Positions 1 to 64,000 of a stretch of DNA of 64,000 nucleotides are shown piece by piece. The stretch is from Bradyrhizobium sediminis (GTDB lineage: Bacteria > Pseudomonadota > Alphaproteobacteria > Rhizobiales > Xanthobacteraceae). The position numbers and the translations under genes are program-made. Below the pieces are notes generated by a model. The model was given only the letters and a program-made list of their open reading frames with translations. It was not told where the DNA came from and did no database searches. Location of the stretch: NCBI RefSeq assembly GCF_018736085.1, contig NZ_CP076134.1:3854501-3918500 (forward strand), given 5' to 3'. Numbering within the stretch: position 1 is the first letter of the stretch; each line of letters opens with the position of its first letter.

Positions 1-911
1 TGCCGGTCCATCGCCGCGACCAGCATCCCGGCCAGACGCGACAGCGTTGCCGAGATCACGGCTTCGGTGGCGACCGGTTCAGAGAACCTTTTCTCCACGA
101 TGTAATCCGGCAGCGGTTTGCGCGGACTGATCGGCGCATCGCCCTGCCCCAGCGCGCCTTCCAGCAGGGTGGTGAAATCAGCGCCGAACCTTGCCGTGAT
201 CTCGTGACGCGCGCGCGCGGCCACATCGCCGATGGTTTTCAGCCCGGCGCGGCGCAGGCCGCGGGTGATGGCGTCAGCGGCGCCGAGCGCGGACACCGGC
301 AGCGGCCCGACCGCAGCGGCTTCCTCGCCCTCGGCGATGATTTTTCCCGAAACATGGCGCGTCATCGTCCGCGCGCAGATCGAGGTACTGGCGATGCCTG
401 CGCTGACGGCAAAGCCGTGCCGCGTCAGCGCGCCGCAGACGATATCCATCAGCGCGGCCTCGCCGCCGAACAGATGGGCGCAACCGGTGATGTCGAGAAA
501 CAGGCCATGCGGGGGGTCGAGCGCCACCAGCGGCGTGAAGCGGTCGCACCAACAGGCGATGTCGTCCAGCGCCCTGGCGTCGGCCGCCTCATCGGCATCG
601 AACACTGTTATTTGCGGGCAGATGGCGCGGGCATTGGCGAGCGGCAGGCCGATCGAAAGCCCGAGGCGCGCGGCGGCGTCATCGAGCGCGAAAATGTGCA
701 GCGCGTTGTTTTGCCTGGCGACGACGATGCTGGGACCGTTTTGCGTTGACGCGTTTTCTTCACGCGAACCGGCACCCACTTCGCTTGAAAACGCTTTGGT
801 ACTAACCAGCAAGTCGCCGACGCGCGCGAGCTGGCGCTTGATGCGATCGATGGGCAGGCGCGGCAGCCACAGGCTGAGGATACGCCGCCGGTTTCTCGAA
901 AAGGCACTCAT
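1..911 (-). CDS. imuB: ImuB, Y-family polymerase-like protein (3' end outside window)
   Basis: ImuB is an inactive Y-family relative that works with ImuA and DnaE2 in SOS translesion synthesis, linking DnaE2 to the beta clamp. The frame is open from ATG 911 to the window edge, about 303 residues of a protein usually near 500, so the C-terminal part is missing. The start reads MSAFSRNRRRILSLWLPRLP. Typical ImuB segments follow: CDRFTPLVALDPPHGLFLDI and CAHLFGGEAAL near residues 130-165. The catalytic Asp/Glu motifs of active Y-family polymerases are absent, as is normal for ImuB. The start lies inside the end of imuA, so the pair is probably translationally coupled. Residues 39-56 are encoded by a dispersed palindromic repeat (see 746-795). 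dnaE2 would be expected to the left of the window. Confidence 0.9.
   Translation of the reverse strand, partial: MSAFSRNRRRILSLWLPRLPIDRIKRQLARVGDLLVSTKAFSSEVGAGSREENASTQNGPSIVVARQNNALHIFALDDAAARLGLSIGLPLANARAICPQITVFDADEAADARALDDIACWCDRFTPLVALDPPHGLFLDITGCAHLFGGEAALMDIVCGALTRHGFAVSAGIASTSICARTMTRHVSGKIIAEGEEAAAVGPLPVSALGAADAITRGLRRAGLKTIGDVAARARHEITARFGADFTTLLEGALGQGDAPISPRKPLPDYIVEKRFSEPVATEAVISATLSRLAGMLVAAMDR
746..795. repeat. Dispersed ~50 bp palindromic element inside imuB
   Basis: This stretch closely matches the intergenic elements at 24473-24544 and 26973-27022. All share GACGC(g/a)-TTTCTTcACGCGAACCGG, then a CCCAC-TTCGC core and a terminal GAAAACGct. The ends are inverted repeats (GCGTTTTC / GAAAACGC). 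Here it lies in frame within imuB and encodes residues 39-56, a likely loop between the N-terminal strand and the QNGPSIVVAR segment. Confidence 0.75.
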
Positions 912-1608
912 CACATTTCCATTCCATGATCCACCGCCCGACAGGGCCATGACGGTTGCGGACGAGTTGCGCGTCGAACACTGGCGCGCCCCACGCGCTC
1001 CCAAGCGCCGCAGGCATTAAAGCTGGAGCAGGCGGCGAATGCGCCGCGCGCACGATCCATCGTGTCTCCGCCGTCGAGGGCTGAGGTTCCGCCGCCACCC
1101 GCAGCACTAATCCGGTGACTCCGGAAGCCTGCGCCGCCAGCGTCAGCTTGCGGCTGGCGACGAGATCGAGCTGTCGTGTTTCGCCCCAGACTTCCAGCAC
1201 CACGGCGCCAAGCGCATCGCAGGCCAGCGCGTCGGCGGCGGTGCGCAATGCGGCGTTGATGTCGGCGGCGCGCACCGTCACCACGAGGCGCGGATCGAGG
1301 CCGAGTTCGGCCAGCCCGCTCATCGACAGCGCGCCGGATTCCAGCTCGACGAAATCCTGCCGTACCCAGACCAGAGGCCGCCGCGTCGCCGCCCGCCCCG
1401 CCAGGCCTGCGATGAAGCCCGTCGCCGCGGCGCTCTGCCGTCCCTCGGCGAACACCTCGTGCACCGCGGCCAGCGCGAGGCCGCCCTGCAGCGTCGCATC
1501 CGCATCCGCATGCCCGAGCGCGACGCGCGCAGGCGCGTCGGCATGGGCCTCGATACGCTCGATGCTGCCGCGCAAACTCGCAAGCGTGTTCGTGCGTGCG
1601 CCGCTCAT
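802..1608 (-). CDS. imuA: ImuA, SOS mutagenesis accessory protein
   Basis: ImuA is a RecA-like partner of ImuB and DnaE2 in damage-induced mutagenesis. The 268-residue frame contains the expected core: HEVFAEG near residue 50, then GFIAGLAG, RPLVWVRQDF and ELGLDPRLVVTV. The usual C-terminal segment near RNRHGPVGRWIMEW is also present. The start ATG 1608 is preceded by a GAGGGAG ribosome-binding site. The last 110 bases overlap the start of imuB in another frame. That is a long overlap, and the C-terminal tail after MEWKCDECLF may simply be the consequence of sharing DNA with imuB. A LexA box sits 65 bases upstream of the start, so SOS control is expected. Confidence 0.9.
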   Translation of the reverse strand: MSGARTNTLASLRGSIERIEAHADAPARVALGHADADATLQGGLALAAVHEVFAEGRQSAAATGFIAGLAGRAATRRPLVWVRQDFVELESGALSMSGLAELGLDPRLVVTVRAADINAALRTAADALACDALGAVVLEVWGETRQLDLVASRKLTLAAQASGVTGLVLRVAAEPQPSTAETRWIVRAAHSPPAPALMPAALGSAWGAPVFDAQLVRNRHGPVGRWIMEWKCDECLFEKPAAYPQPVAAAPAHRSHQAPARARRRLAG

Positions 1609-1672
1609 GCGCCGCTCCCTCTGGGATGGTGGCCGCCGCCGGTTCAGGAGAGAACCAGCGACCGGCCCATTT

Positions 1673-1687
1673 GTTCATGATATGTTC
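1673..1687 (+). promoter_or_regulatory. LexA (SOS) box, GTTC-N7-GTTC
   Basis: The sequence GTTCATGATATGTTC is an exact match to the alphaproteobacterial LexA consensus of two GTTC half-sites separated by seven bases. It lies between the divergent imuA (start 65 bases away) and the UdgX gene (start 158 bases away). The distance suggests it controls imuA-imuB; control of the UdgX gene is possible but unproven. Confidence 0.85.
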
Positions 1688-1844
1688 TAATATAAAGCTA
1701 ATAGGCCCTGCGGAGTCAATCGAGATCCGCATTCACGATTTTCGTGAACAATTCCAATTGGATGTAAAGGAGCCTTCGACGCCCTGCCCGCATTGGCTCC
1801 CGGCTCGGCGCAGTGATAGCCTCAACGGGAAGCGGAAAACGCCC

Positions 1845-2474
1845 ATGACCCCAGCGTCTCACCCCTCCGGCGTCAGCCTCGAAGCCTTGCGCGAGGAGGC
1901 CGCCGGCTGCCGCGCCTGTCCGCTCTGGAAAGATGCGACGCAGACCGTGTTCGGCGAAGGCCCGCCGCACGCATCACTGATGCTGGTCGGCGAGCAGCCC
2001 GGCGACAAGGAAGACCTCGCCGGCAGGCCGTTCGTGGGGCCTGCAGGAGTGATGCTCGACCGCGCGCTGGAACAGGTCGGCATCGACCGCAAGAAGGTCT
2101 ACGTCACCAACGCGGTGAAGCATTTCAAATTCGTGAGGCGCGGAAAAATCCGCCTGCACCAGAAGCCGACGACGCCTGAAATCAGGGCATGCCGGCCATG
2201 GTACGAACGCGAACTCAAGTCGATCAAACCCGATCTGGTGGTGGCGATGGGCGCCACCGCGGCGCAAAGCGTGTTCGGCAAGATCACGCCGATCAACCGG
2301 AGCCGCGGCCGCCTGATCGATCTCGACGACGGCTGCAAAGCGCTGGTGACGGTGCATCCGTCCTATCTGTTGCGGCTGCCGGATGCGGCCGCCAAGGCGC
2401 GGGAATATCAGCGCTTTGTCGATGACTTGAAAATTGCCGCCGATCTCATGAGAAAATTGGCGCGCGCAGCGTAA
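1845..2474 (+). CDS. UdgX-type uracil-DNA glycosylase
   Basis: This is a 209-residue family-4-like uracil-DNA glycosylase of the UdgX group, whose studied members excise uracil and stay covalently bound to the abasic site through a histidine. Visible features are the GEQPG active-site motif (residues 49-53, diagnostic of UdgX), the R-loop GKIRLHQKP with the cross-linking His at 105, the HPS motif at 171-173, and four cysteines (22, 25, 116, 164) placed to bind the 4Fe-4S cluster. The R-loop differs slightly from the usual KRRIH form. ATG 1845 was chosen because homology begins there; the same frame is open further upstream but that part runs across imuA and the LexA box. It faces imuA-imuB, so the whole end of the window is DNA-repair related. 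Confidence 0.9.
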   Translation: MTPASHPSGVSLEALREEAAGCRACPLWKDATQTVFGEGPPHASLMLVGEQPGDKEDLAGRPFVGPAGVMLDRALEQVGIDRKKVYVTNAVKHFKFVRRGKIRLHQKPTTPEIRACRPWYERELKSIKPDLVVAMGATAAQSVFGKITPINRSRGRLIDLDDGCKALVTVHPSYLLRLPDAAAKAREYQRFVDDLKIAADLMRKLARAA

Positions 2475-2617
2475 GGATATGCACACCATTCATGCACGAG
2501 CTTCGCCGCAAGGATTTGACATTCATTCGCACAACCTTTAATTGTAAGTGTATTAGCGCCGTGACGTTCTCAGGGGTCGGCGCGCTGCGTGGCGGCCCTA
2601 GCCCCGGACGCTGCGCA

Positions 2618-2639
2618 GCGCGCCGCTCTTGCGGCGCGC
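2618..2639. terminator. GC-rich hairpin between converging genes
   Basis: Perfect nine-base arms GCGCGCCGC / GCGGCGCGC flank a TCTT loop, between the end of the UdgX gene and the end of the convergent amidohydrolase gene. There is no T-run, so termination is only a guess. The rest of 2475-2718 shows no gene. Confidence 0.4.
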
Positions 2640-2718
2640 GACAATCCCGCCATGTTCCGCCTCATCGCGATATCAGCCGCGCCGTCAACGTCGTGCGACG
2701 GAGGGGGCAGACGACGGC

Positions 2719-3891
2719 TCACGCCGCCAGCGTGTTCTCGACCAGCTTGATCCAGTATGACGTGCCGTAGACGATGGCGTCGTCGTTGAAGTTGTAGGCG
2801 GGATGGTGCAGGCCGGCGCTGTCGCCATTGCCGCAGAAGATGAACGCCCCCGGACGCGCCTCCAGCATGTAGGCGAAATCCTCCGCACCCATCAGCGGCG
2901 GCATCTCGTGCACGTTGGCGTCACCGGCAATTTCCTTCGCCACCTGGATCGCGAAATCGGTCTGCGAGGCGTGATTGATCACGACCGGATAGCCGCGTTC
3001 GTAGACCAGATCGATCCTGGCGCCGGTCATCTGCGCCACACCCGCAACCACCTCGCGCACCCGCTTCTCGATCAGTTCCCTCACGTCGGCCGTCAGAGTG
3101 CGGACGGTGCCCCGCAGTTCCGCAGTCTGCGGGATCACGTTGCGGGCGTTGCCGGCGTGGAATTCGCACATCGAAATCACGGCCGATTCCAGCGGATCGA
3201 TGGTGCGCGCGACGATCGACTGCAAGGCGTTGATGAGCTGCGCGCCGACCAGGACGGAATCGATGCATTTGTGCGGCCGCGCCGCGTGGCCGCCGAGCCC
3301 TTCGATCCGGATGTCGATGGAATCGGTCGCCGCCATGATCGGCCCCTGCCGGATCGCGAAGGAACCGACGGGAATTCCCGGGCCGTTATGCATGCCGTAG
3401 ACCTGATCGATGGCGAAGCGGTCCATCAGGCCGTCCTTGATCATCGCCGCGGCGCCGGCGCCGCCCTCCTCCGCCGGCTGAAAGATCACCACCGCGTCGC
3501 CGGCGAAATTCCGGGTCTCGGCGAGGTAGCGCGCCGCACCCAGCAGCATCGCGGTGTGCCCGTCATGGCCGCAGGCGTGCATCTTGCCCGGCGTCTTGGA
3601 GGCGTATGGCAGATCGGTCTCCTCCTCGATCGGCAGCGCGTCCATGTCGGCACGCAGCCCGATCACCTTGACGTCGCCCTTGCCGGCGGGCTTGCGGCCC
3701 TTGATGACGCCGACCACGCCGGTGACGCCGAGGCCGGTGGCGACCTCGTCGCAGCCGAATTCACGCAACCGGTCCGCCACAAATGCCGCGGTGCGGTGAA
3801 CGTCGTAGAGCAATTCGGGGTTTTCATGGATATCGCGGCGCCAGGCCTGGATATCGGGTTGCAGATCGGCGACGCGGTTGACAATGGGCAT
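2719..3891 (-). CDS. M20 family amidohydrolase (hippurate hydrolase-like)
   Basis: This is a 390-residue zinc metallohydrolase of the M20D group, which includes HipO and IAA-amino acid hydrolases and cleaves N-acyl amino acids. Hallmarks are the N-terminal WRRDIHENPEL, the metal-binding ACGHDGHTAML near residue 105, the catalytic EEGG near 137, and the C-terminal PLMGAEDFAYM with its metal-ligand Glu. ATG 3891 was chosen because MPIVNRVADLQPDIQAWRRD is where homologues begin; the frame is open further upstream but runs into palindromic repeat DNA. The substrate cannot be read from the sequence. The next gene upstream is divergent, so no operon partner is visible. Confidence 0.88.
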   Translation of the reverse strand: MPIVNRVADLQPDIQAWRRDIHENPELLYDVHRTAAFVADRLREFGCDEVATGLGVTGVVGVIKGRKPAGKGDVKVIGLRADMDALPIEEETDLPYASKTPGKMHACGHDGHTAMLLGAARYLAETRNFAGDAVVIFQPAEEGGAGAAAMIKDGLMDRFAIDQVYGMHNGPGIPVGSFAIRQGPIMAATDSIDIRIEGLGGHAARPHKCIDSVLVGAQLINALQSIVARTIDPLESAVISMCEFHAGNARNVIPQTAELRGTVRTLTADVRELIEKRVREVVAGVAQMTGARIDLVYERGYPVVINHASQTDFAIQVAKEIAGDANVHEMPPLMGAEDFAYMLEARPGAFIFCGNGDSAGLHHPAYNFNDDAIVYGTSYWIKLVENTLAA

Positions 3892-4000
3892 GGGAAAAAT
3901 CTCGGTTGGTTTGAGTGCTTCGTCCTCTCTAGCATGCAAGAACCGATCCGCCCAATACTCCTGCTGCGGACTGCGATACGCCGGACGGCCTGCCAAAGCC

Positions 4001-4103
4001 GTCATGGCCGGGCTTGTCCCGGCCATCCACGTCTGACTATTAGAGAAGGAAGACGTTATCAGAGAGGAAGTCGTGGATGCCCGGGACAAGCCCGGGCATG
4101 ACG
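4001..4103. repeat. Pair of inverted palindromic repeats (REP-like)
   Basis: The unit GTCATGGCCGGGCTTGTCCC-GGCCATCCACG at 4001-4031 faces an inverted copy, CGTGGATGCCCGGGACAAGC-CCGGGCATGACG, at 4072-4103. Each unit is itself nearly palindromic around a CTTG/CAAG centre, and the pair flanks about 40 bases. It lies between the divergent amidohydrolase and GMC genes and reaches to within 31 bases of the GMC start. Confidence 0.8.
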
Positions 4104-4133
4104 ATCAATGGTAGACCACCGGAATTCGAACAC

Positions 4134-5753
4134 ATGCCGCGAAGGCTTGAAGGTGATTTCGACTATATCGTCGTCGGCGCGGGCACTGCCGGCTGCATCG
4201 TCGCCAACCGGCTGTCGGCCGATCCCACGAAGCGGGTGCTGATCCTGGAGGCCGGCGGCAACGACAACTGGATCTGGTTTCACATCCCGGTCGGCTATCT
4301 CTTCGCGATCGGCAATCCCCGTTCCGACTGGATGTTCCGGACCGAACCGGAACCCGGGCTCAACGGCCGTTCGCTGGCCTATCCCCGCGGCAAGGTGATC
4401 GGCGGCTGCTCCGCCATCAACGCCATGATCTCGATGCGGGGACAAGCCGCCGACTATGATCACTGGCGCCAGCTCGGCCTTGCCGGCTGGGGCTATGACG
4501 ACGTGCTGCCGGCGTTCCGGCGGCTGGAGGATCATTTCCTTGGGCCAAGCGAGCATCATGGCTCAGGCGGCGGCTGGCGCATCGAAGCGCCGCGGTTGTC
4601 CTGGGCCATTCTCGACGCGGTTGGCGATGCCGCGGAAGAAATGGGCATCCGCAAGATTTCGGACTTCAACACCGGCGACAATGAGGGCGTCGGCTATTTC
4701 CATGTCAACCAGAAGCGCGGGCGCCGCTGGTCTTCCGCGCGGGGGTTCCTCAAGCCGGCATTGACGCGTCCCAACCTGCGGCTCGAAAAGGACGTGCTGG
4801 TCGACCGCCTGATCGTCGAGAATGGCCGCGCCGTCGGCGTGCGATTCATGCAGGGCGGCGAAGTGGTCGAGGCCCGCACCAAGGGCGAAGTGATCTTGAG
4901 CGCCGGCTCGATCGGCTCGACCCAGGTGCTGCACCGCTCCGGCATCGGCCCGGCCGACTGGCTGGCGCCGCTCGGCATCGATGTCGTGCTCGACCGCCAG
5001 GGCGTCGGACGCAATCTGCAGGATCATCTGCAGCAGCGCGCGATCTACAAGGTGCAGGGCGTCCGCACCCTCAACGAGACCTATTACTCGCTGTTTCGGC
5101 GCGGCCTGATGGGCCTCGACTATGCGTTCCGCCGCCGCGGCCCGCTGACCATGGCGCCGTCGCAGCTCGGGATCTTCACGCGCTCCGACGCTACCCGCGA
5201 GCACGCCAACATCCAGTTCCACGTGCAGCCGCTGTCGCTGGACAAGTTCGGCGATCCGCTGCACCGCTTCCCTGCGATCACCGTGAGCGCCTGCAATCTG
5301 CGGCCGACCTCGCGCGGCACCGTGCGCATTCGCTCGGCTCAGGCCGACCAGGCGCCGGCGATCGCGCCTAATTATTTGTCGACTGCCGAAGACCGCGAGG
5401 TCGCCGCCGACGCCATCCGCGCCACGCGACGGCTGATGAAGCAGCCGGTGCTCGCGCGCTATCATCCGGAAGAATATCTGCCGGGGCCCTCGGTCGGCGA
5501 TGACGATGCCTCGCTGGCGAAAGCCGCCGGCGATATCGGCACCACGATCTTTCACCCCGTAGGCACCGCGAAGATGGGCACGGCCGGCGATCCGATGGCC
5601 GTGGTCGATGAGCGGCTGCGCTTTCACGGACTTGCCGGCCTGCGCGTGGTCGATGCCTCCATCATGCCTACGATCACGTCGGGGAATACCAACACCCCGA
5701 CCGCGATGATCGCCGAAATGGGCGCGACGATGATTTTAGAGGATGGGCGCTGA
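4134..5753 (+). CDS. GMC family FAD-dependent oxidoreductase
   Basis: This is a 539-residue flavoprotein of the glucose-methanol-choline family (choline dehydrogenase-like), which oxidises an alcohol to an aldehyde. Visible are the FAD-binding GAGTAGC at residues 13-19 followed by the adenine-binding LEAGG, the family signature PRGKVIGGCSAINAMI near residue 85, and the second signature ILSAGSIGSTQVLHRSGIGP near 275. The C-terminal catalytic His is in HPVGTAKMG and the Asn partner in TSGNTNTPTAMIAE. ATG 4134 (MPRRLEGDFDYIVVGAG) was chosen because the longer frame would start inside the palindromic repeat. Substrate is unknown. It is close to BetA in size, but no choline-uptake or betaine genes are adjacent. 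Confidence 0.88.
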   Translation: MPRRLEGDFDYIVVGAGTAGCIVANRLSADPTKRVLILEAGGNDNWIWFHIPVGYLFAIGNPRSDWMFRTEPEPGLNGRSLAYPRGKVIGGCSAINAMISMRGQAADYDHWRQLGLAGWGYDDVLPAFRRLEDHFLGPSEHHGSGGGWRIEAPRLSWAILDAVGDAAEEMGIRKISDFNTGDNEGVGYFHVNQKRGRRWSSARGFLKPALTRPNLRLEKDVLVDRLIVENGRAVGVRFMQGGEVVEARTKGEVILSAGSIGSTQVLHRSGIGPADWLAPLGIDVVLDRQGVGRNLQDHLQQRAIYKVQGVRTLNETYYSLFRRGLMGLDYAFRRRGPLTMAPSQLGIFTRSDATREHANIQFHVQPLSLDKFGDPLHRFPAITVSACNLRPTSRGTVRIRSAQADQAPAIAPNYLSTAEDREVAADAIRATRRLMKQPVLARYHPEEYLPGPSVGDDDASLAKAAGDIGTTIFHPVGTAKMGTAGDPMAVVDERLRFHGLAGLRVVDASIMPTITSGNTNTPTAMIAEMGATMILEDGR

Positions 5754-5824
5754 TCGGCCGCAGTGGCGCGGGAAGCCGCCCATCATACACGCGCCATCGT
5801 CACGTCATCCATTCTCTTTCGATC

Positions 5825-5875
5825 AAAGGTTGCAGCGCTCGATTACCAATATCCATCGAGCGATAACGAACCTTT
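5825..5875. repeat. Nested inverted repeat upstream of the protease operon
   Basis: Outer arms AAAGGTT (5825-5831) and AACCTTT (5869-5875) enclose inner arms CGCTCGAT (5836-5843) and ATCGAGCG (5855-5862). It sits in the 275-base gap between the GMC gene and the small exported protein gene. It could be an operator or a terminator for the GMC gene. A TTGACA at 5922-5927 is the only -35-like sequence I see downstream, and no good -10 accompanies it. The remaining gap shows no gene. Confidence 0.5.
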
Positions 5876-6028
5876 AACTTTGATCCAACGTGCAATCATC
5901 CGTGCGACGAAAAAGTGACTATTGACATCGGGAAGCGCACGAGCAATCTAAGGTTGTTACGTTTGTTGACTCAGATCTGACCTGCGCGACCAAGTTGATG
6001 GTGGTCTCCAAATGAACTGTACGGTCCG

Positions 6029-6622
6029 ATGAGACGAATGAACGAAGTCACGGCACGTTATGCCAGACGCTTCAAGACCGTGATCTTCGCGATGCTTCTC
6101 CTTGTCAGCGAGTGTGCGTCAACATCATGGGCAGCAATCTACCAAACTGGCCCGTTTCGGAGTGTCTGCAGCTCGGTTGAGATTTCGGCGGAGCCGGAGG
6201 TGTTTCAACGCTTTGTACATGCAACCGTCAATGAAATTGTCGCGCGCACGATCGAAGCGCGCTTGCGCACGCTGGGGCTTACCTATCCGGTCCTCGCAGG
6301 ACCGGATTGTCTGAGGGAACGCGCAAGCGCGCCGCGGCAGTTGAGCCTCCAGTTCTATGCGCGTGCGGTTTCCGACCCCGAACACCCCCGCCGGCTGCTC
6401 ATCTCCTTGATCATGCACAGCTACTACAAGGATACGACGGCGGAAGGCCCTTACCATCGCGATATCCCAAGGGCACACCACGAGTTCCCAACGGAAGTTA
6501 GTTTCTGTTCGGCGGAAACCGATCCTTCGCGCTGCCTGACTGATCGCGTGATCAACTACTTCGACGCGACCATGCTGAAAATCATTGAACGCGCTCAAGA
6601 ACTCCAAAAAAGGGGACGATGA
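6029..6622 (+). CDS. Exported four-cysteine protein, copy A (unknown function)
   Basis: This 197-residue protein is not assigned to any family I recognise. It has a basic N-terminus and a hydrophobic stretch (TVIFAMLLLV) followed by a plausible signal-peptidase site after STSWA, so it is probably periplasmic or secreted. The mature part has four cysteines, in RSVCSSVE, GPDCLRE, VSFCSAE and SRCLTD, all kept in the paralogue at 8897-9499, which suggests two disulfides. Other conserved blocks are SDPEHPRRL, SLIMHS and GPYH-DIP. The gene overlaps the downstream metalloprotease start by four bases (ATGA), a sign of translational coupling. A role as inhibitor, chaperone or secretion partner of that protease is inference. 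Base composition is AT-richer than its neighbours. Confidence 0.7.
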   Translation: MRRMNEVTARYARRFKTVIFAMLLLVSECASTSWAAIYQTGPFRSVCSSVEISAEPEVFQRFVHATVNEIVARTIEARLRTLGLTYPVLAGPDCLRERASAPRQLSLQFYARAVSDPEHPRRLLISLIMHSYYKDTTAEGPYHRDIPRAHHEFPTEVSFCSAETDPSRCLTDRVINYFDATMLKIIERAQELQKRGR

Positions 6623-8790
6623 TGACGGCAGCCCAGAATATTGCCGAGCTCCTAACCGGCTACAAATGGACAACCACCACCATCACCTACACCTTCATAA
6701 CCGAGTACGCGCCTTACACGCCTGAAGGCTATCAAGAGCCAGGAGGGCCGACCCTTCTATCTGAGGAGCAAAAAGCCGCGACGAGGCAACTCTTTGCTGA
6801 CGTTCAAAGCTTTCTTGGCGTCCAGTTCGTCGAAGTCGGCCAGGACAACAGCCAAGACCAGATAGGCCAAATCGCGATCGGAATGCGCGGCAACATCATA
6901 TCGCCAGACGTTGCACTGACGAACGCCAATCTCAGCACTCCCGGTGACGGAGGTGATATATGGCTCAGAGCCGGATCATACGGCGACGGCGCGGTTACCA
7001 ATCTTTTCCTTAATACTATGCTGCATGAGATCGGGCATGCACTTGGCTTGGGCCATCCATCGTTTGGAGGCGTGCAGAATACACCGCGTTACACTGTCGA
7101 CTCAGACATTGCTGGTGACTTGGGACGTCCGACAAAACTGCAACTCTACGACATCAGCGCACTGCAATATCTTTATGGTGCTGCCAGCAGCCGAAATCCC
7201 GGCAACACTACATATTCCTACTCTTCAGGCGATCCAATGGAGTCCATTTGGGACACCGGCGGGAATGACACCATAACCGCAGCCGGCCGGTCGGCGAGCG
7301 TTGTGATCAACCTCAACGATACGGCATTCAGTTCGATCGGCTTTACAGCGAACAATCTAGAGGCGCCAAGCAAGAATATCTCGATTGCGAAAGGCGTCGT
7401 CATCGAAAACGCAATTGGCGGAAATGGCGCTGACGTTCTGATTGGAAACGCTACCGGGAACACGCTAACCGGAAATGACGGAGATGATTTCATCTTTGGC
7501 GACGAGGTCACGGCCCGCGGATTCTTTCCGGCAGCCGGAGCCTCAGCGACAATACGCGGAATCTACTGGGACGGCGACTTGCTCTCTGTCGGCACTTACC
7601 AAACGGCAGGTACGGACTCGACAACCGACAATGACGTCATCGATGCCGGAGCGGGAGCCGATTGGGTGTTCGCCGGAAAGGGCGCCGATAAGGTGGATGG
7701 CGGAGCCGGCAACGATTTCCTCGATGGCGGCGACCAGATTGACGAGATGGCCTACAATGGCATCAGCGGCAACGTGCAGATTCAGAAGCTTGCAGCGTCG
7801 TCGGTCCCCAATGACATTGCCGCGAACGGACAGCCCGTATTCCAGATAACCGTCCAGAGGAATGGCAGCTCCGAGATCGACACGATTCGCGGGTTTGAAA
7901 CGGTGTCGTTTGGCGACGGATCGCAGAAATTCAAGGGCGACTTCTCGCTGGGCGATGATTCGCTATTGCTTGATGGCGGAGCCGGCGTCGACTCTTTCGA
8001 CTTCTCGACTGCATCCAATTCAATCACTATTTACACAGGACCAGTTAACGGAGAAGAGAATTCAGTTATCAGTGGAATGGGTGTTTCGCTCAAGAATTTT
8101 GAAGCCTTCGTTGGTTCAGCAAATAATGACGTCTTTTGGTTCAATGATGGCGATCAACTCCTCTATGGGCGCTCGGGAGATGACAATCTCAGCGGCGGCA
8201 TCGGAAACGATGTCCTGGAGGGAGGCGAAGGAGAAGATATCCTTTATGGAGGCGATGGAGCCGACACGTTCATCTTAGGAGATGGTTTCGACTTTATCAT
8301 GGATGCTGATGCAGGCGACCGCTTGTTCATCCGCCTCCCGGCAATTGCCGGAAACGGTTCGGGTGAGACCGTCGTGCCAATTCTCGGGGGGTTCTTTGAG
8401 AATACGGCCTGGGATCCCGGACCACACGGCACCACCATCGGGGACAGTGCCGCCATTTTCAAACCTCGCGACGTGATTTGGGGTGAGGCTGATGCTTCGC
8501 TCTATCAATCTCTGGGTACCGACTTCCAGATCGATTTCTGGCTTGATGGTACCGATCTCATCGTCTCTATCAACACGCAAGCGGGCGAACAGGTCGGTGG
8601 TGCCGTCATAGTTGGCTATGAACCCGGCGACCTCGGACTTGTATTTGAAGAGAAGATATCACCGTACCAAGTGGACGGTGTCCGTTCGTGGTTCGATGAA
8701 GCCGAGCTCGCCTGGGAGGCGGGACATAAGGCCCTGCTCAACAACGGGGTCTTTGGCAGCATTCAGCAAGCCTCGGACTTCATCATCTAG
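6619..8790 (+). CDS. Serralysin-like M10 metalloprotease with RTX repeats
   Basis: This 723-residue protein resembles secreted serralysins exported by type I systems. The metzincin zinc motif is intact as HEIGHALGLGHP, with His136, Glu137, His140 and His146. It is followed by the family segment YDISALQYLYGA. Calcium-binding RTX nonapeptides occur near residues 270-300 (GGNGADVLIGN, GNDGDDFIFGD), 345-370 (GAGADWVFAGKGADKVDGG) and 515-560 (SGDDNLSGGIGNDVLEGGEG). Oddly, the Met-turn, usually YSVMSY, reads YTVDSD at residues 158-163, so the invariant Met and the Tyr ligand are both Asp. There is no N-terminal signal peptide, as expected for type I export, but no ABC/MFP/TolC exporter gene is in the window. 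The start ATG 6619 overlaps the upstream stop. Activity is uncertain. Confidence 0.82.
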   Translation: MMTAAQNIAELLTGYKWTTTTITYTFITEYAPYTPEGYQEPGGPTLLSEEQKAATRQLFADVQSFLGVQFVEVGQDNSQDQIGQIAIGMRGNIISPDVALTNANLSTPGDGGDIWLRAGSYGDGAVTNLFLNTMLHEIGHALGLGHPSFGGVQNTPRYTVDSDIAGDLGRPTKLQLYDISALQYLYGAASSRNPGNTTYSYSSGDPMESIWDTGGNDTITAAGRSASVVINLNDTAFSSIGFTANNLEAPSKNISIAKGVVIENAIGGNGADVLIGNATGNTLTGNDGDDFIFGDEVTARGFFPAAGASATIRGIYWDGDLLSVGTYQTAGTDSTTDNDVIDAGAGADWVFAGKGADKVDGGAGNDFLDGGDQIDEMAYNGISGNVQIQKLAASSVPNDIAANGQPVFQITVQRNGSSEIDTIRGFETVSFGDGSQKFKGDFSLGDDSLLLDGGAGVDSFDFSTASNSITIYTGPVNGEENSVISGMGVSLKNFEAFVGSANNDVFWFNDGDQLLYGRSGDDNLSGGIGNDVLEGGEGEDILYGGDGADTFILGDGFDFIMDADAGDRLFIRLPAIAGNGSGETVVPILGGFFENTAWDPGPHGTTIGDSAAIFKPRDVIWGEADASLYQSLGTDFQIDFWLDGTDLIVSINTQAGEQVGGAVIVGYEPGDLGLVFEEKISPYQVDGVRSWFDEAELAWEAGHKALLNNGVFGSIQQASDFII

Positions 8791-8838
8791 TATCGATGCT
8801 TCCACGGCATCGCCGGCCCGCGCGTTGCCTCTCTGTTC

Positions 8839-9514
8839 GTTGACTCAAACTTGACGGCCCCGGTGGTGGTGGTTCCAAAATGGAATGTAGGGTCCGATGA
8901 GACAAGTGAACCAAGCATTGGCGCATTATGCCAGACGGCGCAAGAACGAGATGATCGCCACGATCCTCATTGCCAGCGCGGGCGCCTCAACATCACAGGC
9001 AACAACCCTTCCGTTTGAGTACGGGGCATTTCGGAGCGTCTGCACTTCGGTGGAGATTTCGGCGGATCCGCAGGTGGAACAGGGATTTGCCAGGGCAACC
9101 ATCAATGAAAACGTCGCACGTGCAATCCAGGAGCGACTTCGCGTGTTGGGTCCTACTTACCCGGTCGTTGCCGGACCGGCCTGCTTGAGAGAGCGCGCGA
9201 CAGCGCCGCAACAGTTGGGCCTCCTGTTCTATGCTCGCGTGGTTTCCGACCCTGAACATCCGCGCCGACTGATCGTCTCACTGATCATGCACAGCTTCTA
9301 CAACGATCCAAAGTCGCCAGGTCCCTACCATACCGACATTCCAAAAGCACAACATGAATTCCCAACTGACGTGAGTTTCTGTTCTGCCGAAGTGGACCCT
9401 TCGCACTGCCTGACGGATCGCGTCGTCGGCTACTTCGATGTGACGATGCTCAAGATCATTGAACTTGCCCAAGAACTTCTTAGAGGAGGACGGCGGTGAC
9501 GGCGGTACCTCCAT
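8839..9514 (+). repeat. Diverged second copy of the 5965-6637 segment
   Basis: Similarity to the region upstream of the protease begins at GTTGACTCA (8839, matching 5965). It continues through the leader (GGTCCGATGAGAC) and the whole exported-protein gene. It then extends a few codons into what would be the protease start: GGTGACGGCGGTACC here against GATGACGGCAGCC there. After that similarity stops. The segment duplicated as a unit and the second copy lost, or never had, the protease. Confidence 0.7.
8897..9499 (+). CDS. Exported four-cysteine protein, copy B (unknown function)
   Basis: This is a 200-residue paralogue of the protein at 6029-6622, roughly two-thirds identical by eye. It has the same four cysteines (RSVCTSVE, GPACLRE, VSFCSAE, SHCLTD) and the same blocks SDPEHPRRL, SLIMHSFY and GPYHTDIP. 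Divergence is greatest in the N-terminal 40 residues, where the signal peptide (MIATILIASAGASTSQA) keeps its character but not its sequence. That pattern suggests selection on the mature protein. The gene follows the protease by about 100 bases and has its own duplicated leader, so it may be transcribed separately. No protease follows it. The function is unknown. Confidence 0.7.
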   Translation: MRQVNQALAHYARRRKNEMIATILIASAGASTSQATTLPFEYGAFRSVCTSVEISADPQVEQGFARATINENVARAIQERLRVLGPTYPVVAGPACLRERATAPQQLGLLFYARVVSDPEHPRRLIVSLIMHSFYNDPKSPGPYHTDIPKAQHEFPTDVSFCSAEVDPSHCLTDRVVGYFDVTMLKIIELAQELLRGGRR

Positions 9515-9527
9515 GCGTTGGATCAGC

Positions 9528-9797
9528 TCAATCGACGCGGCGATGCCGCCGGTCTCGTCGTCCCGGTGCCGCTTTTGCGCCCGCGTAATATGGATTGATG
9601 ATGCACTGTGCAGCGCGGCCCGATGCCGACATATTGCACTGTGCCAGCGAGGTATAAGCGCATTCGAAGTAATAGTCCCTCCAACCCTGGTAGACTTGCA
9701 GGCAGACCGGATAATCCGGGCTATAAGTCTGGGCCAGCGTCGGCTTCGCTGTCAGAAGCGTTGCGATTGTCAAAATCGCCAAAGCCAGAATGCGCAT
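9528..9797 (-). CDS. DUF3551 small exported protein
   Basis: This 89-residue protein of the DUF3551 family is typical of Bradyrhizobium and relatives and has no known function. It has a signal peptide ending near TLAQ and the family pattern YPVCLQVY, then YFECAYTSLAQC, then GRAAQCIINPYY, with four cysteines. A GGGAG ribosome-binding site precedes the start. The tail after NPYYA, rich in Arg, looks unlike the family's usual ending. It lies at the edge of the duplicated accessory segment, so the original 3' end may have been replaced by a rearrangement. Confidence 0.8.
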   Translation of the reverse strand: MRILALAILTIATLLTAKPTLAQTYSPDYPVCLQVYQGWRDYYFECAYTSLAQCNMSASGRAAQCIINPYYAGAKAAPGRRDRRHRRVD

Positions 9798-9867
9798 CGG
9801 AATCTCCCTCGAGCTTGGCGCTACGCGCGGTGCCTGTCACCGGGCGCGCATTCGCGCGACCCGTTGG

Positions 9868-11259
9868 CTACGCCGACTTCCGCACGGCGTTGTCGACCAG
9901 CGTCTTGCCGAGCGACCAGATCGCGCCGGGGACCTTGTGGCTGGCGGCGATGACGGTGTCGAACGCCGTCTCGATCCAGGTGCAGTCTTCCTGCGTGATA
10001 GTCAGCGGCGGCAACAGCTTGATGGTGTGGCTGCCGTGGCCGGAGACCTGCGTCAGGATCTTGTGATCCTTGAACAGCGGCACGGTGATGAGCTGGCAGA
10101 ACAGGCCCTTGTTGGCGCTCTCCAGCAAATTCCACGACGCCTTCAGCTTCAGCGATTTCGGCGGGCCGAACTCGACGCCGATCATCAGTCCCTTGCCGCG
10201 GACTTCCTTCATCAATTCGTAGCCCGGCACCATCCGGGTCAGCGCCAGCCGCAGTTCGGCGCCGCGCTTGGCCGCCTGCTCGACCAGCTTCTCGGCCTCC
10301 ATCACTTCCAGTGTCGCGATTCCGGCGGCCATTGCCAGATCGTTCTTCGCAAAGGTCGATCCGTGCACCACCGCACGGTCCATCTGATTGAAGATCTTGT
10401 CGAAGATGCTCTTGCGGGTCAAAAGCGCGCCGACCGGAACGTGACCGCCCGACAATGCCTTCGCCAGGAGCACCATGTCGGGTTCGACATTCCAGTGCTC
10501 GATCGCGAGGAAGCGCCCGGTGCGGCCGATACCGGTCTGGATTTCGTCGGCGATGAACAGGGTGCCGTATTTGCGGCAAAGCGCTGCAGCGCCGGGCAGG
10601 AATTCATCGGTGGGCATGTTGACGCCCTTGCCCTGGATCGGCTCGACGATGAAGGCGGCGACCTCGCGCGACGACAGCGCCCGCTCGAGCGCGGCGAGAT
10701 CGTTGAAGGGGATCGAGGTGCATCCGGGCAGCAGCGGTTCGAATCCGGCGCGGAAGTTCGGATCGTCAGTCAGCGACAGTGCGCCGTAAGACAATCCGTG
10801 AAACGCATGCTCACAATAGACGATGCCGGGGCGTCGGGTGGCGCCGCGCGCGAACTTGATCGCGGCCTCGACGGTTTCAGCCCCGGAATTGGCGAAGAAC
10901 ACCTTGTCCAGCCAGGGGACGTATTTGAGCAGCCGTTCGGCCAGCACGCCCGCCAGCGTCGAGACGTCGAGTTGCACGAGATTGGGCAGATCGGCATCGA
11001 GAACGCTCTTCAACGCCTTGCGCAGCGCCGGATGGTTGCGGCCAATCGCAAAAACGCCAAATCCGCTCAGTAGATCGAGGTAGCGCGCGCCGTCGCGATC
11101 GTACAGGTACTGGCCCTGCCCCTTCTGAAAGCCGACGTCGTAGCCGATGGTCTTGAGAACCCGTACCAGCTGCTCATTGAGGTGGCGGGCATGCATGGAA
11201 CTGCGCTGCGCCTGCCGGTCCACAAACATCTCGGAAACGTCTAGATTTGAATATAGCAT
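9868..11259 (-). CDS. hpnO: HpnO, hopanoid aminotransferase
   Basis: HpnO is a class III PLP-dependent aminotransferase that forms aminobacteriohopanetriol from a hopanoid side-chain intermediate. The 463-residue protein shows the fold's landmarks: FFANSGAETVEAAIKFAR near residue 120, the PLP-contacting FIADEIQTGIGRTG near 240, and the lysine in LLAKALSGGHVPVGA near 275. The N-terminal MLYSNLDVSEMFVDRQAQRS and the late SGHGSHTIKLLPPLTI are as in HpnO proteins. Its place beside hpnN and the rest of the hpn genes supports the assignment over ornithine or acetylornithine aminotransferases. It is divergent from the DUF2147 gene. Confidence 0.9.
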   Translation of the reverse strand: MLYSNLDVSEMFVDRQAQRSSMHARHLNEQLVRVLKTIGYDVGFQKGQGQYLYDRDGARYLDLLSGFGVFAIGRNHPALRKALKSVLDADLPNLVQLDVSTLAGVLAERLLKYVPWLDKVFFANSGAETVEAAIKFARGATRRPGIVYCEHAFHGLSYGALSLTDDPNFRAGFEPLLPGCTSIPFNDLAALERALSSREVAAFIVEPIQGKGVNMPTDEFLPGAAALCRKYGTLFIADEIQTGIGRTGRFLAIEHWNVEPDMVLLAKALSGGHVPVGALLTRKSIFDKIFNQMDRAVVHGSTFAKNDLAMAAGIATLEVMEAEKLVEQAAKRGAELRLALTRMVPGYELMKEVRGKGLMIGVEFGPPKSLKLKASWNLLESANKGLFCQLITVPLFKDHKILTQVSGHGSHTIKLLPPLTITQEDCTWIETAFDTVIAASHKVPGAIWSLGKTLVDNAVRKSA

Positions 11260-11355
11260 TCGTTACTTACTTCGGTTGATGGGCATTTCGTCAACTGAAA
11301 ACGCAAAATGCGGCGTTTTGACCCCCGCTCCGATCCACTAAGCACAGGTTTGAAC

Positions 11356-11991
11356 ATGTTGCACTGCCCACGAAATATCATGCGCACCGTCGCCTATTGC
11401 GGTCTGTTTTTGGCCACCGGACTTGTTCCGGCGCTGGCTGCAGATCCGACCGGTGACTGGCGGGTGTCGGACGGGGTCGCCAACATCCGGGTTGCCGAAT
11501 GCAATGGCAGCATGTGGGGCGTGGTTGCATGGGAGAAAACGCCTGGAGGCCGCGACAAGAACAATCCCGATGTCTCAAAACAGAACAGGCCGACCCTGGC
11601 CATGCCGATCCTGATCGACATGAAGAAGAAAGCCGCCGTCGATGCGTGGGAAGGCCAAGTCTATAACGCCAAGGACGGCCAGTTCTACAGTTCGACGATC
11701 AAGCCGGTCGGTGCCGATCAGCTCGAGATTCAAGGCTGCGTGCTCGGCTTTCTCTGCGGCGGCGAAACCTGGACCCGCGTCGCGGGCCCGATTCCCTCGA
11801 GCCCCGCCAACAGCATGGCCAAGGGCGCCCCGAAAGCCACGGGAGCCCTGCCCAAAGCCGCGGCAGCCGCCGCTCCGGCTGCGCCGAAGACCACCGGCTC
11901 GGCCAAAGCGAATCAGAAGCAGGCGGCCGGGCAGCCCGGCGACATCGGCGATATCTGCCTACTCCCCGATATCGCGCGGTTTGCCCATTAG
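11356..11991 (+). CDS. DUF2147 exported protein
   Basis: This exported protein carries one DUF2147 domain, DPTGDWRVSDGVANIRVAEC to GFLCGGETWTRV, of unknown function. A signal peptide ends near PALAA. The C-terminal 60 residues are low-complexity Ala/Lys/Pro. ATG 11356 is chosen because an AGG sits seven bases upstream; ATG 11380 (MRTVAYCG) is an alternative. The last 33 bases overlap the convergent hpnN. The short gap to the divergent hpnO holds an inverted repeat AAAACGC/GCGTTTT (11298-11319). The gene sits between hpnO and hpnN, which hints at an envelope role linked to hopanoids, but nothing in the sequence proves it. Confidence 0.8.
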   Translation: MLHCPRNIMRTVAYCGLFLATGLVPALAADPTGDWRVSDGVANIRVAECNGSMWGVVAWEKTPGGRDKNNPDVSKQNRPTLAMPILIDMKKKAAVDAWEGQVYNAKDGQFYSSTIKPVGADQLEIQGCVLGFLCGGETWTRVAGPIPSSPANSMAKGAPKATGALPKAAAAAAPAAPKTTGSAKANQKQAAGQPGDIGDICLLPDIARFAH

Positions 11992-14547
11992 CGCCGGCTG
12001 GAACAGCAGCACCGCGGCGAGCGTGGTGACGAGCGAGAGCGCCAGCAGCTTGCCCATGCTCGCGGTTCCCGGATGACTCGATAGCCACAGGCTTCCGAAC
12101 GCCGTGGCGGTCGTCAGCGCGCTGAAGAAGATCGCGCGCGTCAGGCTGGTCTGCAGCAGATTCGTCCTGCCCGACCGCCAGGCGGTGACGTAATAGATCT
12201 TGAACGCGACGCCGACGCCGAGCAGCAGCGGCAGCGCGACGATATTGGCGAAGTTGAGCGGCAGCCCGATCAGCACGCAGATTTCCAGCGTCACCGCCCC
12301 CGCCACCAGCAGCGGAACCAGTGTCAGCAGCACGTCGGTGACCCGCCGCAACGCCAGCCAGAGCAGAACGCTGATCACGACCAGCGCCCAGATGCCGGCG
12401 TGAATGAAGGCCTTCACGACGGTGTCGCCGGACTTGAGAATCGATACCGGCCCCCCGATCGCATTCGGCTCGGCTTCCAGAACGGCGCCGGCGAACTTGC
12501 GCAGCGTATCGTTGTCGTTGGGATCGCCGCGCGGCAGCGCCTCGACACGCATCAGGCCGTCCTTGGTTTTCCAGGCCGCGACCAGGTTGGCCGGCAGCGT
12601 CTTCAGGCTGACCGGCGCCGCCTGCAGCGAGTTCTTGAGCTGGTCGAGCACCACTTTCAGCGGCGTGACGAAAGCGGCCTGGGCCTTGTCCCGCGTCGCC
12701 TCGTCCGATTCGGCGAGTTTCGACAGCGCGTCGGCGAGCCGGCGCGAGGCTACCGCCCCCGGGCCCTTGGCGTCGCCGGCGGCCTTGCGCAGGCTCTCCG
12801 CCGATCCCTTCAAGGCCTCGACATTCTCCTGGTCGGAGGGCGGGGCGTCGATCGACTCCGGATTGAGCGCGGGCTCGAGCACCTTCGCCCCTTGCGCGAT
12901 CAGCTTCAGCTTGGCCGGCTGGCCGCCGGGCACAAAACTGTCCAGAGATATCACGCGAAGCACTTCAGGTACTTTCTCAAGTCTCGCTTCGATCTTCTTG
13001 GCGTCGGCTTCCGATTTCGTCATCACGTTGATGGCGTTGGCGCCGGTGTTCGGGTCCTTTCTCAGGTCCAGAAAGGTCGCGATCGACTCGACCTGCGAAT
13101 TGCGCAGGTTGATCGGGTTGAAGTCGAACTTCATGAAGTACAACAGCGGCAGGCCGGCCACCGCGACCAGCAGCGTGCCGGCGATGATCCCGACGCGGTG
13201 CTTTTCGAGGAACTCATCGACCGGCGCCAGGAACGCGTAGCCGACCGGCTCGCTTTCGCCGGGCGGATTGAGCAGTTTCAGCAGCGCCGGCAGCACCGTG
13301 ATGCTGGTCAGGAAAGCCGCCAGCATGCCCACGCCGGCGATCTTGCCGAGCTCGGAAATGCCCTTGTAGTCGGTCGGCAGAAAACACAGGAAGCCGGCCG
13401 CCGTTGCCATCGCGGCGAGCGAGAGCGGCACCGCCGAGCGTTCGGCCGCCCTCTCCAGCGCCAGCGCCAGATCGTCGTTCTTGAAACGCTCCGAACGGTA
13501 GCGGACGCTGAACTGGATGCCGAAATCTACGCCCAGTCCGACGAACAGCACGGCAAAGGCGATCGAGAGCAGGTTCAGCGAACCGACCATCATCAGGCCC
13601 ACCGCCGTGGTGATCGAAAGTCCGATGAAGAGGTTGAGGAACACGGCGAAGATGATCTTCGACGAATGCAGCGCCATCCAGAGGATGACCAGCACGACCA
13701 GGACGGTGCCGATACCGTTGACGATCGCGCCGTCCTGAACGGTCGAGAACTCCTCGTTGGCGATCGGAACCGGCCCGGTCAATCTGACCCGGGCGTCATA
13801 TCCGCCGGCCAGGTTGAGTTCGGAGGCCGCCTGCCGGATGGCATCGGTCGCAGCCTTGCCGGGCTCCAGCGCATTGAAATCGAGGATCGGCTTGAATTCG
13901 ATGAAGGCACGCCGGTCGGAATCGGTCAACGGCTTGTCGCTGACGAGTTCGCGCCAGGAGAAGGTGGCAGCCCCCTTGATCAGCACATTCTCGACCGTCT
14001 GGGCGATCAGGTTGAACGGCCGCTCGGTACTATCGAGCTTGAACTGGCCGCGCTTGACGCCGGCAAGGCCGGTCTCCAGCGCGCCGGTCAGGCCGCGAAT
14101 GCTGGGATCGCCAGCCATGATCTCGATCAGCGGGGCGGCGGACGAGAACTGGCCGGTCAGCCTGCCGACCTCCTCGACGGAGAGGAACAACAGGCCGTTC
14201 TTCTCGAAGAATTCCCCCGCCCCGAGTTGCTGGACCGATTCGAAATGCCTGGTGTCGCCGACGAGCTTGTGCGCAAGCGCGGCGGCCGCGGTGCTGGTCA
14301 GCTCGGGCGTCGGCGCCTCCACCACGGCCAGGATGGTGCGCTCGCGATCGAAGGCCTCGCCGAATTGATTGTCCCGCTTGCGCCAGTCCAGATCGGGCGA
14401 AATCAGGGTGTTGATGTCGGTGTTGATGGCGAAGTTCCGGGCCGTGTAGAAGCCCGCCGCTATCGCCAGGATGAGCGCGACCAGGACAGTTGGGAGGGCG
14501 AACCGCGTGCAAGCCTTAACAATCGAGACAACAATACTTGTCAGCAC
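11959..14547 (-). CDS. hpnN: HpnN, hopanoid RND-type transporter
   Basis: HpnN is an RND/MMPL-superfamily permease that moves hopanoids toward the outer membrane. The 862-residue length fits the family. There is an N-terminal membrane helix (residues 15-35), a large periplasmic domain to about 270, a bundle of helices at about 275-400 (GTVLVVLVILWMALHSSKII, LFVGLGVDFGIQFSVRYRSE), a second periplasmic domain, and a last helix bundle at 715-850. The start is GTG 14547. The order hpnN near hpnO, ispH and hpnH matches related alphaproteobacteria. The 3' end overlaps the DUF2147 gene on the other strand by 33 bases. Confidence 0.9.
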   Translation of the reverse strand: MLTSIVVSIVKACTRFALPTVLVALILAIAAGFYTARNFAINTDINTLISPDLDWRKRDNQFGEAFDRERTILAVVEAPTPELTSTAAAALAHKLVGDTRHFESVQQLGAGEFFEKNGLLFLSVEEVGRLTGQFSSAAPLIEIMAGDPSIRGLTGALETGLAGVKRGQFKLDSTERPFNLIAQTVENVLIKGAATFSWRELVSDKPLTDSDRRAFIEFKPILDFNALEPGKAATDAIRQAASELNLAGGYDARVRLTGPVPIANEEFSTVQDGAIVNGIGTVLVVLVILWMALHSSKIIFAVFLNLFIGLSITTAVGLMMVGSLNLLSIAFAVLFVGLGVDFGIQFSVRYRSERFKNDDLALALERAAERSAVPLSLAAMATAAGFLCFLPTDYKGISELGKIAGVGMLAAFLTSITVLPALLKLLNPPGESEPVGYAFLAPVDEFLEKHRVGIIAGTLLVAVAGLPLLYFMKFDFNPINLRNSQVESIATFLDLRKDPNTGANAINVMTKSEADAKKIEARLEKVPEVLRVISLDSFVPGGQPAKLKLIAQGAKVLEPALNPESIDAPPSDQENVEALKGSAESLRKAAGDAKGPGAVASRRLADALSKLAESDEATRDKAQAAFVTPLKVVLDQLKNSLQAAPVSLKTLPANLVAAWKTKDGLMRVEALPRGDPNDNDTLRKFAGAVLEAEPNAIGGPVSILKSGDTVVKAFIHAGIWALVVISVLLWLALRRVTDVLLTLVPLLVAGAVTLEICVLIGLPLNFANIVALPLLLGVGVAFKIYYVTAWRSGRTNLLQTSLTRAIFFSALTTATAFGSLWLSSHPGTASMGKLLALSLVTTLAAVLLFQPALMGKPRDIGE

Positions 14548-14992
14548 TTCTTTTCTTTCTAGCGTTAACGGCTTGCCGGAAACGCCCGCTGTCTACCGGA
14601 GTTCCGCAGGCTGATCTAATGTTGATTTTGTGGACTTTTTCTCAGCAGGCATGACCAAATAGCGCAAAATGTGCCGAAACTGCGCTGCCGGGCTGATATA
14701 GTCCGCCTCATCAGGCGGTAAAGTGACGAACAAGTGAGGGGGTCAGGGGGTTCACCCGCTGCGGTTGGAACATTACTGTATCATATTACCGGGTCCCGGC
14801 TTAACGCCGTTGGGCCTTTCTTTGCGATCCGCCTTTCGCAGCCGATCGTTTTTTGACACAAAGTCCTGTCTCTCCATGGGCTTGGGGCGGGGCGGACAGA
14901 TGCGAGAAACTCGGCATGGTGCGGATATTGCAGATATCCAGCGCGGCCGGAGAGTGAAATGAGGTTGGTGCAGCTTGCGTAATGGGCCTCCC
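14548..14992 (+). other. Intergenic region between hpnN and ispH (divergent promoters)
   Basis: This 445-base gap separates divergent hpnN and ispH and should hold both promoters. A TTGACA at 14853-14858 on the plus strand is a possible -35 for ispH, but no convincing -10 follows. I see no gene, RNA structure or known repeat. Confidence 0.5.
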
Positions 14993-15919
14993 ATGAAAGT
15001 GTATCTTGCGCAACCGCGTGGATTTTGCGCGGGCGTCGTGCGCGCCATCGAGATCGTCGAGCGCGCGCTCGAGAAATACGGCCCGCCGGTCTATGTCCGC
15101 CACGAGATCGTTCACAACAAATACGTGGTCGAGAGCCTGAAGAACAAGGGCGCCATCTTCGTCGAAGATCTCTCCGAGGTGCCGCCGCTTTCGGTCACGG
15201 TCTTCAGCGCCCACGGCGTCGCCCGGAGCGTGGAGGAGGAAGCCGCGGTGCGCGGCCTGCCCGTCCTCAACGCCACCTGCCCGCTGGTGACCAAGGTCCA
15301 CAACCAGGGCAAGCGCTACATGTCGAAAGGCCGGGCTCTGGTCCTGATCGGCCATGCCGGCCATCCCGAGGTCGAGGGCACCATGGGCCAGGTCCCCGGC
15401 CCCGTGACGCTGGTCCAGAACGTCGACGACGTGGCCGCCCTGACCCTGCCGGCGGACACCCCGGTGGCCTACATCACCCAGACCACGCTCAGCGTGGATG
15501 ACACAAAAGACATCATTTCCGCCCTCCAGGCCCGATTTACGGATATTCAAGGCCCAGACATCCGGGATATCTGCTATGCGACACAGAACCGCCAATCTGC
15601 GGTAAGGGACCTGAGCAAGCTCGTGGACGTTATCTTGGTGGTGGGGGCCACCAATAGTTCCAACTCCAACCGGCTTCGCGAAATCGGCACCGAGGTCGGG
15701 GTCGCGAGTTATCTGATCGCCGACGGCAGCGAGTTGAACCCCGAATGGCTGAAGGACGCCAAGGCCGTCGGCATCACCGCCGGCGCCTCGGCTCCGGAAG
15801 TGCTGGTCGATGACGTGATCGAGGCGTTGCGGCGTATCGGCCCGGTGAAGGTCTCCGTGCTTCCGGGCCGCGAAGAAAATATCGAATTCCGGCTTCCGGC
15901 CGAACTGACTACGGGCTGA
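14993..15919 (+). CDS. ispH: IspH, 4-hydroxy-3-methylbut-2-enyl diphosphate reductase
   Basis: IspH (LytB) catalyses the last step of the MEP pathway, reducing HMBPP to IPP and DMAPP, the precursors of squalene and hopanoids. The 308-residue protein has the three cluster-binding cysteines in [13 protein letters not shown] (Cys12), [12 protein letters not shown] and [12 protein letters not shown], plus the [15 protein letters not shown] substrate motif. ATG 14993 gives the normal N-terminus [12 protein letters not shown]; an in-frame TTG at 14975 is a less likely start. It lies just upstream of hpnH on the same strand, so precursor supply and hopanoid elongation are probably co-transcribed. 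The hydrolytic LytB function is not in doubt, though a second ispH elsewhere in the genome is possible. Confidence 0.95.
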
Positions 15920-15956
15920 CCTACTTCGTTTCCAAGTTCCAGAAAGAAAACACGTG

Positions 15957-17117
<1,161 letters not shown>

Positions 17118-17137
17118 CCCCACCGCACACAACATGC

Positions 17138-17171
17138 AAAACGGGGCGCGATGCCGATCGCACCCCGTTTT
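17138..17171 (+). terminator. Rho-independent terminator between hpnH and hpnG
   Basis: Arms AAAACGGGG (17138-17146) and CCCCGTTTT (17163-17171) with inner pairing GCGAT/ATCGC form a long stem around GCCG, followed by TCGTTTTC. The A-rich and T-rich flanks would let it work for both the converging hpnH and hpnG transcripts. Confidence 0.75.
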
Positions 17172-17181
17172 CGTTTTCATG

Positions 17182-17204
17182 GCGTTTTCGAGCGAAGTGG
17201 AGTG
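17182..17204. repeat. Half copy of the dispersed palindromic element
   Basis: GCGTTTTCGAGCGAAGTGG matches one end of the elements at 24473-24544 and 26973-27022; the other half is absent. It lies immediately downstream of the hpnG stop codon. Confidence 0.6.
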
Positions 17205-17205
17205 C

Positions 17206-17916
17206 TCAGAGATCCGCCGTGACGAAGCCTTCGCTGCCGAGCAAAAAGCCCCGGCAGCCGCGCAGGCTCTTCAGCGCCCGATTGAAATCGATCCCGGTCG
17301 AGACCAGCGCGCGCAGCGTCATCGGGTTGCGCGCCACCCCCCGCAGCACCTTGCGCAGATCGATATCGCCGTTCGGCTTGATCGCGGTCATCGCCAGCGC
17401 CGGAAGCGCGCGGGTGGCGGGATCGCTGATGACCCGCAGGGCGGCGAAGGGCAGGCCGGCTTCGGCGGCGTAGGCGGCCGCGATGTGGCTCTCCATGTCG
17501 ACGGCGGCTGCTCCGGTCTCCGAGCGCAGCGCTGCCTTGCAGGCCCGGGCGGCGACCACTTGCTCGACGCCGGCAAGCCCGCCCCTGACCACGCGCCGGC
17601 GCTTGAGCGCGACGCCGGCGATCAGTTCTTCGTTGAGCGCCAGACCGGCCAGCCAGCGGGTATCGCCGGCCAGCACCTCGGTCGCCACCACGACGTCGCC
17701 CGATTTCAATGTCGGGTCCAGCCCGCCTGCGACGCCGAAGCTGATGACGCCACGGATCGTCGCCGGGTCGAACACGGTCAGCAGGGCCCGCAATTGCTGC
17801 GGATCGCTACTGCTGCAGATAACGGTCATGCCGGGCCCGGCCGCTATGCGGGCTTCCTGCACCAATCCAGTCACAATCAGAACCGGCCGCGAATCAATTT
17901 GATTGCCCGCGGACAC
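17206..17916 (-). CDS. hpnG: HpnG, adenosylhopane nucleosidase
   Basis: HpnG removes adenine from adenosylhopane to give ribosylhopane; it belongs to the nucleoside phosphorylase / MTA-SAH nucleosidase fold. The 236-residue protein shows SFGVAGGLDPTLKSGDVVVA near residue 70 and the catalytic region AAAVDMESHIAAAYA with the ribose-contacting Glu, then LRVISDPATR with its Asp. GTG 17916, giving MSAGNQIDSRPVLIVTGLVQE, is chosen because of the upstream GGGGGCGGGGGAC; GTG 17940, overlapping the shc stop, is an alternative. The frame is open far upstream, but that part overlaps shc and is not homologous. It is the last gene of the hpnC-D-E-shc-hpnG operon. Confidence 0.92.
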   Translation of the reverse strand: MSAGNQIDSRPVLIVTGLVQEARIAAGPGMTVICSSSDPQQLRALLTVFDPATIRGVISFGVAGGLDPTLKSGDVVVATEVLAGDTRWLAGLALNEELIAGVALKRRRVVRGGLAGVEQVVAARACKAALRSETGAAAVDMESHIAAAYAAEAGLPFAALRVISDPATRALPALAMTAIKPNGDIDLRKVLRGVARNPMTLRALVSTGIDFNRALKSLRGCRGFLLGSEGFVTADL

Positions 17917-17936
17917 ATCGTCCCCCGCCCCCAAAT

Positions 17937-19910
17937 TCACATTCCGACCCCTACCGCCTTGCTGTTGGTGTTCCTCAGATTCCGATACCGCGCCAACGCC
18001 CAGAGCGGAAAGAACTTCGGATAACCATGATAACGCAGATAAAACACCCTGGGAAAGCCCGTTGCCGTGTAGCGCTGCTCGTCCCACAGCCCTTTTTCGG
18101 TCTGTGTGGCTATTAGGTACTCCACGCCGCGAGCGACCGCCGGATGCCCGACCTCGCCCGCCGCCATCAGACCAAGCAAGGCCCATGCCGTTTGTGAGGC
18201 GGTGGTAGGCGCCCCCTCGAACCCCCTGTAATCGAGTCGGTAGCTGACGGCATCCTCGCCCCAGCCGCCGTCCTCGTTCTGGATCGACAGCAGCCAGTCC
18301 ACGGCCTTGCGGATGGTGGGGTCCTGGTGGTCGACGCCGGCGGCATTGAGCGCACACAGCACCGACCAAGTGCCGTAAATGTAGTTCAGTCCCCAGCGGC
18401 CGTACCACGACCCCTCCGCGAGCTGGGTCCGCCGGAGGTAATCGACCCCAGCGGCGACGGCCTTGCTGGTCTCCATGGTCTCGCCGAGCTGCGCCAGCAT
18501 CGAGACGCAACGCGCGGTGACGTCCTCGGTCGGCGGATCGAGCAGCGCGCCATGATCGGAGAACGGAATGTTGTTGAGGTAGTATTCGAGATTATCGACA
18601 TCGAAGGCGGCCCAGCCACCATCGGTGCTTTGCATGCCCTCGATCCACTCGCGGCCGCGGGCAATCGCGACATCGTATTCCGGGTCGTGGCTGGCGCGAC
18701 GGGCGCGATCCATCGCCATCACCACGACAGCAGTGTCGTCGAGGTCAGGGTAATGGGCATTGTTGTACTGGAACGCCCAGCCGCCGGGGCGAACCTCCGG
18801 CCGCTTCACCGCCCAGTCGCCCTTGAGATCCAGCACCTGCTTCGGCTTCAGCCAGTCCAGCCCCTGTTTGGCCGGGGACAACGCCGCTTCGCTGCCGGCT
18901 TCGATCAGCGCATGACAGGTCAGCGCGGTGTCCCACACCGGCGAGACGCAAGGCTGGCAATAGGCCTCGTGCTCGCCGATCACCAGAAGCTTGTCGATGC
19001 CTCGCCGTGTGATGGCGCGCGGCGGATAATCCGCCGGCTTGCCGAGCACTTCGTACATCATCACGGTGTTGGCCATCGGCGGATAGATCGCGCCAAGTCC
19101 GTCTTCGCCGTTCAGCCGTTCCTCGACGAAGGCAACCGCAGCATCGATCGCGCGGGCGCGCAATTTCTTCGGAAACAGCGGCTCGATCGTCCGCAATATC
19201 GCATCGAGCCCGCGGAACAGATAGAACCAGCCCGCGCTTTGGTGCGGCGCCTTGGCCGTCATTCCGATCGAATGCGGTTTCTGCAGGAACAGTTCATCGA
19301 TCCCGACCCCGCTGACATTCTTGGCGCGCGGCTTCAGCGCCGCCAGCACCATCAACGGCACGATCGTGGTGCGCGCCCAGTAGGAAATCTTGTTGAGATG
19401 AAATGGCGACCACATCGGCAGCAGCATGATCTCGACCGGCAACACCGGCACGCTCCGCCATGTCAGCACGCCGAACATCGACAGCATGAAGCGTGTGAAG
19501 ACATTGCTGTGGATGGCGCCGCCTCGCGACCGGATCGCCTCGCGCGCCCGCCCCATGTGCGGGGCGTCAATGGAATCGCCGATCATCTTCAGCGCGAAAT
19601 AGGCCTTCACGCTGGCGCTCATGTCGAAATCGCCGTCGTGCACCAGCGCCCAGCCGCCATGGGCGCCCTGCACCCGGCGCAGGTAATTGGCGATCTTGGC
19701 TTCGAGCGCGGCGTCGCGGGGTTCGCCGAGATAATGGCGAAGCAGCACATACTCCGCCGGGATGGTGCAATCGGCCTCCAGCTCGAACACCCAGTGTCCG
19801 TCCGGCTGCCGGTAGCCGAGCAGGCCGCGCGTCGCCGACGCGATGCTCCCCTCCAGGGCGCCGCTTTCAATTCCAACTGATTTGCTGCCGGAATGCATCT
19901 TGCTCGACAT
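17937..19910 (-). CDS. shc: Squalene-hopene cyclase (HpnF)
   Basis: This enzyme cyclises squalene to diploptene and diplopterol at the membrane. The 657-residue protein has the catalytic acid motif DLDD at residues 389-392 inside YPDLDDTAVV. It has several QW repeats (for example GWALVHDGDFD, GGWAFQYNNAHY, STDGGWAAFDVDN, EDGGWGEDA) and the late substrate-channel region around PRVFYLRYHGYPKFFPLWAL. Length agrees with proteobacterial homologues. ATG 19910 is chosen over an in-frame TTG six bases upstream. It stands between hpnE and hpnG in one operon, with 56 bases separating it from hpnE and 20 from the preferred hpnG start. Confidence 0.96.
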   Translation of the reverse strand: MSSKMHSGSKSVGIESGALEGSIASATRGLLGYRQPDGHWVFELEADCTIPAEYVLLRHYLGEPRDAALEAKIANYLRRVQGAHGGWALVHDGDFDMSASVKAYFALKMIGDSIDAPHMGRAREAIRSRGGAIHSNVFTRFMLSMFGVLTWRSVPVLPVEIMLLPMWSPFHLNKISYWARTTIVPLMVLAALKPRAKNVSGVGIDELFLQKPHSIGMTAKAPHQSAGWFYLFRGLDAILRTIEPLFPKKLRARAIDAAVAFVEERLNGEDGLGAIYPPMANTVMMYEVLGKPADYPPRAITRRGIDKLLVIGEHEAYCQPCVSPVWDTALTCHALIEAGSEAALSPAKQGLDWLKPKQVLDLKGDWAVKRPEVRPGGWAFQYNNAHYPDLDDTAVVVMAMDRARRASHDPEYDVAIARGREWIEGMQSTDGGWAAFDVDNLEYYLNNIPFSDHGALLDPPTEDVTARCVSMLAQLGETMETSKAVAAGVDYLRRTQLAEGSWYGRWGLNYIYGTWSVLCALNAAGVDHQDPTIRKAVDWLLSIQNEDGGWGEDAVSYRLDYRGFEGAPTTASQTAWALLGLMAAGEVGHPAVARGVEYLIATQTEKGLWDEQRYTATGFPRVFYLRYHGYPKFFPLWALARYRNLRNTNSKAVGVGM

Positions 19911-19966
19911 CCCCAATATTGGCCCTGCCCCGGTCGCGCCGGGAACCGCAGGGCTGCCGTCCCGGA

Positions 19967-21220
19967 TCAGGCCTGACGCATGGCGAGGACGAGATCGGCC
20001 GCGCGGTTACCCGACCGTACCGATCCCTCGATGGTCGCCGGTAACCCCGTATCAGTCCAGTCGCCGGCAAGAAACAGGTTTTTCCAGTTCGTGACCGCGC
20101 CCGGCCGCAGGGCGTTCTGCTCGGGCGTCGCCTCGAAGGTCGCGCGGCGCTCGCGCACGATCTGCCACGGCGGCAGATCGCCCTGCACGCCCGCGGCCTT
20201 GCAGATGTCATCCCAGATCGCCTGCGCGAGCTCCTCGCGCGGCATATCGACCAGCCGGTCGCCATTGCTGATGGTGACCGACAGCCGCTGCGGAAACGCG
20301 AACAGCCATTCGACCAGTCCGCCGACAACGCCGAGAATGGCCGGCTGTCCCTTGGGCGGATCGAAGCGGAAATGCGCATTCACGATGGCGCGGAATTTGT
20401 TCGGTGTCTTCAGCCCCGGTAGCAACGCCGCGGCGGGGCGCGGCGGCACCGCCATCACCACCGCATCGCCGGGTCCGATCGTGACCGTATCACCGCCGAA
20501 CCTGAGTTCGCCGACGCCACCTGCCGCCATCGCGAATTCGCGCAGCTCGTGCCCGAACTGAATGCTGGCGCCCTTGTCCTGCAACAGCTTGATGGCGGGT
20601 TCGACCAGCACCGCGCTGAGGCCATCGCGCGCGATCAGCGGCCGGCAGGCCTGTCCTCCCGCCAGCAAGGTTTCCCGCACCACCGCGCCGGCGAGCCCCG
20701 CGGAGCCCTCCGGCGGGTCGACATTCAAGGCCGCCAGCAGCAGCGGCTGCACCAGCCGCTGGTACAGCGTCCCGTCGCAGGGGATCGCATCGCCGACCAG
20801 TTTGCTCTCGGCCGCCCAGATCAGCGGCATCAGCGCCAGATAATCGCGCAGGCGCGTGTCGGGGACGCGGCGCGCCTCGTCGAACACCCACAGCGGCAAC
20901 CGGCTTTCGCCGAGATCGAGCTGCCAGCGCTGGCCGGTGGTGAGATCGACGAACGGAAACTGCGCGCGTTTCGGTCCGACCAGTCCGGCCTCGGTGCCGA
21001 TCGACCTTGCGTAAGCGACCGCGGCACGGTTGCCCGAGAGCAACAGATGATTGCCGTTATCGATGGTCAGGTTGGTCGCCGCGTCGAAATAGGACCGGCA
21101 GCGGCCGCCGGCCTGCTGCGTGGCTTCGTGGACATGCACCTTGAAATTCGCGTTCGCCAGCCGAACGGCTGCCGAGAGGCCCGAAATTCCGGCGCCGATG
21201 ATATGGACGGTGTTTTGCAT
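19967..21220 (-). CDS. hpnE: HpnE, hydroxysqualene dehydroxylase
   Basis: HpnE is an FAD-dependent amine-oxidase-like enzyme that reduces hydroxysqualene to squalene. The 417-residue protein starts with the Rossmann motif HIIGAGISGLSAAVRLA and the adenine-binding HEATQQAGGRCRSY. It ends with the flavin-contacting LFLAGDWTDTGLPATIEGSVRSG. Its start codon shares one base with the hpnD stop (TGATG), so it is translationally coupled. Together with HpnC and HpnD it replaces the single eukaryotic-type squalene synthase. Confidence 0.93.
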   Translation of the reverse strand: MQNTVHIIGAGISGLSAAVRLANANFKVHVHEATQQAGGRCRSYFDAATNLTIDNGNHLLLSGNRAAVAYARSIGTEAGLVGPKRAQFPFVDLTTGQRWQLDLGESRLPLWVFDEARRVPDTRLRDYLALMPLIWAAESKLVGDAIPCDGTLYQRLVQPLLLAALNVDPPEGSAGLAGAVVRETLLAGGQACRPLIARDGLSAVLVEPAIKLLQDKGASIQFGHELREFAMAAGGVGELRFGGDTVTIGPGDAVVMAVPPRPAAALLPGLKTPNKFRAIVNAHFRFDPPKGQPAILGVVGGLVEWLFAFPQRLSVTISNGDRLVDMPREELAQAIWDDICKAAGVQGDLPPWQIVRERRATFEATPEQNALRPGAVTNWKNLFLAGDWTDTGLPATIEGSVRSGNRAADLVLAMRQA

Positions 21221-22059
21221 CAGATGAACGCGTAGCGAAGGATGATGAAGAGGCGGGCGAGCTTGTTGAGGCGAACCGGCGCGCGCGGCGCGGCGAAGCC
21301 CCTGGCGACCAGCAATTCGAGGATCGCACGATAATATTTCGACATGATCCGCGGCGCCCGCACCGCCCGGCGCGGATTGCGGCGCATGATCTCGTCGGCT
21401 TTCTCGAAATGCGCGCGCGCCCGCGCCACCAGCGGCATGCAGACTTTCGGCAGCGCCGGTTCCGATATCACCTTGTGCGGATCGGTGGAGGTGATGCCGG
21501 CATGCAGCAAACCCTCGAGCGGCAGATACAGCCGGCCGATGCCGGCGTCCTCGTCGATATCGCGCAGGATGTTAGTCAATTGCAGCGCGCGGCCGAGATG
21601 ATGCGCGAGCAGGATGCCGTCGTCCTCGGCGAGACCGAACACCCGCACCGACAGCCGTCCGACCGCGCTGGCGACGCGGTCGCAATACAGGTCGAGCGTG
21701 GCAAGATCCGGCGCCCGGATATCCTGCGGCACGTCCATCTCCATGCCGTCGACGATGGCCAGAAAATCCTCGCGCTTGAGGTCGAAGCGCCGCACCGACG
21801 CGACGTAGTCGCGCAGCCGCGCCGGCGGATGGCCCTGATACAGCGCGTCGATATCGTCACGCCATTGTTGAAGCGCGGCCAGCCGTTCGGGCCGCGGACC
21901 GTCGGAATCCGCGATATCGTCGACCTGCCGGCAAAAGCTGTAAATCTGGAACATCGCCTCGCGCTGCTCGTGCGGCAGAATCCGCATCGCCGCGTAAAAC
22001 GAGCTGCCGGAGGCTGATGCCCCGTAGTCTGCGTTGCCTGCCGCCGTCTCGAGCGTCAT
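21220..22059 (-). CDS. hpnD: HpnD, presqualene diphosphate synthase
   Basis: HpnD condenses two farnesyl diphosphates to presqualene diphosphate. The 279-residue all-helical prenyltransferase carries two Asp-rich metal-binding motifs, QVDDIADSDG near residue 48 and NILRDIDEDAGIGRLYLP near 165. The SSFYAAMRILP start motif is also typical. It overlaps the hpnC stop by four bases and the hpnE start by one, so the three genes form a tightly packed unit. Assignment as HpnD rather than HpnC rests on gene order and the stronger second Asp motif. Confidence 0.93.
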   Translation of the reverse strand: MTLETAAGNADYGASASGSSFYAAMRILPHEQREAMFQIYSFCRQVDDIADSDGPRPERLAALQQWRDDIDALYQGHPPARLRDYVASVRRFDLKREDFLAIVDGMEMDVPQDIRAPDLATLDLYCDRVASAVGRLSVRVFGLAEDDGILLAHHLGRALQLTNILRDIDEDAGIGRLYLPLEGLLHAGITSTDPHKVISEPALPKVCMPLVARARAHFEKADEIMRRNPRRAVRAPRIMSKYYRAILELLVARGFAAPRAPVRLNKLARLFIILRYAFI

Positions 22060-22934
22060 GCGCCGGCCGCCGGTTTGGAGACGGGCCGCCGTCCGGTCGC
22101 GCGGCGGCCCAGCTCGCTGGCGATCCCGCCGAGACTATGGCCGAGCAGTTCGAGCGGGTTGAGATGCACCCGCTCGCTGAGCGGATCGCGCACCTTCAGC
22201 ATCTGCACGATCCTGTCGGCAAAGGCCTGGATCACCGAGATCTCGCAGCCGAGCCTGATATCCCTGACTCCGGCGCTGAGCGACTTGCTCTCGTCGAGCA
22301 GCGCCTCGGTCCGCACCGCGAGCGCATGCAGGCATTGCAGCAGCGGGGCCGACGACCGCTCTGCGCCGAGCTCCTCGACCGAGGCGCCACTGGCTGCGAG
22401 CGCATCGCGCGGCAGATAGACGCGATTGAGCTGGCGAAAATCCTTGCCGCAATCCTGCAGATGATTGTTGATTTGCAGGCCGGCGCAGAGCGCGTCCGAA
22501 GCGGCCCAGGTCGAGGTGCTCTCGCCGTGAACGTCGAGCATGAAGCGGCCGACCGGCATCGCCGAGTAACGGCAATAGTGGATCACTTCGTCCCAGTTCT
22601 CATAACGCAGCTTGGTCACATCCATCCGGAACGCGATCAGCACGTCGAGCGCGTGACGCGGCGGCATCGAACGTTCGGCGAGCGCGCGCCGCAGATTGAC
22701 GGCCTCGGGCTGGGTGTCGCCGTTGCCGAGCAGTTCGGCCTCCAGCAGATCGAGAAGCCTGAGCTTCTCGCCGTCCTCGAGCGTTGCATGATCGGCGATG
22801 TCGTCGGCGGTCCGGACGAAATTGTAGTACGCAAGGATCAGCGCCCGGTGACGCGGGTGTATGATCCACGACGCCACCGGAAAGTTCTCATCGCGGTGGG
22901 TCTTGCCGGATCGCAGTTCGCTCGCGCTGGTCAT
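22056..22934 (-). CDS. hpnC: HpnC, hydroxysqualene synthase
   Basis: HpnC converts presqualene diphosphate to hydroxysqualene. The 292-residue protein is a squalene/phytoene synthase relative with the first Asp motif in VRTADDIADHATL and a second, diverged one in LQDCGKDFRQLNRVYLP. ATG 22934 (MTSASELRSGKTHRDENFPVAS) matches the usual family start; the frame is open 28 codons further upstream without recognisable sequence. It is the first gene of the hpnC-hpnD-hpnE-shc-hpnG operon, whose promoter should lie in 22935-23134, where I found no clear motif. Confidence 0.93.
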   Translation of the reverse strand: MTSASELRSGKTHRDENFPVASWIIHPRHRALILAYYNFVRTADDIADHATLEDGEKLRLLDLLEAELLGNGDTQPEAVNLRRALAERSMPPRHALDVLIAFRMDVTKLRYENWDEVIHYCRYSAMPVGRFMLDVHGESTSTWAASDALCAGLQINNHLQDCGKDFRQLNRVYLPRDALAASGASVEELGAERSSAPLLQCLHALAVRTEALLDESKSLSAGVRDIRLGCEISVIQAFADRIVQMLKVRDPLSERVHLNPLELLGHSLGGIASELGRRATGRRPVSKPAAGA

Positions 22935-23134
22935 CAAGAACTGGCTACATTCATCTGGGCATGGTGACGACGCACGCGCCGGCTGGCCCGGCTCATGCGC
23001 AGTGATCGCGAACCCCATATAGGGGAATACGACGCTAAAACCAATGCTATCTGCGATTTCTCGCAGATTCCTGACGCTTCGGAATGAGGCCCGTCAACCG
23101 CCCGCGGCGGCGATTGCCACAGTCGAGCGCCGCT

Positions 23135-23380
23135 TCATTGGCCGTGGTTTTTCAGCACCTGATTACACGCCGCGGTCAGCTTGGGACGGTTTTGCTGAAG
23201 ACACGCCAGAATGGTGAAATCGCCCTGGTCGATCACCGGACGGCAGTAGCGCTGCACGTCACGCGAACAGGCCGCCTGCTCTTCCGCCGTGCCGCTGCGC
23301 TGCTGCTGCTGCTGGGCAATGGCGCCGGTGGAAACCGATGCCGACAAGAGCGTGAGTGCAAAGAAAAATTTACGCATCAT
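23135..23380 (-). CDS. Small exported cysteine-rich repeat protein
   Basis: This 81-residue protein has a clear signal peptide (MMRKFFFALTLLSASVSTGAI, cleaved near AIAQ), a short Gln run, and one cysteine-rich repeat with the spacing C-x7-C-x13-C-x11-C. The repeat resembles the GLG1-type Cys-rich repeat family found in small periplasmic proteins of rhizobia. It lies about 200 bases upstream of hpnC on the same strand, so it could precede the hpn operon in a transcript, but the gap argues for a separate unit. The function is unknown. Confidence 0.75.
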   Translation of the reverse strand: MMRKFFFALTLLSASVSTGAIAQQQQQRSGTAEEQAACSRDVQRYCRPVIDQGDFTILACLQQNRPKLTAACNQVLKNHGQ

Positions 23381-23862
23381 CTTCCTTCATTCTGGCAATA
23401 GGAGATTGCGATCCCAGTGGCGCACGGCTTTTCGGGATGCGGATTGCAAGCGCAGCGAGCTGCAGCATCGAACCCGCAGAAGCACTGGTAAATGCGGCCA
23501 AATTTGCGGCGCCCCGATTCCTGACACGGTTCCCGGCAAGGAAACCGGCCACACATCTAACCATTTGATATCTAAGGATTATTTATCGACTCGCATTTTT
23601 CGCTATTGACTGTTGCAGGAGAGTGCGGCGGATAGCTACATGTTTCGTTGCGAATCCTGGCGATATCTGCAGGTTTTTGATTTCGCCGAACGCAAAAATG
23701 CGGTTCGCAGTGTTATCAGGTTTGTGTATTTTGCCGGCGCCGACCCGATGATGGCGGCCGGCCACTTGCTGCGGGCAGGTCCGTCATTTGAACCTAACAC
23801 ACTGCGGTGACACTAAATCTTCGATGCGGCGAGACGGCTCTTGTATGAGAACGTCAATTTGA
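23381..23862 (+). other. Intergenic region with no recognised gene
   Basis: This 482-base gap lies between two divergent exported-protein genes. Short frames are present, but none has a ribosome-binding site plus a protein-like composition. The stretch 23560-23660 is AT-rich and may hold promoters, for example the TTGACT near 23608. No known repeat or RNA structure was recognised. Confidence 0.5.
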
Positions 23863-24381
23863 ATGGGAAAACTTGATATGAAGCTGTTTGGTTCCAGGTT
23901 ATTCGGGCAGGCGCTCAAGGCCGCCGGTGTCGGCGCCGCGCTGATGCTGTCGGTGTCGGTAAGCCATGCCCAGTCGGGGCCATTTACCGGGTTTAGCGGA
24001 TCGTGGTCCGGCAACGGCACCGTCGCGCTTTCCGACGGAACGACCGAGCGCATCCGATGCAAGGCCAGCTACAATGTCAACGGCACCGGACTGGGTCTGA
24101 AGCAGACTCTCCGTTGCGCCAGCGATAGCTACAAATTCGACCTGAGCACCGACGTGACGAGCCAGGGTGACCGCATTTCCGGCAACTGGAGCGAAGCCAG
24201 CCGGAATATTTTCGGCAATCTGCAGGGCACGGCGGGCGGTGGCGAGATCGAGGTGTTCGTCGAGGCTTCGGGATTTGCCGCCACCGTGACATTGCGAACT
24301 CGCGGCAACAGGCAGACGGTGCAGATCAGTTCCAAGGGCGAGATCAGGGGCGTCAACATCACGATGGCAAAGGGCGGCTGA
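23863..24381 (+). CDS. Exported protein of unknown function
   Basis: This 172-residue protein has a signal peptide (hydrophobic AAGVGAALMLSVSVSHAQ, cleaved after HAQ). The mature part is beta-rich with SGSWSGNGTVALSDGTTERIRC, CKASYNVNGTGLGLKQTLRC and GNWSEASRNIFGNLQG, giving the look of a small beta-barrel or lipocalin-like envelope protein. I do not assign a family. It sits between the hpn operon and an MMPL permease. ATG 23878 (MKLFGSRLF) is an alternative start. A perfect hairpin 43 bases after the stop probably terminates it. Confidence 0.7.
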   Translation: MGKLDMKLFGSRLFGQALKAAGVGAALMLSVSVSHAQSGPFTGFSGSWSGNGTVALSDGTTERIRCKASYNVNGTGLGLKQTLRCASDSYKFDLSTDVTSQGDRISGNWSEASRNIFGNLQGTAGGGEIEVFVEASGFAATVTLRTRGNRQTVQISSKGEIRGVNITMAKGG

Positions 24382-24424
24382 CGCCGCCTCTCCTTCCGTT
24401 CACTCCGCCGGCGTCGAGCGACCC

Positions 24425-24459
24425 AGAGCCCGGTTCTGATTCAATCAGAACCGGGCTCT
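24425..24459. terminator. Perfect 17-base hairpin between converging genes
   Basis: Arms AGAGCCCGGTTCTGATT and AATCAGAACCGGGCTCT enclose a single C and are followed by TGTCTTTTG. It lies between the exported protein gene and the convergent MMPL gene, so it may terminate both. The same palindrome recurs at 26927-26961, which marks it as a dispersed repeat as well. Confidence 0.65.
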
Positions 24460-24472
24460 TGTCTTTTGCTCC

Positions 24473-24544
24473 GACGCGGTTTCTTCACGCGAACCGGTGC
24501 CCACCCCGCATCAAGTGCGGGGCCGGCTTTCGCTCGAAAACGTT
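24473..24544. repeat. Dispersed palindromic element with an internal hairpin
   Basis: This copy starts GACGCGGTTTCTTCACGCGA and ends TCGCTCGAAAACG, like the copies at 746-795 and 26973-27022. Between CCCAC and the end it holds an extra segment built on CCCCGCA-TCAAG-TGCGGGG, a small hairpin inside the larger one. Its end touches the stop codon of the MMPL gene. Confidence 0.7.
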
Positions 24545-26891
24545 AAGAAGTGCGGCGAAGCCGCTGCGACATGTTGATCAGCCACATCGCCGTCGGCCGC
24601 AGGATGAAGAGATCCGCGACCAGGGCCGCGACCATCGCGAAAGCGCTGAGCCAGCCGAACAGGCGCAGCGACGGCAGATCGGAAAACACCGTCACCACCA
24701 GTCCGCAGGCCAGCACCACCGTGGTCAGGATCAGCGCAGGACCGACCAGCACGGTCGCGCGCTCGACCGCGAACGCCGGGTCGACATCCGGCGTGGTCTC
24801 GAGCCGCAGCCGGTTGAGGAAGTGAATCGTGGCGCTGAGGCCGAGGCCGAACGACACCGTCAGCGCCACCACGCTGGCGAATTGCAGCCCCTCCCCCAGA
24901 GCCCACAGCACCGTGCCGGACAGCACCACCGGAAAAATGCCGGGCAGGATGCAGGCGAACATCACGACCCACGACCGGAACGCAAGGCCGATGAAGACGG
25001 CAACCAGCACGAATTCGATGGTCAGCCCACGGTTGAGCTTGTCGATCATGTTGGCGCTGTTGCGCGCGGCGATCGCGGACAGGCCGGTGACGGCGACCTC
25101 GTAGCCCGGATGCTTCTTGCGCACGGCATCCAAGGCGCCGTCGAGCTTCTCGACCACCGGCAGGATCGCACTGGAATCGAGGTCCGGCACCCTGCCCGAG
25201 ACCACCACCGCATCCTGATCGGCCGAGATGAAGCGGCGAACCAGGTGCTCGGGAATCACGCTGACATATTCCTTCAGCGTCGCGACGTCGGAACTGCCGG
25301 CCTTCTCGGCGAGCCAGCGGCGCAGCGTTTCCAGCGACCAGACGTTGCCGACACCGGCCTGGGTTTCCACCATCGAATGAACGTCCGCGATGGTCTGCAG
25401 GGTCTCTGGCGCATACAGCGACGCGCCCTTGGGGAATTCGATCAGGACGTCGATCGGATTGGCGCCGGTCAGCTTGGCGTCGAGGCGTCCGCTGGCCGCC
25501 ACCGCCTGCTGCTTGTCCGGCACCTGATCGGCGAGCCGGTAGCGCGGCTCGAGGTTGGCATAGATCACGGCCAGACCGCCGACGAAGATCACCGCGATCA
25601 GACTGAACAGCCCGGGCCGGCCGACCATGCGCACCGCGATCCAGTAGCAGAAGGCGCGCAGCGCGTTGACGCCGGCGTCGGCCGACTGGAACTTGGCGGC
25701 AAACACCTGCTCGTTGCGGACCAGCAGCACCCCGAACACCGGCACCAGCGACAGCACCGCGAGCAGCGCGATGATCGTCGCCGCAAGGCCGGCTTCGCCG
25801 AAGGTGCGGATCAAATCCGAATCCGAGAACTGCAACGCCAGGAACGAGATTCCGGCGGTCGCGTGCGTCAGCACACAGGCCGGTCCGACCACCAGAACGG
25901 CGTTGCGGAAAGCGGAGAACCGGTCTTCACCGGCCAGCAGCCGGTCACGCGCGGCGAATGTCAGCTGCATCGAATCGGAGAAACTGATCACCATGATGAG
26001 CGGGGTCATCACGTTGAGGAACATATTGAGGCTGAAACCGGCCCAGCCGAGGATGCCGAGCGACAACAGAATGGCGAGCAGCGGCGGGAACGCCGCGACG
26101 ATCATGAACGATACCTTGCGGAAGAACAGGATCGCGATCAGGCAGCCCGCCAGGATGCCGGCGACGTTGTAGATCAGGCCGTCGCGCTCGACCGCGTTGC
26201 GGATCTCGAGCTGCATGACCGGAACGCCCGACAACTCCTTGCTGAGCCCGGTATCCGCGAGATCCTCGGCCATGACCTTGCGGATTTCGCCGACCGTGGT
26301 CTTCAGCTTGTTGTTGCCGACGATCGAAGGTTCCAGCGAGAGTACGATCAGCGCCAGCGTGCCGTCTTCCGACAACAGCTTGCCGCGGATGATCTCGTTG
26401 GTTTTGACGGTTTCGATGAACTTGTCGTAATCGGCGCCCTGCGGCAGATCGGACGGGAACAGCGCCGCGGGCAGCTTGCCCGGCGCCGGCGCCTGGCGCG
26501 CCGAGAACAGCGAGATCAGGCCGCGGGTGCCGTCGACGAGTTGCAGGTCCGTGACCAGATCGCGGATCTTTTCCAGGTTGTCGCGTTTGAGCAGGGTCTT
26601 GCCCTCGACCACGACCAGCACGTCGAATTCGGTCGAGGGGAAGCGCTTGGTGACTTCCTCGTATTGCCGGTATTCCTTGGTGTTGGAACGGAACAGCTGG
26701 CTGAGCGAATCGTCGATCTTGATGCGCTCGATGCCGAACACTGCGCCGATCACCATCGCGAACAGAATGATGCAGGACAGCACGGGCGTGCGGATGGCAA
26801 TCAGGCCGAGACGCTCCAGCCCGAAGGCGATGCTCATCGGCCGCTGCTCCGATTTCTTCGCATTCGGGTCGACAGTGTTTCTTTCGAGCAT
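24543..26891 (-). CDS. MMPL/RND family permease
   Basis: This is a 782-residue integral membrane protein of the RND/MMPL superfamily, related to HpnN but distinct. There is an N-terminal helix (RTPVLSCIILFAMVIGAVFG), a periplasmic loop, a five-helix bundle at about 225-380 (VAGILAGCLIAILFF, LSLGILGWAGFSLNMFLNVMTPLIMVISFSDSM), a second periplasmic loop, and a C-terminal bundle ending LPSLRLFGWLSAFAMVAALVADLFIL. The substrate is probably a lipid or hydrophobic compound; a role in hopanoid or lipid transport is inferred only from position. ATG 26891 has an AGG seven bases upstream; GTG 26909 is an alternative. The gene is enclosed by two direct copies of a composite repeat. Confidence 0.8.
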   Translation of the reverse strand: MLERNTVDPNAKKSEQRPMSIAFGLERLGLIAIRTPVLSCIILFAMVIGAVFGIERIKIDDSLSQLFRSNTKEYRQYEEVTKRFPSTEFDVLVVVEGKTLLKRDNLEKIRDLVTDLQLVDGTRGLISLFSARQAPAPGKLPAALFPSDLPQGADYDKFIETVKTNEIIRGKLLSEDGTLALIVLSLEPSIVGNNKLKTTVGEIRKVMAEDLADTGLSKELSGVPVMQLEIRNAVERDGLIYNVAGILAGCLIAILFFRKVSFMIVAAFPPLLAILLSLGILGWAGFSLNMFLNVMTPLIMVISFSDSMQLTFAARDRLLAGEDRFSAFRNAVLVVGPACVLTHATAGISFLALQFSDSDLIRTFGEAGLAATIIALLAVLSLVPVFGVLLVRNEQVFAAKFQSADAGVNALRAFCYWIAVRMVGRPGLFSLIAVIFVGGLAVIYANLEPRYRLADQVPDKQQAVAASGRLDAKLTGANPIDVLIEFPKGASLYAPETLQTIADVHSMVETQAGVGNVWSLETLRRWLAEKAGSSDVATLKEYVSVIPEHLVRRFISADQDAVVVSGRVPDLDSSAILPVVEKLDGALDAVRKKHPGYEVAVTGLSAIAARNSANMIDKLNRGLTIEFVLVAVFIGLAFRSWVVMFACILPGIFPVVLSGTVLWALGEGLQFASVVALTVSFGLGLSATIHFLNRLRLETTPDVDPAFAVERATVLVGPALILTTVVLACGLVVTVFSDLPSLRLFGWLSAFAMVAALVADLFILRPTAMWLINMSQRLRRTS

Positions 26892-26926
26892 GCCCTGTCC
26901 AGTTCTCACATCGGCTCAATCTGTCT

Positions 26927-27022
26927 AGAGCCCGGTTCTGATTGAATCAGAACCGGGCTCTGGTCTTTTATTTTGACGCATTTTCTTTACGCGAACCGGT
27001 GCCCACTTCGCTCGAAAACGCT
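26927..27022. repeat. Composite repeat: 17-base palindrome plus dispersed element
   Basis: The palindrome AGAGCCCGGTTCTGATT-G-AATCAGAACC... (26927-26961) is followed by a TGGTCTTTTA spacer and the element from TTGACGCATTTTCTTTACGC to GAAAACGCT (26973-27022). The layout and orientation are the same as at 24425-24544. The rest of the 328-base gap to eutC shows no gene. Confidence 0.75.
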
Positions 27023-27219
27023 ATAGCGGAAATTCGTGGGGTGCGAATGAGACTGGATCGGCCACGTCCGATCGACGCTAGCCCTTGAAAACATGCGATA
27101 AATTAGCCGCGCGAGGTGTAGCAGTTCTTGCCCGCATCTCGCAAGCTCACACAAAAAACGCCGAATCGGCGCGGATGCGGAAGATAATGTCTCTCAAGGC
27201 TTGGATTCGCCATGTCGGA

Positions 27220-27990
27220 TCAATCGGTCGCGATGCGCTGAGGTATCGGGCCGCCGCTCTCGTCCTTCAACGCGACGCCGGTTACTCCCCGCGCCAGGCC
27301 CTCGCGGACCAGCCACGCAATCCTGAACGCGGCCTCGTCGTAACCAAGCCCGGCGCCGTGGATGTTGGAAACGCAGTTGCGCTCGGCATCGGTAATGCCA
27401 GGTCGCGGCGCGAAGGTCAGATAGGCCCCGAGACTGTCGGGCGCGGACAGGCCCGGCCGCTCGCCGATCAGCACGACCACCATGCGCGCCCCGAGCATGG
27501 CGCCGATTTGATCGCCCAGGGCAACCCGCGCGCCGGAGGCGACGACGGCATGGCCGATCTCGATCCGCTCCCCGGCCAGCCGCGGCATGAGGTTGCGGAC
27601 CAGCGCGACCGCGTGCGCATTGACGGCCGCCGGCGACAGGCCATCGCCGACCACGATGGCAAGCCGGCACGGCCCGGCATTGCGGCTTGCCAGCAGTTGC
27701 CTTGAGGCCTGGTCGAGCTTTCGCCCGAGGTCCGGACGGCGGAGATAATCCGTGCGCTCGCGCGCACAGCTGGATACGGCGAGGGCCTCGAGGCCGAGGC
27801 CTTCGAGGCCCGAGATCAGGGCGGGCCCTTCAAAGGCGCCATGAACGGCGTCGCGGGCACGAGCGTGAGCAAGCGTGAACTCGAGCAAAGCCCGGGTGGG
27901 CAGGCTGGCGCCGGCCCGGCCAAGCCCGACCCGCGCGGGAGTAAGGTCCCGCAGACGCTGCAGCGAGCGGGACGGCAGCGGCGTTGTCAT
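27220..27990 (-). CDS. eutC: Ethanolamine ammonia-lyase small subunit (EutC)
   Basis: EutC and EutB form the adenosylcobalamin-dependent enzyme that cleaves ethanolamine to acetaldehyde and ammonia. The 256-residue protein has the family blocks [19 protein letters not shown], the Rossmann-like cobalamin region [16 protein letters not shown] near 112 and [21 protein letters not shown] near 170, and [18 protein letters not shown] near 205. It starts only six bases after the hpnP stop and lies two genes away from eutB, all on one strand. No eut microcompartment, reactivase (EutA) or transporter gene is nearby, so this is the short eutBC type. Confidence 0.93.
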
Positions 27991-27996
27991 CTCCGG

Positions 27997-29583
27997 TTAC
28001 TCGGCAGGGACCGACGCTTCGCGCAGCCGGATCGAATAATTCGACGCGTTCTGTTGACCGACTGACGCCGCGCGCGCGAACTTGATCAGGTGATGGGCGA
28101 TCATCGCCGAACCAATCAGGCCCTCGAAATCGCCGCGCCGGAGCCGGCCCAGCGCAAATTTCCAGAACACCTTCCTGTAGTCGCCGAGCACACCGACTTT
28201 CCAGAACAGATTGCGCAGCATGATCAGGCCGCGCCTGATATTGGCCCAGCTCCTCATCTCCGGGCTGACCGGTACCTTCAGCCGGTTGGCATAGGTGTAA
28301 TCGCATTGATGCTGGTAGCGCGCGAACAGCTTCTCTGGCTCATAGGCCACTTCCATGCACCGGCGCCACGAACCGACTACCTGCTCGTAAGGCAACAGGA
28401 ATTCGACATTGGAGTCGCGACTGTCATCGTCGATCAGCCGGTTTTCGCGCTCCAGCCGATCCCACAGCGGCGTCTTCGGCAGCGCCTGCAACAGATTGAT
28501 GGTCAGCAGCGGAATCCGGGATTCCTCGACGAAGGCGAGCAGCGCATCGGGGGTCTCGGGCTTGTCGGTATCGAGACCCATGATGATGCCGGAGACAACC
28601 TCGATGCCATAGGAGTTGATGGTACGGATGCCCTCCAGGATCGGGACCATCATGTTGTGGTCCTTGTGCATCGCCTTCAGCGCGTCGGGATCGGGCGTCT
28701 CGATGCCGCAAAACACGGTGACGAAGAAAGCCTCGCGCATCAGCCCGAGGATCTCCGGCCGCTTGGCGATGTTGAGCGTCGCCTCGCAGGCGAGCCGCGT
28801 GATGTAGCCGGTTTTCTTCTGCCACTCGACCAGATGCGGCAGCAGATCCAGCGCCGCCTTGCGGTTGCCAATGAAATTGTCATCGACGAAATACACCGTG
28901 TCGGTCATTCCGCATTCGCGCAACTTGTCGAGCTCGGCGATGATCTGCTGCGGCGTCTTGAGGCGCGGATTGCGGCCATAGAGACCCGGGATGTCGCAGA
29001 ATTCGCACTGATACGGACAGCCGCTCGAATACTGGATGCTGCCCAGGAAATATTTCCGGGTCTCGGCAAGCTCATAGGCCGGTATCGGAAACTCGCTCAT
29101 GTCGATGCGATCGGCGGTTTTCAGGACGACCTGCTGTTCGGGGCGCGACGGATCGCGCGCCAGCCGCGCCAGCAGCTCGTTGGTCGCATCGCCCAATTCG
29201 CCGACATGGAGATAATCGAAAGACGGATAGTAATCCGGGCAGGCGCTTACCGACGGTCCGCCGATGGCAACGGGAAGATCGAACGCGTGGGCCCGGCGGC
29301 AGATGTCGTTCATCTGCTGGCGCTGGATATGCATGCCGCTGACAAACACCGCCTCCGCCCATTCGAAGTCTTCCCGGGTGGCCGGGCGGATGTTCTCGTC
29401 GATGAAGCGGACCGGCCAATGCTCCGGAAGGTAGGCTGCGATCAGGAGCAGCCCCTGCGGCGGCATGAAGGCGCTGACGCCGTCGGTCAGCGGATAGGCG
29501 TGTTCGAACGTGCCGAAAGAAGACGTGTAGCGCGGAAAGACGCACAGGATGCGCCGAACCGTCTCGATGCCCACAGCTCTCAT
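27997..29583 (-). CDS. hpnP: HpnP, hopanoid C-2 methylase (B12-binding radical SAM)
   Basis: HpnP methylates hopanoids at C-2 using SAM and cobalamin; 2-methylhopanoids are used as biomarkers. The 528-residue protein has an N-terminal cobalamin-binding-like domain (RILCVFPRYTSSFGTFEHAY, MPPQGLLLIAAYLPEHWPVRF, GGPSVSACPDYYP). A radical-SAM domain follows, with Cys189, Cys193 and Cys196 in CPYQCEFC, then DIPGLYGRNPRLKTP. A C-terminal domain of the DUF4070 type ends it. ATG 29583 follows a strong AGAGGAAG site. It lies between eutB and eutC on the same strand, which is unexpected. The related HpnR (C-3 methylase) was considered, but overall sequence and length fit HpnP better. Confidence 0.85.
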   Translation of the reverse strand: MRAVGIETVRRILCVFPRYTSSFGTFEHAYPLTDGVSAFMPPQGLLLIAAYLPEHWPVRFIDENIRPATREDFEWAEAVFVSGMHIQRQQMNDICRRAHAFDLPVAIGGPSVSACPDYYPSFDYLHVGELGDATNELLARLARDPSRPEQQVVLKTADRIDMSEFPIPAYELAETRKYFLGSIQYSSGCPYQCEFCDIPGLYGRNPRLKTPQQIIAELDKLRECGMTDTVYFVDDNFIGNRKAALDLLPHLVEWQKKTGYITRLACEATLNIAKRPEILGLMREAFFVTVFCGIETPDPDALKAMHKDHNMMVPILEGIRTINSYGIEVVSGIIMGLDTDKPETPDALLAFVEESRIPLLTINLLQALPKTPLWDRLERENRLIDDDSRDSNVEFLLPYEQVVGSWRRCMEVAYEPEKLFARYQHQCDYTYANRLKVPVSPEMRSWANIRRGLIMLRNLFWKVGVLGDYRKVFWKFALGRLRRGDFEGLIGSAMIAHHLIKFARAASVGQQNASNYSIRLREASVPAE

Positions 29584-29741
29584 CAAACTTCCTCTGGGAA
29601 CGCTCGTAAAACCTGCCCGGCCGCCAAGTTTAACCACGCGAACAGAGGCTGGGCTACAAATTCTTCAAGATTGTGGCAGCCATTTCAAGCTGTTGATGGC
29701 CTGATGGTCGCCGGGGAACCCGGCGGCGGCGCTTCCGGCGC

Positions 29742-31124
29742 TCAGACCAGCAAGCGCGACGCAAAATCGGGCAGCGACCCCGTGTTGTCGGCCAGCCGAA
29801 AGCCGGCATCGGCAAGGCCTGCGCGGAACAGCCAGTCGTCGAATTCCGGCGCCCGCTTCAGGCCGAACAGGTCGCGGATATAGAGCGCGTCATGGAACGA
29901 GGTGGACTGGTAGTTCAGCATGACGTCGTCGGCCCCGGGCACCCCCATGATGAAGGTGACGCCGGCGGCGGCGAGCAGGGTCAGGAGATTGTCCATATCG
30001 TCCTGATCGGCCTCGGCGTGGTTGGTGTAACAGACGTCGACGCCGAGCGGCAGGCCGAGCAGCTTGCCGCAGAAATGGTCCTCCAGCCCGGCGCGGATGA
30101 TCTCCTTGCCGTCATAGAGATATTCCGGGCCGATGAAGCCGACCACGCTGTTCACCAGTAGCGGATCGAAAGCGCGGGCCACCGCGTAGGCGCGCGCCTC
30201 GCAGGTCTGCTGGTCGACGCCGCGATGGGCGTTGGCCGACAGCGCCGAGCCCTGCCCGGTTTCGAAATACATCACATTGCTGCCGACGGTTCCGCGCCGC
30301 AGCGACAGTCCCGCCTGGTGGGCCTCCCTCAAGAGCGCGAGATCGATGCCAAAACTCCGGTTCGCCGCCTCTGTGCCCGCGATCGACTGGAACACCAGAT
30401 CGACAGGCAAGCCCTGCTCCATCAATCCGAGCGTTGTCGTTACGTGGGTCAGAACGCAGCCCTGCGTGGGTATCTGCAGCCGGGCGATGATATCGTCGAG
30501 CAACCGCAGCAGCCCGCCGATCACGGCGGGATCGTCGCTGGCCGGGTTGATGCCGATACAGGCATCGCCGGATCCGAGCAGGAGGCCGTCGAGGATCGAG
30601 GCGGTGATGCCCTTGGCATCGTCGAAGGGATGATTGGGCTGCAGCCGCACGCTCATCCGTCCGCGCAGCCCGATGGTGTTGCGAAAGGCCGACGTCACCG
30701 CGCATTTCTTCGCCACCAGGATCAGGTCCTGGTTGCGCATCAGTTTCGAAACCGCCGCGGCCATCTCCGGCGTGACACCGCGCGACAATTTCCCGAGAAC
30801 GTCGGGGGTGGCCGCGTCGGAAAGCAGCCAATCGCGGAACGCGCCGACCGTCAGCGACGAGATCGCCGCAAAGGCCGCATCATCGTGGGTATCGACGATC
30901 AGGCGGGTGACTTCATCGTCCTCGTAGGGAACGACGGCCTCCTGCAGGAATTGCCTGAGGGGAACGTCTGCCAGCGCGATCCGCGCTGCGATCATCTGCT
31001 CGGCGCTGTCGGCGGCCAATCCCGCCAGGCGATCGCCGGAGCGCGGCGGCGTGGCCTTGGCCAGGAGATCGCGCAAGTCTTCGAACACATAGCTGGTGGC
31101 ATCGATGGCGTGGCGATAGACCAT
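29742..31124 (-). CDS. eutB: Ethanolamine ammonia-lyase large subunit (EutB)
   Basis: EutB holds the active site of coenzyme-B12-dependent ethanolamine ammonia-lyase. The 460-residue TIM-barrel protein shows the family segments GLRGRMSVRLQPNHPFDDAKG, DACIGINPASDD, the active-site FETGQGSALSANAHRGVDQQT near residue 290, and NSVVGFIGPEYLYDGKEIIRAGLEDHF. VDVCYTNHAEADQDDMDNL and FIMGVPGADDVMLNYQSTSFHD close the protein. It heads the eutB-hpnP-eutC run, with 158 bases to hpnP. The product acetaldehyde would need a separate dehydrogenase; none is adjacent. Confidence 0.95.
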   Translation of the reverse strand: MVYRHAIDATSYVFEDLRDLLAKATPPRSGDRLAGLAADSAEQMIAARIALADVPLRQFLQEAVVPYEDDEVTRLIVDTHDDAAFAAISSLTVGAFRDWLLSDAATPDVLGKLSRGVTPEMAAAVSKLMRNQDLILVAKKCAVTSAFRNTIGLRGRMSVRLQPNHPFDDAKGITASILDGLLLGSGDACIGINPASDDPAVIGGLLRLLDDIIARLQIPTQGCVLTHVTTTLGLMEQGLPVDLVFQSIAGTEAANRSFGIDLALLREAHQAGLSLRRGTVGSNVMYFETGQGSALSANAHRGVDQQTCEARAYAVARAFDPLLVNSVVGFIGPEYLYDGKEIIRAGLEDHFCGKLLGLPLGVDVCYTNHAEADQDDMDNLLTLLAAAGVTFIMGVPGADDVMLNYQSTSFHDALYIRDLFGLKRAPEFDDWLFRAGLADAGFRLADNTGSLPDFASRLLV

Positions 31125-31191
31125 GGCGGCTCCCGGCCATCACCGCTGAATGCGCGGGCGGCCCAGTACCAGACTATCACCTGAAGGGATT

Positions 31192-32892
31192 CTAAGCAGC
31201 CCGGACGGTGGCGAGGAATTTGACCACCTCGGCCTTGAGGCGCTTGTTTTCGTCGGAAAGCAATTGCGCCGATGCCAGCACCTGCGCCGATGCCGAACCG
31301 GTATCGCCGGCGCCGCGGTTGACGTCGGCAATGGAGGTTGCGACCTGGGTGGAGCCGATCGCCGCCTGCTGCACGTTGCGGGCGATCTCCTGGGTCGCGG
31401 CGCCCTGCTCCTCGATCGCGGCAGCGATCGCCGCGGCGATTTCGGAAACCCGGCCGATGGTGCCGCTGATCTCCTTGATGGCGACCACCGAATCCTGCGT
31501 CGCCGCCTGCATCCCGGCAATCTGGGTAGAGATCTCGCTGGTGGCCTTGGCGGTCTGCGAAGCGAGCGCCTTGACCTCCTGCGCCACCACCGCAAAGCCG
31601 CGACCGGCCTCGCCCGCGCGGGCGGCCTCGATGGTCGCGTTGAGCGCCAGGAGGTTGGTCTGCTCGGCGATCGTGGTGATCAACTGGGTGACGTCGCCGA
31701 TACGGCTCGCAGCAAGCGACAATTCGGCGATCCGCGCGTCGGTCCTTTGCGCCTGCTCGACCGCCTCGTTGGCGATCCGGTTGGAATCCGTCACCTGGCG
31801 TCCGATTTCGTTGACGGAGCTGGCCATTTCCTCGGTCGCCGACGCCACCGACTGCACGTTGGTCGAGGTCTCTTCCGAAGCCGCGGCGACCACGGTCGAG
31901 AGCTCCTGGGTTGCGGTGCTGCTCTTGGTCAGGATGACGGCGGAATTTTCCAGTTCGCTCGACGCCGAGCCAACGTTCTCAATGATATTGCCGACCGCGG
32001 TCTCGAAACGATCGGCCAGGTTATGCAGCTCGGCGCGGCGGGCCGCCGCCAGTTCGCGGGTTTTTTCTTCGCGCTCGGCGGTCTCGCGTTCGGCCTTGGC
32101 GATGGCCTGCACCTTGAATTCCTCGACCGCGCGGGCCATCTGCCCGACTTCGTCGCTGCGGTCCAGCCCCGGCAACTGGACTTCGAAATTGCCGACCGCG
32201 AGTTCGCGCATCGCCTTCGACATCGCGACCACCGGGCGGGAAATGTTCCGGCCGATGAAGAACGAAACGACGATGCCGGCGAACGCCACGACCAGAAGCA
32301 CGGCCATCAGCGTCAACTGCTGCTGCTCGAGCCGCATCCCGGCGCGGGCAATTTCGCGATCCTTGCTGTCGCTGCTGCGCGTGATCAGATCGTCGGTCAA
32401 TTTCTCGATCTCGGCGAAATTCCGCTCCGCGCCCTTGATGAACAACAGCGCCGATCCGGCATCGCCGTCGGCCATCTCGATGGCGTTCCTGGATTGCTTG
32501 AGATAGCCAGCGACGGCCGCTTTCAGTTTTTCCAGGCCATCCGATTTGACGCCGCCCTGGGTGCTTTCGACCGCCTTCAATGCCTCCGAGATCTTAGCGG
32601 CGGCACTGGAGGCTTCCTTGGCGATGGCCGTAACCTTCTTGGTATCGGTTTCATTGGCCGCGGTCGCCGCCAGCCGGTACAGCTTGGCATGCGCCATCCA
32701 GGTCGTGGTGGTGAGTTCGTTGGCCAGCTCGGATTGCCGCATCGGCCCCGAGACAAGCGCATCGACCGCGGTCTGGTTCGACCGCAGCGCCTGCAGGGCA
32801 TAGGCGCCAACGCCGATCAGGACCAGGATCAGGAACGCCGGCGCGAGCTGAACTTTCCAGGACAGCCCGATATTCTTGATCCAGCCGAGCAT
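31192..32892 (-). CDS. Methyl-accepting chemotaxis protein
   Basis: This is a 566-residue transmembrane chemoreceptor. It has an N-terminal helix (residues 13-33), a helical periplasmic domain of the four-helix-bundle type, a second helix (about 192-217, [20 protein letters not shown]), a HAMP domain, and a long coiled-coil signalling domain. The hairpin tip [20 protein letters not shown], followed by [18 protein letters not shown], is the CheA/CheW contact. No C-terminal NWETF-type CheR pentapeptide is present. A soluble Cache protein is encoded just upstream on the same strand, so the two may form a binding-protein/receptor pair. It is next to eutB, which could suggest ethanolamine sensing, but this is only positional. 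Confidence 0.9.
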
Positions 32893-32940
32893 ATCAATCC
32901 TTCGATGCGACGATCGCCGGGCGACGCCGGTCGTTGCGTG

Positions 32941-33408
32941 TCAGAGCTTGTAGATGCCGGCACACACAGCCGTGTTGTCCACCTTCTCGCAGTACATCTG
33001 CTTCGGCTCGACCTTCTTGGTCACCGGATTGACGAACTTGTAGTCCTGCCAGAACGAGGGCTGCTTGGCGGCCATTTCGACCCGCTCCTTGACATAGAGC
33101 TTGCCGTCGACGTCCTGCGCATCGATCAGGTCCTTGCCGACGAACTTGGCGTTGGAACCGTGGGCCAGCACCTTGCCGTCGAGCTGATAGACGACGACGT
33201 ACAGATCGCGATCGATGAAGTTGGCGGCCTTGCCGGTGAATTCGGCATAGGCCTTTTCAGCACCCTGCCCTTTGATGAAGGTTACGGCTTTCTTGACCAT
33301 CGCGACGGCTTCGTCCTTGTTGGCACCATCGGCAGCCGCGGCAGCGCCCACGAAAATGAGCATGGCAGCCACGCCAGAAACGAGCGACTTGGTTGACCAA
33401 TTGTTCAC
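32941..33408 (-). CDS. Exported single-Cache-domain protein
   Basis: This 155-residue protein has a signal peptide (LVSGVAAMLIFVGAAAAADG) and a periplasmic sensor domain of the Cache type. The domain shows AVTFIKGQGAEKAYAEF, DLYVVVYQLDGKVLAHGSN and the C-terminal KKVEPKQMYCEKVDNTAVCAGIY with two cysteines. There is no membrane anchor after cleavage. GTG 33408 is chosen because GGAGAG precedes it closely. It lies 48 bases upstream of the chemoreceptor gene, so it likely presents a small ligand to that receptor, by analogy with other Cache plus receptor pairs. The ligand is unknown. Confidence 0.8.
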   Translation of the reverse strand: MNNWSTKSLVSGVAAMLIFVGAAAAADGANKDEAVAMVKKAVTFIKGQGAEKAYAEFTGKAANFIDRDLYVVVYQLDGKVLAHGSNAKFVGKDLIDAQDVDGKLYVKERVEMAAKQPSFWQDYKFVNPVTKKVEPKQMYCEKVDNTAVCAGIYKL

Positions 33409-33529
33409 GTTATCTCTCCGGATCGACTGATTTGGGACGCGGTCAAAGCACCGCACACGGAATGATTGTCACAAAAGAGCGAACCATCCGTTAAAATGCC
33501 TATCCGTATAGCAACGGGGGGCGCACCCC

Positions 33530-34732
33530 CTAAGCGCTACGGCCTGCCGCCGCCCCCGATGACCAGGCCCATTGAAAATTGAAGCCGCCGAGGTGGCCGG
33601 TGACGTCGACGACCTCGCCGATGAAATAAAGCCCGGGGACGGATCTGGATTCGAGGGTTTTCGAGGAAAGTCCTGACGTGTCGACACCGCCCAGCGTCAC
33701 CTCCGCGGTACGGTAGCCCTCGGTGCCCGCAGGCCTGATGTGCCATCGTTGCACCGCCGCGGCGACGTCGGTGAGAAGCTTGTCGGAGAAATCGGCGAGG
33801 CGGTCCGGGCCCCCGACCCCGCCGGCAACGACCGATGCGAGCCGCCTGGGAAGAAAGCCTGAAAGCGCGGTGGCCATTTCCTGCTTCGGATGATCGCGGC
33901 GCAGCTCTTTCAGCGCGGCCAGCACGTCGATGCCCGGCGCCATGTCGATGACGATGTCCTGGCCCTCACGCCAATAGGAGGAAATCTGCAGGATCGCCGG
34001 ACCGCTCAACCCGCGATGGGTGAACAGCAACGCCTCGTCGAAACGCGCCTTGCCGCAACTCACGACCGCGTCGACCGAAACCCCCGCGAGATCCTTGAAA
34101 TGCGCAAGCAGCGCCGCCTCGAACGTCAACGGCACCAGCGCCGGCCGCGGCGTCACGATCGCAAGGCCGAACTGTTCCGCAATCCGGTATCCGAATCCGC
34201 TCGATCCCATTTTCGGAATCGAGGGACCGCCAGTTGCCACCACCAGCGACCGGCCGCGGAACTCGCCCTGATCGGTGACGACGGCAAAGCCGTCTTCGCC
34301 TTTCGAAACCGCGGAGATCCGCACGCCCAGCCGCAGCTGCGCATGGGCCTTGCGGCACTCCTCCAAGAGCATGTCGATGATCTGCCGCGACGAGCCGTCG
34401 CAGAACAATTGGCCGCGGGTCTTCTCGTGCCAGGCGATGCCGTAACTCTCGACCAGCGCGATGAAATCGTGCTGGGTGTAGCCGCTCAGCGCCGAACGGC
34501 AAAACCGCGGATTGTCCGACAGGAAATTGGCGGGGCTCGCGTGCAGGTTGGTGAAATTGCAGCGACCGCCGCCGGAAATGCGAATCTTCTCGCCCGGATG
34601 CCGCGCCTGCTCGAGCACCAGCACCGAGCGCCCGCGCTGGCCGGCGACGCCGGCGCACATCAGGCCAGCGGCGCCCGCCCCCAATATGATGACGTCATGG
34701 ACGATCAGGTGCGGATGGCGGGCTTCTGTCAT
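33530..34732 (-). CDS. BaiN/HI0933-like flavoprotein oxidoreductase
   Basis: This is a 400-residue FAD protein of the BaiN/HI0933 family. It has the dinucleotide motif IILGAGAAGLMCAGVAGQ near residue 15, the family mark GEKIRISGGGRCNFTN near 45, VVATGGPSIPKMGSSGFGY near 160, and the C-terminal FIGEVVDVTGHLGGFNFQWAWSSG. ATG 34732 overlaps the stop of the transglutaminase-like gene by four bases (ATGA), so it is translationally coupled to it; the frame is open far upstream but that part overlaps the neighbour. Family members reduce double bonds in steroids or act as NAD(P)-flavin reductases, and the substrate here is unknown. Coupling to an ATP-grasp/transglutaminase cluster is a notable context. 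Confidence 0.85.
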   Translation of the reverse strand: MTEARHPHLIVHDVIILGAGAAGLMCAGVAGQRGRSVLVLEQARHPGEKIRISGGGRCNFTNLHASPANFLSDNPRFCRSALSGYTQHDFIALVESYGIAWHEKTRGQLFCDGSSRQIIDMLLEECRKAHAQLRLGVRISAVSKGEDGFAVVTDQGEFRGRSLVVATGGPSIPKMGSSGFGYRIAEQFGLAIVTPRPALVPLTFEAALLAHFKDLAGVSVDAVVSCGKARFDEALLFTHRGLSGPAILQISSYWREGQDIVIDMAPGIDVLAALKELRRDHPKQEMATALSGFLPRRLASVVAGGVGGPDRLADFSDKLLTDVAAAVQRWHIRPAGTEGYRTAEVTLGGVDTSGLSSKTLESRSVPGLYFIGEVVDVTGHLGGFNFQWAWSSGAAAGRSA

Positions 34733-35607
34733 TCCACCAGCAGCACATCGACGGCGACCGCGAGCTTCTGCTTGCGCGATCCCACGATGATGCCATCGAC
34801 CGGCGAGACGTCGGAAAAATCCCGCCCCATGGCGAGCTCGATGTGGTCGTTTTCGACCAGGATGTCGTTGGTCGGATCGAGGCCGATCCACCCCAAGCCC
34901 TCGCCGCACCACAGTGAGACCCAGGCATGGGTCGCATCCGCGCCCTGCAGGCGCGGTTGGCCCGGCGGCGGGATGGTGCGCAGGTAGCCGCTGACATAAG
35001 CGGCCGGCAGTCCGAGGCCGCGCAGCCCGGCGATCATCACATGGGCGAAATCCTGACAGACGCCGTGGCGCTTCTCGAACACCTCCTTGAGCGGCGTCGA
35101 GATCACGGTGGCTTTCGGATCGTATCTGAACTCGGTGCGGATCCGGTGCATCAGGTCGACCGCGCCGGCCAGGACCCCGCTTCCCGCCGGAAAGCTTCGT
35201 GACGCATAGGAAGTGACCGGCTGCTGCACCGGCACCAGCGAACTGGCAAAGACGTAACCAATCGGCGACGCCGGCCCGAGGCTGGTGGACTCGAATGCGA
35301 GGTCGCGCACGCTCTCCCAGGCCGGGCTCGGCGCGGCGCGGCCGGGCGCCTGGCGGGAAACCGACACCCGCGACCGCGAGTCGATTCGCAACGTGCGATG
35401 CGGGGCTTCGATCAGGATGCTCTCGGTATGGGTCCCGAAAAAATCGCGCCGCACGTTGCGGTCCACCGGCCGCGGCCTGATCTCGACGGAGTGCGAGACC
35501 AGCTCCTGCCCGTCACCGCTCCTCGGTTCCAGCCGCAGCGAGCATCGCGCGAAACTGACGGAACTTTCGTAAGAGTAGGTGGTGACGTGACGGATATCGT
35601 AGATCAC
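34729..35607 (-). CDS. Transglutaminase-like family protein
   Basis: This 292-residue protein has a bacterial transglutaminase-like N-terminal beta domain (DIRHVTTYSYESSVSFARCS) and a transglutaminase core. The catalytic Cys is in KRHGVCQDFAHVMIAGLRGL, the His in THAWVSLWCGEGLGWIGLD, and the Asp in the following LDPTND. Such proteins act as cysteine peptidases or amide-forming enzymes. Overlaps of four bases with the gene upstream (ATP-grasp/alpha-E) and the gene downstream (flavoprotein) show tight coupling. No signal peptide is present, so it is cytoplasmic. Confidence 0.9.
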   Translation of the reverse strand: MIYDIRHVTTYSYESSVSFARCSLRLEPRSGDGQELVSHSVEIRPRPVDRNVRRDFFGTHTESILIEAPHRTLRIDSRSRVSVSRQAPGRAAPSPAWESVRDLAFESTSLGPASPIGYVFASSLVPVQQPVTSYASRSFPAGSGVLAGAVDLMHRIRTEFRYDPKATVISTPLKEVFEKRHGVCQDFAHVMIAGLRGLGLPAAYVSGYLRTIPPPGQPRLQGADATHAWVSLWCGEGLGWIGLDPTNDILVENDHIELAMGRDFSDVSPVDGIIVGSRKQKLAVAVDVLLVE

Positions 35608-38135
35608 GCGAGGCCCGTCAGCTTTTCGGGCCGGCTCGCGTTGGGCCCGTGCGGGAAATAGTGCAATCCGATGGCGTCGGCCAGCGTCAGCAGATCCTGC
35701 TCCAGCGCGAACAGCGTCTTGGTATCGAGGCTCGAGGCCTCCGCCGTCGTCAGCGTCGCCTGCAGGGCGACGGCGAGCCGCTGCGGCCGCTCGATCAATC
35801 CTCCCTCTTTCAGGGTCGGCAGGCTCGCAATGTGCTCATTCAGCGCGGCGACCTGAAACGCAACCGAGCGGGGATTGTAGGGATCGAGCACCACGAGATC
35901 GCACACCGGCGCCAGCAGAGGACCGACCAGGTAGCGCGAGCGATAGGTGATCTGGCAGTCCACCAGCGTCAGCAGGACGTCGAGGTCCTCGCCGCTGGCT
36001 TCGTCGTAAGCGAACTGGCGCGCGAAACGCATGGTGTTGATGGCGCGCTCGGCGCGGCGGCCCATTTCGAGAAAGCGCCAGCCGGCGGCGCGGTTCATGT
36101 TTTCCTGCGCGAGACCCGCGAAGCTTGCCAGTTCCTGCAGCGTCAGTTCGGCGGCGCTGACGATGCCGTCGTCGTCTTCAACCTCCTGGGCGAGGCGTTC
36201 CACCATCTCGGTGATGACCTGCCAGGCGTCCGGCGACAGCCGCTCGCGCAGCGACGTCGCGGTTCGCTGGGCCGATCGCACCAGCGACAGGGCCGAACCG
36301 AATCTTTCTTCGCTCTGCAAGGCTTCGGCCGCGATCTTCGCCGACTGCGACCGCGCGGTCTGCGACGTCGCGCCCCACGTCACGAGCAGCCGCTGAATCC
36401 GCTCGACCGAATGAAGAGCGGTCGACGATCCCTTGCCCGGATCGCGCTGCGAGGTTCCGAGCGCGCGTATCAGCCGCAGCGTCGCCTCCGCGCGCTCGAG
36501 ATAGCGGCCGAGCCAGAACAGATTGTCGGCGGCGCGGCTCGGCACCACGCCGGCAATGCGCCGGATTCGCACCGTATCAACCGCGGGCAGCAGCGTGGAC
36601 GGCGAAACCGCCTTGTCGGACACCACCCAGACGTCCGCCGCCCGCGCGCCGTCGCCCATCGAGACCGCGCGGGCATCGGGCTGGTCGGCGATCCGGCAGA
36701 AGCCGCCGGGCATGATGGTCCAGCCATTGGGCGTTGCGGCCGCGAACACCCGCAGCACGAAGGGTCGCGGCGTCAGGCGGCCGTTATCCCACACCGGCGT
36801 CGTCGACAGCCGGACCAGCTCCTGGCCGACATAGTCGATGCCGCGATCGGCGATCGCGCTTTTCAGCCGTTCGCGCTCGGTCGGCGAGAGCTCGTTGGCG
36901 AGCACGGGCCCGTTGCCCGGGAAACCGGGAACACCGCGGCCGTAGGCTCCCTCGATCGCCACCTCGTCGAGCCGCGACAACACTTCCTCGCGCGCGGATT
37001 TCTGGCCGCACCACCAGGTCGCGATATGCGGCATCTTCAGATCTTCGCCGAAGAAGCGCCGGCTCAGACTCGGCAGGAAGCCCAGCAGCGCCCGCGCCTC
37101 CATCACACCCGAGCCCGGCATGTTGGCGACCACGACGCCGTCCTTGCGCAGCACGTCGATCAGGCCGGGCACACCGAGCTGCGAGGAGGCATCGAGCTCC
37201 AGCGGATCGAGCGAATTGGAGTCGACCCGGCGCAGCAGCACGTCGAGCCGCTTCAGTCCGGCGACGGTGCGGATATGAACGCGGTTGCCGCTGACGGCGA
37301 GATCGTCGCCCTCCACCAGCAGGAATCCGAGATAGCGCGCCAGCGTGGCGTGTTCGAAATAGGTTTCGCTGAATTGGCCGGGCGTCAAAAGACCGATGCG
37401 CGGCTCGTCGCGGTCGGCGCTGGCGCGCAGCGAGTCGCGGAAGGCTTCGAAGAACGGCGCCACCCGTTCGACGTTCATCGACTTGTAGAGTGAGGCAAAA
37501 GCGCGCGACAGCACCAGCCGGTTTTCCAGCGCGTAGCCGGCGCCGGACGGCGCCTGGGTGCGGTCGCCCAGCACCCACCAGCGCCCGTCGGGGCCGCGGC
37601 CGACATCGGCGGCGTACAGACTGAGGTATCGGCCGCCCGGCGGCTTCACGCCGCAGACCGCGCGCAGATATTCGTTGCTGCCGGCAATGGCTGCCGCAGG
37701 TATCGCGCCCTCCGCCACCAGGCGGCCCTCGCCGTAGAGATCGCTCAGTACCAGTTCCAGCAATTGCGCGCGTTGCACGATGCCGGCAGTCAGTTGCTGC
37801 CAATCGGCGTCGTCGACCAGGAGCGGCAGATGGCTCAACGGCCACAGCCGGTCGGCGGTTTCGCCGGGCGCGCGATAGGTCACGCCGGCTTCCCGCAAGT
37901 GCCGGTCGGCGGAGCCGAAACGCCGCTCGATATCGCCCGGCGTCAGCGCGGCGAAGGCATCGAAGAACCGGGTCCAGACCGCGCGTGGCGCCCCGTCCGG
38001 CCCGATATACTCATCGGGAATTCCCGGCAGGCGGGCATAGTCGCGCATCCACTGCGCCACGCGCCGATCGGCCGGGCGGGCCTTGCTTCCCTGACTGTTT
38101 GCCCGGCTGTTTTCCTGGCCGTCCTGTCCCGCCAT
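35604..38135 (-). CDS. Circularly permuted ATP-grasp / alpha-E fusion protein
   Basis: The 843-residue protein joins two parts. Residues about 90-490 form a circularly permuted ATP-grasp domain: GRWWVLGDRTQAPSGAGYALENR, LGLLTPG-like NDP contacts, RLDVLLRRVDSN, and NMPGSGVMEARALLGFLPSL. Residues about 520-830 form an alpha-E helical domain starting VPSRAADNLFWLGRYLERAEATLRL. In many genomes these are separate adjacent genes, so the fusion reports a functional link. ATP-grasp members of this group are predicted amide-bond-forming ligases that work with transglutaminase-like peptidases. It is 27 bases downstream of the DUF2126 gene and overlaps the next gene by four bases. Confidence 0.88.
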   Translation of the reverse strand: MAGQDGQENSRANSQGSKARPADRRVAQWMRDYARLPGIPDEYIGPDGAPRAVWTRFFDAFAALTPGDIERRFGSADRHLREAGVTYRAPGETADRLWPLSHLPLLVDDADWQQLTAGIVQRAQLLELVLSDLYGEGRLVAEGAIPAAAIAGSNEYLRAVCGVKPPGGRYLSLYAADVGRGPDGRWWVLGDRTQAPSGAGYALENRLVLSRAFASLYKSMNVERVAPFFEAFRDSLRASADRDEPRIGLLTPGQFSETYFEHATLARYLGFLLVEGDDLAVSGNRVHIRTVAGLKRLDVLLRRVDSNSLDPLELDASSQLGVPGLIDVLRKDGVVVANMPGSGVMEARALLGFLPSLSRRFFGEDLKMPHIATWWCGQKSAREEVLSRLDEVAIEGAYGRGVPGFPGNGPVLANELSPTERERLKSAIADRGIDYVGQELVRLSTTPVWDNGRLTPRPFVLRVFAAATPNGWTIMPGGFCRIADQPDARAVSMGDGARAADVWVVSDKAVSPSTLLPAVDTVRIRRIAGVVPSRAADNLFWLGRYLERAEATLRLIRALGTSQRDPGKGSSTALHSVERIQRLLVTWGATSQTARSQSAKIAAEALQSEERFGSALSLVRSAQRTATSLRERLSPDAWQVITEMVERLAQEVEDDDGIVSAAELTLQELASFAGLAQENMNRAAGWRFLEMGRRAERAINTMRFARQFAYDEASGEDLDVLLTLVDCQITYRSRYLVGPLLAPVCDLVVLDPYNPRSVAFQVAALNEHIASLPTLKEGGLIERPQRLAVALQATLTTAEASSLDTKTLFALEQDLLTLADAIGLHYFPHGPNASRPEKLTGLA

Positions 38136-38162
38136 CCCAACTCTCCCGCCCCAGGGGCCTAT

Positions 38163-41100
38163 TCAATGCAGGAGCGGCGTCCTCAAGTCGAGTGTCAAAG
38201 GAAACTCAATTGTGCGTTCCTCGCGCGGCGGATCGATCTTGCCGGGCGTATGGCCATGGTCCTGAAACCGGGCCAGCCTCCGCGCCTCGGCCTCGTAGGA
38301 ATTGACCGGCTTGGTCTCGTAATTTCGTCCGCCGGGGTGCGCCACGTGATAGACGCAGCCACCCAGCGACCTGCCGTTCCAGGTATCAATTAAGTCAAAT
38401 GTCAGCGGAGCGTGAACCGGGATGGTCGGGTGCAGCCCGGATACCGGCTGCCAGGCCTTGAAGCGGACGCCCGCCACCGCCTCGCCGGAGCGGCCAGTTT
38501 CGGTCATCGGCAGCCGCCGGCCATTGCAGGTGACGACGTGGCGGCCCTCGACAAAGCCAGATGCCTTGACCTGCAGCCGCTCGACCGACGAATCGACATA
38601 GCGCACGGTGCCGCCGGCTGACCACTCTTCGCCGAGAACGTGCCAAGGTTCCAGCGCCTGACGCACTTCCAGCGCGACGCCGCCGTGGTGGACCCGGCCG
38701 AACACGGGAAAGCGGAATTCAAGTTGCGCGGCGTACCAGTCCGGCGAAAAGTCGTAGCCGGACTGTTTCAGCTCCGTGAGCACGTCCAGAAAATCTTCCC
38801 AGAGAAAATGCGGCAGCATGAAGCGATCATGCAGCGTGGTGCCCCAGCGCACGAACTTGCCCGCCTGCGGTTCGCGCCAGAGCTTTGCGATCAGCGCCCG
38901 GATCAGCAATTGCTGGGCCAGCGACATGCGCGGATCGGGCGGCATTTCCAATGCGCGGAATTCGATCAGCCCGAGCCGGCCGGTGGGACCGTCGGGTGAA
39001 TAGAGCTTGTCGATGCAGATTTCGGCGCGGTGGGTGTTGCCGGTGATATCGACCAGGATGTGCCGGAACAGGCGATCGACCAGCCACAGCGGCGCCGCGG
39101 TCCCGGGCTGCGGCACGTGGGCAAGCGCGATCTCCAGTTCATAGAGGCCGTCATGCCGGGCCTCGTCGATGCGCGGCGCCTGGCTGGTCGGGCCGATGAA
39201 CATGCCCGAGAACAGATAGGACAGCGACGGATGCCGCTGCCAGTACAACACCAGGCTCTTCAGCAAATCGGGACGGCGCAGGAATGGCGAGTCCGCAGGC
39301 TTGCTGCCGCCGACCACCACATGATTGCCGCCGCCAGTGCCGGTGTGGCGGCCGTCGACGAGGTACTTGTTGGCCCCGAGCCGGACCTGGGCCGCATCCT
39401 CATAGAGGCCGAAGGTGATATCGACGGCTTCGCGCCAGCTCGACGCCGGCTGGATATTGACTTCGATCACGCCGGGATCGGGCGTCACCTTGATCACCTC
39501 GATGCGCGGGTCGAACGGCGGCGGATAGCCCTCGACATGGACCTGCATCTGCATTTCTTCGGCGGTGGCCTCCACCGCAGTCACCAGTTCGAGATAATCC
39601 TCAAGCTTCTCCACCGGCGGCATGAAGGCGCAAAGAATGCCGTCGCGAATTTCGATCGACATCGCGGTGCGCACACCACCGCCGACGCCCTTGAGCTGCT
39701 GCTCGTGCACCTCCTGATGCGGCGCGCTCCCGGCCGATGGGGTGGCGTCATACACCGGCAGCGCCTCGCGCGGCTCCAGTGGATCCTGCTCGACGATGTA
39801 GGGATATTCGTCGGCCGGGATATGCGGCAATGATGCGATCGGCAGCCGCAACCCCAGCGGGGAATCGCCCGGGGTCAGGAACAAGTTGCCGCGGCGAAGT
39901 TTCCAGCGCTCGCTCTTCCAGCGCGAGGAAGATTTGCTTGCCTCGGCGTTCCAGCGCTGGATCGGCAGCACGAATCCCTTCGGCGTGTTCAGCCCCTGAT
40001 CGAACACCCGCGCCATGCGCGAGCGCTCTTCCGGATCGGACAGTTTGGAATCGCTGGGCTCGACATTGGGCGGCAAGGCTGCTTCCTTCTGCAGCCAGTG
40101 CGAGGGATCCTCGAACGCCGGCAGGATGAATTCGGCATCGACGCCGAGTTTTCTCGCCGTGCCTTCCGCGAAACGCTCGGCGTCCTGGATCCGGGCCCGG
40201 TGCGGGCCTTCGATGGTCGCGATCAGATCCGGATTCTTCCAGATCGGCACGCCGTCCTTGCGCCAATAGAGCCCGAACGCCCAGCGCGGCAGGCTTTCGC
40301 CGGGATACCATTTGCCCTGACCATAATGTAGCAGCCCGCCCGGCGCGAAACGCGTCCGCAACTTGCGTATGAGATCGTCGGCCAGCCCGCGCTTGGTCGG
40401 GCCGACCGCGGCAATATTCCATTCCGGCGATTCCAGGTCTTCGACCGACACGAAGGTCGGCTCGCCGCCCATGGTCAGGCGCACGTCGCCGGCCTTCAGG
40501 TCGGCATCGACCTTTTCGCCGAGCGCGTCGAGACGCGCCCATGATTCATCCGAAAACGGCCGGGTAATCCGCGGCGCTTCCCGGATCCGCCTGACGCTCA
40601 TGTCGAAGCCGAATTCGACATTGGCGAATCCGACCGCGCCCGAGATCGGCGCCGCCGAGCGATAATGCGGCGTGGCGGCAACGGGAATGTGCCCCTCGCC
40701 GGTCAGCATGCCCGAGGTGACGTCGAAGCCGATCCACCCCGCACCGGGCAGATAGACCTCGGCCCACGCGTGCAAATCGGTAAAATCGTTCTCGACCTCG
40801 CGCGGTCCCTCGACCGGATCGATATCGGGGCGCAACTGAATGAGGTAGCCGGAGACGAAGCGCGCGGCGAGCCCGAGATGTCGCAGCGTTTGAATCAGCA
40901 GCCACGCCGAGTCGCGGCACGATCCCGCGCCGGACGCCAACGTCTCTTCCGGGGTCTGGATGCCCGGCTCCATGCGGATGATGTATTTGACTTGGTCGCG
41001 CAATTTCGAATTGAGATCGACCAGGAAATTGACCGTGCTCGCCGCCTCGCGCGGAATGCCCGCCAGGTATTTCGCAAACAGCGGACCGGGCTCGATGGTC

Positions 41101-41456
41101 GCGAGATAAGGCGCCAGCTCGGTCTTGAGATCGGCGGGATAGGCGAATGGAAAACTGTCGGCATAGGGCTCGACGAAGAAATCGAACGGATTGATCACGG
41201 TCATCTGCGCCGTGAAATCGACCTCGATCTTCAGCTCGCTGGCCTTCTCCGGGAAGACGAAGCGGGCCAGCCAGTTGCCTTGCGGATCCTGCTGCCAGTT
41301 CACGAAATGGTTTGAAGGCGTGACCTTGAGCGAATAGCTCAGGATCGGCGTGCGGGTGTGCGGCGCCGGGCGCAGGCGTATCGTTTGCGGGCCGAGGTCG
41401 ATCGGTCGATCATATTTGTAGTGCGTGACGTGATGTAGTGCGACGAAGATCGACAC
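38163..41456 (-). CDS. Transglutaminase / DUF2126 protein
   Basis: This is a 1097-residue two-part protein. The N-terminal 290 residues are transglutaminase-like, with the Cys in [20 protein letters not shown] and the His/Asp in [19 protein letters not shown]. The remaining 800 residues are DUF2126, with landmarks [57 protein letters not shown] and [18 protein letters not shown]2126 resembles a glutamine-synthetase-like ligase fold, which fits an amide-forming role. The start is GTG 41456. It is the first gene of a four-gene operon with the permuted ATP-grasp/alpha-E protein, the second transglutaminase-like protein and the flavoprotein. No Anbu peptidase gene is present here. Confidence 0.9.
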
Positions 41457-41565
41457 AGGCGGGCTACTCCAGCAGCTTTTTTAAGCAGAACACTGGTTCC
41501 GGTGTGGATCAAGCATTAACAACGGGCAGCGGGTGCCTATGGGACGTGCGGAAGGCCAACCTTGG

Positions 41566-41687
41566 CCGTCATTGCGAGGAGCGAAGCGACGAAGCAATCC
41601 ATCATCCCGCTTGCGGCACTACGGATTGCTTCGCGGAGTTTATCATCGGGCGGCGCTTTGCGCCGACCCGTTGGCTCGCAATGACGG
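41566..41687. repeat. Palindromic GCAATGAC-type intergenic repeat
   Basis: It opens CCGTCATTGCGAGGAGCGAA and ends GGCTCGCAATGACGG, so the ends pair. GAAGCAATCC inside pairs with GGATTGCTTC. The same unit is found at 48918-49010 and 55440-55531, with a partial copy at 57638-57670. It lies between the divergent DUF2126 gene and the end of the UxaA-family gene. No gene is in the gap 41457-41707. Confidence 0.85.
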
Positions 41688-41707
41688 TTGAGACAGCTTG
41701 CCTGCAA

Positions 41708-43231
41708 TCACATCGTCGCCCCCAGCACCCATGGCGCAAACTCCGCGCCGCCGAAATCGAAGCTCTCGCTCTTGGTCGGCTGGCCCGAGGCGGTCTTCAG
41801 CATCAGGTCGAAGATGCGCTGGCCGCATTGCTGCACTGTCTCCTCGCCGTCGAGAATAGTGCCGCAATTGACGTCCATGTCGTCTTCCATCCGCTTGTAC
41901 ATCGCCGAGTTGGTGGCGAGCTTGATGGAGGGGGCGGGCTTGCAGCCGAACACGCTGCCGCGGCCGGTGGTGAAGCAGACGAGGTTGGCGCCGCCGGCCA
42001 CCTGCCCGGTGGCCGCGACCGGGTCGTAGCCCGGCGTGTCCATGAAGACGAAACCCTTCTTGGTGACGGCTTCGGCGTAATTCAGAACGTCGACCAGATT
42101 GGTGGTGCCGGCCTTCGCCATCGCGCCGAGCGATTTTTCCAGGATCGTGGTGAGCCCGCCGGCCTTGTTGCCGGGGCTCGGATTGGCGTTCATCTCGGCC
42201 CCCTCGCGCGCGGTATATTCCTCCCACCAGCGCATCAGCCCGACCAGCTTCTCGCCGACCTCCCGGCTGACCGCGCGGCGCGTGAGCAGATGTTCGGCGC
42301 CGTAGGTCTCCGGCGTTTCCGACAGGATCACGGTGCCACCATGCTGCACCAAAAGATCGCTCGCAGCGCCCAGCGCCGGATTGGCGGAGACGCCGGAGTA
42401 TCCGTCGGAGCCACCGCACTGTAGCGCCACCGTCAACTCGCTCGCGGGTACGGGTTCGCGCTTCACCTTGTTGGCGTCGGTGAGCGCCTCGCGCACGAAG
42501 GCGACGCCGGCTTCCACGGTCTTGCGGGTGCCGCCGACTTCCTGGATGTCCATCGCGCGCAAACGGCCGGCGAGTTTCTGCTCCTGCATCAGCCCGCCGA
42601 TCTGGTTGACCTCGCAGCCCAGCCCCAGCACGATCACGGCGGAAAAATTCGCATGCCGGGCATAGCCGCCGAGCGTGCGCCGCAGCAGCGTCAGCGGCTC
42701 GTCCTGCGTCATGCCGCAGCCAGTCTTGTGAGTCAGCGCGACCACACCGTCGACATTGGGAAAATCGGCCAGCGGATTGTCGCCGGTGAACGGATTCTTC
42801 TTGAAGACGTCGGCAACCATGCCGGCGACATGCGCGCTGCAATTCACCGAGGTGAGAATGCCGATGTAGTTGCGGGTCGCCACCCGCCCGTCGGGACGGC
42901 GGATACCCTCGAAGGTCGCGGGCAGATCGAAGTTCGGCACAGGCTTCACGTCGACGCCGAAGGCATAGTCCTTGGAGAAATCGCCCATGCCGCAATTCTG
43001 GGTGTGAACGTGCTGGCCCGGCGCGATCGGCGCGGTGGCAAAGCCGATGATCTGGCCGTAGCGGCGGATCGGCTCGCCCACTGCGATTCCGCGGATCGCC
43101 ACCTTGTGGCCGGCCGGAATCCGATCGAGCGTGGTGACGCCGTCGGCCACCACCATGCCGGGCGGCAGGCTCGCGCGCGCGATCAGCACGCCATCATCGG
43201 GATGCAGGCGGATGACGGGAGCCGGGGCCAT
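41708..43231 (-). CDS. UxaA/GarD family sugar-acid dehydratase
   Basis: This 507-residue protein has an N-terminal SAF domain (RLHPDDGVLIARASLPPGM) and the altronate/galactarate dehydratase body. Marks are the GYVRPDGRVATRN-type segment FEGIRRPDGRVATRNYIGIL, HKTGCGMTQDEPL, VLGLGCEVNQI, LQCGGSDGYSGVSANPALG and the late FTTGRGSVFGCKPAPSIKLATN. Conserved cysteines fit an Fe-dependent lyase. Members dehydrate sugar acids such as D-altronate or D-galactarate. It lies in one direction with an HpcH/HpaI aldolase and an Ldh-family dehydrogenase, which together could make a 2-keto-3-deoxy sugar-acid route. The substrate is not defined by sequence. Confidence 0.88.
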   Translation of the reverse strand: MAPAPVIRLHPDDGVLIARASLPPGMVVADGVTTLDRIPAGHKVAIRGIAVGEPIRRYGQIIGFATAPIAPGQHVHTQNCGMGDFSKDYAFGVDVKPVPNFDLPATFEGIRRPDGRVATRNYIGILTSVNCSAHVAGMVADVFKKNPFTGDNPLADFPNVDGVVALTHKTGCGMTQDEPLTLLRRTLGGYARHANFSAVIVLGLGCEVNQIGGLMQEQKLAGRLRAMDIQEVGGTRKTVEAGVAFVREALTDANKVKREPVPASELTVALQCGGSDGYSGVSANPALGAASDLLVQHGGTVILSETPETYGAEHLLTRRAVSREVGEKLVGLMRWWEEYTAREGAEMNANPSPGNKAGGLTTILEKSLGAMAKAGTTNLVDVLNYAEAVTKKGFVFMDTPGYDPVAATGQVAGGANLVCFTTGRGSVFGCKPAPSIKLATNSAMYKRMEDDMDVNCGTILDGEETVQQCGQRIFDLMLKTASGQPTKSESFDFGGAEFAPWVLGATM

Positions 43232-43252
43232 GGGGTGTTCTCCTTAATGAGG

Positions 43253-43332
43253 GGCGAATAGCGAATGGCGAGTAGCGAATGGTGTTACTCCACTCGCTAC
43301 TCCCTACTCCCTACTCCCTACTCCCTATTCGC
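43253..43332. repeat. Palindromic GCGAATAG repeat with CTACTCC tandem units
   Basis: The left side is built from GCGAATAGCGAATGGCGAGTAG and the right side from CACTCGCTACTCC...CTATTCGC, giving an imperfect long hairpin. The right side contains four exact tandem CTACTCC units (43297-43324). A shorter version without the tandem units lies at 60438-60474. Confidence 0.8.
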
Positions 43333-43342
43333 TTCTTCAGTC

Positions 43343-44122
43343 CTAAGCTTTGCCGGCCGACTCTTTCCGAGTCTGCGCCACCTGCATCTTGGCATAGGTC
43401 ATCATCAGCCCGCTTTCGTTCGACAGCGTGACCAACTTGAAGCCCATATTGATCGCGCGCACCGCGCCCTCGGCGCCCGAGCAGTGAATGCCCGGATGGA
43501 GGCCCCGCTTGCCGCACTCCTTTACGATCTTCTCGTAGATCTTGAGAATTTCCGGCTCGTCGCGGTCGAGCTTCGGCACCAGCCCGTAGGAGAAGCCGAG
43601 ATCGGACGGACCGATATAGACGCCGTCGATGCCCTCGACATCGAGGATCGATTCCATGTTCCCGACCGCGGTCTTGGTCTCCATCATCGGCAGCAGCACG
43701 ATCTCGTCGTTGGCGGTCTGCTGATAGGCACCGGCCGAACCGTACATGCCGGAACGGATCGGGCCGTTCGAACGCGTGCCGCGCGGCGGATATTTGGCGT
43801 ATGAGACGAGGTTCTCCGCTTCCTGCCTGGTGTTGACCATCGGGCAGATCACGCCGTAGGCGCCGCCGTCGAGCACCTTGCCGATGATGCCGGGCTCATT
43901 CCAGGGCACGCGGACCATCGGCGTCACCGGATGGCCGTTCATCGCCTGAAAGCATTGCACCATCGACTGGTAGTCCTGCACGCCGTGCTGCATGTCGACG
44001 GTGACGCTGTCGAAGCCGCATTGCGCGATCACTTCGGCGGAAAAACCCGACGGGATCGCCAGCCAGGCGTTCACCACCGCCTTGCCCGAGGCCCAGACTT
44101 TCTTGACGTTGTTGGTTGTCAT
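43343..44122 (-). CDS. HpcH/HpaI family class II aldolase
   Basis: This 259-residue TIM-barrel aldolase of the HpcH/HpaI family cleaves or forms 4-hydroxy-2-keto acids, using a divalent metal. Visible are FDSVTVDMQHGV with the catalytic His, TPMVRVPWNEP with the substrate Arg, the metal ligands Glu in LLPMMETKTAV and Asp in YIGPSDLGFSYG, and ARYPPRG-like AKYPPRGTRSNGP. ATG 44122 follows AAGGAAA. In homoprotocatechuate degradation HpaI splits 4-hydroxy-2-oxoheptanedioate into pyruvate and succinate semialdehyde; all other steps are encoded across the hpaR promoter, so this gene may fill that step. The alternative is sugar-acid cleavage with its UxaA and Ldh neighbours. Confidence 0.85.
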   Translation of the reverse strand: MTTNNVKKVWASGKAVVNAWLAIPSGFSAEVIAQCGFDSVTVDMQHGVQDYQSMVQCFQAMNGHPVTPMVRVPWNEPGIIGKVLDGGAYGVICPMVNTRQEAENLVSYAKYPPRGTRSNGPIRSGMYGSAGAYQQTANDEIVLLPMMETKTAVGNMESILDVEGIDGVYIGPSDLGFSYGLVPKLDRDEPEILKIYEKIVKECGKRGLHPGIHCSGAEGAVRAINMGFKLVTLSNESGLMMTYAKMQVAQTRKESAGKA

Positions 44123-44176
44123 TGATCGCGTTTCCTTTTGTGATCGTTGCAATCGGATTGAGATTCCCGGAGCCGC

Positions 44177-45262
44177 CTAACTCGCGGCCCTCTGGATGCT
44201 GACTTCGCTGACGCCGACCTCGCGGGCGGTATTGACGATCGCCGCCCAGGTATCATCAGGCAAGGGCACGCCGTTTTTGGTGCGGTCGGCGCGCATTTTC
44301 CGCTCGGGATCGCCCGGGATCAGCACGGCATCGACGCCGGCGACCGGTTTGGTCGCCCGGATGAAGTCGGCGTAGCGCGAGATTTCGCCGTCGAAGAAAT
44401 TGCTGGTGTCGACCACCTTGGGATCGATGTAGATCGCGAGCATGCCATTGGCGAAACGCCGGTCCGGCGCGGTGGCGCCGGTGCCGGTCAAGGCGCCGCC
44501 GAGCAGTTCGCAGATGAACGCCAACCCCGAGCCCTTGTGCTCGCCGAACGCGCGGATCGCCCCGGTCCCCTTGGTGTGGTCGCGCGGCCCCTCGGCCGTG
44601 TGCGGTCCGTACAGCACGGCCGGATCTTCGCTCAGCGTGCCGTCGGCGTCGATCAGCGCGCCCTTGGGCAACTTCTTGCCGCCGCGGCTGGCGACCAGCA
44701 CCTTGCCTTCGGCAACGATCGAGGTGGCGAAATCGAGCACGATCGGATCCTGCCCCTTGCGCGGAATGCCGACGCAGTAGGGCGCGGTCGACAGCCGCTT
44801 CTCGACGCCGCCGTAAGGCGCGACCAGCAGCGAGCCCGCGGCGTTGACGAAGTGGACCGAGACCAGTCCTTCGGCTGCCGCCATTTCCGCCCAGTCGCCG
44901 ACCCGGCCGATATGCCCGGCGTTGCGCAACGCCACCGCCGCGAGACCCGCCTTCCTGCATTTCTCGATGCCGATCCTGACCGCCTGCGGCGTGACGGTCT
45001 GCCCGTAACCGAATTTGCCGTCGACCACCGCCAGCGACGGCGTATCGACCACGACCTCGGCGGTCTGATTCGGCACCACAGAACCCATCTTCTTCCATCT
45101 GATATAGACCGGCACCCGGATCACGCCGTGGCTGTCGTGTCCGGTGAGATTGGCCGTCGTCAGATAGGTCGCGATGCGCTTGGCTTCTTCGGGCGAAGAT
45201 TCCGAATGGGTGAAGACTTCAGCAACGAAATTGATCAGATTTGGAACCTGGATAGTGACCAT
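44177..45262 (-). CDS. Ldh family oxidoreductase (malate/L-lactate dehydrogenase type)
   Basis: This 361-residue NAD(P)-dependent 2-hydroxyacid dehydrogenase belongs to the Ldh2/MdhI family, distinct from the Rossmann-type enzymes. Marks are TANLTGHDSHGVIRVPVYI near residue 50, VRNAGHIGR-like LRNAGHIGRVGDWAEMA near 115, the nucleotide region DFATSIVAEGKVLVA, and AFGEHKGSGLAFICELLGGALTG near 225. Substrates in this family include malate, ureidoglycolate, sulfolactate and 2-keto sugars. It is the first gene of the minus-strand trio with the aldolase and the UxaA-family dehydratase. Two perfect palindromes lie 138-211 bases upstream. Confidence 0.87.
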   Translation of the reverse strand: MVTIQVPNLINFVAEVFTHSESSPEEAKRIATYLTTANLTGHDSHGVIRVPVYIRWKKMGSVVPNQTAEVVVDTPSLAVVDGKFGYGQTVTPQAVRIGIEKCRKAGLAAVALRNAGHIGRVGDWAEMAAAEGLVSVHFVNAAGSLLVAPYGGVEKRLSTAPYCVGIPRKGQDPIVLDFATSIVAEGKVLVASRGGKKLPKGALIDADGTLSEDPAVLYGPHTAEGPRDHTKGTGAIRAFGEHKGSGLAFICELLGGALTGTGATAPDRRFANGMLAIYIDPKVVDTSNFFDGEISRYADFIRATKPVAGVDAVLIPGDPERKMRADRTKNGVPLPDDTWAAIVNTAREVGVSEVSIQRAAS

Positions 45263-45399
45263 GTGCGGATTTTCGCCTGTCCTTGTACCGGGCCGGCCGC
45301 ACCGTCGACGGCGAACCCTTAAACTCCCGCGCCGGTTTTCATGACCGGCTTGGAGGCCACTTTGAACGAAAAATCGCGTGCATGTCTATGGCTTCGACC

Positions 45400-45473
45400 A
45401 TGATCGCAGCATGATTGCGATCATTTGCCCGGCCGCTATGCATGATGCCGATAGCATCATGTGGCATCATGCA
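45400..45473. promoter_or_regulatory. Two adjacent palindromes upstream of the Ldh operon
   Basis: ATGATCGCA / TGCGATCAT (45400-45424, seven-base spacer) is followed by TGCATGATGCC / GGCATCATGCA (45439-45473, thirteen-base spacer). Both share ATGAT-type half-sites. They lie just past the hpaR stop and upstream of the Ldh-family gene. Operator sites or an hpaR terminator are both possible; no T-run follows, which favours operators. Confidence 0.45.
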
Positions 45474-45482
45474 AATTTGCGC

Positions 45483-46019
45483 TCACTCGTCCGCCTCCGC
45501 GCTTGCTTCATCCGCTGCTTCCATTCCCGAGAGGCTACCCTCCAGCACCCCGAGCATGTCCTGCAGCTCGGCGAGCTTGCGGGCGCCGTAACGTTTGGTG
45601 ATGGCGGCATAGATCGCTTCCGACGACGGCGCCACCGCCTCGATCAGCTTGAGTCCTTTCGCCGAAATCGACACCACGGCGCGGCGCAGATCCGACTTCG
45701 CGGCCTCGCGCTCGATCAGGTGCCGGGCTTCGAGGTCGCGCAGAATCCGCGACAGGCTCGGCCCCAGCAGAAAGGCGACGCGTGCGAGCTCGGTGACCTC
45801 GATGGTCTCGACTGCCGCCAGCGCACGCAGGATCCGCCATTGCTGTTCGGTGAGCCCGTGATGGCGCAGCGACGGGCGGAACTGCCGCATCACGGCCTCA
45901 CGGGCGCGCAACAGCGACATCGGTAGCGAACGGGAGAAGTCGCGCATCGGCACCCGCCGCGCCGCGGGTGCGCCGGCCGGACCGGAACCGGTATTTCCTG
46001 AGGATTTCTTCCGAGCCAT
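45483..46019 (-). CDS. hpaR: HpaR, MarR-family regulator of homoprotocatechuate genes
   Basis: This 178-residue MarR-type repressor shows the HpaR pattern RDFSRSLPMSLLRAREAVM, then RHHGLTEQQWRILRAL, a winged helix with VTELARVAFLLGPSLSRILRDLE, and the wing KSDLRRAVVSIS. HpaR proteins repress the hpa meta-cleavage genes and release DNA on binding 4-hydroxyphenylacetate or homoprotocatechuate. It is divergent from hpaH, with a perfect palindrome between them at 46082-46093, which fits autoregulation and control of the catabolic operon. The N-terminal 20 residues are poorly conserved and the start could be internal (Met25). Confidence 0.9.
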   Translation of the reverse strand: MARKKSSGNTGSGPAGAPAARRVPMRDFSRSLPMSLLRAREAVMRQFRPSLRHHGLTEQQWRILRALAAVETIEVTELARVAFLLGPSLSRILRDLEARHLIEREAAKSDLRRAVVSISAKGLKLIEAVAPSSEAIYAAITKRYGARKLAELQDMLGVLEGSLSGMEAADEASAEADE

Positions 46020-46081
46020 GGCCGATCAGTCTTCTTTCGGTTTGCGCTGCAGCAAGTCTCATTCGGTTTGCGCCGATACAT

Positions 46082-46093
46082 TTAACATGTTAA
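46082..46093. promoter_or_regulatory. Candidate HpaR operator
   Basis: TTAACATGTTAA is a perfect 12-base palindrome, 63 bases upstream of hpaR and 36 bases upstream of hpaH. MarR-family proteins bind AT-rich palindromes of this size. Confidence 0.6.
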
Positions 46094-46128
46094 TCATATT
46101 CCGGCATCCTCTTTTTCACCGGTCCCGC

Positions 46129-46935
46129 ATGGCCCTTTCCGCAGACGAAATCCGCAGCGCCGCCGAACGGCTCGATCAGGCGGAGAAGACGAAGCAACAG
46201 ATCCGGCAGCTCTCGCTGGACCATCCCGGCATCACCATCGCCGACGCCTATGCGATCCAGAAGGCGTGGGTCGCGATCAAGGTCGCGCAGGGCCGCGTCG
46301 TCAAGGGCCACAAAATCGGCCTCACCTCGAAGGCGATGCAGAGCGCGCTCAATATCGACGAGCCGGATTCCGGCATCCTGCTCGACGACATGTTCTTTGC
46401 CGATGGCGGCCTCGTGCCATCGGACCGTTTCATCGGCACGCGGGTCGAGGCCGAACTCGCCTTTGTCATGAAGCAGCGGCTTAGCGGGCCCGGCTGCACG
46501 ATGTTCGATGTGCTCAATGCGACGGATTTCGTCGTCCCCGCGCTGGAAATCCTCGATACCCGAATCCAGCGGGTCGATCCCGTGACCAAGTCGACGCGAA
46601 AAATCTTCGACACCATCGCCGACAACGCGGCCAACGCCGGCATCGTGCTCGGCGGCCGCCCGTTGCGCCCGCTGGATGCCGACCTGCGCTGGATCGGTGC
46701 CTTGTGCTATCGCAACGGCCAATTGGAAGAGACCGGCCTTGCCGCCGGCGTGCTCAATCATCCCGCCACCAGCGTGGCCTGGCTCGCCAACAAGATCGCG
46801 CCGAACGGGCTCGCGCTCGAAGCGGGGCAAGTGGTGCTGGCGGGATCGTTCATCCGTCCGATCGAGACCCGCAAAGGCGACACGATTCAGGCCGACTATG
46901 GTCCCTATGGCACGGTGAGCTGCTACTTCGCTTGA
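46129..46935 (+). CDS. hpaH: HpaH, 2-oxo-hept-4-ene-1,7-dioate hydratase
   Basis: HpaH hydrates 2-oxohept-4-ene-1,7-dioate to 4-hydroxy-2-oxoheptanedioate, the substrate of HpaI. The 268-residue protein matches the fumarylacetoacetate-hydrolase-related hydratases. It has [32 protein letters not shown], the metal-binding [11 protein letters not shown], and [20 protein letters not shown] 46129 ([15 protein letters not shown]) is the usual family start; the upstream part of the frame covers the hpaR promoter. It is the first gene of the plus-strand hpa operon. Confidence 0.93.
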
Positions 46936-46968
46936 AGCAATCGGCTAAATCGCTGGAGTAAACAGGAC

Positions 46969-47367
46969 ATGCCGCATTTCACCATCGAATATTCCGCCAA
47001 TCTCGACGGCCGCGTCGATATGGCCGAAGTCGTCGAGGTGGTCCGCAAGGCCGCGGTGGAGACCGGGATCTTCCCGCTCGGAGGCATCCGCGTCCGCGCC
47101 GTCAGGTGCGAGCACTACGCCATCGCCGACGGCAACCCGCAGCTCGGCTTTCTCGCCATGGTGCTGCGGCTCGGCGAGGGCCGCGACCTCGCCACCCGCA
47201 AGAAGGCCGGCGAACACATCTTCAAGGCGCTGTCGGCCCATCTCGATCCGGTATTCGCGGCAAGTAAGTTCGCGCTGTCGTTCGACATGCAGGTCAACGA
47301 CAAGGAAACCAGCTGGAAGCGCAACAACATCCACGACGCCCTGAAAGTGGAGACCGCCAATGGATAA
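46969..47367 (+). CDS. hpaF: HpaF, 5-carboxymethyl-2-hydroxymuconate isomerase
   Basis: HpaF isomerises 5-carboxymethyl-2-hydroxymuconate. The 132-residue protein starts MPHFTIEYSANLDGRVDM; after removal of Met the N-terminal Pro would be the catalytic base, as in the tautomerase superfamily. GIFPLGGIRVRAVRCEHYAIAD and the C-terminal FALSFDMQVNDKETSWKRNNIHD are typical. It ends eight bases inside the start of hpaE, so the two are coupled. Confidence 0.92.
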   Translation: MPHFTIEYSANLDGRVDMAEVVEVVRKAAVETGIFPLGGIRVRAVRCEHYAIADGNPQLGFLAMVLRLGEGRDLATRKKAGEHIFKALSAHLDPVFAASKFALSFDMQVNDKETSWKRNNIHDALKVETANG

Positions 47368-48895
47368 AGCCACGCCGAAAGATCTGTTCCAGGCCAATCG
47401 CGACCGCGCCGCCCCCCTGCTCAAGCAACTGCGGGCCGACGGCATCGGGCACATGATCGACGGCAAAATCGTGCCGTCGATCTCGGGCGACAGCTTCGAG
47501 ACCAAATCGCCGGTCGATGGCGCGGTGCTCGCGACCGTCGCCCGCGGCGGAGCTGAGGACATCGACCGCGCCGCCACCGCGGCGGCGCTGGCGTTCAAGT
47601 CCTGGCGCGACATGGCCCCCGCGATGCGCAAGAAGCTGCTGCACCGGGTCGCCGACGCGATCGAGGACCGCGCCGACGATATCGCGGTGCTGGAATGCAT
47701 CGACACCGGCCAGGCCCACAGGTTCATGGCCAAGGCCGCGATTCGGGCTGCGGAGAATTTCCGCTTCTTCGCCGACAAATGCGCCGAGGCCCGCGACGGC
47801 CTCAACACGCCGAGCGAGGAGCACTGGAACATTTCGACGCGCGTGCCGATCGGGCCGGTCGGCGTGATCACGCCGTGGAATACGCCGTTCATGCTGTCGA
47901 CCTGGAAGATTGCACCGGCGCTGGCGGCCGGCTGCACCGTGGTGCACAAGCCGGCGGAATGGTCGCCAATCACGGCCGACCTGTTGGCGAAATTGGTGAA
48001 GCAGGCCGGGGTGCCCGACGGCGTGCTCAACACCGTACACGGTATCGGCGAGGAAGCCGGCAAGGCGCTGACCGAGCATCCCGCCATCAAGGCGATCGGC
48101 TTCGTCGGCGAAAGCGCGACCGGATCTGCGATCATGGCGCAGGGCGCGCCGACCTTGAAGCGCGTGCATTTCGAACTCGGCGGCAAGAATCCGGTGATCG
48201 TGTTCGACGACGCCGACCTCGACCGCGCGCTCGACGCGGTCGTGTTCATGATCTACTCGCTCAACGGCGAGCGCTGCACCTCGTCGAGCCGGCTGCTGGT
48301 CCAGGACAGCATCGCCGGGAAATTCATCGAGAAGCTCACCGCGCGCGTCAAGGCGCTGAAGGTCGGCCACCCGCTCGATCCCGCAACCGAAATCGGGCCG
48401 CTGATCCACGAGCGCCATCTCGCCAAAGTCTGCTCTTACTTCGACGTCGCGCGGAAGGACGGCGCCGTGATCGCGGTCGGCGGCAAGGCCCATGACGGCC
48501 CCGGCGGCGGACATTACGTGCAGCCGACGCTCGTCACCGGTGCGCACGCCAAGATGCGGGTGGCGCAGGAAGAGGTGTTCGGGCCGTTCCTCACCGTGAT
48601 CCCGTTCCGCGACGAGAAGGACGCCGTCGAGATCGCCAACGGCGTGCAATACGGCCTCACCGGCTATGTCTGGACCGGCGACATGGGCCGCGCGCTGCGC
48701 GTCGCCGACGCGCTGGAGGCCGGCATGATCTGGCTGAATTCCGAAAACGTCCGTCATCTGCCGACGCCGTTCGGCGGCATGAAATCGTCCGGCATCGGCC
48801 GCGACGGCGGCGATTACTCATTCGATTTCTACATGGAAACCAAGCACGTCTCGCTGGCACGGGGCACGCACAAGATTCAGAAGCTGGGAGTGTAA
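47360..48895 (+). CDS. hpaE: HpaE, carboxymethyl-hydroxymuconate semialdehyde dehydrogenase
   Basis: HpaE oxidises 5-carboxymethyl-2-hydroxymuconate semialdehyde with NAD. The 511-residue aldehyde dehydrogenase shows PVGVITPWNTPFMLSTWKIA with the cofactor Asn, the catalytic Glu in HFELGGKNPVIVFDDADLD, and the catalytic Cys in LNGERCTSSSRLLVQ. EEVFGPFLTVIPF and the C-terminal PFGGMKSSGIGRDGG follow. It acts directly after HpaD in the pathway. A palindromic repeat separates it from hpaD. Confidence 0.94.
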   Translation: MDKATPKDLFQANRDRAAPLLKQLRADGIGHMIDGKIVPSISGDSFETKSPVDGAVLATVARGGAEDIDRAATAAALAFKSWRDMAPAMRKKLLHRVADAIEDRADDIAVLECIDTGQAHRFMAKAAIRAAENFRFFADKCAEARDGLNTPSEEHWNISTRVPIGPVGVITPWNTPFMLSTWKIAPALAAGCTVVHKPAEWSPITADLLAKLVKQAGVPDGVLNTVHGIGEEAGKALTEHPAIKAIGFVGESATGSAIMAQGAPTLKRVHFELGGKNPVIVFDDADLDRALDAVVFMIYSLNGERCTSSSRLLVQDSIAGKFIEKLTARVKALKVGHPLDPATEIGPLIHERHLAKVCSYFDVARKDGAVIAVGGKAHDGPGGGHYVQPTLVTGAHAKMRVAQEEVFGPFLTVIPFRDEKDAVEIANGVQYGLTGYVWTGDMGRALRVADALEAGMIWLNSENVRHLPTPFGGMKSSGIGRDGGDYSFDFYMETKHVSLARGTHKIQKLGV

Positions 48896-48917
48896 CATCA
48901 GCCTCGCCGCAAAATGA

Positions 48918-49010
48918 CCGTCATTGCGAGGAGCGAAGCGACGAAGCAATCCACACTTTCTTCGCTGTTTCAAAAGAAGCTGGATTGCTTCGCTTCGCTC
49001 GCAATGACGC
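48918..49010. repeat. Palindromic GCAATGAC-type intergenic repeat
   Basis: Same family as 41566-41687: outer ends CCGTCATTGCGAGGAGCGAA and TTCGCTCGCAATGACG, inner GAAGCAATCCA / TGGATTGCTTC. It lies inside the hpa operon, between hpaE and hpaD, where a stable RNA hairpin could affect the downstream transcript. Confidence 0.85.
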
Positions 49011-49039
49011 CGTAGTGACAACGTCAAAAAGGCCCCCGC

Positions 49040-50023
49040 ATGCCCGTCCCGCAACACGTCTTCGATCCGCCGTTCAACATCATCCGCTGCAGCCACGTCG
49101 TGCTCGACGTGGTTGACCTCAACGCTTCCAGCGCGTTCTACGAAACCACCGTCGGGCTGCATGTCGAGGATCGCGACGACAGAGCGGTTTATCTGCGCGG
49201 CAGCGAGGAGCACCAGCATCACTCGCTGGTGCTGCGCAAGGCGTCTGCCGCCGCCTGCAACCGGCTCGGGTTCAAGGTCGGCAACGAAAACGATCTCGAC
49301 AAGGCGGCCGCCTTCTTTTCCGAGAACGGTGTTACGTACGCATTCACCGAGCAGCCGTTCCAGGACCGCACGCTGCACTTCACCGACCCCTTCGGCTTCC
49401 AGATCGAACTCTATGCCTCGATGGAAAAGCGTCCGCATCTGCTGCGGCGCTATGACCTCTACAAGGGCTGTCATCCGCAGCGGCTCGACCACTTCAACGT
49501 GTTCGCCGCCGAGGTTCAGGACACCGTCGATTTTTACGCGCGATTGGGCTTCCGCCTCACCGAGTATGGCGAGGAGGACGGGCCGCAGGGCCGCATCGCC
49601 GCGGCCTGGATGCATCGCAAGGGCAACGTGCACGATTTTGCGATTACCAACGGCAAGGGCCCTCGCCTGCACCATTTCGCGTACTGGGTGCCGACCGCGA
49701 TGAACATCCTGCACCTGTGCGACGTGATGGCCTCGAGCGGCTTCCTCAAGAACATCGAGCGCGGGCCCGGCCGTCACGGCATTTCCAACGCCTTCTTTCT
49801 CTATGTCCGCGACCCCGACGGCCATCGCCTCGAGCTCTACACCAGCGACTACTTCACCGGGGATCACGACCATGAGCCGATGCGCTGGTCGCTGAAAGAT
49901 CCGCGGCGGCAGACGCTGTGGGGCGCGCCGGCGCCGCGCTCCTGGTTCGAGCAGGGATCGCCGTTTACCGGACAGACGGTCCGCGAGCCGCTGTTCGTCG
50001 CCGACGTCACCATTGCCGACTGA
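49040..50023 (+). CDS. hpaD: HpaD, homoprotocatechuate 2,3-dioxygenase
   Basis: HpaD is the ring-cleaving step: extradiol opening of 3,4-dihydroxyphenylacetate. The 327-residue vicinal-oxygen-chelate protein has two glyoxalase-like modules. Metal ligands are His in IIRCSHVVLDVVDL or, by family analogy, His in QRLDHFNVFAAEV and His in GPRLHHFAYWVPT, with Glu in GHRLELYTSDYF. The C-terminal extension after that, ending in REPLFVADVTIAD, is as in Mn/Fe homoprotocatechuate dioxygenases. It lies in the hpa operon after hpaE. Confidence 0.92.
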   Translation: MPVPQHVFDPPFNIIRCSHVVLDVVDLNASSAFYETTVGLHVEDRDDRAVYLRGSEEHQHHSLVLRKASAAACNRLGFKVGNENDLDKAAAFFSENGVTYAFTEQPFQDRTLHFTDPFGFQIELYASMEKRPHLLRRYDLYKGCHPQRLDHFNVFAAEVQDTVDFYARLGFRLTEYGEEDGPQGRIAAAWMHRKGNVHDFAITNGKGPRLHHFAYWVPTAMNILHLCDVMASSGFLKNIERGPGRHGISNAFFLYVRDPDGHRLELYTSDYFTGDHDHEPMRWSLKDPRRQTLWGAPAPRSWFEQGSPFTGQTVREPLFVADVTIAD

Positions 50024-50047
50024 TTTCCCGATCGTATCGGACACCTG

Positions 50048-50920
50048 ATGACTTTTCCCCGCCTTGCGACCTACGCCATCGACGGCTCGACCAGATACGG
50101 CGCGGTCGTCGATGGCGGCATCGTCGATCTCTCCGCGAAATTCGCCAAGCAATACCCGACGTTGCGCGAGGTGATCGCCGCGGGCGCGTTGACGAGGCTG
50201 GCCGAGGAAGCCGCGCGGCATCAGCCGGACCATGCGCTGGACGCCATCACCTGGCTGCCGCCGATTCCCGCGCCGGAAAAGATCATCTGCATCGGCGTGA
50301 ATTACCCCGACCGCAACGCCGAATACAAAGACGGCCAGGAGGCGCCGAAATATCCGAGCATGTTCATGCGCACGCCGCGCTCCTTCGTCGGCCACAACAC
50401 GCCGCTGGTGCGGCCGCGCGCCTCGGCACAGCTCGATTACGAGGGCGAACTGGTGCTCGTGATCGGCAAGGCCGGCCGGCACATTCCGGAAAGCGCGGCG
50501 CTGGATCACATCGCCGCCGTCACGCTGTGCAACGAGGGCACCATCCGCGACTGGGTCCGGCATGCCAAGTTCAATGTCACGCAAGGCAAGAACTTTGACT
50601 CTACCGGCAGCCTCGGCCCCTGGCTGGTGCCTTACACCGATGAAAAGCAGATCGCGGATATCCGGCTGACGACGCGGGTCAACGGCGAGACGCGGCAGGA
50701 CGACCGCACCGGCCGCTTGATCTTCGGCTTCCGCTATCTCATCAACTATCTCTCGACCTTCACGACGCTGGTGCCCGGCGACGTCATCGTCACGGGCACG
50801 CCGACCGGCGCCGGCGCGCGGTTCGATCCGCCGCGCTATCTCAAGCCCGGCGACGTCGTCGAGGTTGAGGCCGAAAACATCGGCGTGCTGCGCAACGGCG
50901 TGATCGACGAGGCCCCATGA
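50048..50920 (+). CDS. FAH-family hydrolase/decarboxylase (HpaG-like)
   Basis: This 290-residue protein of the fumarylacetoacetate-hydrolase superfamily has KIICIGVNYPDRNAEYKDGQ near residue 80, the metal-binding Glu residues in LDYEGELVLVIGKAGRHI, DWVRHAKFNVTQGKNFDSTG, and DVIVTGTPTGAGARFDPPRYL. In the hpa pathway HpaG decarboxylates 5-oxo-pent-3-ene-1,2,5-tricarboxylate between HpaF and HpaH. That step would otherwise be missing here, and the gene lies directly behind hpaD, so HpaG function is likely. Generic acylpyruvate hydrolase activity is the alternative. It is single-domain, not the double-domain HpaG of enteric bacteria. Confidence 0.87.
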   Translation: MTFPRLATYAIDGSTRYGAVVDGGIVDLSAKFAKQYPTLREVIAAGALTRLAEEAARHQPDHALDAITWLPPIPAPEKIICIGVNYPDRNAEYKDGQEAPKYPSMFMRTPRSFVGHNTPLVRPRASAQLDYEGELVLVIGKAGRHIPESAALDHIAAVTLCNEGTIRDWVRHAKFNVTQGKNFDSTGSLGPWLVPYTDEKQIADIRLTTRVNGETRQDDRTGRLIFGFRYLINYLSTFTTLVPGDVIVTGTPTGAGARFDPPRYLKPGDVVEVEAENIGVLRNGVIDEAP

Positions 50921-50948
50921 TCTTTCTTGCGAGCGATTGGACAAGACA

Positions 50949-52577
50949 ATGACAGTGAGTTCCGGCGGCGAAGCGATTGTCAGCGGCCTGGTCGCGCACG
51001 GGGTCGACACCGTGTTCGGCCTGCCCGGCGCGCAGATCTATGGCCTGTTCGACGGATTTCATCTGGCGCAGCTCAAGGTGATCGGCGCACGGCACGAGCA
51101 GGCTTGCGGTTACATGGCCTTTGGCTATGCGCGATCGTCCGGCAGGCCCGGCGTGTTCAGCGTGGTGCCCGGTCCGGGCGTGCTGAACGCCGGCGCTGCG
51201 CTACTGACCGCGCTCGGATGCAACGAACCGGTGCTGTGTCTCACCGGACAGGTGCCGACGCAATTCCTCGGCAGGGGCCGCGGCCATCTGCACGAGATGC
51301 CGGACCAGCTGGCCACGCTCCGCACCTTCGTGAAATGGGCCGACCGCATCGAATATCCCGATAACGCACCGGCGCTGGTCAGCCGCGCCTTCCAGGAAAT
51401 GCGGTCGGGCCGGCCCGGGCCCGCCGCGCTGGAAATGCCTTGGGACGTCTTCACCCAGCGCGCGGCAACCGGCCCGTCAAAGCCGCTCGATCCGTTGCCG
51501 GCGCCGCTGCCCGATCCGGACCGCATCAAGGCCGCCGCGGCGCTGATCGCCGGCAGCAAGACGCCGATGATCTTTGTCGGCAGCGGCGCCATTCACGCCC
51601 GCGACGAAATCCTGGAACTGGCGGAGCTGATCGACGCGCCCGTGGTGGCGTTCCGCAGCGGCCGTGGCATCGTCTCCAACGCCCATGAACTGGGATTGAC
51701 CATGGCGGCGGCCTATCGGTTGTGGCCAAAGACCGATCTGATGATCGGGATCGGCACCCGCATGGAACTGCCGGCCTCGTCGTTCCGATGGCCGTTTCAG
51801 CCGGCCGGCCTGAAATCCATTCGTATCGATATCGATCCGTCGGAGATGCGCCGCTTGACGCCGGACGCCGCTGTGGTTGCTGACGCGGAGGCCGGCACGC
51901 GCGAACTGCTCGCGGCGGTGAGAAAGGCTGGTTACACCAGGACCAGCGGCCGCCGCGCTGCGATCCGCGAGGCCTCGGCGGCGGCGCTGCGTGAGATCCA
52001 GTCGGTACAGCCGCAGATGGCCTACCTGAACATCCTGCGCGAGGTGCTGCCGTCGAACGCCATCGTCACCGACGAGCTGTCGCAGGTCGGCTTTGCCTCC
52101 TGGTACGGCTTTCCGGTCTACGAGCCGCGCACCTTCATCACCTCGGGCTATCAGGGCACGCTCGGCTCGGGCTTTCCGACCGCACTCGGCGCCAAGGTCG
52201 CGAATCCAAATACCCCGGTGGTCGCGATAACGGGCGACGGCGGCTTCATGTTCGGCGTGCAGGAGCTGGCGACGGCCGTGCAGTTCAACATCGGCGTGGT
52301 GACGCTGGTGTTCAACAACAATGCCTATGGCAATGTGCGACGCGACCAGCGCGAGCGTTTCGAGGGGCGCGTGGTGGCGTCCGACCTGGTCAATCCGGAT
52401 TTCGTCAAGCTCGCGGAATCCTTCGGCGTCGGCGCCGCCCGCGTCACCTCACCGGACCATTTCCGCGCCGCGCTGGAAAAGGCGCTGGCGTATGGCGGGC
52501 CCTATCTGATCGACGTCGAAGTGCCCAGAGATTCGGAAGCCACACCGTGGACGTTCATTCACCCGGCGAAGCCTTAA
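50949..52577 (+). CDS. Thiamine diphosphate-dependent enzyme (acetolactate synthase-like)
   Basis: This 542-residue ThDP enzyme has the three usual domains. The N-terminal PYR domain has GVDTVFGLPGAQIYGLFDG and the catalytic Glu in IGARHEQACGYMAFGYAR. A central domain follows (MIFVGSGAIHARDEILELAEL). The C-terminal PP domain has the ThDP motif from ITGDGGFMFG to VTLVFNNNAYGNVRRDQ. ATG 50949 is chosen; a TTG twelve bases upstream is the alternative. It resembles acetolactate synthase large subunits and 2-keto-acid decarboxylases. No small regulatory subunit gene is adjacent, so a catabolic role is likelier than valine synthesis. It follows the hpa genes by 28 bases; a link to aromatic keto-acid breakdown is inference. 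Confidence 0.85.
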   Translation: MTVSSGGEAIVSGLVAHGVDTVFGLPGAQIYGLFDGFHLAQLKVIGARHEQACGYMAFGYARSSGRPGVFSVVPGPGVLNAGAALLTALGCNEPVLCLTGQVPTQFLGRGRGHLHEMPDQLATLRTFVKWADRIEYPDNAPALVSRAFQEMRSGRPGPAALEMPWDVFTQRAATGPSKPLDPLPAPLPDPDRIKAAAALIAGSKTPMIFVGSGAIHARDEILELAELIDAPVVAFRSGRGIVSNAHELGLTMAAAYRLWPKTDLMIGIGTRMELPASSFRWPFQPAGLKSIRIDIDPSEMRRLTPDAAVVADAEAGTRELLAAVRKAGYTRTSGRRAAIREASAAALREIQSVQPQMAYLNILREVLPSNAIVTDELSQVGFASWYGFPVYEPRTFITSGYQGTLGSGFPTALGAKVANPNTPVVAITGDGGFMFGVQELATAVQFNIGVVTLVFNNNAYGNVRRDQRERFEGRVVASDLVNPDFVKLAESFGVGAARVTSPDHFRAALEKALAYGGPYLIDVEVPRDSEATPWTFIHPAKP

Positions 52578-52587
52578 ACCCACCCTT

Positions 52588-52673
52588 CGTCATTCCGGGG
52601 CGCGAGCCATTGGCGAGCGAACCCGGAATCTCGAGATTCCGGGTCTGGTCCTTCGGACCATCCCGGAATGACG
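52588..52673. repeat. Palindromic GGAATGACG-type intergenic repeat
   Basis: Outer ends CGTCATTCCGGGG and CCCGGAATGACG pair, and the centre AACCCGGAATC-TCGA-GATTCCGGGTC is a near-perfect hairpin. The same family occurs at 59401-59482. It fills the gap between convergent genes and may help end transcription. Confidence 0.85.
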
Positions 52674-53906
52674 TCAGACCCTTCTCAACTGCGCGCTCTG
52701 CTGCACCCGCGACGCCGCGATCACCAGCAACCCCGCGCCGGCGACCGACCAGCACGCCACCGGCGCCCACTGCAGCAGCGGGGCGTATTCCGGCAGCTTC
52801 TGCAGGCCGCCCGCGACCGCCGCCATCCGCGCGAAGGTGGCGAGCGCCAGCGCGGAAAACACCAGCCCCACCACCTTGCCCTCGGCGCCGGTGTCCCCGA
52901 TCGCCAGCGCGGCTGCAACCGCGCTCATCAGCATGCAGCCCCAGGCCGCGCCCGCGACGAACTGCGCAGCAATCAGCATGTTGAGATTGCCTGCGAACTC
53001 CGCGCCGAGCACCGCCAGGGCGCCGAGCAGGCCGGCCGCGCCCATCACGATCAAGCCGCCGCGATGCTTGACCACCACGCTGGCCGGAAACATCGCGATG
53101 TTGAAGCCGATCCAGAACACCGGCAGCAGCCACTGCAGATCGTCGGGCTTGGCGAAGCGCAGGAAGAACGGCGCGCTGTTGATGCTGAAGTGCAATTGAT
53201 AGCCCAGCGAGAGAAGGACCATCGATGCGACGAAAAACATCGGCATCTGGCCGAGCGGCTTTGCGGACTCGGCCGGCTTTTGCGCGGATACCGGCTGCTG
53301 CGACAGATCGCGCTCGACCCTGGACAAGGCCAGCGCGGTGAGCAGCAACACCACGCCCGAAATCACGAAGGGAAGCCGAGCGTCATGATTGCGCAGCACC
53401 ACGCCGAGATAGGGCGACACCGCGCCGGCCAGACCGTAACCGAGCATCGCCAGCGCCGACAGAAACGGAATCGCCGGCTTGGCGCGGTGCTTGCCGAGCA
53501 AGGTAAGCGGCGGCGCGCGCAGCGCCGACGAAGTGACGACCCAAACCACGATCAGCGTGATGAACCAGACCTGCGCGCCCGGGCCGGTGCCGGCGACGAA
53601 CGGCAGCGCCACGAAGGCCGCACAGGAGACCGCCGTGACGACGCCGACGAACGCGCCGAGCCGGCCGACGAACGGCGCGATCCTGTCGGCGGCGATTCCC
53701 ATCGCGGTATCGGTGATGGTGAAGATCGCCTGATCCAGCATCAGGATCAGGATCACGGCCGTCGGCGCGATCCCGACCTGCGCGGCGAGCTTCGGCAGAT
53801 AGATCACGTAAGTGGTCCAGCCCAGCGTAAATACCAGCTGCAGGACCGCGAGATAAACGCCGGTCCGGTTGGTGGTCGCGTCGGCCGTCATTGCGGTATC
53901 GCTCAT
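52674..53906 (-). CDS. MFS transporter
   Basis: This 410-residue membrane protein has about twelve hydrophobic helices and major-facilitator features, such as the loop region TDTAMGIAADRIAPFVGRLG between helices 2 and 3. A central cytoplasmic loop SRVERDLSQQPVSAQKPAESAK separates the two halves. ATG 53906 (MSDTAMTADATTNRTG) is preferred; the frame is open further upstream but that part overlaps alkB. The substrate is unknown. It is convergent with the ThDP gene and lies 56 bases downstream of alkB on the same strand. Confidence 0.82.
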   Translation of the reverse strand: MSDTAMTADATTNRTGVYLAVLQLVFTLGWTTYVIYLPKLAAQVGIAPTAVILILMLDQAIFTITDTAMGIAADRIAPFVGRLGAFVGVVTAVSCAAFVALPFVAGTGPGAQVWFITLIVVWVVTSSALRAPPLTLLGKHRAKPAIPFLSALAMLGYGLAGAVSPYLGVVLRNHDARLPFVISGVVLLLTALALSRVERDLSQQPVSAQKPAESAKPLGQMPMFFVASMVLLSLGYQLHFSINSAPFFLRFAKPDDLQWLLPVFWIGFNIAMFPASVVVKHRGGLIVMGAAGLLGALAVLGAEFAGNLNMLIAAQFVAGAAWGCMLMSAVAAALAIGDTGAEGKVVGLVFSALALATFARMAAVAGGLQKLPEYAPLLQWAPVACWSVAGAGLLVIAASRVQQSAQLRRV

Positions 53907-53962
53907 GGTCGCCTCCCAGCGCGGGAAGCATAGACCGGAGGAGGCTTTGATGGAAAGCAGCC

Positions 53963-54631
53963 TTAGCGCACCTTGCGGAAGGTCAGGTTGATGCGCTGCC
54001 GCCCCAGCACAGCGTGCTCGCCGTCGGCGAGCGGCGCGACGCCGTGGAATGCCAGCCGCGCCGGCCCGCCCCATACCACGACGTCGCCATGCTCCAGCCG
54101 AAACCGGCGCGGTTTGTCGCTGCGCTGCAAGCCCCCGAACAGAAAGATCGCGGGCAGCCCCAGCGAGACCGAGACGATCGGCGCGCCGAAATCCTGCTCG
54201 TCCTTGTCCTGATGCAGCGACATCCGCGCGCCCGGCTCGTAGCGGTTGATCAGGCAGGCATCCGGTGAAAAGCCGGCGAAGCCGGCCTCAGCCGCCGCCT
54301 GCGCGGCCATTGCGCGAAGCGATGGCGGCATCGCCGGCCATGCCTTCCGGGATTCCGGGTCGACACCGTCGTAACGATAGCCGGCGCGATCGGTTACCCA
54401 GCCGGCGCTGCCGCAATTGGTCATCGCCACCGACATCTGATGGCCGCCCGGCGTCACCATGTGGCGAAACGGCGCCTGCTCGACGATCCCTCCGATGTCA
54501 GCGATCAGCTCGACTGCGAACGGCCTGGCGAAGCCGCGCAGCAGCACGGCGCCCTCCGCCATCGTCTCCCGCGACGGGCGGACATCGGGAACGCCTTCGA
54601 ACAGATCAGCCGTCAATAAACCCGCGCTCAC
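53963..54631 (-). CDS. alkB: AlkB, alkylated-DNA repair dioxygenase
   Basis: AlkB is an Fe(II)/2-oxoglutarate dioxygenase that removes 1-methyladenine and 3-methylcytosine lesions. The 222-residue protein carries the iron ligands in MSLHQDKDEQDF (HxD) and LAFHGVAPLADG (distal His), and the 2-oxoglutarate-binding Arg in RINLTFRKV. NRYEPGARMSLHQDKD and GLPAIFLFGG are classic AlkB segments. It overlaps the upstream oxygenase gene by four bases, so both are probably made together. Confidence 0.94.
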   Translation of the reverse strand: MSAGLLTADLFEGVPDVRPSRETMAEGAVLLRGFARPFAVELIADIGGIVEQAPFRHMVTPGGHQMSVAMTNCGSAGWVTDRAGYRYDGVDPESRKAWPAMPPSLRAMAAQAAAEAGFAGFSPDACLINRYEPGARMSLHQDKDEQDFGAPIVSVSLGLPAIFLFGGLQRSDKPRRFRLEHGDVVVWGGPARLAFHGVAPLADGEHAVLGRQRINLTFRKVR

Positions 54632-55377
54632 TTCGCATCGTGAAAGATCACACCGGCGGTGTGGCGGTGGCCGGAGCGGATCCGGCTCACGCCATGGCGC
54701 AGATTAACCCGGTAGACCCCGCGCGCCCCCTGCACCGGCCTGACATGCACAGCAAAAGCCACAGCATCGCCCTGCGCCAGCGGCACCACTTCGGGCCGCG
54801 ACTGCATCCGCGGCCGCTGCTCGGTCAACACGAATTCGCCGCCGGTGAAGTCGCGACCCGGTTCCGACAACAGGATCGCGACCTGCAGCGGAAACACGTG
54901 TTCGCCGTAGAGATCCTGATGCAGGCAATTGTAGTCGCCGGTTTCGTATTGCAGCAGCAGCGGCGTCGGCCTGACCTGGCCGGCTTCATGGCAGCGCTTC
55001 AGGAACGCGTCGTGGCTTTCGGGGTAGCGAATGTCGATGCCCATCGCCTCGTTCCAGCGATCGGCGATACCACGAAGCCGGGCATAGAGCGCCGGGCGCA
55101 GCGCCGCGATCACAGGGGGCAACGGATAGGAAAAATACTTGTACTCACCGCGGCCGAAGCCGTGGCGTCCCATCACCACCCGGCTGCGGAATTGGCTGTC
55201 GTCCGGATAGAGCGCGGCCAGTGCGCGGCATTCTTCCGCCGACAGCAGTCCCTTCAGGACGGCGCAGCCCTGCGCGTCGAGATCAGTGGCCGCCTGCGTC
55301 CAGTCGACCGCGTCGACGCGCGCGGCGATGTCGGAAGGTGGTGCGGGACGGATGATGGCTTTTGCGGTTATTTTCAT
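54628..55377 (-). CDS. 2OG-Fe(II) oxygenase, coupled to alkB
   Basis: This 249-residue double-stranded beta-helix dioxygenase has the iron motif in NCLHQDLYGEHVFPLQVA (HxD) and the distal His/Arg pair in YRVNLRHGVSRIRSGHRHTAGV. The N-terminal TDLDAQGCAVLKGLLSAEECRAL is typical of prolyl-hydroxylase-like enzymes. ATG 55377 is chosen because the upstream 23 codons show no homology and run toward a palindromic repeat. Its four-base overlap with alkB suggests a related role, for example in alkylation damage or in protein/nucleic-acid hydroxylation. The substrate is unknown. Confidence 0.85.
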   Translation of the reverse strand: MKITAKAIIRPAPPSDIAARVDAVDWTQAATDLDAQGCAVLKGLLSAEECRALAALYPDDSQFRSRVVMGRHGFGRGEYKYFSYPLPPVIAALRPALYARLRGIADRWNEAMGIDIRYPESHDAFLKRCHEAGQVRPTPLLLQYETGDYNCLHQDLYGEHVFPLQVAILLSEPGRDFTGGEFVLTEQRPRMQSRPEVVPLAQGDAVAFAVHVRPVQGARGVYRVNLRHGVSRIRSGHRHTAGVIFHDAK

Positions 55378-55439
55378 GAACGGCAGTTTCGCAAATTGAC
55401 CCAACTCGCGCCACCCGATTTCCGGGAGGTCTATCCCTT

Positions 55440-55531
55440 CCGTCATTGCGAGCGAAGCGAAGCAATCCAGCTTTGGAACTAGCGGAACCCAAGCTGGATT
55501 GCTTCGTCGCTAACGCTCCTCGCAATGACGG
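55440..55531. repeat. Palindromic GCAATGAC-type intergenic repeat
   Basis: Same family as 41566-41687: CCGTCATTGCGAGCGAAGCG at one end and CGCTCCTCGCAATGACGG at the other, with AGCAATCCAGCTT / AAGCTGGATTGCT inside. It lies between the DUF2848 gene and the 2OG-oxygenase gene. Confidence 0.85.
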
Positions 55532-55539
55532 CTAAATCC

Positions 55540-56226
55540 TCAGCCCAGCACCGGCAGCACGATCACGTCATAGGCGTGCCGGATGCTGCGCTTGAGCACG
55601 GGGTCCTCAAGTTCATACTCGAAGCGGTCGGCGGGGCGGATGCCGCCCTTGGCTGCAAAGGTGCCGCCGAACATGGCGCAACCGTCAGGCAGCCCCTTGC
55701 CGCCGAAACCGCGCTCGATGAGTTCCTTGACCGGCAACATGCTGTCGAGCGTGCCTTCCTGGTACAGGACGCGTTCGCCATCGATCCGCGCCCATGAGCG
55801 CAGGATCAGCCGGTCCCAGTGGCCGATGACGTCCTTGAGTTCCCACAGCACTGGCGCCATCACCTTGTCGCACATCTGTTTCGACACCGTGACGCTGTAG
55901 GCCTCGACCTTGCGGTCGGTATGATCGGAGCCGAGGCCGACAAGGATGCGGCCCTGCCAGCCGATCAGCACGAACTCGACCTCCCCGCTGGAATCTCCGC
56001 CGCAGACCTCGATGCAGTCGGTGGTCGTCAACCGCCGGGCGGAGACGCGGTAATAGATCGGCGTCGAGGCCGGCCGGGCAATGCCGATCGCCTCGAGTTC
56101 GGCGATGTGCTTGTCGCGCGCCACCGGATCGCGACCGGTCCAGCCCGCGATCACGGCCTTGTCGATCGGCAGCGTCAGCGGCGTTGTCGTGCCCTGGGCA
56201 TCGACGGTGAATGTGAGATCAACCAC
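55540..56226 (-). CDS. DUF2848 protein
   Basis: This 228-residue protein of the DUF2848 family is related to the fumarylacetoacetate hydrolase fold. It shows IAGWTGRDPVARDKHIAELEAIGI near residue 27, VEFVLIGWQGRILVGLGSDHTDRKVE near 82, and PDGCAMFGGTFAAKGGIRPA near 180. The family is often encoded beside amidases or allophanate-hydrolase-like genes. It starts eight bases before the amidase stop, so translation is coupled. A hydrolytic step on the amidase product is plausible but not shown. Confidence 0.85.
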   Translation of the reverse strand: MVDLTFTVDAQGTTTPLTLPIDKAVIAGWTGRDPVARDKHIAELEAIGIARPASTPIYYRVSARRLTTTDCIEVCGGDSSGEVEFVLIGWQGRILVGLGSDHTDRKVEAYSVTVSKQMCDKVMAPVLWELKDVIGHWDRLILRSWARIDGERVLYQEGTLDSMLPVKELIERGFGGKGLPDGCAMFGGTFAAKGGIRPADRFEYELEDPVLKRSIRHAYDVIVLPVLG

Positions 56227-57568
56227 GGATCGCCTCCTCGATGCCGGCGGCGAGTTCGAAGATGCGGCGGTCCGATCCGCCCGCTGCCGCCAGCATCAAC
56301 CCGACCGGCACCTCGCCTTCGCGATGCGCGGGCAGCGAGATCGCGCAGCCGTCGATCATGTTGATCAGCGTGCAATTGCGCAGCGACCGCAAATTCTCCC
56401 TGGCGAAATCCTTGTCGTCGGCGAGATCGGCGATGCGCGGCGGCGTATTGGCGGTGGTCGGCATGACCACCGCGTCATAGGGCGCCAGACGAATGGCGGC
56501 GCGCGCGACCAGCGACTTCCGGGCGCCGACAAGATCGACATAGTCGGCCGCGCTCAGGCTTTCGCCGCGCATGATCCGCATCGACACCCGGGGATCGTAG
56601 ACATTGCCCTTGGCGGCAATCAGGTAGCGATGCCAGGCATAGCTTTCCGCGGCGACAAAGCCGCCCTTGGCGATCATCACCACGACATCGAGGAATTCCG
56701 GCACCTCGATCCGCTCGATCAGCGCGCCCTGGCGCGAAAGCGTCTCCAGCGCGCGCTCGAATGCTTTCGCGACCGCCTCGTCGAGATCGTCGAGCGCCAC
56801 CGTGGTCGGCACCGCCAGCCGCATGCCCTTGATCGGGCGCGGCTGCAGCGAAACGAGGGTTTCATCGGCGAGCACGGCGTCGAGCGCCGCGCAGCAGGCA
56901 ACGCTGCGCGCCAATGGACCGATGCTGTCGAGCGTGAACGAGAGCGGCACCGCGCCATCGAGCGGTACCCGGCGCTGCGTCGGCTTGAAGCCGACGATGC
57001 CGTTATAGGCCGCCGGAATCCGGCAGGAGCCGCCGGTGTCGGTGCCGAGCCCGCCATGCGCCATGCCATCGGCGACGGAAACCGCAGCACCCGACGACGA
57101 CCCGCCGGGCACATGGCCGGCCTTGCGATCCCACGCGCCCTTCGGCGTGCCGTAATGTGGATTGATGCCGATCCCGGAATAGGCGAACTCGGTCATGTTG
57201 GTGCGGCCGATCACGACGAAGCCGGCGCGGCGCAATCGCGCCACCGCAGGCGCGTCGACTTCCGCCGGCGGCGAATCGTCGAGCGCGCGCGAACCGGCCC
57301 GGGTCACCTGCCCCCTGATGTCGAACAGATCCTTGATCGAGACGGGAATGCCGGCAAAGCGCGACGGCGCGGCCTTGACCTCGCGCAGCCGGTCCATCGC
57401 TTCGGCGGCCTCGATCGCGGCTTCCGCATCGACGTGAATGAAGGCCCGCGCGCCCTCTCCGGAAGCGTCGGCGATCCTGGCGAGACATTCATCGACCAGC
57501 TTGCGGGCACTGGTACGGCCGCAGTCGAGATCGTCGGCCAGGGTGGCAAGTGTCGGGGTGTTCGGCAT
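56219..57568 (-). CDS. Amidase signature family hydrolase
   Basis: This is a 449-residue amidase with the Ser-cisSer-Lys triad: Lys79 in GIPVSIKDLF, the cis-Ser around 157 in GGSSSGAAVSVA, and the nucleophile Ser181 in GLGTDTGGSCRIPAAYNG. The family includes indoleacetamide hydrolases, mandelamide hydrolases and GatA. No GatB/GatC is adjacent, so a catabolic amide hydrolase is more likely. It is the first gene of the amidase-DUF2848 pair. Confidence 0.88.
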   Translation of the reverse strand: MPNTPTLATLADDLDCGRTSARKLVDECLARIADASGEGARAFIHVDAEAAIEAAEAMDRLREVKAAPSRFAGIPVSIKDLFDIRGQVTRAGSRALDDSPPAEVDAPAVARLRRAGFVVIGRTNMTEFAYSGIGINPHYGTPKGAWDRKAGHVPGGSSSGAAVSVADGMAHGGLGTDTGGSCRIPAAYNGIVGFKPTQRRVPLDGAVPLSFTLDSIGPLARSVACCAALDAVLADETLVSLQPRPIKGMRLAVPTTVALDDLDEAVAKAFERALETLSRQGALIERIEVPEFLDVVVMIAKGGFVAAESYAWHRYLIAAKGNVYDPRVSMRIMRGESLSAADYVDLVGARKSLVARAAIRLAPYDAVVMPTTANTPPRIADLADDKDFARENLRSLRNCTLINMIDGCAISLPAHREGEVPVGLMLAAAGGSDRRIFELAAGIEEAIRG

Positions 57569-57637
57569 CGCTAATTCTTTCCCTCCATCATCGCCGCGCC
57601 CTTGTCGGCGAACTCAACCGCAGGCTCGATGCGAACG

Positions 57638-57670
57638 GATTGCTTCGTCGCTGCGCTCCTCGCAACGCCC
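57638..57670. repeat. Half copy of the GCAATGAC-type repeat
   Basis: GGATTGCTTCGTCGCTGCGC-TCCTCGCAACG matches one arm of the repeat at 55440-55531. It sits in the 266-base gap between the divergent amidase and DUF35 genes. The rest of that gap shows no gene. Confidence 0.6.
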
Positions 57671-57834
57671 GGGACCCTAGCGCGGGAGATCGTTGGCACA
57701 CAAGCGCTCTGGGCTGCAGGAATGAGGCTATGCAGCATTGCGGCTGGACCGTTGACGCCGGATGGTCAAATGTCGCATCAAGATCGCAACAAGCGGGCCG
57801 TGCGGCCCGATCCCGAAACGGAGGAAACGACAGG

Positions 57835-58248
57835 ATGGCAGAGCCAGCGCGCGCGCGACCGAAACCGACTCCGGAAACCCAGCATTTCTGGGACGGCACG
57901 GCCGCCGGCGAACTGCGCCTGCAACGCTGCGACGCCTGCGCCAACGTCTATTTCCCGCCGCGCCCGTTCTGCCCGTCCTGCGCCTCGCGCAAGGTCAGCA
58001 TCTTCAAGGCCAGCGGCAAGGCCACGCTCTACAGCTACGTCATCAATCACCGGCCCGCCGCGCCCGGCTTCACGCCGCCTTACGCGATTGCCGTCGTCGA
58101 ACTGGACGAAGGCCCGCGGATGATGAGCAACATCATCGACTGCCCGCAAACGCCGGAGGCGCTCGAACTCGACATGAAGCTGGAAGTTGCGTTCGAGAAG
58201 CTCGACGACAAGATCACCCTTCCCCAATTCCGTCCGGCGAAGGGCTGA
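57835..58248 (+). CDS. DUF35 OB-fold / zinc-ribbon acyl-CoA-associated protein
   Basis: This 137-residue protein has an N-terminal rubredoxin-like zinc ribbon (QRCDACANVYFPPRPFCPSCAS, four cysteines) and a C-terminal OB fold (GKATLYSYVINHRPAAPGF, PYAIAVVELDEGPRMMSNI). DUF35 proteins bind CoA-thioester-processing enzymes, usually partnered with a thiolase-like protein, and help side-chain thiolysis or HMG-CoA chemistry. A GGAGGAAACGACAGG site precedes ATG 57835. The thiolase gene follows five bases after the stop, so the two form the usual pair. Confidence 0.88.
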   Translation: MAEPARARPKPTPETQHFWDGTAAGELRLQRCDACANVYFPPRPFCPSCASRKVSIFKASGKATLYSYVINHRPAAPGFTPPYAIAVVELDEGPRMMSNIIDCPQTPEALELDMKLEVAFEKLDDKITLPQFRPAKG

Positions 58249-58253
58249 GCATC

Positions 58254-59393
58254 ATGCGAAAGAATCAGGTCGCCGTGGTCGGCGCCGCCGAGACCACCGA
58301 GCTCGGCGTCATTCCCAACATGTCGCAGATCCAGCTCCACGCCGACGCGGCGCTGAACGCCATTGCCGACGCCGGACTGAAGCTGTCCGACATCGACGGC
58401 ATCGCCACCGCGGTGGAGACGCCGCAGCAGATCGCACATTACCTCGGCATCACGCCGACCTGGGTCGACGGCACCTCGGTCGGCGGCTGCTCGTTCATGC
58501 TGCATGTCCGCCACGCCGCTGCCGCGATCGAGGCCGGCCTGTGCAAGACCGTGCTGATCACGCACGCCGAAAGCGGCAAGTCGATGATCGGCAAGCAGCC
58601 GCGTTTCACGCCGCCGGACAGCCTGAACGGCCAGTTCGAATCGCCGTTCGGCGTGTTCGGGCCGCCGAGCATGTTTCCGATTCCGGTGCTGCGCTACATG
58701 AAGACCCACGGCATCACCCATGAGCAGATCGCCATGGTCGCGGTGGTGCAGCGCGAATGGGCCGCAAAGAATCCGCGCGCCATGATGAAGGCGCCGATCA
58801 CGGTCGAGGACGTCTTGAACTCGAAGATGATCGCCTATCCGTTCCGCATCCTGCAGTGCTGCCTCGTCACCGACGGCGGCGGCGCTCTGATCCTGACCTC
58901 GGCCGACCGCGCCAAGGACTTTCCGAGGAAGCCGGTGTACATCCTCGGCACCGGCGAGAGCGTGGAAACCCCGATGGTCAGCCAGATGCAGACTTTTGAT
59001 AGCTCGCGCGCGTTCCGGACCGCAGGTCCCCTCGCGTTCAAGGAAGCCGGCATCACGCACAAGGACGTCGACCACCTGATGATCTACGACGCCTTTGCGC
59101 ATCTGCCGCTGTTCGGCCTCGGCGATCTCGGCTTCATGCCGCACGAAGAGACCGGCAAGTTCATCGCCGACGGCAACACCCGCCCCGGCGGCAAGCTGCC
59201 GCTCAACACCAACGGCGGCGGCCTCAGCTACATGCATTCGGGCATGTACGGCATGTACGCGCTGCAGGAGAGCGTGCGGCAGATGCGCGGCATCGCGCCG
59301 GCGCAGGTCAAGGACGCCAGGATCTCGGTCTGCCACGGCGTCGGCGGCATGTTCGCGGCATCCGGCACCATCATCTTTACGAACGAACGGTAA
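58254..59393 (+). CDS. Thiolase-superfamily lipid-transfer-type protein
   Basis: This 379-residue protein of the thiolase superfamily (SCP-x/lipid-transfer group) shows VAVVGAAETTELG, DGTSVGGCSFMLHVRHAAAAI with the nucleophilic Cys in the expected region near residue 85, LQCCLVTDGGGALILTS, and a C-terminal CHGVGGMFAASGTIIF with its Cys-His motif. LPLNTNGGGLSYMHSGMYGMYAL near 320 is typical. It should form a complex with the preceding DUF35 protein, cleaving or forming a C-C bond on an acyl-CoA. The exact substrate is unknown. Confidence 0.88.
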   Translation: MRKNQVAVVGAAETTELGVIPNMSQIQLHADAALNAIADAGLKLSDIDGIATAVETPQQIAHYLGITPTWVDGTSVGGCSFMLHVRHAAAAIEAGLCKTVLITHAESGKSMIGKQPRFTPPDSLNGQFESPFGVFGPPSMFPIPVLRYMKTHGITHEQIAMVAVVQREWAAKNPRAMMKAPITVEDVLNSKMIAYPFRILQCCLVTDGGGALILTSADRAKDFPRKPVYILGTGESVETPMVSQMQTFDSSRAFRTAGPLAFKEAGITHKDVDHLMIYDAFAHLPLFGLGDLGFMPHEETGKFIADGNTRPGGKLPLNTNGGGLSYMHSGMYGMYALQESVRQMRGIAPAQVKDARISVCHGVGGMFAASGTIIFTNER

Positions 59394-59400
59394 TCGCCTT

Positions 59401-59482
59401 CGTCATTCCGGGATGGTCCGAAGGACCAGACCCGGAATCTCGAGATTCCGGGTTCGATGCTTCGCATCGCCCCGGAATGACG
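59401..59482. repeat. Palindromic GGAATGACG-type intergenic repeat
   Basis: Outer ends CGTCATTCCGGG and CCCCGGAATGACG pair, with GATGGTCCGAAGGACCAGACC and CCGGAATC-TCGA-GATTCCGG inside. Same family as 52588-52673. It lies between the thiolase and SDR genes of one apparent operon. Confidence 0.85.
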
Positions 59483-59502
59483 AAGCACAACGGGAGAACC
59501 CA

Positions 59503-60417
59503 ATGACAAAATCACTGCAGGATAAAGTCATCATCGTCACCGGCGCGGGACGCGGCATCGGCCGCGAGATCGCGCTGCTCTGCGCGGCGGAAGGCGCCAA
59601 GGTCGTGGTCAACGATCCCGGCGTCGCCGCCGACGGCTCGGGCACCAGCGCCGCGCCGGCCGAGGAAGTGGTCGAGGAGATCAAGAAGCGCGGCGGCACC
59701 GCGATCGCCAATTTCGAGTCGGTGGCGGAAGCGATCCCGGCCAGCAAGATCGTCAAGATGGCCACCGATCACTTCGGCAAGCTCGACGGCGTCGTCAACA
59801 ACGCCGGCATCCTGCGCGACATGATCTTCCACCGCATGAGCGTGGAAGCCTTCGAATCCGTCATCAAGGTGCATCTGATGGGTTCGTTCTACGTCTCGCA
59901 TGCCGCGGCGCGGCTGTTCCGCGAGCAGGAAAGCGGCTCGTTCGTTCACTTCACCTCGACCTCGGGCCTGGTCGGCAATTTCGGCCAGGCCAACTACGCC
60001 GCGGCCAAGCTCGGCATCGTCGGCCTGTCGAAGTCGATCGCGCTCGACATGAACCGCTTCAACGTGCGCTCGAATTGCGTCTCGCCCTTCGCCTGGAGCC
60101 GGCTGATCGGCACCATTCCGACCGAGACCGAGGAGGAAAAAGCGCGCGTCAAGAAGATCCAGCAGATGGGCCCGGAAAAGATCGCGCCGATCTGCGCCTT
60201 CCTGCTCAGCGACGCCGCCAAGGACGTCACCGGGCAGATCTTCGCGGTGCGCATGAACGAAATCTTCCTGATGAGCCAGTCGCGCCCCTTACGCTCGGTG
60301 CATCGCGGCGAAGGCTGGACCACCCAGACCATCGCCGAGCACGCCATCCCGGCGCTGAAGTCGTCGTTCTACAAGCTCGACCGCTCGGCGGATATCTTCA
60401 ACTGGGATGCGATCTAG
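59503..60417 (+). CDS. SDR family dehydrogenase (3-hydroxyacyl-CoA type)
   Basis: This 304-residue short-chain dehydrogenase has the cofactor motif VTGAGRGIGREIALLCA, the NNAG motif in VVNNAGILRDMIFHRM, Ser in HFTSTSGLVGNFG, and the catalytic YAAAK in NYAAAKLGIVGLS. The early VVVNDPGVAADGSGTS resembles the dehydrogenase part of peroxisomal multifunctional enzyme 2, which acts on 3-hydroxyacyl-CoA. The C-terminal extension after residue 250 is longer than in simple SDRs. Position behind the thiolase and DUF35 genes supports a beta-oxidation-like sequence of dehydrogenation followed by thiolysis. Confidence 0.88.
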   Translation: MTKSLQDKVIIVTGAGRGIGREIALLCAAEGAKVVVNDPGVAADGSGTSAAPAEEVVEEIKKRGGTAIANFESVAEAIPASKIVKMATDHFGKLDGVVNNAGILRDMIFHRMSVEAFESVIKVHLMGSFYVSHAAARLFREQESGSFVHFTSTSGLVGNFGQANYAAAKLGIVGLSKSIALDMNRFNVRSNCVSPFAWSRLIGTIPTETEEEKARVKKIQQMGPEKIAPICAFLLSDAAKDVTGQIFAVRMNEIFLMSQSRPLRSVHRGEGWTTQTIAEHAIPALKSSFYKLDRSADIFNWDAI

Positions 60418-60437
60418 AAGAGTGCGAATGGGCAGTG

Positions 60438-60474
60438 GCGAATAGCGAATAGGGTTCTTTCATTCGCTATTCGC
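60438..60474. repeat. GCGAATAG palindrome between converging genes
   Basis: Perfect arms GCGAATAGCGAAT (60438-60450) and ATTCGCTATTCGC (60462-60474) with an eleven-base loop. It may terminate both the SDR and PEP carboxylase transcripts. Related to 43253-43332. Confidence 0.8.
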
Positions 60475-60482
60475 ATCTTGCC

Positions 60483-63281
60483 TCACCCGCTATTTCTCAA
60501 CCCCGCCGAAATCCCGTTGATGGTGATCTGGATGCCGCGCAGCACCGCTTCGTCGGGGTTTTGCGCGCGGTGTTCCTTCAACAGCTCCACCTGCACGTGG
60601 TTGAGCGGATCGAGATAGGGAAAGCGGTTGCGGATCGAGCGCTCCAGCAACGGATTGCTTTGCAGCAGGCGCTCCTGGCCCATGATGTCGAGCAGCATTT
60701 CAATCGAAGAGTGCCATTCGCGCCGGATCCGGCTGAAGATCTTTTCGCGCAGCTCGGCATCCGGCACCAGCTCGGCATAGCGCGAGGCGATCGCGATCGA
60801 GCTTTTTGCCAGCACCATGTCCATGTTCGACAATAGCGTGCGGAAGAACGGCCACTCGCGGTAGAGTTCCTTCAGGAACGGCATGCCCTTGTCGGGATGC
60901 TCCGCGATCCAGGCCTCGACCGCGCTGCCGAAGCCGTACCAGCCCGGCAGCATCAGCCGGCATTGCGCCCAGCTGAACACCCACGGGATCGCGCGGAGAT
61001 CCTCGATCTCGCGGGTTTTCTTGCGTGAGGCCGGACGGCTGCCGATGTTCAGCGTTGCGATTTCGGTGATGACGGTGGAGGACCAGAAGTAGTCGGCAAA
61101 GCCCTCGGTCTCATAGACCAGCCCGCGATAGGCTTTGAAGGCCAGCGACGACAGCTCTTCCATCGCCTGCAGATATTCGGCGCGCGGCGCGCTGTGCTTG
61201 GGCTGCAGCAGGCTTGCCTCCAGCGTCGCCGCGGCGAGGATTTCCAGGTTGCTGCGGCCGACTTCAGCGTTGGAATATTTGCTGGAGATGATTTCGCCCT
61301 GCTCGGTGATCCGAATCTGGCCGTTCACCGCGCCGCCGGGTTGCGCGATGATGGCGTCGTAGCTTGGTCCGCCGCCGCGGCCGACCGAGCCGCCGCGGCC
61401 GTGAAACAGCCGCAGGCGGACGTGGTGGCGTTCGAACACCTCGATCAGGCCGATCTCGGCCTTGTAGAGCTCCCAGCCCGAGGTGACGAAGCCGCCGTCC
61501 TTGTTGCTGTCGGAGTAACCCAGCATCACTTCCTGGACCGCACCGCGGCTGTCGACCAGCTTGCGATAGTCGTGAATCGACAGCATGCGATCCATGATGC
61601 CGCTGGAAGCCTGCAAATCCTCGATGGTCTCGAACAGCGGCACGATGTTGATCGCGCTGCGGCCGGAGGGATGCACGAGGCCGGCCTCCTTCAGGAGCAG
61701 CGCGACCTCCAGCATGTCGGACACCCCCTTGCACATGGAGATGATGCATTGGGGAATGGCATCGCTGCCGAACTTGGCATGGGCCTCGGCCGCCGCGTGG
61801 AAGACGGCGAGTTCGCCCAGCGTCTCCTCGCCGTATTTGACGAAGGGCGAGGTCAGCGGCCGCGCGTTGCCCAGTTCCTTCGCGAGCAGCGCGATCCGCG
61901 CCTCCTCGCTCAAGGCCAGGTAGGACATGCCGGGCATCGCCGCGTCGATCAGCTCGGCGACCGTGCGCTCGTGCACGGCGGAGTTCTGCCGGATATCGAG
62001 GCTGGCGAGGTGGAAGCCGAAACAATCCACGGCGCGGCGCAGCAGCCGCAGCCGCCCGCGCGCGATCACGCCGGCATTGTTCGAGATCAGCGAGCGATAG
62101 AGAATGTCGAGATCGGCCTTGAATTCCTTCACGCCGTCATAAGGCGCGGCTTCGCCGACCGGCCGCCGGGTAATTCCGACATCCAGCCGCAGCGCAGTCG
62201 CGGTGAGCCGCGCGTAGATGCCTGACACCGCCAGCCGATACGGCTCGCCGCTTCGATGCGGCGACTTGTCGGGCGAGCGCTCGGCGAGCGCCCGCAAATC
62301 CTTCGAGATATCGGTAAGATGCGCCGCCAGCGACAGTTCGGAGCCGAGTACGTGCAACTCCTCGAGATAGAAGCGCAGCACGCGGCTCGACTGCAGCCCG
62401 AGCGTTCCCCGCATCACTTCCGCCGTCACGAACGGGTTGCCGTCGCGGTCGCCGCCGATCCAGCTTCCCATCCTTAGGAAGGACGCCAGTTCGCCGCGCG
62501 CGGCGCTGTCGCCCTCGTTCAACCGGTCCTCGAGCGCGCAATGCAGCCGCGGCACCTCGCGCAGGAAGGTGTAATCGTAGAATGAAAGACCGTTGGTGAC
62601 TTCATCGAGCACGGTGAGCTTGGTGCGGCGCAGGAGATTGGTCTTCCACAGCGTCAGCACCGCGCGGCGCAGCTGTTCGTCGCTCGCCTCGTTTTCTTCC
62701 GGAGTCAGCTGCACCCGTTCGCGCCGGTCGAGCAGGGCGGCGATCTCCATCTCGCGGTCGATCGTGCTCTTGCGGCGAACCTCGGTGGGGTGCGCGGTCA
62801 AAACCGGACTGACCAGCGCTTCAGCAAAGAACTTGCGCAGGTCGGCCGCGCTGAAGCCGGCCGTGCGCGCATGCGCCAATGTCAGCGCCAGCGTTCCCGG
62901 GCGCGGGGTGCCGCCGGCGGTCGCGCGCACCCGCATCTGCCGGATGTTGTTCTGATCCTCGGCGATGTTGGCGAGATGCGAAAAATAGCTGAAGGCGCGG
63001 ACGATGCGCACGGTCTGGCTGGTCGACATGCTGTCGAGGATGAGTTCGAGCTCGTGCCGCGCCGGCTTGTCGTCATCGCGATGGAACCGGATCGAGGTCT
63101 GCCGGATGCGTTCGACCAGGTCGAACACGTCGGCGCCCTCCTGATCGCGCACGGTGTCGCCGAGGATGCGCCCGAGCAGACGGATGTCTTCGCGGAGCCG
63201 CGCGTCCGCCTCGATGGCGGCGATATCCTCGCCACGGCTGGGACGCACGTCAGACTCTGAAGGCATGGTCTGGGACGACAT
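60483..63281 (-). CDS. ppc: Phosphoenolpyruvate carboxylase
   Basis: This anaplerotic enzyme makes oxaloacetate from PEP and bicarbonate. The 932-residue length fits the bacterial type. It has the catalytic His164 in [14 protein letters not shown], the [11 protein letters not shown] motif, the glycine-rich loop [15 protein letters not shown], and the conserved C-terminal end [10 protein letters not shown]. It stands alone between a convergent SDR gene and an acyl-CoA synthetase gene on the same strand 248 bases upstream. An internal ATG at codon 6 (MPSES) is a possible alternative start. Confidence 0.96.
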
Positions 63282-63377
63282 GACGCTGCTCCAGAAATTG
63301 CCCGGCCTCTATTGAGTCGCAATTTTTTTGCCGCAGCGCAAGATAAAGATGGAGGCGATGCCAACCAGAACTGCCGA

Positions 63378-63503
63378 CCTCATCCTGAGGAGGCCGCGAC
63401 GCGGCCGTCTCGAAGGATGGGCCACACGGGCCTTTCATGGTTCGAGACGCGCGCCGGACAGCGCAAGGGCGCTGCCGGGAAGACGCGCTCCTCACCATGA
63501 GGA
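63378..63503. repeat. CCTCATCCTGAGGA-type intergenic repeat
   Basis: CCTCATCCTGAGGAGGCC near one end and CTCCTCACCATGAGGA at the other frame an interrupted palindrome, with TCTCGAAGGATGG and TTCGAGACGCGCGC inside. It fills most of the gap between the acyl-CoA synthetase stop and the ppc start. No gene is in 63282-63529. Confidence 0.75.
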
Positions 63504-63529
63504 ACTGCTGGTTTTCCCGCAACAGCGAG

Positions 63530-64000
63530 CTAAATCTTCCGCCCTGCCCGCTCCCAATAGGGATCGCGGAGGCGGCGCTTGAAGATCTTGCCGGAATCCT
63601 CGCGCGGCAGGCTGCCGTGGATTTCGACGTGTTTCGGCACCTTGTAGTCGGCCAGCGAGGCCTTGAGCTGCGCGCGGATCGAGCCAGCATCGAGCGTGAC
63701 GCCGGGCTGCGGTTCCACCACCGCCATCAGCGCCTCGCCGAATTCGGCGTCGGGAATGCCGAACACCGCGCAGTCGTGCACCCCCGGCACCGCATGCAGC
63801 GCGGCCTCGATCTCGGCGGGATAGATGTTGACCCCGCCCGAGATCACCATGTCGCGCTTGCGGTCGCAGATGAAGACATAACCATCCTGGTCGATATAGC
63901 CGACGTCGCCGGAAGTAATGAAGCCGTCGAGATCGATCTCGGCGCGCTTCTCCGGCTTGTTGTGATAGGTGAAGTCCGGATTGCCCTCGATCTTCGAATA
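63530..64000 (-). CDS. AMP-binding acyl-CoA synthetase, C-terminal part
   Basis: The last 156 codons of an ANL-superfamily enzyme, open to the window edge on its 5' side. The visible part has the TSGDVGYIDQDGYVFICDRK hinge region with the adenylate-binding Asp and Arg, DMVISGGVNIYPAEIEAAL, CAVFGIPDAEFGEALMAVV, and the catalytic Lys in LPREDSGKIFKRRLRDPYW. It probably activates a fatty or aromatic acid as its CoA thioester. The N-terminal substrate domain lies outside the window, so specificity cannot be judged. Confidence 0.9.
   Translation of the reverse strand, partial: YSKIEGNPDFTYHNKPEKRAEIDLDGFITSGDVGYIDQDGYVFICDRKRDMVISGGVNIYPAEIEAALHAVPGVHDCAVFGIPDAEFGEALMAVVEPQPGVTLDAGSIRAQLKASLADYKVPKHVEIHGSLPREDSGKIFKRRLRDPYWERAGRKI

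Follow-up and report, generated by a model that had tools for sequence, protein, structure and literature searches.

A hopanoid methylase-like gene, most likely hpnP, between the ethanolamine ammonia-lyase genes eutB and eutC in Bradyrhizobium sediminis and its relatives

In Bradyrhizobium sediminis, the genes for the two subunits of ethanolamine ammonia-lyase, eutB and eutC, are separated by a gene that most likely encodes the hopanoid C-2 methylase HpnP, and the same order is kept in many relatives. The arrangement is probably a read-through operon with an internal promoter serving hpnP and eutC, in which hpnP would be regulated independently and the eut pair would be dispensable. The window analysed is the whole 64,000-nucleotide stretch of contig NZ_CP076134.1 from position 3,854,501 to 3,918,500, and the positions given are those of the window (Table 1). 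The initial annotation had placed the three genes on one strand with gaps of 158 and 6 bases, and its coordinates, strand and identities all hold. It had also put the triple downstream of the main hpn locus, which is reversed: the triple is upstream, being followed in transcription order by an MMPL transporter gene and then by hpnC-hpnD-hpnE-shc. This transporter is not HpnN, whose model requires 752 bits and gives it 57; HpnN itself is encoded at 11959-14547 (1340 bits). The ATG start of hpnP at 29583 is conserved among relatives, and a longer reading begins with GTG at 29637.

Table 1. Features of the eutB-hpnP-eutC region in window coordinates
Feature	Position	Strand	Evidence
eutB, ethanolamine ammonia-lyase large subunit, 460 aa	29742..31124	-	NF011649 699 bits; PF06751 704 bits
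eutB-hpnP gap, 158 bases	29584..29741	-	promoter-like conserved sequence in relatives; terminator not enriched
degenerate counterpart of the relatives' putative ECF-type promoter site	29687..29711	-	aligned position
block GCCACAATnTTGAAGAATTT...CCCAGC, kept before Bradyrhizobium hpnP	29648..29677	-	alignment and core-pattern counts
hpnP, most likely hopanoid C-2 methylase, 528 aa	27997..29583	-	domains, identity gap, source names, CxxxCxxC
eutC, ethanolamine ammonia-lyase small subunit, 256 aa	27220..27990	-	NF003971 312 bits; PF05985 298 bits
terminator-like hairpin with T-run, 3' of eutC	27158..27172	-	pattern scan
MMPL/RND transporter gene (distinct from HpnN), usually next downstream	24543..26909	-	profile search
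hpnC and hpnD, which open the main hopanoid cluster downstream	21220..23018	-	TIGR03464, TIGR03465 over cut-off

Both lyase subunits pass their NCBIfam cut-offs (554 bits for EutB and 230 for EutC). The five substrate-contact residues of EutB, placed by the positions in the E. coli protein (here R160, Q162, N193, E288 and D363), are present in all 114 hpnP-linked and all 45 other EutB rows. The dN/dS ratios for the genes of the triple are 0.08-0.25 in four comparisons per gene. The middle protein has radical SAM and DUF4070 domains (Pfam) and carries the CxxxCxxC cluster motif; its B12-binding domain, at 30.6 bits, falls slightly under the Pfam cut-off of 32.1 and is present in precomputed Pfam assignments for most relatives among the matches listed. 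In the order-level set of 297 genomes (match threshold E 1e-60, with no more than four candidates per genome scored), its relatives are bimodal, with 57-100% identity (at least 682 bits) in one group, at most 40% (at most 309 bits) in the other and none between. Among the best 120 of 6206 relatives, 27 are named 'hopanoid C-2 methylase' by their sources, at 82-88% identity, and about as many bear just a generic radical SAM name. The domains, the clean identity gap and these source names make HpnP, as first annotated, the most likely identity. That the gene encodes another B12-radical SAM enzyme is very improbable: NCBIfam returned no HpnP model and no family above cut-off for it, which together with the marginal B12 domain would suit such an enzyme, but the gap, the names, the position beside the hopanoid cluster and the low scores of the HpnR and HpnJ models (49 against 650 and 47 against 578) all speak against it. 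The protein resembles the HpnP of Rhodopseudomonas palustris TIE-1 in domain make-up, in belonging to one orthologous family and in having a hopanoid cluster nearby, and differs in the placement of its gene inside the eutB-eutC pair. A statement in a 2025 survey (PMC12583986) has hpnP usually not co-localised with other hopanoid genes.

The triple occurs in 30 of 169 sampled genomes of the family, that is in 30 of the 81 with hpnP and 30 of the 43 that have eutB as well. Wherever hpnP is near eutBC in these genomes (within 5 kb, same strand), it is always between the two genes and never otherwise beside them. Of 71 loci outside the family, 68 have eutB directly next to eutC, in agreement with the earlier expectation that the two genes normally adjoin. 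A proposed check had been whether the order extends beyond this strain and across genera; it is conserved far past this strain, in those 30 family genomes and in 77 of 80 named Bradyrhizobium-type loci, but not in an order-level group (f42), Methylobacterium-like by our guess, where hpnP lies away from eutBC in all six genomes with both genes. Among the papers listed from an open-licence library, none places hpnP beside eut genes.

The 34 hpnP-linked EutB rows tested all fall together in one clade (support 100/99, and 100% of 200 bootstrap trees), which suggests a single origin. An HpnP tree made by a quick method, with 32 of 93 inner branches open, gives nine state changes, at least six of them forced by starred branches, against a mean of 32 after shuffling. 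In Bradyrhizobium sp. BRP22, an intact hpnP is flanked by fragments of eutB (residues 304-333) and eutC (residues 213-243). This strain is the only one of 27 eut-less loci with such remnants when 1.5 kb was searched on each side, so that loss elsewhere is inferred from the tree and from a common frame, in which a chemoreceptor-like or 41.7-type gene, hpnP and an MMPL gene follow one another in each of the seven hpnP-bearing g159 genomes and also in one further genome (G429). Most eut-less lineages would then be losses of the pair, and the members of groups g145 and g138 could have received the triple by transfer. Since some relatives retain hpnP without the pair, HpnP seems not to depend on its eut neighbours.

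In relatives, the region before hpnP contains promoter-like elements. Within 200 bases upstream of hpnP, the strict EcfG motif (GGAAC-N16-CGTT) is found in 16 of 57 non-Bradyrhizobium loci of the family; in a summed control set of 813 sequences upstream of other genes, many of them in coding sequence, it occurs once. At least eight of its nine letters are matched in 50 of 58 non-Bradyrhizobium loci against 36 of 580 shuffles. The loose form GGAAC-N16-17-nnTT, which resembles the EcfG promoters of the alphaproteobacterial general stress response, stands before hpnP in 44 of the 58 (19 of 21 loci with eutB and 25 of 37 without). In Bradyrhizobium, unlike those promoters, the site has diverged to GnAAC-yAT, a pattern drawn up after the alignment had been viewed and found in 57 of 87 loci against 1 of 870 shuffles; GGAAC-N15-17-NNTT occurs in none of 88 Bradyrhizobium loci, the window included, and the strict form in none of 87. 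The site is degenerate in the window, the best matrix score in 170 bases being 1.68, at a place other than the aligned position. The core pattern of a further block peculiar to Bradyrhizobium (Table 1) is present in 74 of 88 hpnP upstreams, the window included, against 5 of 58 other loci, and is absent elsewhere in 1,192 kb of Bradyrhizobium loci; the block is largely kept in strain BRP22, which lost both eut genes. A FixK-type or sigma-54 site in this block was judged by eye and dropped. A 2013 study reportedly found hpnP of R. palustris TIE-1 to be under EcfG control, and the motif in relatives fits such control. A stress-responsive pathway for hpnP is also mentioned in the introduction of an eLife article.

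In 81 of 106 triples no more than 10 bases separate hpnP from the aligned start of eutC, and this tight spacing suggests that EutC probably needs the hpnP message, much as had been proposed from the window when EutC was said to be hardly made without reading through hpnP. In the other 25 triples the gap is 12-297 bases, so stop-start coupling would not be universal. Terminator-like hairpins are not enriched in the eutB-hpnP gap, being present in 15 of 106 triples and in 55 of 212 shuffles; they follow eutC in 46 of 105 triples. The two strands of the region hold 7 such sites against 3.4 expected, so the hairpin after eutC is weak when taken alone.

The favoured model would run as follows. In an ancestor of a crown group within the window's family, hpnP would have been placed, perhaps in a single insertion, between eutB and eutC and beside the hopanoid cluster. 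Read-through from upstream would yield both lyase subunits and HpnP, and a putative internal promoter of the ECF/EcfG type before hpnP would yield HpnP with EutC and without EutB; the hpnP message would serve for translation of EutC, probably through stop-start coupling. As the independently regulated member, hpnP would have been retained by later lineages that shed both dispensable eut genes.

It is possible, on balance doubtful, that chance placed hpnP in the eut pair and that the order has simply been inherited since, with neither regulatory nor functional significance. The single EutB clade would be expected under such a history, as would the retention of hpnP in eut-less lineages and its different neighbours in other hpnP lineages. 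The presence of hpnP and eutB across the family also provides no link between them: 43 of the 81 hpnP genomes have eutB, and the four classes of presence hold 43, 38, 36 and 52 of the 169 genomes (Fisher p 0.12, uncorrected for kinship). Against chance and descent alone stand the near-constancy of the triple in Bradyrhizobium-type loci, the tight hpnP-eutC spacing, purifying selection and the conserved upstream elements. Together they suggest that expression, at least, makes use of the arrangement.

A further proposal, that the three proteins form a functional module, is unlikely. EutBC would consume ethanolamine from turnover of the cell's own phosphatidylethanolamine, HpnP would stiffen the membrane, and general stress would induce both; such a module would be compatible with regulation by read-through. 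The EcfG-type motif of the relatives agrees with it, as does the intact triple that both g138 genomes keep at a distance from the hopanoid cluster. An internal source of ethanolamine is made plausible by the scarcity of permease matches (TIGR00908, E at most 1e-80) in triple genomes: 1 of 30 has one, against 21 of the 49 other genomes with eutB, and in 20 of these 21 the match adjoins eutBC. However, most of these matches are below the curated cut-off, over which the contrast is just 1 of 30 against 6 of 49 (p 0.24, uncorrected for kinship). The genome of the window has no TIGR00908 permease over cut-off (best 75 bits against 382, far from the locus), and in one related locus (L190) a permease of 606 bits adjoins eutB. 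Compared with a catabolic eat-eutB-eutC unit, the locus in the window has both subunits and the conserved substrate-contact residues, but its subunit genes are split by hpnP and no permease is linked. Because eutB precedes the candidate internal promoter, stress would raise EutC and not EutB unless an upstream promoter responded too. The cofactor of EutBC is adenosylcobalamin and that expected for HpnP is methylcobalamin, so shared B12 is weak evidence of a link, and a search of the window for a cobalamin riboswitch yielded none (zero Rfam matches at gathering cut-offs). The initial annotation had suggested from the gene order a tie between hopanoid methylation and ethanolamine use; this tie is not supported. 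Promoter-like elements stand right before hpnP in relatives, that of the window not being clearly kept, and several lineages carry hpnP without the eut pair, once amid remnants of both genes. Still more speculative, and rather improbable, is a stress-linked membrane remodelling in which permease-less EutBC would consume phosphatidylethanolamine-derived ethanolamine, HpnP would methylate hopanoids and an internal stress promoter would set the EutC:EutB ratio.

Under the preferred read-through arrangement, a two-subunit enzyme can persist though its genes are split by an unrelated and seemingly separately regulated gene, and deletion of hpnP in Bradyrhizobium may silence eutC too. The role of 2-methylhopanoids is unclear, and 2-methylhopanes are for this reason a debated molecular fossil. 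The order around hpnP is kept in several genus groups and broken in others, which provides ready comparisons of strains with and without the eut pair around the same hpnP.

The window belongs to a 5.55-Mb single-contig genome whose closest named relatives are Bradyrhizobium and which carries one copy of eutB. The coordinates in the initial annotation are correct, and its placing of hpnP, the hopanoid C-2 methylase gene, between the two subunit genes of ethanolamine ammonia-lyase holds, with gaps of 158 bases after eutB and 6 bases before eutC. The triple had been put downstream of the main hpn locus; in the sense of transcription it is upstream of the main hopanoid genes.

Features at the eutB-hpnP-eutC locus, in order of transcription
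Feature	Coordinates	Strand	Position
Chemoreceptor-like gene	32892-31192	minus	first of the genes listed
eutB	31124-29742	minus	after the chemoreceptor-like gene
Second conserved block	29677-29648	minus	typical of Bradyrhizobium hpnP upstreams
hpnP	29583-27997	minus	between eutB and eutC
eutC	27990-27220	minus	after hpnP
MMPL transporter gene	26909-24543	minus	after eutC
hpnC, hpnD, hpnE, shc		minus	in that order, past the MMPL transporter gene

The MMPL/RND transporter is not HpnN; in Bradyrhizobium and in a number of further genus groups its gene is what usually comes next after eutC or hpnP, and it is a candidate hopanoid-related transporter. In the window and at loci L200, L203 and L214, the chemoreceptor-like gene has upstream of it a gene (at about 33.5-34.7 kb in the window) judged by eye to encode an HI0933-type flavoprotein; at four loci of the genus-level group g145 (L170, L171, L182, L226), a relative of it stands between hpnP and hpnC instead.

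Of 297 genomes of the order, 80 gave a match to eutB and 79 to eutC. Outside the family, eutC lies within 173 bases of eutB on the same strand at 68 of 71 eutB loci; the three exceptions are on contigs without a eutC match, two being short fragments of eutB. hpnP splits the pair at 30 of the 84 eutB loci in the family sample; at 53 others eutC is within 5 kb and hpnP does not intervene, and the last one lacks a nearby eutC. Among 169 family genomes (hpnP called at E <= 1e-150), hpnP is present in 81 and eutB in 79; 43 carry both, and 30, spread over eight genus-level groups (g1 9, g3 7, g147 6, g127 2, g138 2, g141 2, g145 1, g165 1), have the triple. The triple is also present in 77 of 80 named loci (the best 80 of 312 found, by title mostly Bradyrhizobium), eutB being cut by a contig end in L071 and L095; L088 and L106, without the full triple, have a contig edge directly past hpnP, and the Bradyrhizobium sp. 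BRP22 locus, L075, has no eut match at the threshold used. The order is confirmed as a real, conserved feature of a large clade. No description of it was found among the open-licence papers listed. In two g138 loci (L199, L225) the triple is intact and lies near neither the hopanoid cluster nor the transporter gene, as judged by other window genes having no match inside the fetched flanks.

All 34 hpnP-linked rows form a single clade in the EutB tree, which has 79 rows (the window plus 78 of the 158 extracted); its support is 100/99, and it recurs in 100% of 200 bootstrap trees. hpnP and eutB without the triple occur in thirteen genomes; seven of these carry a eutBC pair in one other clade (rows L183-L187, L190, L191) and five (G391, G307, G372, G336, G367) a pair elsewhere, outside the triple clade. 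As the twelve no-triple genomes in the tree (G300 is not among them) all lie outside the triple clade, their eutBC is not the triple's pair relocated. The HpnP tree has 97 rows, drawn from the family hits (75 of 81), the named loci (15 of 80) and the order-level relatives (7 of 11); the six family hits that scored lowest, all from genomes with no eutB match, are left out. Built by a quick method that leaves 32 of 93 inner branches open, it requires nine switches between having and lacking the triple, of which starred branches force at least six; with shuffled labels the figure is 32. The simplest account is a single insertion event followed by repeated loss of the eut pair; change counts by themselves do not separate gain from loss. 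Gain would require either two insertions flanking hpnP or transfer of the triple as a whole; such a transfer may have occurred in g145 and g138. Locus L075 retains a eutB fragment before (6668-6779) and a eutC fragment after (8620-8712) an intact hpnP, which is direct evidence of loss: the strain has lost its ethanolamine lyase naturally. No eut remnants were found in the other 26 eut-less loci examined. In all seven g159 genomes that have hpnP, and likewise in G429, the gene stands in the frame seen in triples and is followed by the same transporter gene.

The motif of EcfG, the general-stress sigma factor of alphaproteobacteria, is given for Rhizobium etli as GGAAC-N16-CGTT (PMC3892343). The strict form, with a spacer of 15-17 and no more than 200 bases before hpnP, occurs at 16 of the 57 distinct family loci from outside Bradyrhizobium (16 of 60 when the window's own stretch and two order-level loci are counted in). 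Upstream of other genes at the same loci it occurs in 1 of 813 regions, an unmatched control, many of these regions being coding sequence. At least eight of nine letters match at 50 of 58 loci (36/580 shuffles), and the loose GGAAC-N15-17-NNTT at 44 of 58; with eutB present it occurs at 19 of 21 loci, inside or close to the eutB-hpnP gap, and with eutB absent at 25 of 37. Before Bradyrhizobium hpnP the exact form is absent (0/88), and at least eight letters match at 27 of 88 loci (44/880 shuffles). A diverged form, G[GAC]AAC[CT]AT-N12-14-N[GA]TT, occurs at 57 of 87 (1/870 shuffles), a count that is descriptive because the pattern was drawn after the alignment was viewed. With a matrix from the other loci, Bradyrhizobium hpnP upstreams score a median of 7.7 (shuffles 2.4; other genes -0.1 to 3.6), 47% exceeding the 95th percentile of shuffles; the window itself reaches at most 1.68, its EcfG-like site being degenerate. 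The second conserved block is present in 74 of 88 Bradyrhizobium hpnP upstreams and 5 of 58 others, and nowhere else in 1,192 kb of fetched Bradyrhizobium loci.

Purifying selection acts on all three genes (dN/dS 0.08-0.14 for eutB and hpnP, 0.15-0.25 for eutC; four comparisons), and five residues of EutB that contact the substrate are kept in 114/114 hpnP-linked and 45/45 other rows. The proposal that ethanolamine use and hopanoid methylation are functionally linked is unsupported, because hpnP of relatives has promoter-like sites of its own and also occurs without eut neighbours. A stress-linked membrane module is possible. In the window's genome the best match to an ethanolamine permease reaches 75 bits, below the cut-off of 382, and at E <= 1e-80 matches occur in 1 of 30 triple genomes versus 21 of 49 other eutB genomes (Fisher p 7e-5, kinship not corrected), 20 of those 21 adjoining eutBC. 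This scarcity hints at an internal source, such that the triple's EutBC may act on ethanolamine made inside the cell; over the curated cut-off the figures are 1/30 versus 6/49 (p 0.24), so the contrast depends on matches slightly under it.

In 81 of 106 triples, with starts taken from the alignment, eutC either overlaps hpnP or begins no more than 10 bases after it; in the remaining 25 the gap is 12 to 297 bases. Terminator-like hairpins are found in the eutB-hpnP gap of 15/106 triples against 55/212 shuffles; the same scan finds them after eutC in 46/105. The window has one behind its eutC. The tight spacing and the few gap hairpins make read-through across the triple plausible, in line with the initial suggestion that EutC can hardly be made without reading through hpnP, and point to a one-way regulatory tie in which EutC probably depends on the hpnP message.
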